Source: Planctomycetaceae bacterium
Lineage (GTDB): Bacteria > Planctomycetota > Planctomycetia > Pirellulales > UBA1268
Direction of reading: 5' to 3'
Assembly (NCBI GenBank): GCA_005791575.1
Contig: SXWA01000038.1
Location: 1-32,236 of the forward strand
DNA: 32,236 nt
The translations under genes were made by a program, and so were the position numbers. Every line of letters begins with the position of its first letter. Positions within the stretch are counted from its first letter, which is position 1. The notes beneath the pieces were generated by a model. It was not told the origin of the DNA and made no database searches. It was given only the letters and a program-made list of their open reading frames with translations. This document shows, piece after piece, positions 1 through 32,236 of the stretch.

Positions 1-1133
1 AGGCCGGTGTTGCCCTCCTGGATGAGGTCGAGGAACGACAGCCCACGGTTGCGGTACTTCTTCGCGATCGAGACGACGAGCCGGAGATTGGCGGCCGACA
101 ACGAGCGCTTCGCCGCCTCGTACTCGGTCTGCAACCGCTCGAGCAGCACGACCCGCTTCCGCAGCGATCGCGGGCTCTCGAGTGTCGAGAGCATCAGATC
201 GCGGAGTTCCTTCCGCATGTCGGCGCGCTCGTCGCGGGACAGGTCATCCTGCCGCAAACCCTGCTGCAGGCGGTCCATCCGACCCGACATCCCGCGCAGC
301 AACTTGAGCAACGGCTGCACACGGCGGGTCCGCAGCGACAACTCCTCGACGAGGGTCAGGGATTTCGCCCTTCCGCGGCGGAAGCGGTTGCGGGCCACCC
401 GGGCTTCCTCGGCCGTGGTCCGTCGGCTGATGAGAAGGCGGAAGTCGGCCCGGCTCCGTTCGATGAGATGCCCGAGCGTGGCCAGGTTGTGGGGCATCCG
501 CGCCTGGATCTGCTCCTTGGTGAGCCGCTCCGTCAGCGACACCTTGATCGTGCGATCGAAGGGGAGTTTCCCCTCGTGCACGCGGCGGAGGGTGTCGACC
601 GTGGTGTGGAGCGAGTAGGCGCACCCGAGGATCGCCCGGCGGAATCGCTTCCGCGTGACTTCGATGCGCTTCGCCAGCGCGATCTCCTCCGGCCGGGTCA
701 GCAGCGGAATCTCCGCCATCTGCGCCAGGTACATGCGGATCGGGTCGTTGCCGGCGTTGGTGGGCGCCGTGGTGGTGGCTTCATCGCGCCGCGGTGCCGC
801 GGCGCGGGGGGCGGCGGGTTGTGGGGCTGGACCGGGCAGCGCATCCGCCGCCTCGGGCGCCGGGGCGACGTCGACCAGATCGATCCCCTTTTCCTCCAGT
901 GCCACCAGCAGGCTGTCGATCTTCTCGGGGTCGACGGCCTCGTCGGGTAGGTAGGCGTTGACCTGGTCGAAGGTCAGGTATCCCTGCCTTCGGCCGGTGG
1001 CGATGAGCTCGGTGAGGTCGGAGTCGATCGCGGCGGCCGTGATCGACAGATGGCTGAGCACGGCCGACGAGGAGGTGTCATCCTCCTGCGGCTGGCAGGC
1101 TTCGTCGGTTGGGCTGGTGTGCTGCTGGTTCAT
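1..1133 (-). CDS. rpoD: RNA polymerase primary sigma factor RpoD/SigA, 3' end cut by window edge
   Basis: Primary sigma-70 factor that directs RNA polymerase to housekeeping promoters. The visible 377 codons hold region 1.1 (about residues 39-90, including [20 protein letters not shown]), region 1.2 (about 130-160, [10 protein letters not shown]), a charged non-conserved linker, and the start of region 2 ([18 protein letters not shown], then [11 protein letters not shown]) where the window ends. Regions 2.3 to 4 lie outside. The ATG at 1133 is preceded by AAGGAGG six bases upstream, an excellent ribosome binding site. It lies about 100 bp downstream of dnaG on the same strand, the usual dnaG-rpoD order. 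Region 1.1 plus the long linker argue for the primary sigma factor rather than a group 2 or ECF paralogue. Confidence 0.95.
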
Positions 1134-1233
1134 ACGTGGCCTCCTTCCATCCTACCGTCACTCGCGCACCGCCCCCCGAATCTGCCGGCCACGAAGCCGG
1201 TCAGGTCCGATTGCAGCGACGAGGCGGGCACCC

Positions 1234-3144
1234 TCACCCCTCCTTGGGTTCGGACATGCCCTGAACGGCGCGCCGTTGGGCGACGAGCCGTTCCAGAAGT
1301 TCCGCCTCCGCACCCGGGTCGAGTGTGGAGGATTTCAATGCGGTCACGCTGGCATGGGCCAGCCGGTGGGCGGTCCGGCGGCGGCGGCTCTCCTCCCAAT
1401 GGAGGAGGCGCTCTTCAGCCGGGAACTGTCGCGCGGCGGCATCCTCGTCGAGGGACACCATCAGGGAATGCAGCGGCCCGGCCGCCAGTTCGTCGAGCAG
1501 GCCGTGGAATTCCACCGTCCCGGTCCCCGCGAGGCAGCGACGGGCCGCGGCAACGACGGTCAGCGCCGTCGGCGAATCGACGTCGTCATCGGTGAGGCGC
1601 TCGACGAATCCACCGGGATCCGGCAGGGTGACGAGCAATTCGAGAAGCTCACGATCCCACGCCGTCAGCGGTGCCAGCGGGGCGGCCGGCTCCTCATCAG
1701 CGGCTTCGGTGTCGGCCGGCAGCGTCCGCGGTGCGGCCGACCGCAGCTCCTCGAGGCGGCGGCGCAGGCCGGCGCTTTCAAGGCCGAAACGACGCGACAG
1801 TCGTCCGATCACCTGATCCTCGCGCAGCCTGCGCTGTGCAGGTGTGAGGGGTGCCTGAGCCGATACGCGTGCCAGCGGCGCGAGCACGCTCTCCACCACG
1901 CCGAGAATCGCCTGATCACCGGGGCGCTCGCCAAGGCGTTCGAGGGCGGTGTCCATCCGGTAGTCGATCGGGTCGATCGCCGCATCGATCACGGCCGCCA
2001 AGGCTGCCTGGCCACCCGCCATCGCCAGATCGCACGGATCTGTCCCGGCGGGGAGGCGGGCGATCCGCAGGTCGATCGGCTCGGCGAGCAACCGGTCCAT
2101 CACCTCGTCGGCCCGGCGGCGCCCGGCGGCATCGCCATCGAGCACGAGCACGATCCGCTCGGCGTAGCGGCGGAGGAGCCGGGCGTGCCGTTCGCCGACC
2201 GCGGTGCCGAGTACGGCCACCACGTCGCCGTGCCCCGCCTGCCGGGCGGCGAGGCAGTCCATGTAGCCTTCGACGACGACGGTGCGACCGGACTGCCCGA
2301 TCGCCTCCCGCGCGGTGTCGAGCCCGTAGAGGGTGCCGCTCTTGGAAAACAGCGGTGTCTCAGGCGAGTTGATGTATTTGGCGGCGTCAGGGGGGCCACC
2401 GGGGAGCGACCGCCCGCCGAAGGCGATGCACCGCCCCTGGGGGTCGCGGATCGGAAACATCACCCGGTCGCGGAACCGGTCGTAGTGGCCGGACCGATCC
2501 TGCCGGGGCACGATCAGGCCGGACTGTTCGAGGGCGTCAGCCTGGTGCCCGGCTCCCGGCCCCTGGCGAACGAGCCAGTCCCAGCCGCCCGGTGCATAGC
2601 CCACCCCGAACCGCTCGATCGTGGCCGCCGTGAGCCCCCGGTCCGCCAGATAACGGCGGGCGGTGTCCGCATCGGGGGTGTCGCGCAGACAGGCGGAGAA
2701 CCGCCCGGCCGCCCACTCGAGCGCCGCCCGCACCGTGGCGCGGAGGCCGTCACGCTGCCCGTCGCCGCGTGACAGCGGGATACCGGCCCGCTGCGCCAGC
2801 AGTTCGAGCGCCTCGCGGAACTCGATCCGCTCCATCCGCATGAGGAAACTGAAGACATCGCCGCCGATGTCGCAGACCCAGCAACGGAAGGTCTGCCGCT
2901 CGGGGTTGACCGACAAGCTCGGCCGCGAGTCGTCGTGCCACGGGCAGCGCCCCACCATCGCCTTGCCCGCGCGTCGGAGCACCATGTAGGAGCCCACCAG
3001 GTCGACGATGTCGGTCGCCTCGCGGACCCGCTCCTTGACGTCGTCGCCCCCCGGAGCCGACGCGCCGGCCGTTCCCCGATCGAACACGCGCCGGCTGGGA
3101 CCGGACGCGGAGTCGGAGGACGAGAAAGGCGAATGCGTCGGCAA
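1234..3144 (-). CDS. dnaG: DNA primase DnaG
   Basis: Synthesises RNA primers at the replication fork. The N-terminal CHC2 zinc domain has CPWH and, about 20 residues on, CWVC in place of the common CxxC spacing residues. The catalytic core has VVEGYMD and VLVLDGDAAG, the Toprim acidic motifs, and a helical C-terminal region of DnaB-binding type follows. The frame is open to a GTG at 3180, but a likely promoter (-10 at 3194-3189) would put transcription start at about 3182, leaving no leader. The TTG at 3144 has GGGGAG seven bases upstream and gives 636 residues, so it is preferred. A GTG at 3087 would match the short N-termini usual in the family but lacks a ribosome binding site. rpoD follows downstream; no rpsU is seen upstream. 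Confidence 0.95.
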   Translation of the reverse strand: MPTHSPFSSSDSASGPSRRVFDRGTAGASAPGGDDVKERVREATDIVDLVGSYMVLRRAGKAMVGRCPWHDDSRPSLSVNPERQTFRCWVCDIGGDVFSFLMRMERIEFREALELLAQRAGIPLSRGDGQRDGLRATVRAALEWAAGRFSACLRDTPDADTARRYLADRGLTAATIERFGVGYAPGGWDWLVRQGPGAGHQADALEQSGLIVPRQDRSGHYDRFRDRVMFPIRDPQGRCIAFGGRSLPGGPPDAAKYINSPETPLFSKSGTLYGLDTAREAIGQSGRTVVVEGYMDCLAARQAGHGDVVAVLGTAVGERHARLLRRYAERIVLVLDGDAAGRRRADEVMDRLLAEPIDLRIARLPAGTDPCDLAMAGGQAALAAVIDAAIDPIDYRMDTALERLGERPGDQAILGVVESVLAPLARVSAQAPLTPAQRRLREDQVIGRLSRRFGLESAGLRRRLEELRSAAPRTLPADTEAADEEPAAPLAPLTAWDRELLELLVTLPDPGGFVERLTDDDVDSPTALTVVAAARRCLAGTGTVEFHGLLDELAAGPLHSLMVSLDEDAAARQFPAEERLLHWEESRRRRTAHRLAHASVTALKSSTLDPGAEAELLERLVAQRRAVQGMSEPKEG

Positions 3145-3506
3145 GGACCTGCTCCCCTGAAGCCAGACCGGTTGATGCACGCCGGCGGAATGTATGAACG
3201 GTTCCCAGGTGGGTCAATCGCAGCCAGCCGCACCGTAGACGGCCCAGATTGGCATGCCTGCGGCGTCGCCCCGGCCGCCCCATCCGCCCGGGGAGCGAAG
3301 CCGATTTCACGCTCGAGAAACGAATCGCGAACGACCTCCACCCGCGCTCGGGTGCCGAGGGGGCAACGGTAGTCTGGGCATCGGTAGTCTGGGTAACGGC
3401 TCGGGTCGCAGTGATCCCGGGAGTGGTCTTTGCAACGCAGTCGCTGCCGCGACGTCCCTGCCCTGCGCGCTGGCAGCCAACACCCAGCCCGCTTACTGCG
3501 TGTGAG
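3145..3506. other. Intergenic region upstream of dnaG
   Basis: No convincing gene is seen on either strand. It carries the putative dnaG promoter near 3190-3217 and a short imperfect tandem repeat of period 15 at about 3367-3400, where CGGTAGTCTGGG occurs twice (3367 and 3382) followed by a diverged third unit. The remainder is unremarkable GC-rich sequence. The response regulator gene ends at 3507. Confidence 0.6.
3189..3217 (-). promoter_or_regulatory. Putative sigma-70 promoter of dnaG(-rpoD)
   Basis: On the minus strand TTGACC (3217-3212), a 17-base spacer and TACATT (3194-3189). The match is 5/6 at -35 and 4/6 at -10. Predicted start is near 3182, which argues against the GTG at 3180 as the dnaG start. 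Confidence 0.5.
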
Positions 3507-4028
3507 TCAGCCCGCCGGCCCGAGCAAGCGCTGCACCGTGGACAGCAGCCGGTCCATCGCGAAAGGCTTGCGGATGTAGTCGTCCACCCCCAGCATCTCG
3601 GCGTATGCCCGGTGGCGGCTGCCCTCGTTGGCGGTGATCATCACGACGCGCACCGGCACCGGCCGGCTCCGGCGGAGTTGCTCGAGAACGAGGAACCCGC
3701 TCCGCTTGGGCATCATCATGTCGAGCACGATCAGGTCGGGGCTTTCCCGTTCGGCGAGCAGCAGCCCCTGGTTTCCGTCGCGGGCCACGAGGATCTCGTA
3801 GCCCTTCGATTCGAGGACGGTCCGCATCGACTCGACGATCTCCTCGTCGTCATCGACCAGCAGCACCCGGCGACCCGACCGCGCCGGTGTCGGGGCTGGC
3901 TCCCCGGCCGCGGCAGTTCCCGCATGCGCACCACCGCGGTCGGCGCTTGATGGCGTGGCCGGGGCGTCGGCAACGGGCTTGCGGCCGCGGCTCGTTTTCT
4001 TGGCTGCCGGTCGCTTGGGGGCTGGCAT
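3507..4028 (-). CDS. Single-domain response regulator (receiver protein)
   Basis: A CheY-like receiver domain fills the C-terminal 120 of 173 residues, after a basic, Ala/Pro-rich N-terminus (PAAKKTSRGRK) of about 50 residues that is probably disordered. The receiver has the acidic cluster VLLVDDDEE, phospho-acceptor Asp in LIVLDMMMPK, the switch Thr in VMITANE and the conserved Lys in YIRKPF, so it should accept phosphate. There is no DNA-binding or enzymatic output domain and no histidine kinase nearby, so partner and role are unknown. Start chosen at MPAPKRP; an in-frame ATG at 4082 would add 18 residues. Neither has a clear ribosome binding site, although an extended -10 promoter lies just upstream of both. 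Confidence 0.88.
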   Translation of the reverse strand: MPAPKRPAAKKTSRGRKPVADAPATPSSADRGGAHAGTAAAGEPAPTPARSGRRVLLVDDDEEIVESMRTVLESKGYEILVARDGNQGLLLAERESPDLIVLDMMMPKRSGFLVLEQLRRSRPVPVRVVMITANEGSRHRAYAEMLGVDDYIRKPFAMDRLLSTVQRLLGPAG

Positions 4029-4118
4029 GGCTGGGTGGCGAAAAAGGTGGGAACGGGAGGTCACCCCGCGGGGTGGGCTCATGCAGACGTGGGAGTGCAA
4101 AGCCAACGACGAACTTCG

Positions 4119-4127
4119 ATTATAGCA
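4119..4127 (-). promoter_or_regulatory. Extended -10 promoter of the response regulator gene
   Basis: On the minus strand the sequence reads TGCTATAAT, a perfect -10 hexamer with the TGn extension. No good -35 is present at 17 bases, as expected for extended -10 promoters. Transcription would begin near 4112, upstream of both candidate start codons (4082 and 4028). Confidence 0.55.
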
Positions 4128-4191
4128 GGCCGGCCCAGCGGCCCGTCGGGGGGCACCGGGGAGTCGGCACCGGGCACCGCATTTGACCTGT

Positions 4192-5052
4192 TCAGGCGCG
4201 GGTGCCGTCCTTCCGCGCGGCAAGGCGGGTCTCGAGCCAGAGGGTCAACGCCGCACCGACGCACCCGAGGGCGGCGCCGAACAAGATGTCACTCGGATAG
4301 TGCGCCGACGAACTGACCCGTTGGAGCGCTGCGAGGGTGGCGAACCCCACAAACAGCCATCGGCCCCGCGGATACCGGTACGCGAGCGCTGCCGCCAGCC
4401 CCGCAGCCGCGGCCGCATGCCCGGAGGGAAAGCTGAGGAGGTCCGCCGAGCCGGGATCGGGAATCCCCACCAGCGCCGTGTCGAAGGTGGCGAGGGGGTT
4501 CGTGGCAGCGTGCAGATCGAGCGCGCGGGGACGGACGCGGCGGACGACGAGTTTCACCAGATCGACGAGCAATCCGCCGGTCACCGCCATGGCAAGAAGC
4601 CTGGCGATCGCGGGTCTGATCCGAGCCGTGATCCGAGCCGGCATCCAGGCTGTCACCGCGCCTGGCGGCCCCTCGGAGGCCCGCGGTGGTCTGGCACGTT
4701 CGCCGGCCGTTCGCTGCCAGAGGCCGGTGTCGAGGACCAACGCCGTGAGGAGGATACCGGCCACCCCCCAGCCCTGGGCGAAGGCCTCACTGATGCCGAG
4801 CAAACGGTTCACCTCGCCGGGCAGCGGTCGGCCCGCGATCCACCGGGCGACCGCCACGTCGATCGGCAGGACGACGCACCCCAGACCACACAATCCGAGT
4901 GCCACGACGACGAGCCCGCGCGGCGTCGGAGCCGCCCCCGGGGAAGTGACCGATGTTCGTTGGCGGTTGGCTCCGGGGCCATGCGCAGCGCCGGCCCGCG
5001 AGGGATGGTCTCCCCGCTTGGCATCGCCGGTTCGTGTCGTAGAACGTCCCAT
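4192..5052 (-). CDS. PAP2-family membrane phosphatase
   Basis: Integral membrane phosphatase of the PAP2/type 2 phosphatidic acid phosphatase superfamily, acting on lipid phosphates or undecaprenyl pyrophosphate. All three signature motifs are present: KLVVRRVRP (K-x6-RP), FPSGH, and RVSSSAHYPSD (R-x5-H-x3-D), carrying the nucleophilic and proton-donor histidines. Several hydrophobic helices are evident (VVVALGLCGLGCVVLPI, AGILLTALVLDTGL, and the C-terminal pair). The 286-residue start at the ATG at 5052 is chosen; the frame remains open to a GTG at 5100, which would lengthen an N-terminus of low complexity. It lies downstream of the structured region after yifB, and no substrate-specific neighbour is evident. 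Confidence 0.85.
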   Translation of the reverse strand: MGRSTTRTGDAKRGDHPSRAGAAHGPGANRQRTSVTSPGAAPTPRGLVVVALGLCGLGCVVLPIDVAVARWIAGRPLPGEVNRLLGISEAFAQGWGVAGILLTALVLDTGLWQRTAGERARPPRASEGPPGAVTAWMPARITARIRPAIARLLAMAVTGGLLVDLVKLVVRRVRPRALDLHAATNPLATFDTALVGIPDPGSADLLSFPSGHAAAAAGLAAALAYRYPRGRWLFVGFATLAALQRVSSSAHYPSDILFGAALGCVGAALTLWLETRLAARKDGTRA

Positions 5053-5155
5053 GCCCGCATCGTGCCACAGCCCGACCGTTGCGGGAAAGGCCGTCGTCAC
5101 CCGGGAGGGCGCCCCGGACGGTGGTTTCAGCGGCAGTGGACGAAGGGCCTGCTAC

Positions 5156-5277
5156 CAGGCTGTGGCCAAACAGCCTGCTGCACCTCACGGATGTGGTGCC
5201 GGGAGCGCACCTCCCGTGAAAAGCGCAGCTTTTCGGGTGGTCAAAGGCCAGGGATGGACTTTGGCCACGGGCTGCTA
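5156..5277 (-). repeat. Multi-hairpin intergenic element downstream of yifB
   Basis: Four consecutive inverted repeats fill the yifB-PAP2 gap. They are: 5237-5249/5256-5268, a 13-base stem with one G-U pair and one mismatch around AGGGAT; 5218-5224/5228-5234, a perfect GAAAAGC/GCTTTTC stem; a nested structure at about 5186-5219, with outer TCACGG/CCGTGA and inner GGTGC/GCACC; and 5156-5162/5171-5177, a perfect CAGGCTG/CAGCCTG stem. The 5253-5277 end, which includes the yifB TAG stop codon, is repeated at 32211-32236. It could act as a terminator or RNA-stabilising structure, or be a REP/MITE-like repeat. Confidence 0.65.
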
Positions 5278-6813
5278 CGCCCAGACCTTGCGATCGAGGA
5301 TCCGGTAGTTGATCGCTTCGCTGAGATGGCCGCAGGAGATCCGCTCCGCGCTGTCGAGGTCGGCGATCGTGCGGGCGACACGCAGGATCTTGTCGTGAGC
5401 CCGGGCCGAGAGCCCCAGATCGGTGACCGCGCCCCGCAGCAACTCCACGGCGGCGCCGTCGACAGGGCAGAGTTCGCGGATCTGGCGGGCGGTCATCCGG
5501 GCATTGGAACGAGTGGGCAGCCCCCGGAATCGCTCGGCCTGCCGGGCCCGCGCGGCGAGCACGGCGTCGCGCATCTGGGCGCTCGACGTGCCCGCCCGGC
5601 TGCTCGACAACTCGCGGAACGGCACCGCCGGCACCTCCATGTGGATGTCGATGCGATCGAGGAGCGGCCCCGAGATCCGCCCCATGTATTTCTCCACCTG
5701 CGGGGTGGTGCACTGGCACTCCCGGCGCGGATCGCCCCGGTAGCCGCAGGGGCAGGGGTTGAACGCCGCCACGAGGATGAAGTCAGCGGGGAAACGGGTC
5801 GTCGACCGCGCCCGGCTGATCGTCACAGCCGCCTCTTCGAGCGGCTGCCGCAGCACTTCGAGCGTGCGCCGGTTGAACTCCGGGAGTTCGTCGAGGAACA
5901 GGACGCCGTTGTGGGCGAGGCTGATCTCGCCCGGCATCGGCACCGAGCGGCCACCCACCAGCCCGGCTTCGGAAATCGTGTGGTGCGGCGCGCGGAACGG
6001 CCGGGTCACCACCAGCGGCTGCCCGAGCGCGAGCAGGCCCAGGGCACTGTAGATGCGGCTCGTCTCGATCGACTCGGCGGCCGAAAGCGGCGGCAGGATC
6101 GTGGCGATCCGTTTGGCGAGCATCGTCTTGCCACCGCCGGGTGGACCGAGCATGGCGATGTTGTGGCCGCCGGCGGCGGCGACGCAGATCGCCCGCTTGG
6201 CGGCTTCCTGCCCGCGGACGTCGGAGAAGTCGATGTCGTAGCTGGCGAAACGATCGAAGTATTCGCTGACCCGTGACGGCGAGCGGGGAATGTCGAGATC
6301 CCCGGCGAAGAACCGCACCGCCTCCGTCAGCGACGATACCGGGATCACCTCGACGTCCTCCACCACGGCCGCCTCCATCGCGCTTGCCGTGGGGACGACG
6401 ACACCGCGCAGCGACCGCTGCCGTGCGGCCGAGATCGCCATCGACAGGGCACCCCGCGCCGGCCTCGTCTGGCCCTCGAGCGACAGCTCGCCGACCACCG
6501 CATAGTCCCGGAACCGCTCGGCGGAGAATTGACCACTGCCGGCGAGGATGCCGAGGGTGATCGGCAGATCGAACGTGGCTGCCTGCTTGGGAAGCTCTGC
6601 CGGGGCGAGATTGACGACGATCCGCTCCGTGGGGCGGTGGAAGCCACAGTTGACCATCGCCCGGGCGACGCGATGCGTGCTCTCGCGGATCGCGGCGTCG
6701 GGAAGCCCGACCAGCACCGTGGCGGGCAACGCCCCGGCCGAGACGTCGACCTCCACGTCGACGGGCACCGCATCGATGCCGAGAAGGGAAAATGTCTGCA
6801 GTTTGGCGAGCAT
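5275..6813 (-). CDS. comM: ComM/YifB-family Mg-chelatase-like AAA+ ATPase
   Basis: A 512-residue protein, close to the length of E. coli YifB (about 506). Relatives of ComM are hexameric helicases that promote branch migration of incoming DNA in natural transformation. The N-terminal ChlI-like, Lon-protease-like fold is at about residues 20-140. The AAA+ module has Walker A GPPGGGKT at 223-230 and Walker B VLFLDELPEF. The cysteine-rich PCPCGYRGDPRRECQC typical of the family follows, then sensor/arginine region RISGPLLDRIDIH and the Mg-chelatase C-terminal domain. The ATG at 6813 has GGAGG about nine bases upstream. The frame stays open for more than 1,100 codons further upstream, antisense to the peptidase gene, but that is a base-composition artefact. 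The TAG stop is also the first codon of a dispersed repeat. Confidence 0.93.
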   Translation of the reverse strand: MLAKLQTFSLLGIDAVPVDVEVDVSAGALPATVLVGLPDAAIRESTHRVARAMVNCGFHRPTERIVVNLAPAELPKQAATFDLPITLGILAGSGQFSAERFRDYAVVGELSLEGQTRPARGALSMAISAARQRSLRGVVVPTASAMEAAVVEDVEVIPVSSLTEAVRFFAGDLDIPRSPSRVSEYFDRFASYDIDFSDVRGQEAAKRAICVAAAGGHNIAMLGPPGGGKTMLAKRIATILPPLSAAESIETSRIYSALGLLALGQPLVVTRPFRAPHHTISEAGLVGGRSVPMPGEISLAHNGVLFLDELPEFNRRTLEVLRQPLEEAAVTISRARSTTRFPADFILVAAFNPCPCGYRGDPRRECQCTTPQVEKYMGRISGPLLDRIDIHMEVPAVPFRELSSSRAGTSSAQMRDAVLAARARQAERFRGLPTRSNARMTARQIRELCPVDGAAVELLRGAVTDLGLSARAHDKILRVARTIADLDSAERISCGHLSEAINYRILDRKVWA

Positions 6814-6854
6814 GGGTCTGTCCTCCGCACCTCGGTTTGCCCCGACGGCCAAAG

Positions 6855-6882
6855 TGTGTACGGCCGTACAGTTCTCTGTCAA
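6855..6882 (-). promoter_or_regulatory. yifB/comM promoter with palindromic operator
   Basis: On the minus strand a perfect TTGACA -35 (6882-6877), a 16-base spacer and TACACA (6860-6855) as -10. The 14-bp perfect palindrome TGTACGGCCGTACA (6857-6870) covers the spacer and most of the -10, a classic repressor operator position. Leader to the ATG would be about 35 bases. The palindrome also lies upstream of the divergent peptidase gene at 6970. Confidence 0.55.
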
Positions 6883-6969
6883 GTGCCGTCGGCTCGCCTC
6901 ACCGGATCGGATACGCTGATCCGCTCGCGGCCTGGTCTGGCCGTGCAGTCCCCGAAGGGTGGAGTCACG

Positions 6970-9729
6970 ATGTCGTCTGCACGAACTGTGGTTCGGTCCT
7001 TGGCCGGTGCGCTCGTCCTGGTGCCGCTGGTCGCCCTCGTTGCCGGCCTGGGATTCCCGGGCTCGATGGCGATCGCTGACGAGGGGATGTGGCTCTACAG
7101 CCATCCGCCGCGCGAGCGGCTCAAGCGCGAGCACGGCGTCGAGCTCTCCTCCGACTGGCTGACGCACCTGCAACAGTCCTCGGTGCGCTTCAATTCGGGC
7201 GGTTCGGGGTCGTTCGTCTCCGCCGACGGTCTCGTGCTCACCAACCACCACGTCGGGGCCGATTCCCTGCAGAAGCTCGGTGACGAGCGGCACGACTACT
7301 ACCGCGACGGCTTCATCGCCGCCCGGCGCGAGGACGAATTGAAGTGCCTCGACCTCGAGCTCAATGTCCTGGTGTCGATCGAGGATGTGACCGCCACGGT
7401 GGAGGCGGTGGTGACGCCGGGCATGGGGGCCGACGCCGCGTTCGCCGCGCGGCGCAAGGCGATGGCGGAGATCGAGCAGGCGTCGCTGGCGGCGACCGGC
7501 CTGCGGAGCGACGTGGTCACGCTCCACCAGGGGGGCGCCTACCACCTCTACCGGGCCAGGAAATACACCGACGTCCGTCTCGTCTTCGCACCGGAACGGC
7601 AGATCGCCTTCTTCGGCGGCGATGCCGACAACTTCGAGTATCCGCGCTACAACCTCGACATGTGCCTGTTCCGCGCCTACGAGAACGGGGCGCCCGCCAA
7701 GGTGCCGCACCATCTCGTCTGGGCATCGACACCGGTGGCGGAGGGGGATCTCGTCTTCGTCTCGGGCCACCCCGGCCACACCGACCGGGCCAACACGATG
7801 CGCGAACTGGTGGCGATGCGCGACCGGCAGATGCCCTGGTCGCTCGCCGCGCTCAATCGGCTCGAGGTCCTCTACACCTCGTACGCCGGGCAGGGGCCGG
7901 AACAGGCGCGGCAGGCGGCCGACGACCTGTTCGGCGTGCAGAACTCGCGGAAGGCCCGGCTCGGGGTCTACGCCGGCCTCCTCGATCCACGGATCATGGC
8001 GGCCAGGCGCGCCGCCGAGGAGCGCGACCGGGCCGCGGTCGCGAAGCGGGCCACCCCCGGCACGCCAACGCCGTACGCGCGGATCGAGGAAGTGGAGAAA
8101 GAGCTCGACGCGGTGGCCCGGCGCCACAGCCTGCTCGAGGCGGGCGCCGCCTTCAACAGCAAGTACTTCGCCAATGCGAAGACGATCCTCCGCGCCGCCG
8201 ACGAGGCGGCCAAGGGAAGCGGTGAGCGGCTCCGCGAGTTCCGCGACTCCAACCGGGAGTCGCTCGAGATGCAGCTCTTCTCCAAGGAGCCGATCCACGA
8301 CGACCTCGAGATCGCCAAGCTCACCGACTCGCTCTCGTTTTTCGCCGCATCTCTCGGCGGCGACGACCCGCTCGTGCAGAAGGTGCTGGCGGGGAAGGCG
8401 CCGCGCGAGCGGGCCACCGAGCTCGTCCGCGGCAGCCATCTCGGCACGCGCCCGACCCCGGCGGGCGCGGCCCCGCTCCCCGACACGCGCCGCGAGCTCT
8501 ACGACGCCGGCCGCGCGGGGGGCAGGGCGGCGGTGGAGAAGGGGGGCGACCCGATGGTGGCCCTGGCGGCACTGGTCGACGACGAGGCACGCCGCCTGCG
8601 GGCGATCGTCGAGAAGGCCGGGGAGGTGAAGCGTCAGGCCCACGCCGAGATCACGCGGGCCCGGTTCGCCACGGAGGGTGAATCGCTCTATCCCGATGCC
8701 ACGTTCACCCTCCGCCTCGCCTACGGCACCGTGAAGGGCTACCGCCAGGACGAGCGCACCGTCCCGGCGCACACCACCTATGCCGGCCTCTTCGACCGGG
8801 CCGACGAGAAGCGTGAGACGCCCCCCTTCGACCTGCCCGCCCGGTGGCGTGAGCAGCGGGCGACGCTCGAGAAGGACGACGCCTTCCTCCGCACGCCGTT
8901 CAACTTCGTCTGCACCGCCGACATCATCGGCGGCAACTCCGGCAGTCCCGTCGTCAATACCAAGGGGGAACTCGTCGGCCTGATCTTCGACGGCAACATC
9001 CACTCGCTCGTCCTCGACGTGGCCTACGACGACGCCCTCGCCCGGGCGGTGAGCGTGGATGCCGCCGGGATGCTCGCGGCGTTGGAGAAGGTCTACGGGG
9101 CCACCGACCTCGTGCGTGAGCTGCGCGGACCGGCTCCACCGGCCCGGGCCGCTGCCGCCGACGGCTGGAAGCCCCTCTTCGACGGCGAGGCGCTCGGCGG
9201 CTGGCGGAGCACGGCGTTCGGCGGCGAGGGGGAGGTGCGCGTCGACGACGGGTCGATCCGCATCGGCATCGGTGCCGACATGAGCGGGATCACCTGGACG
9301 AAGGACTTTCCCCGGCAGCACTACGAATTCGCCTGCGAGGCGCAGCGTGTCGACGGCAGCGACTTCTTCTGCGGGGTCACGTTCCCGGTCGGCGACGATC
9401 CCTGCAGTTTCATCGTCGGCGGCTGGGGTGGCGGGGTGATCGGCCTGTCGAACATCGACGGCCGCGACGCCGCCCATAACGACACGACGCAGTTCCGCGA
9501 ATTCAAGAACCAGCGCTGGTACGCGATCCGGGTGCGCGTCACGCCGGAGCGGATCGAGTGCTTCATCGACGACGAGCAGGTGGTCAACCAGGATCTCGAC
9601 GGTCGTACCATTTCGGTGCGGCCGGAGGTGATCCCCTCCAAGCCGCTGGGTATCGCCACCTATGCGACGGCGGCCAAGATCCGCGGGATCCGCTGGCGGC
9701 CGCTGCCGGCGGGAGACCGCGCTGAATAG
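6970..9729 (+). CDS. Exported S46-family dipeptidyl-peptidase fused to a DUF1080 domain
   Basis: A 919-residue exported protein with an N-terminal signal peptide (hydrophobic ALVLVPLVALVAGLGF, cut near AIADEG). Residues about 38-715 form a complete S46 peptidase: SGSFVSADGLVLTNHH (His93/94), FFGGDADNFEYPRYNLD (Asp region, about 218-230), SGHPGHTDR, and nucleophile Ser657 in GGNSGSPV. The position of the DPP11 specificity Arg673 is Gly675 here (IFDGN), the DPP7 type, suggesting hydrophobic rather than acidic P1 residues. After a short linker, residues about 730-915 are a DUF1080 (3-keto-disaccharide hydrolase/LamG-like) domain beginning GWKPLFDGEALGGW. Family length for S46 alone is about 700, so the extra domain is a genuine fusion. 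The ATG has GGTGGAG upstream; the TAG stop is the first codon of a 25-bp repeat array. Confidence 0.9.
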   Translation: MSSARTVVRSLAGALVLVPLVALVAGLGFPGSMAIADEGMWLYSHPPRERLKREHGVELSSDWLTHLQQSSVRFNSGGSGSFVSADGLVLTNHHVGADSLQKLGDERHDYYRDGFIAARREDELKCLDLELNVLVSIEDVTATVEAVVTPGMGADAAFAARRKAMAEIEQASLAATGLRSDVVTLHQGGAYHLYRARKYTDVRLVFAPERQIAFFGGDADNFEYPRYNLDMCLFRAYENGAPAKVPHHLVWASTPVAEGDLVFVSGHPGHTDRANTMRELVAMRDRQMPWSLAALNRLEVLYTSYAGQGPEQARQAADDLFGVQNSRKARLGVYAGLLDPRIMAARRAAEERDRAAVAKRATPGTPTPYARIEEVEKELDAVARRHSLLEAGAAFNSKYFANAKTILRAADEAAKGSGERLREFRDSNRESLEMQLFSKEPIHDDLEIAKLTDSLSFFAASLGGDDPLVQKVLAGKAPRERATELVRGSHLGTRPTPAGAAPLPDTRRELYDAGRAGGRAAVEKGGDPMVALAALVDDEARRLRAIVEKAGEVKRQAHAEITRARFATEGESLYPDATFTLRLAYGTVKGYRQDERTVPAHTTYAGLFDRADEKRETPPFDLPARWREQRATLEKDDAFLRTPFNFVCTADIIGGNSGSPVVNTKGELVGLIFDGNIHSLVLDVAYDDALARAVSVDAAGMLAALEKVYGATDLVRELRGPAPPARAAAADGWKPLFDGEALGGWRSTAFGGEGEVRVDDGSIRIGIGADMSGITWTKDFPRQHYEFACEAQRVDGSDFFCGVTFPVGDDPCSFIVGGWGGGVIGLSNIDGRDAAHNDTTQFREFKNQRWYAIRVRVTPERIECFIDDEQVVNQDLDGRTISVRPEVIPSKPLGIATYATAAKIRGIRWRPLPAGDRAE

Positions 9730-9826
9730 CTGGGCGGGAGGACCCGCGGGATAGCTGGGCGGGAGGACCCGCGGGATAGCTGGGCGGGAGGACCCGCGGG
9801 ATAGCTGGGCGGGAGGACCCGCGGGA
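9727..9826 (+). repeat. Four perfect 25-bp tandem repeats
   Basis: Units at 9727-9751, 9752-9776, 9777-9801 and 9802-9826 are identical. Each begins TAGCTGGGCGGG, continues AGGACCC and ends GCGGGA. The first unit begins with the TAG stop codon of the peptidase gene, and the last ends seven bases before the ATG of the next gene. Each unit can form the hairpin GCGGG-AGGA-CCCGC and carries a Shine-Dalgarno-like GGGAGGA. There are no spacers, so this is not a CRISPR array. Confidence 0.95.
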
Positions 9827-9833
9827 GTGAGCG

Positions 9834-10562
9834 ATGGATGCTGATCGCCCGGGCAGACCTGCAGAGGGGCCCGACAAGCTGCGCCGGCAGATCGCCACCG
9901 AGGCAGCGCGGCTGCTGGCCGGGGGTGGGGATTCGCATCGGGCCCGTCTCCGTGCCGCGCGGCGAGTCGCCCGTGGGTGGGTGCCGGAGGAGCGCCTTCC
10001 GGACCACGGCGAGATCCGCCGGGCCGTGGGGCAGGAACTCGCCGGCGCCGCCAGCGATCCACCGCCGCTCGCCGGCGACCGTTTCGACGACATCGCGGTG
10101 CTGGTGCGGATGCTGGCGACCGTGAAGCAGGATCCGGTGAAGCATCCGGAGGGGGACGCACTCGAACACACGCTCCAGGTGTTCGAACTCGTGCGCGCCG
10201 AACGCCCCTACGACGAGGAGCTCCTCACGGCGGCGCTGGTCTTCAACGTGGGCCGGGCCATCGACCGCGGCGACCCGGTGGCCGCGGCGCTGGAGGCACT
10301 CGATGGCCTGGTGACGGAGCGCACCCGGTGGCTGGTGGAGGCGCTGCCGGCAGCGCGGGCCCATGCCGCCGGCACGCTCGGGCAGCGGGCCCGGGCCCGG
10401 CTCGAGGCCCATCCCGATTTCGCCGAGGTGGAGATGCTCGCCGCGGCGGATCGCCATGGCCGCGTGCGCGGTGGCGTCAGTCCAACGCTCGACGAGGCGA
10501 TCGCGCTGCTCCGCGGCCTCGACGCGGGAGCCGACGACATCCGCGAGGAGGGGGCCGGCTGA
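9834..10562 (+). CDS. HD-fold protein with eroded metal site
   Basis: A soluble 242-residue protein. The central part (about residues 95-215) resembles planctomycete HD-domain proteins: a first His in HPEGDALEHTLQVFE, a helix ending VFNVGRAIDRGDPVAAALEAL, and a last Asp in AAADRHGR. In active HD hydrolases the second position reads HD (as in LLHDVGKAID), but here it is FN. The expected downstream histidines are replaced in LVEALPAARAH. A functional metal centre is therefore unlikely and the protein may be a pseudoenzyme. The ATG at 9834 lies seven bases beyond the repeat array, whose last GCGGGA can serve as a weak ribosome binding site; a GTG at 9827 is in another frame. The HD assignment is by motif recall and moderately certain. 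Confidence 0.7.
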   Translation: MDADRPGRPAEGPDKLRRQIATEAARLLAGGGDSHRARLRAARRVARGWVPEERLPDHGEIRRAVGQELAGAASDPPPLAGDRFDDIAVLVRMLATVKQDPVKHPEGDALEHTLQVFELVRAERPYDEELLTAALVFNVGRAIDRGDPVAAALEALDGLVTERTRWLVEALPAARAHAAGTLGQRARARLEAHPDFAEVEMLAAADRHGRVRGGVSPTLDEAIALLRGLDAGADDIREEGAG

Positions 10563-10712
10563 CCGTGCGGGCGGATCGATTCCGCCGTCGGTGAGCGGAG
10601 CGTGGGTGGCCGACGGGGGCACGACGCGGGAAGGGGAACTGACGTTGACGCGCCGACCGCTGGCGCGAGACAACCCCACCCCCTTGGTTCCCGCTCCCTC
10701 CGCGGGTTTCGC

Positions 10713-12026
10713 ATGATCGCTCCCGCCCTCCGCGAGCAGCGGATCGCAGTCATCCTGCCGGCTGCTTACCTCGGCGGCACCCTGCGCCTGGTGCTCAACC
10801 TCGTCCGGCATGTCGCTTCGCGCGAATCGACACGCGTCGTGTTCGCCGTGCCCGCCGAGCACGTGGCCACGATCGAAGACGAGCTGGCGGCGCTGCGGGC
10901 CGATTGCCCGCATGTCGAGGTGCGCGGCTTCCGCTGGCGGTGCCTCGATCGGGATGCGGCGGTGTGCTGTGCGACGGCGGCCGGGCTCGAGGTGGGCGAC
11001 TACATCTCGACCACATACCAGATTCCCACCGATGCCGGCACGTCCTTCTGCGACTGCGACTTCTGGTTCTTCGTCTCTGATCGCCTGGCCGCACCGCTCA
11101 TCCCGCTGCGACCCTACGGGGTGCTCGTCACCGATCACCTGCAGCGCTACGTGCCGGAGATCTTCGAGCCGGCGATGTACCGGAACCACGACTCCGTCCC
11201 CTGGAACTTCCTGCGCACCGTCCGCAACGCCGACGTGGTGGTGGCCACGAGCGCCGGCACCGCCGACGACGTCATGACGTATGCCGGTGCGCTCGGGCGG
11301 ATGGTCCGCATGCCGACCACGGTCGACATCGATCATTTCCTGCGACTGGCGGCAAACCCGGCGGCGTCGGAGGAACGTGCGGCGGAACCGTACTTCGTCT
11401 GGGTCACCAACTCGTCGGAGCACAAGAACCACCGGCGCATGCTGCGGGCGCTCAGGCAATATTACCAGGTGCCCGGTGGCCGGCTCGACGTGGTGGTCAC
11501 CGGGCTGTGGACCGATCTCTTCGATCCCGACCTGCCCGCGGAGCGGATCGGCGATCGGCGTGCGGTGTGGGATTGTGCATACGTTCGCGAGATCCGCGAA
11601 CTGATCCGCACGACGCTCGGCGGGTGTCGGCACCGTATCCACCTGCGCGGCGCACTGAGTGACGCGGAGTACGTGCGCGTCGTCCGCGGTGCCCGTTTCC
11701 TGGTGCACAACGTCCTCGCCGACAACGGCACCTACAGCGTGGTCGAAGCGGCGATCCTCGGGCGTCCGTCGATGTCGAGCGACTACCCGCAGATGCGGGA
11801 GATCGACCGGGATTTCGGCCTGGGAATGCGCTTCTTCGATGCCTACGACGCGCAGGACACGGCCCGCGCGCTCCGCGACGGCGAATCACTTCCGGCGGCG
11901 GCGCGGCCGTCGGGCGAGATGGAGGCGATCATCCGCCGCCACGGCTGGCGGGCGCTGGATGACGCGCTCGTCACCGCGATCCGTGACGCGATCGACTCCC
12001 CCCGGCGTGCCGTCACCTTCCTCTGA
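10713..12026 (+). CDS. GT-B glycosyltransferase (GT4-like)
   Basis: A 437-residue cytoplasmic or membrane-associated sugar transferase. The N-terminal Rossmann half begins IAVILPAAYLGGTLRLVLNLV. The C-terminal half has the donor-binding layout: PYFVWVTNSSEHKNHRRML (the start of the Glycos_transf_1 domain with the N-K region), LRGALSDAEYVRVVRGARFLV, and DNGTYSVVEAAILGRPSMSS. In this last motif the usual E-x7-E reads D-x7-E. An unusual Cys-rich segment, SFCDCDFWFFVSD, sits in the middle. The ATG at 10713 lacks a clear ribosome binding site, and the frame is open a further 37 codons upstream without sequence resemblance to the family. It is followed within 32 bp by a second glycosyltransferase, suggesting joint action on one glycan; donor and acceptor are unknown. 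Confidence 0.82.
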   Translation: MIAPALREQRIAVILPAAYLGGTLRLVLNLVRHVASRESTRVVFAVPAEHVATIEDELAALRADCPHVEVRGFRWRCLDRDAAVCCATAAGLEVGDYISTTYQIPTDAGTSFCDCDFWFFVSDRLAAPLIPLRPYGVLVTDHLQRYVPEIFEPAMYRNHDSVPWNFLRTVRNADVVVATSAGTADDVMTYAGALGRMVRMPTTVDIDHFLRLAANPAASEERAAEPYFVWVTNSSEHKNHRRMLRALRQYYQVPGGRLDVVVTGLWTDLFDPDLPAERIGDRRAVWDCAYVREIRELIRTTLGGCRHRIHLRGALSDAEYVRVVRGARFLVHNVLADNGTYSVVEAAILGRPSMSSDYPQMREIDRDFGLGMRFFDAYDAQDTARALRDGESLPAAARPSGEMEAIIRRHGWRALDDALVTAIRDAIDSPRRAVTFL

Positions 12027-12057
12027 GAACGCGGCGGTTACCCCGTCGCGGCCGACG

Positions 12058-13722
12058 ATGACCTTTCTCCCGTCCGGTCGAGACGACGACGAGCAGGCGC
12101 GTGTCGCCGTGCGGGGCGACGACACGCCCGTCGCGGTGCGGCCGCAACGCACGCATCGGGTGGGGATCTGGTTGCAACTCGCCGATGGGTCGCTCGCCGA
12201 TGGCCATGGGGAAGGGCTCATTCGCTGGATCCGGGGGCTCGTCGGCGGGTTCGATCGTCTTCCCGAGGTGGACACCATCGTGATTCCCTGCGCGCGGGGA
12301 TCGCGCTCGCTCGTCGAGGCCCTGTTCGCCGGCATGGATGCGGACTCGCCGCCCGACGGTCCGCCACGCCTGCTGTCGCCGAAGCTGCGGATCGTGGCTG
12401 TCGGCCGGGACCACGGCCGTGCGCGGCAGTGGCACGACTGGTTCACGAGCCGACGCGGCAGGCTGAAGGAGCGGCTTGCAGGGTTCGGTGTGACGGCCAA
12501 TCCGCTCACCTGGTCAGCCGGCCTGCGGCCGCTGGTCGCCACGGTTCCCTCGTCGCTCGGTCTGGTGCTGACGCTGATCGGGCGCGTGTGGAGGATCGCC
12601 GTCACGACGGCGCGACTCGTCGGACTGGAGGTGGTTCGCCCTGTCGTGCCCCGCCCCCGACCCGTGTTCGACGACATGGCGGCCGATCTCCATGGCCGCA
12701 CCGGCGAGACCCTCTGGATCGTACCGAACCCCGCGTGGGGGGCTGCGGCCGGCCTTCCCGGCCGGGTCGTGGTCAACGCCGCCGACATCGTCTACCGGGA
12801 GTTCCCTCTGATCGACGTGCCCGCGGACGTCATCCGGGCACACCAGGCGAGCCTCGCCACGCTCGCGGAGCGAGCGGAAGCCGTCGTCTGCTTTTCTCGG
12901 CATGTGGCGGAGCGGCAGGTCGGGCCGGTGGTCGGCGGGATCGCGAAGCGGATCGCAGTCGTGCCCCACGCCCCGTTCACGACGACTTTGTCGGGGCTCG
13001 ACGACACCGCGTCGCGGCGACTGCTGGCGGAGGACCTGCGCCGCCATTTCGCGACGTCGGCGAACGGGCGGCCGCACCGGTTCTTCTGTGATTTCCCCTT
13101 CGAGCAGATCGAGTACCTGCTCGTGTCGAGCAAGTGCCGGCCCTACAAGAACTACGCCGGCGTGCTCCAGGCCTACGAGCGCATCCTGCGGCGGCACCGC
13201 CGCCGTGTGAAACTGGTCGTGACCGGGGTCCTGTCGGCCAACCCGGAGTTGGCCGCAGACCTGCACCGCCGTGGACTGGTGTTCGACGTGATCGAGGCGG
13301 CGAACGTGCCGGAGGCGGTCCATGCGCGATTGATCCGGCATGCTCGGGCGCTCGTGATTCCGACGTTTTTCGAGGGGGCGATGCCGTTCGGGTTCGCCGA
13401 AGCGGTCGGCCTCGGCACGCCCGTCGCGTTCAGCCGTATCCCGGTGGTCGAGGAGGTACTGACCGCCGCCGAATTCGACGTACCCGAGTCGTTCGAACCC
13501 ACCGACGTCGAGGCGATGGTGCGGTCGATCCTCCACGTGCTCGATCATCCCGCCGACGTGCTCGCCCGGCAGCGGCGGGTGCTCGAGCGGTTCCGCGAGC
13601 GCACCTGGGCCGACGTGGCGGCGGAGTATCTGGCCTGTGGCGGTATCGCCGAGGCGCCGCGCTGGAGCCTGCCGGGGATCGTCGGGCGGCTCGGCCGGCG
13701 GCCGCACGCGAAGGCGGGCTGA
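12058..13722 (+). CDS. GT4-family glycosyltransferase
   Basis: A 554-residue GT-B glycosyltransferase. The N-terminal part (about 1-330) includes a hydrophobic stretch, VPSSLGLVLTLIGRVWRIAV, that may touch the membrane. The C-terminal Glycos_transf_1 domain shows YLLVSSKCRPYKNYAGVLQAY, VKLVVTGVLS, LIRHARALVIPTFFEGAMP and FGFAEAVGLGTPVAFSRIP. The two conserved glutamates are eight residues apart (E-x8-E) instead of seven. The ATG at 12058 has no obvious ribosome binding site; an in-frame GTG near 12008 would overlap the end of the preceding gene and imply coupling. It pairs with the upstream glycosyltransferase and converges with the molybdopterin oxidoreductase 38 bp away. Confidence 0.85.
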   Translation: MTFLPSGRDDDEQARVAVRGDDTPVAVRPQRTHRVGIWLQLADGSLADGHGEGLIRWIRGLVGGFDRLPEVDTIVIPCARGSRSLVEALFAGMDADSPPDGPPRLLSPKLRIVAVGRDHGRARQWHDWFTSRRGRLKERLAGFGVTANPLTWSAGLRPLVATVPSSLGLVLTLIGRVWRIAVTTARLVGLEVVRPVVPRPRPVFDDMAADLHGRTGETLWIVPNPAWGAAAGLPGRVVVNAADIVYREFPLIDVPADVIRAHQASLATLAERAEAVVCFSRHVAERQVGPVVGGIAKRIAVVPHAPFTTTLSGLDDTASRRLLAEDLRRHFATSANGRPHRFFCDFPFEQIEYLLVSSKCRPYKNYAGVLQAYERILRRHRRRVKLVVTGVLSANPELAADLHRRGLVFDVIEAANVPEAVHARLIRHARALVIPTFFEGAMPFGFAEAVGLGTPVAFSRIPVVEEVLTAAEFDVPESFEPTDVEAMVRSILHVLDHPADVLARQRRVLERFRERTWADVAAEYLACGGIAEAPRWSLPGIVGRLGRRPHAKAG

Positions 13723-13760
13723 ACACGTGGAGCCGGTCCACGCCGCACCACCTCCCCTTG

Positions 13761-15731
13761 TCACGTGCGGTCGGGTGTCGGGGTGTCATCGTCCGGCACG
13801 GGCAGGAGCCGCACCGGGGTGTCGTGGTAGACGGCGCAGCCTCCGGCATCGGTCTCGGCGGCGCGAACCAGGGCGTTGGCGCAGCGGCCCGCCGAGAGCC
13901 ATCCCCCTTTCTCCATCAGGAGCACGTCGCGGCGCTGCCGGGAGTCGAAGCGGAGGCGGACGACGAGGCTGGCGATCTCCGATTCCACGCGAGCGAGATC
14001 GCCGTCGGCGAATCCGAGCGCGGCAGCGGGGTGGACGACCGCCGTCGCCGGCCCCACCTGCTGGCCGGGGAGCCACTGCGACGCCTGCGACCGCTCGGTG
14101 GCCAGGGCCATCAGCAGCAGGGGGCGGAGGGCCGTTCCGGCCGGCGCGTCGAGCGGCAACTCGGTCACCAGGTTGGCCCGGCCAGTCGGCGTGGCGAAGC
14201 GGCGGTCGGGGGTGGTGATCAGCGGTGCCAGCGGGTTGCGCACCGGACCACGGCGCAGGTCGTCGAGCGATGCACCGCGGTCGGCGACCTTCGCCAGGAG
14301 CCGGCGCTTCCAGGCCTCTTCGTCGGCGGAGAACTCCTCCGCCAGCCCGGTGCGCAGCGCCAGTTCCTGGATGATCCGGTGGTCGCTCCGCACGCCGTCG
14401 GGAGGGGGCACGACCGGGCGCGACTCGACGAGCCAGTGGTGGCCGTAGGCGCCGAGGAGATCGTCTTCCTCGAGTAGCGTCGTCGTCGGCAGCACGTAGT
14501 GGGCGTGGCGCGCCGAGTCGGTCAGGAACGAGTCGACCACCACGGTGAGCTCGCGGCTCGCGAGCGCCTCGGCGACGGCGTGCGACTCCGGGAGCATCGC
14601 CACCGGATTGGCGGCGGTGATCCACACGGCACGGATCGGCGGCTCGCGCGCCTCGAGGATCGCCGGACCGAGACGCGCCTCGGGGAGCCGGCGCGGAGGA
14701 GGGGATGCGCTGCCGGTGAACGACAGATCGAACGCCCCGCGCCGCTTGAAATAGTACGACACACCCCCGCCGGGAATGCCGATGTTGCCCGAGATCGCCC
14801 CGAGCGCGTCGAGTGCGCGCACGGTGGCACTGCCGTGCCGGCGGCGCTGCATCCCCCAGCCGATGAGCAGCGCCGCCGGCTTGGCGGCATAGGCGAGAGC
14901 GAGCTCGCGGAGCAGCTCCGGGGCGACGTCGGCCAGCCCCGCCCACTCGTCGAGCGACCGCGACAGCGCCAGCGCCCGGAAGGCGGGGAGGCCGTCGCAG
15001 CAGTCGGCGGCATGCGGGTCGGCGGCGCCCGTCGCGAACAGTTCGCGCGCCACGCCGAGGGCGAGGGGAATGTCGCCACCGGGGCGCGGCTGCACGAACA
15101 GGTCGCAGATCGTCGCCGTGCGGTGGCAGATCGGATCGACCGCCACGAGCCGCGCCCCACGCTTCCGCGCCTCGAGCACGACCGGGATCAGGTGGACCCC
15201 CGAGACATGGAGGTTCTTGCCCCAGAGGACGATCGTGCGGCTGTTGAGGAGGTCGAACAGGTCGTGGCTCTCCTCGTCGCCGAAGTCGATCATCTGCGCC
15301 GCGTCGCCGGCACCGGTGCAGACGTCCCCCGACTTCACGCTCACCGGACCGAAACGGGCGAAGTAGTGGTCGACCACTTCCTTGAGCAGGCCCATCGAGC
15401 CGCCGCAGCGGTAGTGGAGGATCGCGGCCGGACCGCTCTCGGCGCGGATCCGCAGCAGCCGCGATGCGATGTCGTCGAGGGCTTCGTCCCAGCCCACCGG
15501 CTCGAACGAGTCACCGCGGCGACGGAGCGGCGTCGTCAGCCGGTCGGGGTGGTATTGCCGTTCGAGGAACCGGCTGGTGCGGTGGCAGAGGAAGCCGCGC
15601 GTCACCGGATGGTCGGGGTCGCCGGCGAGCCGTGTGATCCGCCCGTCCTCGACGGTGGCGACGATACCGCAGGCATCGGGGCAGTCGCGGTTGCAGGCGG
15701 TACGCCGGTGCTCGGCGGCGGATTCGCTCAC
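13761..15731 (-). CDS. Molybdopterin-dependent oxidoreductase, FeS-containing
   Basis: A 656-residue catalytic subunit of the DMSO-reductase superfamily. The N-terminal 4Fe-4S binding cysteines are at 13, 17, 21 and 49 (CNRDCPDAC and GFLCHR). VLWGKNLHVSGVHL and ARLVAVDPICHRTATICD are typical of the MGD-binding Molybdopterin domain. A Cys in SGDVCTGAGDAAQ is a candidate Mo ligand. The C-terminal molydop-binding domain includes PTGRANLVTELP. There is no Tat signal, so it is probably cytoplasmic. No electron-transfer subunit, chaperone or cofactor gene lies nearby, so its substrate cannot be assigned; the family includes formate dehydrogenase-like and polysulfide or assimilatory nitrate reductase-like enzymes. 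GTG at 15731 is chosen because the Cys motif starts 12 residues later. The frame is open upstream only as antisense-type noise within the CotH gene. Confidence 0.87.
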   Translation of the reverse strand: MSESAAEHRRTACNRDCPDACGIVATVEDGRITRLAGDPDHPVTRGFLCHRTSRFLERQYHPDRLTTPLRRRGDSFEPVGWDEALDDIASRLLRIRAESGPAAILHYRCGGSMGLLKEVVDHYFARFGPVSVKSGDVCTGAGDAAQMIDFGDEESHDLFDLLNSRTIVLWGKNLHVSGVHLIPVVLEARKRGARLVAVDPICHRTATICDLFVQPRPGGDIPLALGVARELFATGAADPHAADCCDGLPAFRALALSRSLDEWAGLADVAPELLRELALAYAAKPAALLIGWGMQRRRHGSATVRALDALGAISGNIGIPGGGVSYYFKRRGAFDLSFTGSASPPPRRLPEARLGPAILEAREPPIRAVWITAANPVAMLPESHAVAEALASRELTVVVDSFLTDSARHAHYVLPTTTLLEEDDLLGAYGHHWLVESRPVVPPPDGVRSDHRIIQELALRTGLAEEFSADEEAWKRRLLAKVADRGASLDDLRRGPVRNPLAPLITTPDRRFATPTGRANLVTELPLDAPAGTALRPLLLMALATERSQASQWLPGQQVGPATAVVHPAAALGFADGDLARVESEIASLVVRLRFDSRQRRDVLLMEKGGWLSAGRCANALVRAAETDAGGCAVYHDTPVRLLPVPDDDTPTPDRT

Positions 15732-15759
15732 GGCTCGGTCTCGCGGAGGACGGACTGGA

Positions 15760-17577
15760 TCAGGGAGCAGGCGTCGCGGCGGGAGGGGGTGCCGCAGCAG
15801 GCTCCGCGGTGGCCCCGGGCGGGCGCTTTCGCGGTGCGGGGTTGGCGAATCCGCCGCTGCTCTCGTCGATCGTGAACGAAAACGTTCCGGCGAGCCGGCT
15901 GCCCGGCTCGTCACCGCGCTCGGTGAGCGCGACGGTGCCACCGAGGATCCGCATCGGGCCGGTCCCGAAGAAACCGCCGCCGATCGCGAGCAGGCCACCG
16001 GCCGCGATGTCGTCGTCGGTGTCGCGGAGCAGCCGCCGATCGAGGAAAAACGAGAGCGAGACCGGTGTGCCGTCCTCGCGTTTGCCCGACACGGTGACCC
16101 CGATGGCGCGGTCCCGGTCGGCGCCGGCCGCATCCGCCGCCGGCGGGGCGGGCGCTGCCCCCGGCCGGCCGACCGGCCCGGGGAGTGGCGTCGGGTAGGC
16201 ACGCACGTCGGCGGCATCCAGCGGCACCGCCTCGTCGCGCATGGTGAGGCTGAGCGAAATCTCCCCGGGCGCGGTCTCCTCGTCGGCCGCCCGACGCTCG
16301 AGTGTCGCGAACGTACCGCTCACCGTGCCGACCCGCGTCGTGGTCAGCGGCGGCCGGGGGCGCTCGGGGAGCGACGGCGGCCAGGCGGCGAGCACCGGTT
16401 CGATCTCGCCGCGGCGGCGGCGGATGAAGTCGCGGATCCCGGCGAGCGCCTTGACCGCGCCTCCCTGCGCCGGGGTGAAGTGGGGCCGGAGCAGCGCCTC
16501 GAGGCGGTCGACCTCGGCGAGGAGATCCTCCTCGCGCCAGACCGTGGCGAGCAGTTCCTCCATCCTCCGCTTGTAGCGATCGGCCATGCCGGGGATGAAT
16601 GCCAGGCGGTTGGCGAGCGCCCCCTCGGCATGGATCACCGGCGGCGCCCGCCGGCCGAAGGCCATCAGCGGGCCGGGCAGCGACGTGAACGCCGAATCGG
16701 TGCCCCAGGGGATGAAGCGCAGCAGGCCGTCGGCGGTGGAGACATGAACGAAGAAGTTGTTCTGGTTGGCGCTGTACCCGTCCCAGATGCCGACCAGCGC
16801 CTCGACCGCCCAATAGGAGATGAAGGTCTCGACGTCGACCAGTTCGGCGAGGCGGTGCGGATCGACCGGATCGTCGCCGCCGAGGAGCCCTGCCAGCGCT
16901 TCGAGGCGTGGCCGGAAGCGATCGTGCGTCTCGACCTCGAGCTTGGCGAGGGAACCGGGAACCAGATCCGCGACGGTTCCCTCGTAGAGGCCGCCGTCGT
17001 CGGCGTTGAAGACGCGCTCGAGGAACGGCTTCTTGATCGACTCGACATGCGTGTAGACGCCGAGGGGGGCACCATTGACGGTGACGGTGGCGAAACCGAC
17101 GCGCGGGGTGGGCACGCCGGCCTTGCGGAAGATCTCGTAGGCGAGGAACTGGCCGATGCAGGCGGTGTCCTGCTTGTTGTTGTTGAGGGTGATCCGGCCG
17201 AGACCGCTGAACGGGCTCGTGCCCCTGTTCCTGCCGTAGTCGATGATCAGCGACGGCCGGGCAGAGTCGAGGGAGCCGAGGAAGCCCTTCTTGCGGATCC
17301 CGACGTCGGCGCTGGCGACACCGTCGACATCGACGGACCCCTTGAACCAGGTGAACTTTCGCGGCGGCTCGGCGCTGAAGATGAACCCGGCATCGCGCGA
17401 CTCGCGGCGGAGGGCCTGCCAGTCGTCGGCTGGGAGGGCGACCGACACGGGCACTACGCGCGTGGCGCCGAAGAGCGCGTCGCCGTCGGCGGCGGGCTTG
17501 CCGCTGGCGGGTGGGCCTGAGGCGATGATCGCCGTGACCACGAGCAGAACTGCCGACAGGCCGATCGGGCGGTCCAT
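15760..17577 (-). CDS. CotH-family exported protein (protein kinase-like fold)
   Basis: A 605-residue exported protein. The signal peptide IGLSAVLLVVTAIIA is followed by a Ser/Pro-rich cleavage region. Residues about 40-360 carry CotH hallmarks: FTWFKGSVDVDG, IRKKGFLGS, RPSLIIDYGRNRG, ITLNNNKQD, PRVGFATVTVNGAPLGVYTHVE, and SANQNNFFVH followed by LLRFIPWGTDSAF. The Bacillus CotH protein phosphorylates spore coat proteins; planctomycete homologues are extracytoplasmic and of unknown substrate. The C-terminal 200 residues are a Pro/Ala-rich beta region of unknown role. The ATG at 17577 starts directly before the signal peptide. A perfect 17-bp dyad overlaps the probable promoter. It ends 28 bp before the molybdopterin gene, so the two may be cotranscribed. 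Confidence 0.85.
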   Translation of the reverse strand: MDRPIGLSAVLLVVTAIIASGPPASGKPAADGDALFGATRVVPVSVALPADDWQALRRESRDAGFIFSAEPPRKFTWFKGSVDVDGVASADVGIRKKGFLGSLDSARPSLIIDYGRNRGTSPFSGLGRITLNNNKQDTACIGQFLAYEIFRKAGVPTPRVGFATVTVNGAPLGVYTHVESIKKPFLERVFNADDGGLYEGTVADLVPGSLAKLEVETHDRFRPRLEALAGLLGGDDPVDPHRLAELVDVETFISYWAVEALVGIWDGYSANQNNFFVHVSTADGLLRFIPWGTDSAFTSLPGPLMAFGRRAPPVIHAEGALANRLAFIPGMADRYKRRMEELLATVWREEDLLAEVDRLEALLRPHFTPAQGGAVKALAGIRDFIRRRRGEIEPVLAAWPPSLPERPRPPLTTTRVGTVSGTFATLERRAADEETAPGEISLSLTMRDEAVPLDAADVRAYPTPLPGPVGRPGAAPAPPAADAAGADRDRAIGVTVSGKREDGTPVSLSFFLDRRLLRDTDDDIAAGGLLAIGGGFFGTGPMRILGGTVALTERGDEPGSRLAGTFSFTIDESSGGFANPAPRKRPPGATAEPAAAPPPAATPAP

Positions 17578-17602
17578 GGGGTGATTCCCGGGGAGCTTGA
17601 GC

Positions 17603-17619
17603 GGCGTCAGTATGACGCC
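17603..17619 (-). promoter_or_regulatory. Operator-like dyad upstream of the cotH-like gene
   Basis: GGCGTCA-GTA-TGACGCC is a perfect inverted repeat with 7-base arms centred about 34 bases upstream of the start codon. On the minus strand it overlaps CATACT (17614-17609), a 4/6 match to a -10 element, with TTCGCC 17 bases further upstream as a weak -35. The position suits a repressor; no regulator gene is adjacent. Confidence 0.4.
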
Positions 17620-17672
17620 CCGCGACACGGGGGCGAAGGGTTTCGGGGATCGCCCGGCTGCCCATCGGGCCG

Positions 17673-18395
17673 TCACGGCAGCGCCCGGTGGCAGGTGGCG
17701 TAATGGAAGAAGGCCGCCTCGTCCGGCCGTCGGCTGCTGGCTTCGCGCTCGGTGACGATGCCGATCGCGGTGAAACCCGCCACGCCGAGCAGGTCGGCGA
17801 GTTCGTCGGCGGTGAAGTGGTGGGTCATGTAGAGCGGCTCACCGCGGGCGTCGCGCGAGAGGTAGGAGTGCTTTTCCCCCGTGAGCGGCAGATCGGCAGC
17901 GTAGAGCCGGGCGTAGCCGGGGTTGATCGAATCCGACACCCCCGACGCGGAGAGGTAGCACGAGCCTCCCGGGCGGAGCAGGCCGTGGAGGTGGCGGAGG
18001 AGCCGCTCGCGGTCGCTGACGCCACCGATGATCGAGAGCACGAGTTGGCAGACGACGACGTCGAACGGGCCGCCAGGGATTCGGGGAGGCGGGTCGGCGG
18101 CCACATCGGCGACCTCGAACCTCGGCTCGTGATGCAGCACCGGGGTGGCGGCGTGGGCGCGTGCCGCGGCGATCGCCGCCGGACTGATGTCGACGCCGGT
18201 CACGACGAAGCCCTGCGCCGCAAGCCGTAGCGCCAGGCGGCCGCTGCCGCAGCCGACGTCGATCAGGCTGCGCGGCCGGTTCGCCGGCAGGGGCGTGGGG
18301 AGCGACTCCAGAAACCGATCGAGGTGCGGTGTCGAGTCTTTCGTCGGGATCGCCCCGACGTCGTAGGTTCGCCAGTCGTCGCGGGCATCGCGCAT
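17673..18395 (-). CDS. Class I SAM-dependent methyltransferase
   Basis: A 240-residue cytosolic methyltransferase with the Rossmann fold. Motif I SLIDVGCGSGRLALRLAAQG runs into VVTGVDIS, the acidic residue at the end of strand 2 that binds the ribose. VADV, GPFDVVVCQLVLSII (motif II) and LLRPGGSCYLSASG (motif III) follow. The N-terminus DDWRTYDVGAIPTKDS and the C-terminal MTHHFTADELADLLGVAGF resemble small-molecule (UbiE/Methyltransf_11-type) enzymes. The substrate cannot be assigned. The ATG at 18395 begins about ten residues before a conserved-looking N-terminus. It lies between gldA and the CotH-like gene on the same strand, with gaps of about 95 and 150 bp, so operon membership is uncertain. 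Confidence 0.87.
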   Translation of the reverse strand: MRDARDDWRTYDVGAIPTKDSTPHLDRFLESLPTPLPANRPRSLIDVGCGSGRLALRLAAQGFVVTGVDISPAAIAAARAHAATPVLHHEPRFEVADVAADPPPRIPGGPFDVVVCQLVLSIIGGVSDRERLLRHLHGLLRPGGSCYLSASGVSDSINPGYARLYAADLPLTGEKHSYLSRDARGEPLYMTHHFTADELADLLGVAGFTAIGIVTEREASSRRPDEAAFFHYATCHRALP

Positions 18396-18411
18396 CGGGA
18401 TCGGCTCTCGG

Positions 18412-18526
18412 GTGGTATCGCGGCGAGTGGCAGAAGACGCACACCAATTTCCCCTTCATGCACTCCGACCGGGTGGTGCGCGTGCCCGTGCCGCCGAGTC
18501 CGCGGGCCGCGTCGGCGCCGCCGTGA
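18412..18526 (+). pseudogene. Possible orphan C-terminal coding fragment
   Basis: Between the methyltransferase and gldA genes the plus strand has a frame ending in TGA at 18526. It reads GWYRGEWQKTHTNFPFMHSD followed by RVVRVPVPPSP, with coding-like GC3 and a protein-like composition. No start codon with a ribosome binding site precedes it, and upstream it runs antisense into the methyltransferase gene. It may be the tail of a lost gene. The family is not recognised, and the signal is short enough to be chance. Confidence 0.3.
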
Positions 18527-18545
18527 GGCCGCTCCGCCAGCGCGG

Positions 18546-19658
18546 TCAGCGGCCATCCGTCGGGGCGATCGCGGCCACACGCCGGAGTGTCTCGCGGATC
18601 GCCTCGGCGACGATGGCAGCCGTCACCGGCCGGGGCAGGTTGTGGATCGTCTCTCCCGGCTGTACGGCGCGGGTGGCGATGGCGTCGATGTCGGCGCCGG
18701 TGGCCGCGGGCAGACCGAGCTCGGCGAGCGTCACCGGCAGCTCCACGGTGCGGCAGAAGCGCACGAGCACCGCGAAGTCCTCCTCCGGCGCGCCGTCGAG
18801 GACGAGCTGCACGAGCGTGCCGAAGGCGACCTTCTCGCCATGCAGGGCGGCGTGTGTGCCGGGGAGGACGGTGAGCCCGTTGTGCACCGCATGCGCGGCC
18901 GCCAGCCCGGCGCTCTCGAAGCCCAGGCCGGAGAGGAGGGTGTTGGCCTCGATGATCCGCTCGACCGCCGGGGTCACGCGCCCGGCCCGGGCGTCGGCAA
19001 GGGCCGCCGCGCCGTCGGCGAGGACCGTGTCGCGGCAGATGCGGGCGAGGGCGAGGGCCCCCTCCGTGGCCGCGCCGCCACGCATGTTGGGACGTCCGGC
19101 CGCTGCGGCCACCCGCGCCTCGTACCAGGTCGACAGGGCATCCCCCATCCCGGCCACGAGATAGCGGACCGGCGCCCGGACGATCACGCCGCTGTCGACG
19201 AGCACGAGATCGGGGTTCCGCCCGTGGATCCGATACGACTCGGCGATGCCCGCGGGGGTGTAGACCACGCTCAGGGCGCTCGTCGGGGCGTCGGTGGACG
19301 CCACCGTGGGGCAGGAGACGAACGGGAGTCCGAGTGCCGCCGCGGCGGCGCGCGCGGCATCGAGGCACTTGCCGCCACCCGCCCCGACGATCACGCGGGC
19401 GCCGAGGTCGCGTGCCTCCGTCGCGAGCGACTCGATCTCGGCGGTGGTGCACTCGCCGCCGAACGTGCGCACCCGGTGCTGCCAGCCGGCGGCAGCGAAG
19501 GCTTCCGCCCACACCGGGGCGAGTGCCGCCACGGCCGATCCCCCGGCGGCGACGAGCACCGGCCCGGTCAGGCCGAGCACCGCCATTTCGGTGGCGAGCC
19601 GCGCGGTGGCACCCTCTCCCTGCACGTAGCGCGGCGGGGCGCAGAAGATGCGGTTCAT
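18546..19658 (-). CDS. gldA: Glycerol dehydrogenase GldA
   Basis: NAD-dependent, metal-dependent oxidation of glycerol to dihydroxyacetone in the cytosol. The 370-residue length matches the family (about 367). The NAD site is GAGGGKCLD (residues 93-100) with PTVASTDAPTSALSV after it. The Zn ligands are Asp173 (AGMGDALSTWYEA), His256 (AAAHAVHNGL) and His273 (ALHGEKVAFG), closely aligned with known GldA ligands. The ATG at 19658 has GGAGA eight bases upstream. No glycerol uptake or dihydroxyacetone kinase gene is adjacent, so the physiological substrate could be another polyol; sn-glycerol-1-phosphate dehydrogenases are a related but less likely alternative. Confidence 0.92.
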   Translation of the reverse strand: MNRIFCAPPRYVQGEGATARLATEMAVLGLTGPVLVAAGGSAVAALAPVWAEAFAAAGWQHRVRTFGGECTTAEIESLATEARDLGARVIVGAGGGKCLDAARAAAAALGLPFVSCPTVASTDAPTSALSVVYTPAGIAESYRIHGRNPDLVLVDSGVIVRAPVRYLVAGMGDALSTWYEARVAAAAGRPNMRGGAATEGALALARICRDTVLADGAAALADARAGRVTPAVERIIEANTLLSGLGFESAGLAAAHAVHNGLTVLPGTHAALHGEKVAFGTLVQLVLDGAPEEDFAVLVRFCRTVELPVTLAELGLPAATGADIDAIATRAVQPGETIHNLPRPVTAAIVAEAIRETLRRVAAIAPTDGR

Positions 19659-19734
19659 CGTTTCGTCTCCGGGGCGTCGGGTGGTCGTTGTGGCGGGTTG
19701 GATCGAGCGCGACGGACGATCCCGCGTGGGTCGG

Positions 19735-20151
19735 CTACCGACCGCGGTTCATCCAGGTGATCGCGAGCTGGAGCACCGTGGCGATCGCAACCCAAACGAG
19801 ATAGGGCACCTGCGACAGTGCGATCCAGGGGTGGTGCCGCCAGACCGCGGCGATCATCCACACGATCGTGCCGAGCACGACGAGGATGTCGGCCGCGGCG
19901 AGCGGGAGGTTGCGCCAGCCGAATTGGATCGGCGTGAAGACGAGGTTGGCGACGAGGTTGATCGCGAACGGCAGGGCGACGATCCACGGGAGCTTCTTCC
20001 GTGCCGCCTGCACGAAGACGAAGCCGAACGTGACGATGATCACCGGATAAAGGATCTGCCAGATCGTGCCGATCGTGCGCGGGGCCGGCGTCCAAGAAGG
20101 CTTCGCGAGGCTGCCGTACCACTCGACCCAGGGAATCTCGGGGGCCGGCAT
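19735..20151 (-). CDS. tspO: TspO/MBR-family tryptophan-rich sensory protein
   Basis: A 138-residue inner-membrane protein with five predicted helices. Family signatures are WYGSLAKPSWTPAP at the N-terminus, a first helix IGTIWQILYPVIIVTFGFVF, the central LPFAINLVANLVFTPIQFGW, and the C-terminal YLVWVAIATVLQLAITWMN. TspO proteins bind porphyrins and steroids and modulate stress or pigment metabolism. The ribosome binding site is AGGAGGTGA, fully complementary to the 16S tail, five bases before the ATG. Its TGA is the stop codon of the upstream DUF5522 gene, so translation of the two genes is very probably coupled. Confidence 0.9.
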   Translation of the reverse strand: MPAPEIPWVEWYGSLAKPSWTPAPRTIGTIWQILYPVIIVTFGFVFVQAARKKLPWIVALPFAINLVANLVFTPIQFGWRNLPLAAADILVVLGTIVWMIAAVWRHHPWIALSQVPYLVWVAIATVLQLAITWMNRGR

Positions 20152-20154
20152 CGC

Positions 20155-20415
20155 TCACCTCCTGGGCGGGTTTCGGGTGGACGCGTTGGGAGTCGGCTGC
20201 GGTCGGGCGGCGTCCGCACACGGCGTCACCGTCCCGGCGACGTGCCGGGGCTCGTACGGGCAATGCCGGCAGCCGCTCCCGCAGCAGGAGCCGCGGGCCA
20301 GGTGGAACGCGGCGGTGAAGATCACCCGGCCGTGCTCGACCGTCCAGAGCACGGGTTGGCCGCCGGACGGTTCGGGGATCGGCGCTGCGGGACTTTCGCC
20401 AGGGTGCTGGTCCAC
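20155..20415 (-). CDS. DUF5522-like cysteine-rich small protein
   Basis: Unknown function. The conserved core is PVLWTVEHGRVIFTAAFHLA followed by RGSCCGSGCRHCPYEPRH. This matches the DUF5522 signature (F/V-F-T-x3-HL-x-RG-x-CCG-x-GC-x-HCPY) with four cysteines that may bind a metal. The frame is open to an ATG at 20586 (143 residues), but the added N-terminus is low-complexity and family members are short. A TATAAC -10 at 20454-20449 lies inside that extension, so the GTG at 20415 (86 residues) is preferred; its GGGAGG is rather distant (13 bases). The TGA overlaps the tspO ribosome binding site. The C-terminal tail after the motif is low-complexity. Confidence 0.75.
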   Translation of the reverse strand: MDQHPGESPAAPIPEPSGGQPVLWTVEHGRVIFTAAFHLARGSCCGSGCRHCPYEPRHVAGTVTPCADAARPQPTPNASTRNPPRR

Positions 20416-20735
20416 GTGTGTCGACAGGCCTCCCGGGGGACGAGCCTCGTTATAGCGGAAGGCGGCGCTGCGAGTCGGCAGCCTCGCGGCCCGCCGCCGG
20501 ATGGTGCCGACGGGCGCCAGTTCCGCGGGCGCCAGGGCGGGCGCACCGCCGGCCAGCGGTGCGTGAACGGGAACACGCGTGGACATTCGGCTGGCTGCTC
20601 CTCACGCCAGGGAAGCCGGGCGCGTCGCTCCCCTGAACAGTGCAGCCTGTCATGTGGCCACAATGCCATGGATAGGATGGTGGCGACGGACTGCCAGCCC
20701 ACGTCACACTCCAACCGTCCGCAGTCGCGATTCCG
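20416..20735. other. Divergent intergenic region between DUF5522-tspO and a membrane protein gene
   Basis: Besides the putative TATAAC element, it has a 10-bp palindrome TGTGGCCACA (20653-20662) and, on the plus strand, TAGGAT near 20673 as a weak -10 for the gene at 20736. The minus-strand frame through 20586 is open but not protein-like. Nothing else is recognisable. Confidence 0.45.
20449..20454 (-). promoter_or_regulatory. Putative -10 element of the DUF5522-tspO operon
   Basis: TATAAC on the minus strand (5/6 match), with CCGACT 18 bases upstream as a weak -35 carrying the central GAC. The transcript would start near 20442 and supports the GTG at 20415. Confidence 0.35.
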
Positions 20736-21185
20736 ATGCGCTTCGTCACGCTCCTCGAGTGGCTCCGCGGGCTCGTCGTCCTCGACGGGGCCCTGCCGCT
20801 GGCGGTGTGGTGCCTGCCGCGCCTGGTCACGCGCCTCTTGCCGGGGGAACGCTGGCCGATCGAGGTGCTCGGGGTCGCCTTGCCGATCGTCGCATTCCTC
20901 GTCCGCTTCTTCGCCGGCCTGCGCGTCGTCCGCACCCTGGGGGGGCACCGGGTGATTCAGGTGGCGCGGGGGATCCTCCTGTTCGTCGGGATCTTCTTCC
21001 TGCTCGTCATCGACACGGCGATGATCCTCCGCCTCGTCATGCCGGCGGGGGCCTTCCGCCAACGTGGCGACCTGATCGGGTTCGCCGTCCTCTACACGGC
21101 GTACGTCGTCGCCATGGCGCTGGCGACGTTTCCCCTGCGTCGCGGCTCGACCGCCGAAGGCGGAGGTGGATCGCGAATCGCGTGA
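20736..21185 (+). CDS. Small integral membrane protein of unknown function
   Basis: A 149-residue protein with four likely transmembrane helices: LVVLDGALPLAVWCLPRLV, IEVLGVALPIVAFLVRFF, ILLFVGIFFLLVIDTAMILR, and LIGFAVLYTAYVVAMALATF. A basic N-terminal cap and a short Gly/Ser-rich cytoplasmic tail complete it. No family is recognised. The ATG at 20736 follows a normal intergenic stretch without a strong ribosome binding site. It converges with the OPT transporter gene, the two stop codons being only ten bases apart, so there is no room for a separate terminator. Confidence 0.75.
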   Translation: MRFVTLLEWLRGLVVLDGALPLAVWCLPRLVTRLLPGERWPIEVLGVALPIVAFLVRFFAGLRVVRTLGGHRVIQVARGILLFVGIFFLLVIDTAMILRLVMPAGAFRQRGDLIGFAVLYTAYVVAMALATFPLRRGSTAEGGGGSRIA

Positions 21186-21195
21186 CGCGCCGCGG

Positions 21196-23181
21196 TCAGC
21201 CCGCGAACACCTTCACGAGGATGTCGGCGATCCCGACGAGCGCCGCCCCGGCGATGAGCCCGGCGCAGATCGACTCGTGGGCGCCGACCCAGAGGCGGTG
21301 GCCTGCCGTGCCGGGCCGGTGGCCGTAGCGGGAGTGCATGACGGCGAAGAAGAGGGCGCCGAGGAACATCGCCACGGTCGAATCGGGGGGCAGCACGACG
21401 CCGAGACCGATCGACAGCGGGCTGAGCGGAAACCGCGGGCCGATGCGGAGGCGCAGCACTTCGAGGATGATTCCCGCCGCCACGGCGATCGCGATCGACC
21501 ACTGGATCGACGGTGTGAGGAGTTCCGCCGATCCGCCGCCGAACACGGCGGTCACCAGCTCCGACACCCCTTTCCACTGCAGCGCCGAAGGGAAGCTGAA
21601 CTTGCCGTTCTCCGGTGCCATCACCGCCTGGACGCTGTCACCCGGCCGGTAGTCGGAGAGAAACAGGAGGTTGAACAGCGGCGTGCTCGCGATCGCTCCG
21701 GCGAGGATCCCGATGCAGTGGGCCACCGCCTGCTGCCGTGGCTTCGCCCCGAGCATGTAGCCGGGCTTGATGTCCATCAGCAGGTTGCTGGCGTTGCTCG
21801 ACACCTCGACGCACATCACGCCGGTCATGAGGTTGGTCGGCGCGTGCTTGGGGTCGAGGGCGCCGAAGATGAACTGCGGGATCTTGGAGAGCGACCCGGT
21901 GGGGGTGATGCTCGTCAGCCCGGTGCTGCTGGCGGCGATCAGCGTGAGGAAGGCGACCAGCGGGACCGCCGCGAGCCCGTAGATGAAGGGCACGCCGAAC
22001 CACGCCTGTGCCATCCCGGCCCCGATCGCCCCGACCACCGGCACGCCGACGAGCGACCAGCCGATCGGCAACTCGATCGCGGCGAGTGGGTCGGGACCGG
22101 AATCGCCACGCCGCGCCAGCGCCGTGAATGCCCGGCGGAAGACCTCCGGTTTGGCGAACAGGCTGACCAGCGACGCCACGACCATGATCGTGATCCCCCA
22201 CCACAGCGACCAGCTGTTGACCACGTGGGTGCGGCCGAAGGTGCCGTCGGCCTTCGGGGCTATCTCCCCCAGGGCGATCATCGCCGGCACGATGACGACG
22301 AAGTTGAGGAGCATGCCGAGGAGCATGTTGCCGGCGGCCTTCATCCCCATCAGCCCCCCGGCGCCGAACATCGCGATGTCGAGGGGGAGGAACACGAGCC
22401 CGAGTTGCGGGAGCGGCACGCTGGCGAGCGTCGGCATCGGCAGCCGGCCCTTGGCGACGAGCGCGTAGTACCAGTCGTCGAGCGCATGGGGGAGATGAAG
22501 CACGGCGTCGCGCGCGATGCCCAGCGGCCGCTGGAGGAGCCCCATGAGGTTTTCCCCCTTGAGGAACTCGATCGCCCCGGCGAGCCCACCCGCCGCGAGC
22601 AGCGTGCGCGCCTGCGCCATCCCGTCGCCGGCGCCGCCGTCGGTGCCGTCGCCGTAGAGGGTGTCGAGCACGACTCCGCAGGCGCGGCCCTCCGGGAAGG
22701 GGAGCTGCTCGTCGTTGATGAAGCGGCGCTTCATCGGAAAGGCCACGAGCACGCCGAGGATCGAGAGCACGACGTTGAAGGCGAGGAGCTGCCACCAGGG
22801 GATGATCGTGTTCTCGATCCACATGTAGGCCGCCATCCCCGAGATCAGCGGGCCGGTCATGTAGCCGGCGGCGGTCGCCACGCTCTGGGCGGCGTTGTTC
22901 TCGAGGATCGTCAGGTCGCGAAAGCCCGCCTGGGCCATCAGCCGGAAGGCGGCGAAGGCGAGGATCACGCTCGTGAGACCGACGCCGAGCGTCCAGCCGG
23001 TCTTGGCGCCGATGTAGAGGTTCGTCGCCGAGAGGACGCCGCCGAGGAGGAATCCGGTGAGCGCCGCGCGGAGGGTGAGCTGCGGCATGTCGCCCCGGTA
23101 GACGTTCTCGAGCCACCACCGGTCCTTCTTCTCGACCGACCAGTCGCGGACCTCGTCCGGCGAAAGTTGCTTGATGGCCAT
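21196..23181 (-). CDS. OPT-family oligopeptide transporter
   Basis: A 661-residue inner-membrane carrier with about 15 hydrophobic helices. Family-like segments include the start helix ALTGFLLGGVLSATNLYIG, TILENNAAQSVATAAGYM, LPFPEGRACGVVLDTLY, FIYGLAAVPLVAFLTLIAAS followed by TGLTSITPTGSLSKI, and GVMCVEVSSNASNLLMDIKPGY. Prokaryotic OPT members import peptides or metal-siderophore conjugates by proton coupling. The ATG at 23181 (MAIKQLSPDEV) is preferred over an in-frame ATG at 23244, because the latter lies inside the putative -35 element. It is transcribed alone, converging with the small membrane protein gene. Confidence 0.92.
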   Translation of the reverse strand: MAIKQLSPDEVRDWSVEKKDRWWLENVYRGDMPQLTLRAALTGFLLGGVLSATNLYIGAKTGWTLGVGLTSVILAFAAFRLMAQAGFRDLTILENNAAQSVATAAGYMTGPLISGMAAYMWIENTIIPWWQLLAFNVVLSILGVLVAFPMKRRFINDEQLPFPEGRACGVVLDTLYGDGTDGGAGDGMAQARTLLAAGGLAGAIEFLKGENLMGLLQRPLGIARDAVLHLPHALDDWYYALVAKGRLPMPTLASVPLPQLGLVFLPLDIAMFGAGGLMGMKAAGNMLLGMLLNFVVIVPAMIALGEIAPKADGTFGRTHVVNSWSLWWGITIMVVASLVSLFAKPEVFRRAFTALARRGDSGPDPLAAIELPIGWSLVGVPVVGAIGAGMAQAWFGVPFIYGLAAVPLVAFLTLIAASSTGLTSITPTGSLSKIPQFIFGALDPKHAPTNLMTGVMCVEVSSNASNLLMDIKPGYMLGAKPRQQAVAHCIGILAGAIASTPLFNLLFLSDYRPGDSVQAVMAPENGKFSFPSALQWKGVSELVTAVFGGGSAELLTPSIQWSIAIAVAAGIILEVLRLRIGPRFPLSPLSIGLGVVLPPDSTVAMFLGALFFAVMHSRYGHRPGTAGHRLWVGAHESICAGLIAGAALVGIADILVKVFAG

Positions 23182-23214
23182 CGCGGTGCCCCCGGGGATG
23201 ATCGGATGGGGCAG

Positions 23215-23244
23215 AGTGTAGGCGGCCGGAGGCGTCGCGGTCAT
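23215..23244 (-). promoter_or_regulatory. Putative promoter of the OPT transporter gene
   Basis: On the minus strand ATGACC (23244-23239), an 18-base spacer and TACACT (23220-23215), each 4/6 matches. The predicted leader to the ATG at 23181 is about 27 bases, which decides between the two candidate starts. Confidence 0.35.
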
Positions 23245-23374
23245 GCCCGGAGAGACGCCGGGACCGGTCGGGTGCTTGGAAGCGGGCCGGGATGGATGCC
23301 GATCGGTCGGCGCGTCGGGGTCGGGACATCCCCGGGGGAACCGGCCGGGTGGGGCCTCCGGCATCGCTACCGAT

Positions 23375-23941
23375 TCAACCGCCGCCGCGGCGTGGGCCGG
23401 GCCGGCGGCCACCGAGCGGTGCGTCGTCGTCGATCCGCGCTTCGGTGACGAGCCAGACGCCGGCCGGCTTATGGAGCCGGAGGGCCAGCGGCACGATCGC
23501 CTGCCCGGTCGCGGGACCTCCCGGGCCACCGACATCCCCCACGTAGCGCACGAGCAGGTCGGCCGTGGCCGTCCGTGGCGCGGCGCTCCGATCGACCGTC
23601 ACGTCGAGCCGTGTGATCCGGATCTCCTCGGGACGGAGCCGGTCGAGGAGCGCCTGGGCCTCCTCGCGGAGCGGCCGGATCGCCGGATCGATCGCCGCCA
23701 GCACGGTGGCGGCATCGCGGCGCTCCGCGGCGGCGGCGAGGCGGGGGAGGAGGTCCACGATCGCCTCGCGGTCGGTGACGACGAGGCGGTCGGTGAGGTC
23801 GGCGGCGGCGCCGAGCGCCGCCAGCACCGCGCCGGCGACGGCGAACGGGCGCGAGCGGGAGTGGAGAAACCAGCCCCCCGCCGTGATCGCCAGGATCCCG
23901 AGGCCGAGCACGGCCGCGGTGGACTGCTCGAAGGGGATCAT
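23375..23941 (-). CDS. Membrane-anchored protein of unknown function
   Basis: A 188-residue protein. Two hydrophobic segments, AAVLGLGILAITAGGWFLH and FAVAGAVLAALGAAADL, open the protein. A soluble C-terminal domain follows with an alpha-helical part (REAIVDLLPRLAAAAERRDA) and a beta part (ITRLDVTVD, ATADLLVRYVGDV, VWLVTEARI). Two helices before an SnoaL/NTF2-like or DUF4440-like cone are plausible, but no motif proves it. The ATG at 23941 has GGAG ten bases upstream; a GTG at 23971 would add ten residues. A minus-strand TATCAT (23986-23981) lies at a suitable -10 distance for the 23941 start. It is divergent from the propeller gene. Confidence 0.7.
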   Translation of the reverse strand: MIPFEQSTAAVLGLGILAITAGGWFLHSRSRPFAVAGAVLAALGAAADLTDRLVVTDREAIVDLLPRLAAAAERRDAATVLAAIDPAIRPLREEAQALLDRLRPEEIRITRLDVTVDRSAAPRTATADLLVRYVGDVGGPGGPATGQAIVPLALRLHKPAGVWLVTEARIDDDAPLGGRRPGPRRGGG

Positions 23942-24098
23942 GAACCCGGCTCCATCGGCCCGCGCTGCCACCGGTCGGCCATGATAGCGTGATTCCTCCC
24001 GCGACGTGCGGTTCCCCGCCGCGGGGCGTTACGGCACGTGAAGCCGGGCCCGCGCCTCGGGGGACCGCTCGGCGGGCAGGCCGACCGGTCTCGAGAGG

Positions 24099-24104
24099 TA
24101 TGAT
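24099..24104 (+). promoter_or_regulatory. Putative -10 element of the PQQ-like propeller gene
   Basis: TATGAT (5/6) about 77 bases upstream of the ATG at 24181. No convincing -35 is seen at 17 bases. Confidence 0.35.
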
Positions 24105-24180
24105 GGGGACCTGGGTGGAGGGTCATGCGTTCCACCCGACGTGCCGATGGAATCAGCACCGCTTTGAGGGATCACCGCCG

Positions 24181-25440
24181 ATGCCCCGCTCCGCAGTCGG
24201 GTTGTTCATCGCCATCATGCCCTGCTGGCTCGCCGCTGGGGCGTGGGCCGACTCCTGGAACCAGTTCCGCGGGCCGGGCGGCGACGGCCGGGCGGCCACG
24301 GCAAGGCTCCCCGTCGAGTGGGGCGAGACGAGGAACGTCGTCTGGAAGACCGAGCTTTCCGGCAAGGCCTGGTCGAGCCCGGTCGAGGCCGACGGGATCG
24401 TCTGGCTGACCAACGCTCCGGCCGACGGCACACGCCTCTCGGTGGTCGGCCTCGATGCCGCCACCGGCAAGGTGATCCACGACATCACCGTCTTCGAGAT
24501 CGCCGATCCGGCGTTCTGCCACGACTACAACAGCCCATCGAGCCCGACGCCGGTCGTGATCGATGGGAAGCTGTTCGCCCATTGGGGGAGCGCCGGCACC
24601 GCCTGCCTCGACGCGAGGACCGGCACCATTCTCTGGAGCCGCCAGGATCTTCACTGCGACCACCACCGCGGTCCCGGGTCGTCGCCGATCCCCTGGGAGG
24701 ACCTCCTCATCGCCAACTACGACGGCTTCGACGTGCAATACGTCGTTGCCCTCGACCGGGCCACCGGGCAGACGGTCTGGAAGACCGACCGGACGATCGA
24801 CTACGGCTCCGACAACGGCGACATGAAGAAGGCCTACGGCACGCCGACCGTGGTCGACCACGCGGGCCGGAAGCAGCTCATCAGCCCCGGTGCGGTGGCG
24901 ACGATCGCCTACGAGCCGCGCACCGGCAAGGAACTGTGGACGGTCCGCCACGGCGGCTACAACGCCGCGATCCGGCCGCTTTACGCCAACGGGCTGGTCG
25001 TGATCACGACGCAGTCAGGGGACCAGATCGTGGCCGTGCGTCCCGACGGCTCGGGGGACGTGTCGAAGTCGCACGTCGTCTGGAAGCTCGCGAAGAGCGC
25101 GCCGTCGCGCCCCGGTCAGGTGATCGTCGGCGACCACATGTACATGGTCAGTGACACCGGGATCTTCAGTTGCGTCGATCTGCGCACCGGTGAGCCGACC
25201 TGGACGGCCCGTCGCACCGGGCGCCACTCGGCATCGCTCGTCGAGAGCGGCGGCCGGATCTACGCCTGCGACGAGGACGGCACGACGGTGGTCTTCGCGG
25301 CCGACCCGGGGGAATTCAAGGTGCTCGCTGAAAACCGTCTCGACGCCGGCTGCATGGCATCGCCGGCGGTGATCGGCGACGACCTTTTGATCCGGACAAA
25401 GTCGGCGGTCTACCGGATTGGCACGGGGCCGACCCGCTGA
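24181..25440 (+). CDS. Exported PQQ-like beta-propeller protein
   Basis: A 419-residue periplasmic or exported protein. The signal peptide AVGLFIAIMPCWLAAGAWA is followed by SWNQFRGPGGDGRA, the start typical of planctomycete PQQ_2/BamB-like propellers. Repeated blades have the form WKTELSGKAWSSPVEADG, LDARTGTILWSRQD, LDRATGQTVWKTDR, YEPRTGKELWTVRHG and VDLRTGEPTWTARR. Most relatives have no proven PQQ binding or enzyme activity, and roles in protein-protein contacts or outer-membrane assembly are suggested. The ATG has GAGGGA nine bases upstream; the frame is open upstream to 23989 without protein-like sequence. It converges with the large protease gene 16 bp away. Confidence 0.88.
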   Translation: MPRSAVGLFIAIMPCWLAAGAWADSWNQFRGPGGDGRAATARLPVEWGETRNVVWKTELSGKAWSSPVEADGIVWLTNAPADGTRLSVVGLDAATGKVIHDITVFEIADPAFCHDYNSPSSPTPVVIDGKLFAHWGSAGTACLDARTGTILWSRQDLHCDHHRGPGSSPIPWEDLLIANYDGFDVQYVVALDRATGQTVWKTDRTIDYGSDNGDMKKAYGTPTVVDHAGRKQLISPGAVATIAYEPRTGKELWTVRHGGYNAAIRPLYANGLVVITTQSGDQIVAVRPDGSGDVSKSHVVWKLAKSAPSRPGQVIVGDHMYMVSDTGIFSCVDLRTGEPTWTARRTGRHSASLVESGGRIYACDEDGTTVVFAADPGEFKVLAENRLDAGCMASPAVIGDDLLIRTKSAVYRIGTGPTR

Positions 25441-25456
25441 GCCATCGGGGGATGCG

Positions 25457-28400
25457 TCAGCGTTTCGGCTTGGTGCTGCCGGTCGGGGTTGCCGGGTCGG
25501 TCTGTGTGGCCGTCTGGGTGGCGCCGGCCCAGGCGGCGAGGGCCGCGAAGTCGATCGAGCCGGGGGCGCTGCCCCCGCGCGTCGTGCCGTCGAAGCGCGA
25601 CGGCCCCGACGGGCCGGGGGCGAAGGTGCCGTGGCTGGCCGAGCCCGCCACGGGGATCGTGATCACGCGCAGTTCCCGACCACCGACCGACTGGCTGACG
25701 GCGAGGACGTCGGTGTTGCGGATCCGGCCGTCCTTGATGATGTCGAGCACCGAGCCGACCGTCACCGTGGTTCCGACCGCCGCCGCCACCGGCTGATAGT
25801 CGGCATTGGTGACGCGGAACAGTCCGTTCGAGATCGCGCCGTTGACCTCGCCGGTGAGGTGGCCGACGTAGAAGATCCCGGGGGCGTCGAGCCCCGTGGC
25901 GGTGGAGGCAAGGACGGCGATCTGCAGCCAGCGGTTGACGATCACGTTGTCGGCCCATTCGAGGCGTACCCGGGCCGGCGTGGTCGCGGTGCCGGCAGTG
26001 ACCACGATCGCCGACGGGGCCGGGGCCGCCGCCCAGGCGCTCGGCGGGTTGGCGGCCTCGTTGAAGTTGCCCTGCGGGCTCATCCGCAACGAGAAGTGGG
26101 CTGCCGTCAGGCTCGTGCTCGCCAGGCCGGCGACGTCGATCACGATCCCGTTGAGGCCGCGTGAGCCGTTGATCAGGTTGGCGTAGGCGAGCGGCTGGGC
26201 CGTGCTGCCCGGGCGCGCCAGGCTCTTCCCAGGGTCGAGTGCCGCATCGACGCTCGTGGCCGCGAAGCTCGACCCGAGGTGGTAGATCCGCTGGGAGGCG
26301 ACGGCGACCTTCGCGGTCACCGTGAACGTCGTCGTCGACGTGCCGCCATCCTCGTCGATGGCGGTGATCGTCACCGACTGGTCGGTGAGCTTCGCCGACG
26401 GTGTCAGCGACCAGCTCCACGTGCCGTCGGAGTTCTTCGTGACCGTGCCCAGCGACGCCGACAGCGTCACCGTGTCGGCGGCCACGTCGGACCAGGTGCC
26501 GGTGTTGGTGAGCGTCTGGAGGACGGTGCCGGTCACGGCCGTGCTCGTCGCCGCCACCGCCGGCGGGGCGTTGGTCGCCGTGAACGAGAAGCTGGTCGAC
26601 GACGTGATCCCCTGCGGATCGGTGGCGGTGATCGTCACGGTCGTCGCCGCCGCCTGGTCGGCGGGGGTCGTCGTCCACGACCAGGTGCCGTCGGCGTTTC
26701 TGGTCACGGACCCGCTCGACGCGGAGAGGATGATCGTGTCGCCCGCGTAGGGCGTGCCCCACGTTCCCGTGACAGTCGCCGCCGTCCCCTCGGCAACCGT
26801 TACCGAGGCGGCGCTGCTCGCGATCGAGGGGCGCTGCTTCACGCCGTAGGTCTGGGCGAAGAGCGGAGCCCCGGCGGCAGTCACGCTCCGCACGCCCGTC
26901 GAGGGCTGCGTGGCCGCCCGGCCGGTGTCGCCGACGTGCATGATCGACGTCGCGCCGGCGGCGAGATCGAAGGGAACGCGGCCGTTGACGTCGGTCGTCT
27001 GCACGACGTCGGCGGCGGTGGTGATGATCACCGACCAGTTGTTGAGCGTCCCGACGTCGGCGCTCGTGTCGTCGGTCAACTCGAGGCGCCACGTGCCGTT
27101 GGGGTTCTTGCCGTTGAGAGTCGCCAGCGAGCCCTCCGGACGGTACGTGCTGGTGAACGGCGCGGTGCCGGCGGTGATCGCCGTCGCCGCCTGGTCGTCG
27201 AGGACGGTGTTGGTGAAGTTGTCGCCTGAGCCGCCGACGTCGGTGAACAGCTCCACCCGTGTCCCGTCGGGCGCGATCAGGAACACGTCGAGGTCTGCGT
27301 CCCAGGTGTGCGTGATGTTCACCCGGACGTTGACGTCGGTGATCGACGTGCCGATCCCGGAGACGACGACCGACGACGTCACCGGTGAGAATCCGCTCGT
27401 GGGCTTGTCGGGGATCGAGACGGGTGTCGAATTGGTGAACGTCGTCTGGACCGGCGGATCGATGGTGCCGTTGCCGTTCGTGTCGATGAACAGCGTGCGC
27501 CCCGCGATCCCGGGCTCGGCGGGATCCTTCACGCCGTTGCCATTGGCATCATCGAATACCCAACCATAGAAGCGGTTGTTGGCCCCCGAGCCGAAGTTCG
27601 ATCCACGGAACGCGTCGGCCGGGCCGGTGACCGTGAACGACCGCGTCGCCGCCCCCGTCGCCGTCCACCCCGCGGGTGTCACCGGCTGGAGAACGTAGTT
27701 CCCCGCGGCCAAGCCGGAGATCGAATAGAAGCCGTTGGCCTTCGACAGCGTCGAGACATCCCCCCCGGCGCGGACGCGAACCGACCAGGCCGTGAGCGTC
27801 CCGGCGTCTGACCCCGTCGAGTCGTTCATTTCCAGGGACCAGGTCCCGTTGCCATTCTCCCCGTCGAGGACCGACAGCGGCTGCGCCGGCCGGAACCGGC
27901 CGGTGAACGGAGGCGTTCCGGAGCCGATCGCTGTCGTCGCCTCGTCGTCGAAGATCGTCGCGGTGAAGTTGTCGCCGCTGTCCCCGATCGCCGACGCCAG
28001 CTGGATGCGGCGTCCCGATGGGGAGATCAGGGTCAGTGTCAGATCCGACACCCAGGTGTGGGTGATGCTCACCGTGACATCGACGTCGCTGATCGGCAAG
28101 GTCAAGCCGGCGACGACGAGTGACGACGTCAGCGTGCCCGGATCGGGGATCGCCGACGTGGTGATCACCGCATTGACCGTGACGTCCTGGTAAGACTCGT
28201 CGAACTGGCCATTGGCATTGGAGTCGATGTACATCCTCCGCCCGGCGAGGATCACCTCGTCGGCCTGACGTACCCCGTCGCCGTCGGCATCCTCGAAGGC
28301 GTGGCCCGAGACCGTCGTGGTGATCCCGGTGCCGGCGATCGAGAACGTGAACGATCCCTCGTCGGCATCGTCGGAGAGGATCGTGACGGTGGCCGACGTC

Positions 28401-30436
28401 ACGCCAGCCACCGCCGGTGTGAACCGCACGGTGAACGTCGTCCCCTCGCCGACGGCGAGGACGGTCGCCGCAGGTGGGCTCGTCACGGCGAAGCCCGAGC
28501 CGGTCACGGACACTCCGGAGAGCGTCAATGGCAACGTGCCCTGGTTCCGGATTCGAAACACCGTGTCGACCGGCGCGTCGTCGAGGATTCCCGAGACCGC
28601 CGTGGTCGAGACACCCGACGTGACGTCAACGCTTCCCGCCAGCACCGAGATCTCGCGCGTGCCGATCGTGCGCACGACGCTCGCTGCCGAGAGCATGCCG
28701 AACCCGAGCTCGGTCGTCCGCCCCGTGGAGATGTCGTAGGCCCCGCTGCCGACGAGTTTCGTGTTGGTGCGGAACAGGCTCTTGATCTGCGCCGGAGTCA
28801 GATCGACGCCCAGCGCCTGCCCGCGGGCGATCGCCAGCGCCGCGATCCCGGTCGCCAGGGGCGTCGCCGACGACGTGCCGCCGAAGCCGCTGGCGCCGGT
28901 GCCGGTGTAATCGCCATCCGTGGAGGCGGCGGTGTTGTAGCCGGCGGTCCCGACGCGGTCGGTCGTGTCAATCGCCAGGTAGCCGGCGCGCGTGTCGTTG
29001 CTCGGCGTGACGACGTCGAGGGCGGCGCCCCAATTGCTGTAGTCCGACCGCTCCCCCTTGTTGTTGATCGCGCCGATCCCGATCACGCCGGCGTTGGTCG
29101 TCGACAGCGTCGCCGGGTAACTGACGGCACCGAAGTCGTTGCCGGTGGCGACAAGCTGCGCCGCGCCCTTCCCCTGGCGCCCCTGGCCCGTGGCCCACGT
29201 GAAGGCGGCGGTGATCGCGGTCGTCGCGCTGCCCCCACCCCAGGAATGATTGGAGAGGTCGGCCGCCTTCCAACTGCCCAGTCCATTGGCGGTCCGGCCG
29301 GCGGCGTAATAGATCGCCGCCGCGATGTTGGCGTCGGTGGCGACACCGTTGCCGGCAAAGATCCGCGAACTGAGCACGGGCGTGCCGTAGGAAGCGCCGG
29401 TGACGCCGAGCGAATTGTTGCCGCGTGCGGCCGCGACACCGGCGACGCTCGTCCCGTGCATGTCGGACGTGTTGTTGGGGATGCTGACGTTGTTGTTGTT
29501 GACGAAGTTCCAGCCGTTGACGTCGTCGATCCAGCCGTTGCCGTCGTCGTCGATGCCGTTGGCCACGACCTCACCGGGGTTCGTCCAGACGTTGAGGTCG
29601 GGATGGTCGGTCGAGACACCGTCGTCGACGACCCCGATCGTGAGCGCCGTCGAGCCCCCCTGGATCACGTCCCAGGCGGCGGGCAGGTCGGCGTCGATGC
29701 CGGCGGTGCCGCCGCTCTGTCCGGTGTTCTGCAGGTGCCAGAGGTTGCTCCAGCGCGGATCGTTGGGGATGAAATAGCGCTGCCAAGCCTGGTGGAAATT
29801 GGGCGTCGCCCAGGCGAGATCCTCGTCGCCGGCCAGGCAATTGATCGTCTCCAGGGCCGCCGTTCCGACACCGGTCGACAGCGTGGCGACGAACTGGTTG
29901 GGCGTGCCCATCAGCGGCCGATAGCCGCTGAACACCGGCCGGGCGGCGAAATACTCCCCGGGGGTGATCCCCTCGGCGAGCTCGACGATCGCCTCGTCGA
30001 GCAGAACCGCTTCGGAGCGGGTGGCGAGCACCTCGAACACCGGCGCCTCGCCGTCGACGACGCCGCGGGAATAGAGCGCCTGTAGCGTCGCCCCGTCGAG
30101 TGGCCCGGTGGTGGCGTACACGTCGAACCGGCTGCCGGCCAGCGGCCGCAACGAGGTCAGGCCGTACTCCGCCTGCCACGAGCTGTCGGCCCGCCCGGTC
30201 ACGGTCGCCGCCAAAGCGATCCGCGTGTCGCTGATCGCCATCTCGATCGTCTCGCCGTCGGCCACGTAGGCGAGGGTCGGCCCGACCGGATCGTCGATCA
30301 CCTTGCCCAGCCCCACAAGCGGGCCCCCGGCGCCGAGCGGATTGCCGGCGAGCACGCGGCGCGGTTCGAGTGGCTCGTGTCCGAGCGGCCGCCGGTTGCA
30401 GTGGTGGAAACGGCGCGACTTTCGACGTGACGACAT
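25457..30436 (-). CDS. Large exported subtilisin-like (S8) multidomain protease
   Basis: A 1659-residue surface protein. The N-terminus carries the LEPR-XLL planctomycete motif (PLEPRRVLAG, residues 22-31). A pro-region (about 35-215) leads to an S8 catalytic domain with Asp271 (VVDDGVSTDHPDL), His327 (DMHGTSVAGVAAARG), oxyanion Asn433 and Ser522 (GTSSATP). Then come a choice-of-anchor D Ig-like domain (about 594-704), two copies of an SdrD-B-like Ca-binding segment (FEDADGDGVRQADE near 714 and FDDANGNGVKDPAE near 961), each followed by a proprotein convertase P-domain (about 756-889 and 1001-1140), and two VCBS/Ig-like repeats (about 1205-1375). Near the C-terminus, GEVNG to RIRNTDVLAV (about 1529-1580) resembles a dockerin-like Ca loop. 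The ATG at 30436 has only a weak ribosome binding site. The PEP-CTERM gene lies 100 bp upstream on the same strand. Confidence 0.92.
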   Translation of the reverse strand: MSSRRKSRRFHHCNRRPLGHEPLEPRRVLAGNPLGAGGPLVGLGKVIDDPVGPTLAYVADGETIEMAISDTRIALAATVTGRADSSWQAEYGLTSLRPLAGSRFDVYATTGPLDGATLQALYSRGVVDGEAPVFEVLATRSEAVLLDEAIVELAEGITPGEYFAARPVFSGYRPLMGTPNQFVATLSTGVGTAALETINCLAGDEDLAWATPNFHQAWQRYFIPNDPRWSNLWHLQNTGQSGGTAGIDADLPAAWDVIQGGSTALTIGVVDDGVSTDHPDLNVWTNPGEVVANGIDDDGNGWIDDVNGWNFVNNNNVSIPNNTSDMHGTSVAGVAAARGNNSLGVTGASYGTPVLSSRIFAGNGVATDANIAAAIYYAAGRTANGLGSWKAADLSNHSWGGGSATTAITAAFTWATGQGRQGKGAAQLVATGNDFGAVSYPATLSTTNAGVIGIGAINNKGERSDYSNWGAALDVVTPSNDTRAGYLAIDTTDRVGTAGYNTAASTDGDYTGTGASGFGGTSSATPLATGIAALAIARGQALGVDLTPAQIKSLFRTNTKLVGSGAYDISTGRTTELGFGMLSAASVVRTIGTREISVLAGSVDVTSGVSTTAVSGILDDAPVDTVFRIRNQGTLPLTLSGVSVTGSGFAVTSPPAATVLAVGEGTTFTVRFTPAVAGVTSATVTILSDDADEGSFTFSIAGTGITTTVSGHAFEDADGDGVRQADEVILAGRRMYIDSNANGQFDESYQDVTVNAVITTSAIPDPGTLTSSLVVAGLTLPISDVDVTVSITHTWVSDLTLTLISPSGRRIQLASAIGDSGDNFTATIFDDEATTAIGSGTPPFTGRFRPAQPLSVLDGENGNGTWSLEMNDSTGSDAGTLTAWSVRVRAGGDVSTLSKANGFYSISGLAAGNYVLQPVTPAGWTATGAATRSFTVTGPADAFRGSNFGSGANNRFYGWVFDDANGNGVKDPAEPGIAGRTLFIDTNGNGTIDPPVQTTFTNSTPVSIPDKPTSGFSPVTSSVVVSGIGTSITDVNVRVNITHTWDADLDVFLIAPDGTRVELFTDVGGSGDNFTNTVLDDQAATAITAGTAPFTSTYRPEGSLATLNGKNPNGTWRLELTDDTSADVGTLNNWSVIITTAADVVQTTDVNGRVPFDLAAGATSIMHVGDTGRAATQPSTGVRSVTAAGAPLFAQTYGVKQRPSIASSAASVTVAEGTAATVTGTWGTPYAGDTIILSASSGSVTRNADGTWSWTTTPADQAAATTVTITATDPQGITSSTSFSFTATNAPPAVAATSTAVTGTVLQTLTNTGTWSDVAADTVTLSASLGTVTKNSDGTWSWSLTPSAKLTDQSVTITAIDEDGGTSTTTFTVTAKVAVASQRIYHLGSSFAATSVDAALDPGKSLARPGSTAQPLAYANLINGSRGLNGIVIDVAGLASTSLTAAHFSLRMSPQGNFNEAANPPSAWAAAPAPSAIVVTAGTATTPARVRLEWADNVIVNRWLQIAVLASTATGLDAPGIFYVGHLTGEVNGAISNGLFRVTNADYQPVAAAVGTTVTVGSVLDIIKDGRIRNTDVLAVSQSVGGRELRVITIPVAGSASHGTFAPGPSGPSRFDGTTRGGSAPGSIDFAALAAWAGATQTATQTDPATPTGSTKPKR

Positions 30437-30536
30437 GATGCTGCTTCTTGTGCACGTGGCGAATGACGGGATGGACTCGCTCTGCAATCAGTGGGGGATC
30501 GACGGTCCAGGTGCCTCGGGGGCCCGAGCGTGGGCT

Positions 30537-31169
30537 TCAGCGCTCGGCCTGCCTCCGGGCGGACCGGCGCCGAGCAAGATGCGTCAACCCGAGCCCCCCT
30601 GCCGCGAGGCCGGCAAGCGCGAGGGTGCCCGGCTCCGGCACGGCCGCGACCGTGTACTGCGTCGGCACCTGCGACGACGTCACCTGGTTGCCGCCGCTGA
30701 GAACGAGCAGGGACGAGAGCGAGATCGTGTAGGTTCCAGGCACGACCTCCGCCATGGTCGTCCCGAGTGTGAAGGTCGCCACCTGGGTCGGGCTGCTCGT
30801 CACCGTGGCCCCCACCGGGTCGTTGGTGGAGAACTCCGCATACACACCTGATCCTGCAGGAAAGAAGTCACTCGCGAAAAACCCACCGGTCGTGAACAGC
30901 GTGTTGGATCCGCCAGTGAGCAACCCACCCTTGCCCGACGTGTCGCTGAGATCGACCGTGAAGTCGATGCCCGTGACCGGTTGATTGCCGCTGTCCGACT
31001 CCGCCGTCACGGCAAACGTCGCTGGTCCTGGGATGAGGATGCTCCCGGTCGGTGTGATCTGTTGGACCCGGAAGATGATTCCCGCCACCGCCGACAGCGG
31101 CAAGGCCGCGATCACGAGCACCAGGGAGAGGAGAGATGCAGAGCGGAGATACGTCTTGCTGTTGAGCAT
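30537..31169 (-). CDS. PEP-CTERM sorted exported protein
   Basis: A 210-residue exported protein. The signal peptide SASLLSLVLVIAALPLSAVA is cleaved near residue 30. A beta-rich, Ser/Thr/Gly-rich body contains GIDFTVDLSDTSGKGG, cohesin-like in composition. The C-terminus is a textbook PEP-CTERM anchor: VPEPGTLALAG, a hydrophobic helix GLAAGGLGLTHLA, and the basic tail RRRSARRQ. Such proteins are processed by an exosortase and are often linked to exopolysaccharide. No exosortase gene is visible here. The ATG at 31169 has GAAGG about nine bases upstream. A short GC-rich hairpin at 30515-30528, just after the stop, may attenuate read-through into the S8 protease gene. Confidence 0.88.
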   Translation of the reverse strand: MLNSKTYLRSASLLSLVLVIAALPLSAVAGIIFRVQQITPTGSILIPGPATFAVTAESDSGNQPVTGIDFTVDLSDTSGKGGLLTGGSNTLFTTGGFFASDFFPAGSGVYAEFSTNDPVGATVTSSPTQVATFTLGTTMAEVVPGTYTISLSSLLVLSGGNQVTSSQVPTQYTVAAVPEPGTLALAGLAAGGLGLTHLARRRSARRQAER

Positions 31170-31200
31170 CAGAGAAGCCTTCGGGTGGATTCGGGGTAAG

Positions 31201-31229
31201 GAATCACGCAGAGAGAGAGAACGGGTCAA
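31201..31229 (-). promoter_or_regulatory. Putative promoter of the PEP-CTERM gene
   Basis: On the minus strand TTGACC (31229-31224), then a 17-base spacer rich in CT repeats (complement of GAGAGAGAGA), then TGATTC (31206-31201). The -35 is 5/6, the -10 weak. Leader is about 25 bases. Confidence 0.35.
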
Positions 31230-31683
31230 GGGGCCAGCCAGCGAGCCGTCGGGACGCTGGCGTCGCGAATGGGCCCGCCGGCGCATGGAGGGGCGCGAGG
31301 TGGCATCGTTCGGGGAAGATGCCGGGCGGTGCCAGGGTGGCGACCGCCGACGGACGGAGGGGGGTGGACGGAACGCGCTGACAATCCGCGCCCGGCGACT
31401 GCACACCAGCCGCCGCACCAGTGGCTGTTCGTGGGGCTGCGTGGGAGGCATGAGGCGACGGATCGTGTGCTCCGCGGCCACTCAGCGCGTCGTCGCCACA
31501 TCCGCCGGTGAAGGCGCGCTCGATTCCCGGGTTGTCGATCCGAATCCATGATCCCTCCCCGGCACACGCGACCCCGTTCATGCACCCGTCGGCGACCGCC
31601 CTCGTGCGGGACGGGCGCAGATGCCTGGCGCAGACGCCGCGTCGCCAGCGGGGGAAGCCGCATGGTGTGCCGAGCACCATGCG

Positions 31684-31703
31684 CATCGGGTGATCACCCG
31701 ATG
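31684..31703. repeat. 20-bp perfect palindrome centred on GATC
   Basis: CATCGGGTGA followed by TCACCCGATG, arms of ten bases with no spacer. It is compatible with a homodimeric repressor site (TetR or LacI type), but the nearest gene starts more than 500 bp away. Confidence 0.6.
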
Positions 31704-31955
31704 GCAGCGTCCGGCAGTGACCGCAGCCTCCTGACCCGCCCGAACGTCACCTCCGTTTCGAGACATCCCTGACCGGGCAACGCATAACTCAAAAACCGTG
31801 CCGAACGCGCTCGATTCGCTCACCCTCAGGGGGCAGGCGGAAAAAGTCGTTGAAAACACGGGTGGGGGAGGCACCCCTCGCGGAAAGGGGGCCATGTGCC
31901 CTGGGGCGTTTCGCACCGATGGTGCAACTCCTTCGCGTTGCCAAAGCGTCAACTC

Positions 31956-31994
31956 GCCCCCTGAAGTGGAGCGAATCGCTCCACTTCAGGGGGC
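31956..31994. repeat. 39-bp near-perfect inverted repeat
   Basis: Left arm GCCCCCTGAAGTGGAGCGA (31956-31974), one base (A), right arm its exact complement (31976-31994). The stem is 19 bp without mismatch. No U-tract follows on either strand, so it is not a typical intrinsic terminator. A diverged right-arm-like copy (17/21 identical) is at 31814-31834. Confidence 0.85.
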
Positions 31995-32115
31995 TTCGTG
32001 GTCAGGCTCTGGCGGCCCCACATCGAACCCCAATGGAGTGGGGTCAGTCGAGAAGAAAACGGTTCGCCGTATCCCGGCTCGGCGCGGGCCCCGGCTGCCG
32101 GCGACCACTGACGCC

Positions 32116-32204
32116 GGGAGCGCAGCGAGGCAATTCAGCCGCCGCCGGGAGCGCAGCGAGGCAATTCAGCCGCCGCCGGGAGCGCAGCGAGGCAATTCAG
32201 CCGC
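32116..32204 (+). repeat. 31-bp tandem repeat, nearly three copies
   Basis: Units start with GGGAGCGCAGCGAGGC at 32116, 32147 and 32178, continue AATTCAGCC and end GCCGCC. The third is truncated at 32204. The period is not a multiple of three, so it does not encode a regular peptide repeat. It directly precedes the dispersed repeat end at 32211. Confidence 0.9.
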
Positions 32205-32210
32205 TGTTCA

Positions 32211-32236
32211 CTAGCAGTCCGTGGCCAAAGTCCATC
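32211..32236 (+). repeat. Dispersed repeat end, second copy (cut by window edge)
   Basis: From TAG at 32212 the plus strand reads TAGCAGTCCGTGGCCAAAG and then TCCATC. The minus strand at 5277-5253 is identical except for one base (CAGCCC for CAGTCC), and there the TAG is the yifB stop. The element continues beyond the window. Confidence 0.8.

Follow-up and report, generated by a model that had tools for sequence, protein, structure and literature searches.

The dense hairpin structure at the 3' end of yifB in the window (the whole stretch of 32,236 nucleotides analysed in the present study) is one copy of a 119-bp non-coding repeat, at 5156-5274 on the minus strand, and is very probably a MITE that was moved in trans into a CTAG-like target with duplication of 4 bp. 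Copy number, ends, target duplication and preference, empty sites, stem compensation and a family-wide distribution were all observed. The element would have been cut or copied into its CTAG-like target by a transposase acting in trans, and this enzyme would have duplicated 4 bp there, GTAG, overlapping the yifB TAG stop codon; judged solely by the duplication, it may be a DDE-type transposase making a 4-bp staggered cut. Any effect of the element on yifB is incidental. The features in the window are as follows.

5156..5274, minus strand: copy of the 119-bp element proper, a putative MITE (nhmmer and covariance model, full length 1-119, 137.1 bits)
5275..5278, minus strand: left target-site duplication GTAG (identical GTAG on both sides; 5275-5277 is the yifB TAG stop codon)
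5152..5155, minus strand: right target-site duplication GTAG (alignment of copies with their flanks; duplication statistics)
5260..5274, minus strand: left terminal inverted repeat CAGCCCGTGGCCAAA (inverted repeat I1, 18 nt, 83% complementary; conserved over copies)
5156..5170, plus strand: right terminal inverted repeat CAGGCTGTGGCCAAA (inverted-repeat search and conservation over copies)
5237..5268, minus strand: hairpin H1, 10-bp stem GTGGCCAAAG/CTTTGGCCAC (one mismatch in the window copy; covariation)
5218..5234, minus strand: hairpin H2, perfect stem GAAAAGC/GCTTTTC with loop TGC (both-side changes at pair 46/52 in 9 of 29 sequences)
5200..5216, minus strand: hairpin H3, CGGGAG/CTCCCG (CGGGAGN TGC GCTCCCG; covariation analyses)
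5180..5199, minus strand: hairpin H4, consensus GCACCTCA TCCG TGAGGTGC (one mismatch in the window copy; both-side changes in 6 of 8 pairs)
5156..5177, minus strand: hairpin H5, CAGGCTGT/ACAGCCTG (perfect 8 bp in the window copy; not conserved family-wide)
5275..6828, minus strand: yifB, ChlI/Mg-chelatase-like ATPase (Pfam PF01078, PF13541, PF13335; 5' end approximate; its stop codon is the insertion target)
4192..5100, minus strand: PAP2-superfamily gene, downstream of yifB and co-directional (Pfam PF01569; 5' end approximate)
20574..20693, minus strand: decayed copy of the 119-bp element (36.1 bits; fold lost, z -0.14)
32215..32236, plus strand: first 22 bases of another copy of the 119-bp element (the contig end cuts the copy)

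The yifB protein finds its best match among named genomes in a Planctomycetota MAG, at 66%. Elsewhere in the window, a single open frame on the plus strand (6529-9729) carries a Peptidase S46 domain and, after it, a 3-keto-disaccharide hydrolase domain.

The first-pass annotation had described 5156-5277 as a dense element of four hairpins and offered three readings of it, a structured RNA, a REP-like element or a folded MITE. The structure is real and goes beyond chance: the minus (yifB) strand of the window copy folds with a z of -4.2, none of 200 shuffles being as low, the opposite strand has a z of -3.3, and the consensus of copies forms exactly five consecutive hairpins (-66.5 kcal/mol, z -6.35). 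The number of hairpins on the minus strand is thus five and not four. The perfect 7-base GAAAAGC stem is present as H2, and what was reported as a nested GGGAG/CACC structure corresponds to H3 together with H4. Because the window copy carries mismatches in H1, H3 and H4, its own minimum-energy fold is a composite.

The genome that includes the window (3.84 Mb in 274 contigs, 74.5% complete) is rich in this repeat. A first search of it gave 55 matches, with many more found by pattern, and the stretches fetched from it held 103 copies or fragments of at least 60 bits, 99 of which have a predicted length of exactly 119 bp. The resulting figure of about 100 copies is a lower bound, more copies lying outside the stretches fetched; size, non-coding content and copy number fall within what is expected of a MITE (70-300 bp, non-coding, many copies). 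The recurrence of the first 25 bases elsewhere in the window, pointed out earlier, was confirmed in the copy that starts at 32215, and the decayed copy at 20574-20693 is a third. Many contigs of the assembly end inside a copy, including that of the window. Repeats that break assemblies and can adjoin stop codons in this way may mislead the annotation of terminators and small RNAs. Searches of phage, plasmid and viral collections gave no match to the element, and a search of the literature found no description of it.

When the copies were aligned with their flanks, similarity ended at CAGCCCG... on one side and ...CAGCCTG on the other, and these ends are inverted repeats of about 15 bp (CAGsCyGTGGCCAAA), as in other MITEs. 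Both flanks could be compared in 47 isolated copies. In 25 of these the 4-mers on the two sides are the same, where shuffling gave a mean of 4.0 and at most 12 in 20,000 shuffles, and none has identical flanks at the other lengths tested, from 2 to 8. The duplications that are not palindromic are direct (GTAG/GTAG, CTAA/CTAA, CTGA/CTGA, CCAA/CCAA and ATAG/ATAG). The target consensus, CTAG, is a rare word: it accounts for 22 of 94 flanking 4-mers, against 28 unmasked occurrences on both strands of about 198 kb. CTAG, GTAG and CTGA all contain stop codons, and the element ends at the stop of a likely ORF (at least 100 codons) in 15 of 120 cases, compared with 6.6 expected from the same words elsewhere; its left end abuts stop codons ten times and its right end nine times. 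The apparent start of the structure on the yifB stop codon has the same origin. The interval first described consists of the 119-bp element plus the stop codon at 5275-5277, and the two adjoin because the duplicated GTAG target contains the yifB TAG. The observation itself therefore stands, whereas the role in yifB that it seemed to imply does not: the position follows from the choice of target.

Relatives provide the corresponding empty sites. The yifB 3' ends of more than 20 relatives have other sequence directly after the stop codon, without the element, and the gap between yifB and the PAP2 gene in the congener G003 has no match to it; in G008 a relative of the element lies about 140 bp downstream of yifB, which is a different place. 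None of the relatives examined shares the window insertion. A second locus (L089) is empty in G003, G010 and G019, with an alignment that spans the empty target, and a third (L079) is empty in the sampled relatives G001, G002 and G003. At L079 and yifB, divergence of the intergenic sequence ends the alignment close to the junction. Three loci are thus empty in relatives, the insertion polymorphism that is expected of a MITE. Together with the dispersed copies, the terminal inverted repeats and the target duplication, this bears out the folded MITE among the readings first offered.

The same observations make a structured RNA or transcription terminator serving yifB extremely improbable, in spite of the position of the window copy on the stop codon and its strong fold on the yifB strand. 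In the relatives examined no such element sits at the end of yifB; in the genome of the window it is dispersed throughout, and it abuts stops in both orientations. A search for an intrinsic terminator (a stem followed by a T-tract) found no terminator-like site, and Rfam gave no family match, either at curated thresholds or at E values up to 1. Mispairs in the stems, 18 G-T and 16 A-C, show no G-U bias on either strand, and since the two kinds are equally common, neither strand displays the wobble tolerance expected of a selected RNA. An RNA or terminator for yifB was rejected on these grounds, and with it the first of the readings proposed at the outset.

The fold is nevertheless conserved in a way that its sequence is not. 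Covariation was examined in 30 diverse copies, mostly from the same genus, with others from G006 and G013. Standard pairs occupy 93.1% of the pair cells, and changes on both sides affect 15 of 40 pairs and 37 cells, compared with 4.6 pairs and 6.1 cells in shuffles; when the partners are slid by 1-3 bases, pairing drops to 33-50%. An unsupervised consensus fold of 22 family-wide sequences recovered H1-H4, with 13 of 32 pairs compensated, and H5 is not conserved at that level. The absence of other genomic copies and of covariation had been named as what would tell against the structure; both were looked for and both are present.

A covariance model built from the 30 diverse copies extended the search to other genera, as had been proposed in the first-pass annotation, and gave matches in 32 of the 59 related genomes searched; most of these genomes belong to the same family, and they cover most of its genera. 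These relatives are mostly 117-121 bp long and keep the hairpin order with other stem sequences (e.g., H3 as GAGTGC/GCACTC and H4 as GACCGC/GCGGTC), and many have CTAG on both sides. Longer forms of 149-151 bp share this layout; they were seen in the order's families f2, f4 and f15, and TTAG/TTAG or CTAA/CTAA duplications flank some of them. Among 149 genomes drawn from the class, a search with stricter filters gave matches in only four, the genome of the window included. Five-hairpin repeats of 149-151 bp with ends CAGnCyGTTGAAAAA were seen at L304, L307, L310, L312, L305 (G128, G091), L268, L308 (G036) and L274 (G038), and are probably deeper relatives of the 119-bp element. Two congeners, G001 and G002, carry in addition a sister family of about 118 bp (CTGTCCGTGGACAAAG...CGGTCTG; L100, L102-L106 and L108-L110), which has an unrelated middle and the same hairpin plan and coexists there with the main family.

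What the fold is for can be approached through the mutations of 68 copies in the genome of the window. Stems carry 0.58 private mutations per site and loops 0.79 (p=0.13), a similar density, while shared variants are rarer in stems, at 1.69 per site compared with 5.97 in loops, and compensating pairs make up the majority of the commonly shared stem variants. In Fisher tests the contrast between private and shared variants in stems and loops reaches only moderate significance (p 0.04 to 0.11). Since stems survive in the shared variants and private mutations strike stems and loops alike, the fold is probably needed as DNA by the copies that jump, and not as RNA by yifB. On the most economical view, copies would decay freely after insertion, and only those with intact stems would have founded new ones. 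The fold itself thus seems to be what the element needs to spread, and the hairpins might act in transposing copies either as hairpins in single-stranded DNA or as palindromic binding sites for a protein.

The main rival on this point accepts the MITE but holds that its stems are kept paired by the mechanics of mutation, through hairpin-templated repair or gene conversion between copies, instead of by selection for transposition. Some exchange of this kind is suggested by an orthologous locus in the genome of the window (C190) and in G002 (C25), where both copies are cut at element position ~109 and H2 differs on both sides between the species (GAAAAGC/GCTTTTC and GAAAACC/GGTTTTC), a difference that resembles conversion to another subfamily; members of tandem pairs, moreover, are more alike (97.4%) than random pairs (91.7%). 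Against it, private mutations disrupt stems nearly as readily as loops and the decayed copy at 20574-20693 has lost its fold, which argues that pairs are not routinely mended, and sister families keep the order and spacing of the stems while the stems themselves differ. Mutation mechanics as the keeper of the stems is therefore judged unlikely, and selection for transposition is preferred. At the orthologous locus (G000:C190:22764-22931, L082, L134; G002:C25:25828-25992, L054, L135) both species have a decayed remnant of an IS701-type (DDE_5) transposase with the same truncated MITE, located at an identical point.

Copies also occur in tandem arrays. All 16 of the 16 neighbouring pairs with 4-bp spacing are head-to-tail, and the figure of 97.4% given above comes from the seven pairs in which both members are complete. 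Had the copies inserted independently into a palindromic target, both orientations would be expected; the uniform arrangement, with one shared 4-bp spacer, points instead to tandem amplification or a dimer intermediate as the probable source of the arrays.

An autonomous partner with matching ends, or a candidate transposase, was not found in the genomes searched. In the genus, DDE_Tnp_1 (PF01609) occurs once, in an IS of G003 with no element nearby, and was rejected as the mobiliser; DDE_5 (PF13546) is represented by fragments only, with other ends, and DDE_Tnp_1_4 (PF13701)/IS1380 is absent, with nothing convincing seen. Transposases of the IS701 family (DDE_5) use a YTAR target. That family shares with the element a 4-bp duplication and a CTAG-like target, and its remnants occur in the genus, but their terminal repeats (CTAG|TACTACAACG...) do not match the MITE ends; these remnants were set aside as the parent, and another, unsampled IS701 could still fill that role. 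A search by pattern for longer elements bounded by the MITE ends, which would overlook an autonomous copy with the MITE's bases immediately inward of those ends, returned only MITEs or chance matches, and the ORFs between inverted element pairs about 1 kb apart, judged by eye, include no obvious transposase. No parental element with the same ends was thus seen in the families and patterns searched, in genomes that are incomplete. Partners of MITEs are often missing, and in the genome of the window the partner may simply be absent from an assembly that is incomplete and broken by repeats.

A REPIN-like element, in which palindromic repeats are moved on single strands by a REP-associated tyrosine (HUH, Y1) transposase, was considered as another source of such hairpins. 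Hairpin arrays, a tetranucleotide tag beside each end and persistence in a lineage without an autonomous copy would all suit it, and GTAG-tagged REPs together with tyrosine transposases have been reported in planctomycetes, including R. baltica (PMC3733652). It is nonetheless highly unlikely here. Y1_Tnp (PF01797) was not found in G000-G003, a set in which G002 is 97% and G003 92% complete, and no copy of the element flanks the RAYT-like genes of G006, G008 and G013. Insertion of the IS200/605 type makes no duplication, whereas the 4-mers flanking this element vary together as direct repeats, and the inverted GTAG tag expected at the two ends is not seen. REPIN/RAYT was rejected on the missing Y1 transposase and the direct 4-bp duplications, so that the REP-like reading offered at first fits only loosely: the genus yielded no RAYT, and the flanking repeats are direct instead of inverted. 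The element has the defining features of a MITE that were tested, and not those of REPIN/RAYT.

Conservation of the interior is what sets this MITE apart. The interiors of MITEs are normally unconstrained and thought free to drift, so the constancy of fold and length that sister families show from genus to genus is unusual, and a point against the MITE reading; compensatory change conserves the interior fold in different genera and families, and the ends have a duplication of the DDE type. A claim that can be tested follows, namely that these elements need DNA hairpins in order to transpose, and the findings point to a transposase acting in trans. More tentatively, and with rather less than even confidence, planctomycetes might harbour a class of replicators defined by secondary structure, in which four to five hairpins are kept by compensation as sequence turns over, insertion makes a 4-bp direct duplication, and a trans-acting, possibly host-kept and so far unrecognised transposase provides movement, the class being family-wide and reaching wider in its longer form. 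If true, such a class would be the DDE equivalent of REPIN-RAYT.

Among known systems, the enterobacterial ERIC sequences (about 127 bp, palindromic and intergenic) are described as one long imperfect palindrome; compared on that basis, they are similar to the element in size, palindromic character and intergenic location and differ from its five consecutive hairpins. With REPIN/REP-RAYT systems the element shares palindromic ends, a tetranucleotide beside the ends and long persistence without autonomous copies; it differs in its true 4-bp direct duplication, in having five hairpins where a REPIN has two inverted REPs, and in the lack of any RAYT found in the genus. Bacterial MITEs, reviewed in PMC10969869, include Correia/NEMIS, RUP, Nezha and Chunjie, and have in common with it a short, non-coding sequence, terminal inverted repeats, target duplication, intergenic location, many copies and foldable transcripts (PMC10969869, PMC3733652). 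Here, by contrast, length and hairpin chain are kept across genera by compensatory change, copies form head-to-tail arrays and no parental IS was found.

The Rickettsia palindromic elements mentioned in PMC3733652 are, compared by description, also palindromic repeats and can be read through inside ORFs, a property that is only hinted at for the present element. The element and its duplication together span 119 + 4 = 123 bp, which is a multiple of three, and the consensus is open, or almost so, in three of its six frames. Nine of 76 copies lie inside frames that are open for at least 60 codons on both sides and have high GC3, and some copies in open frames may be translated in frame. In other genera, element and duplication often total 122 bp, and a length divisible by three is not general.
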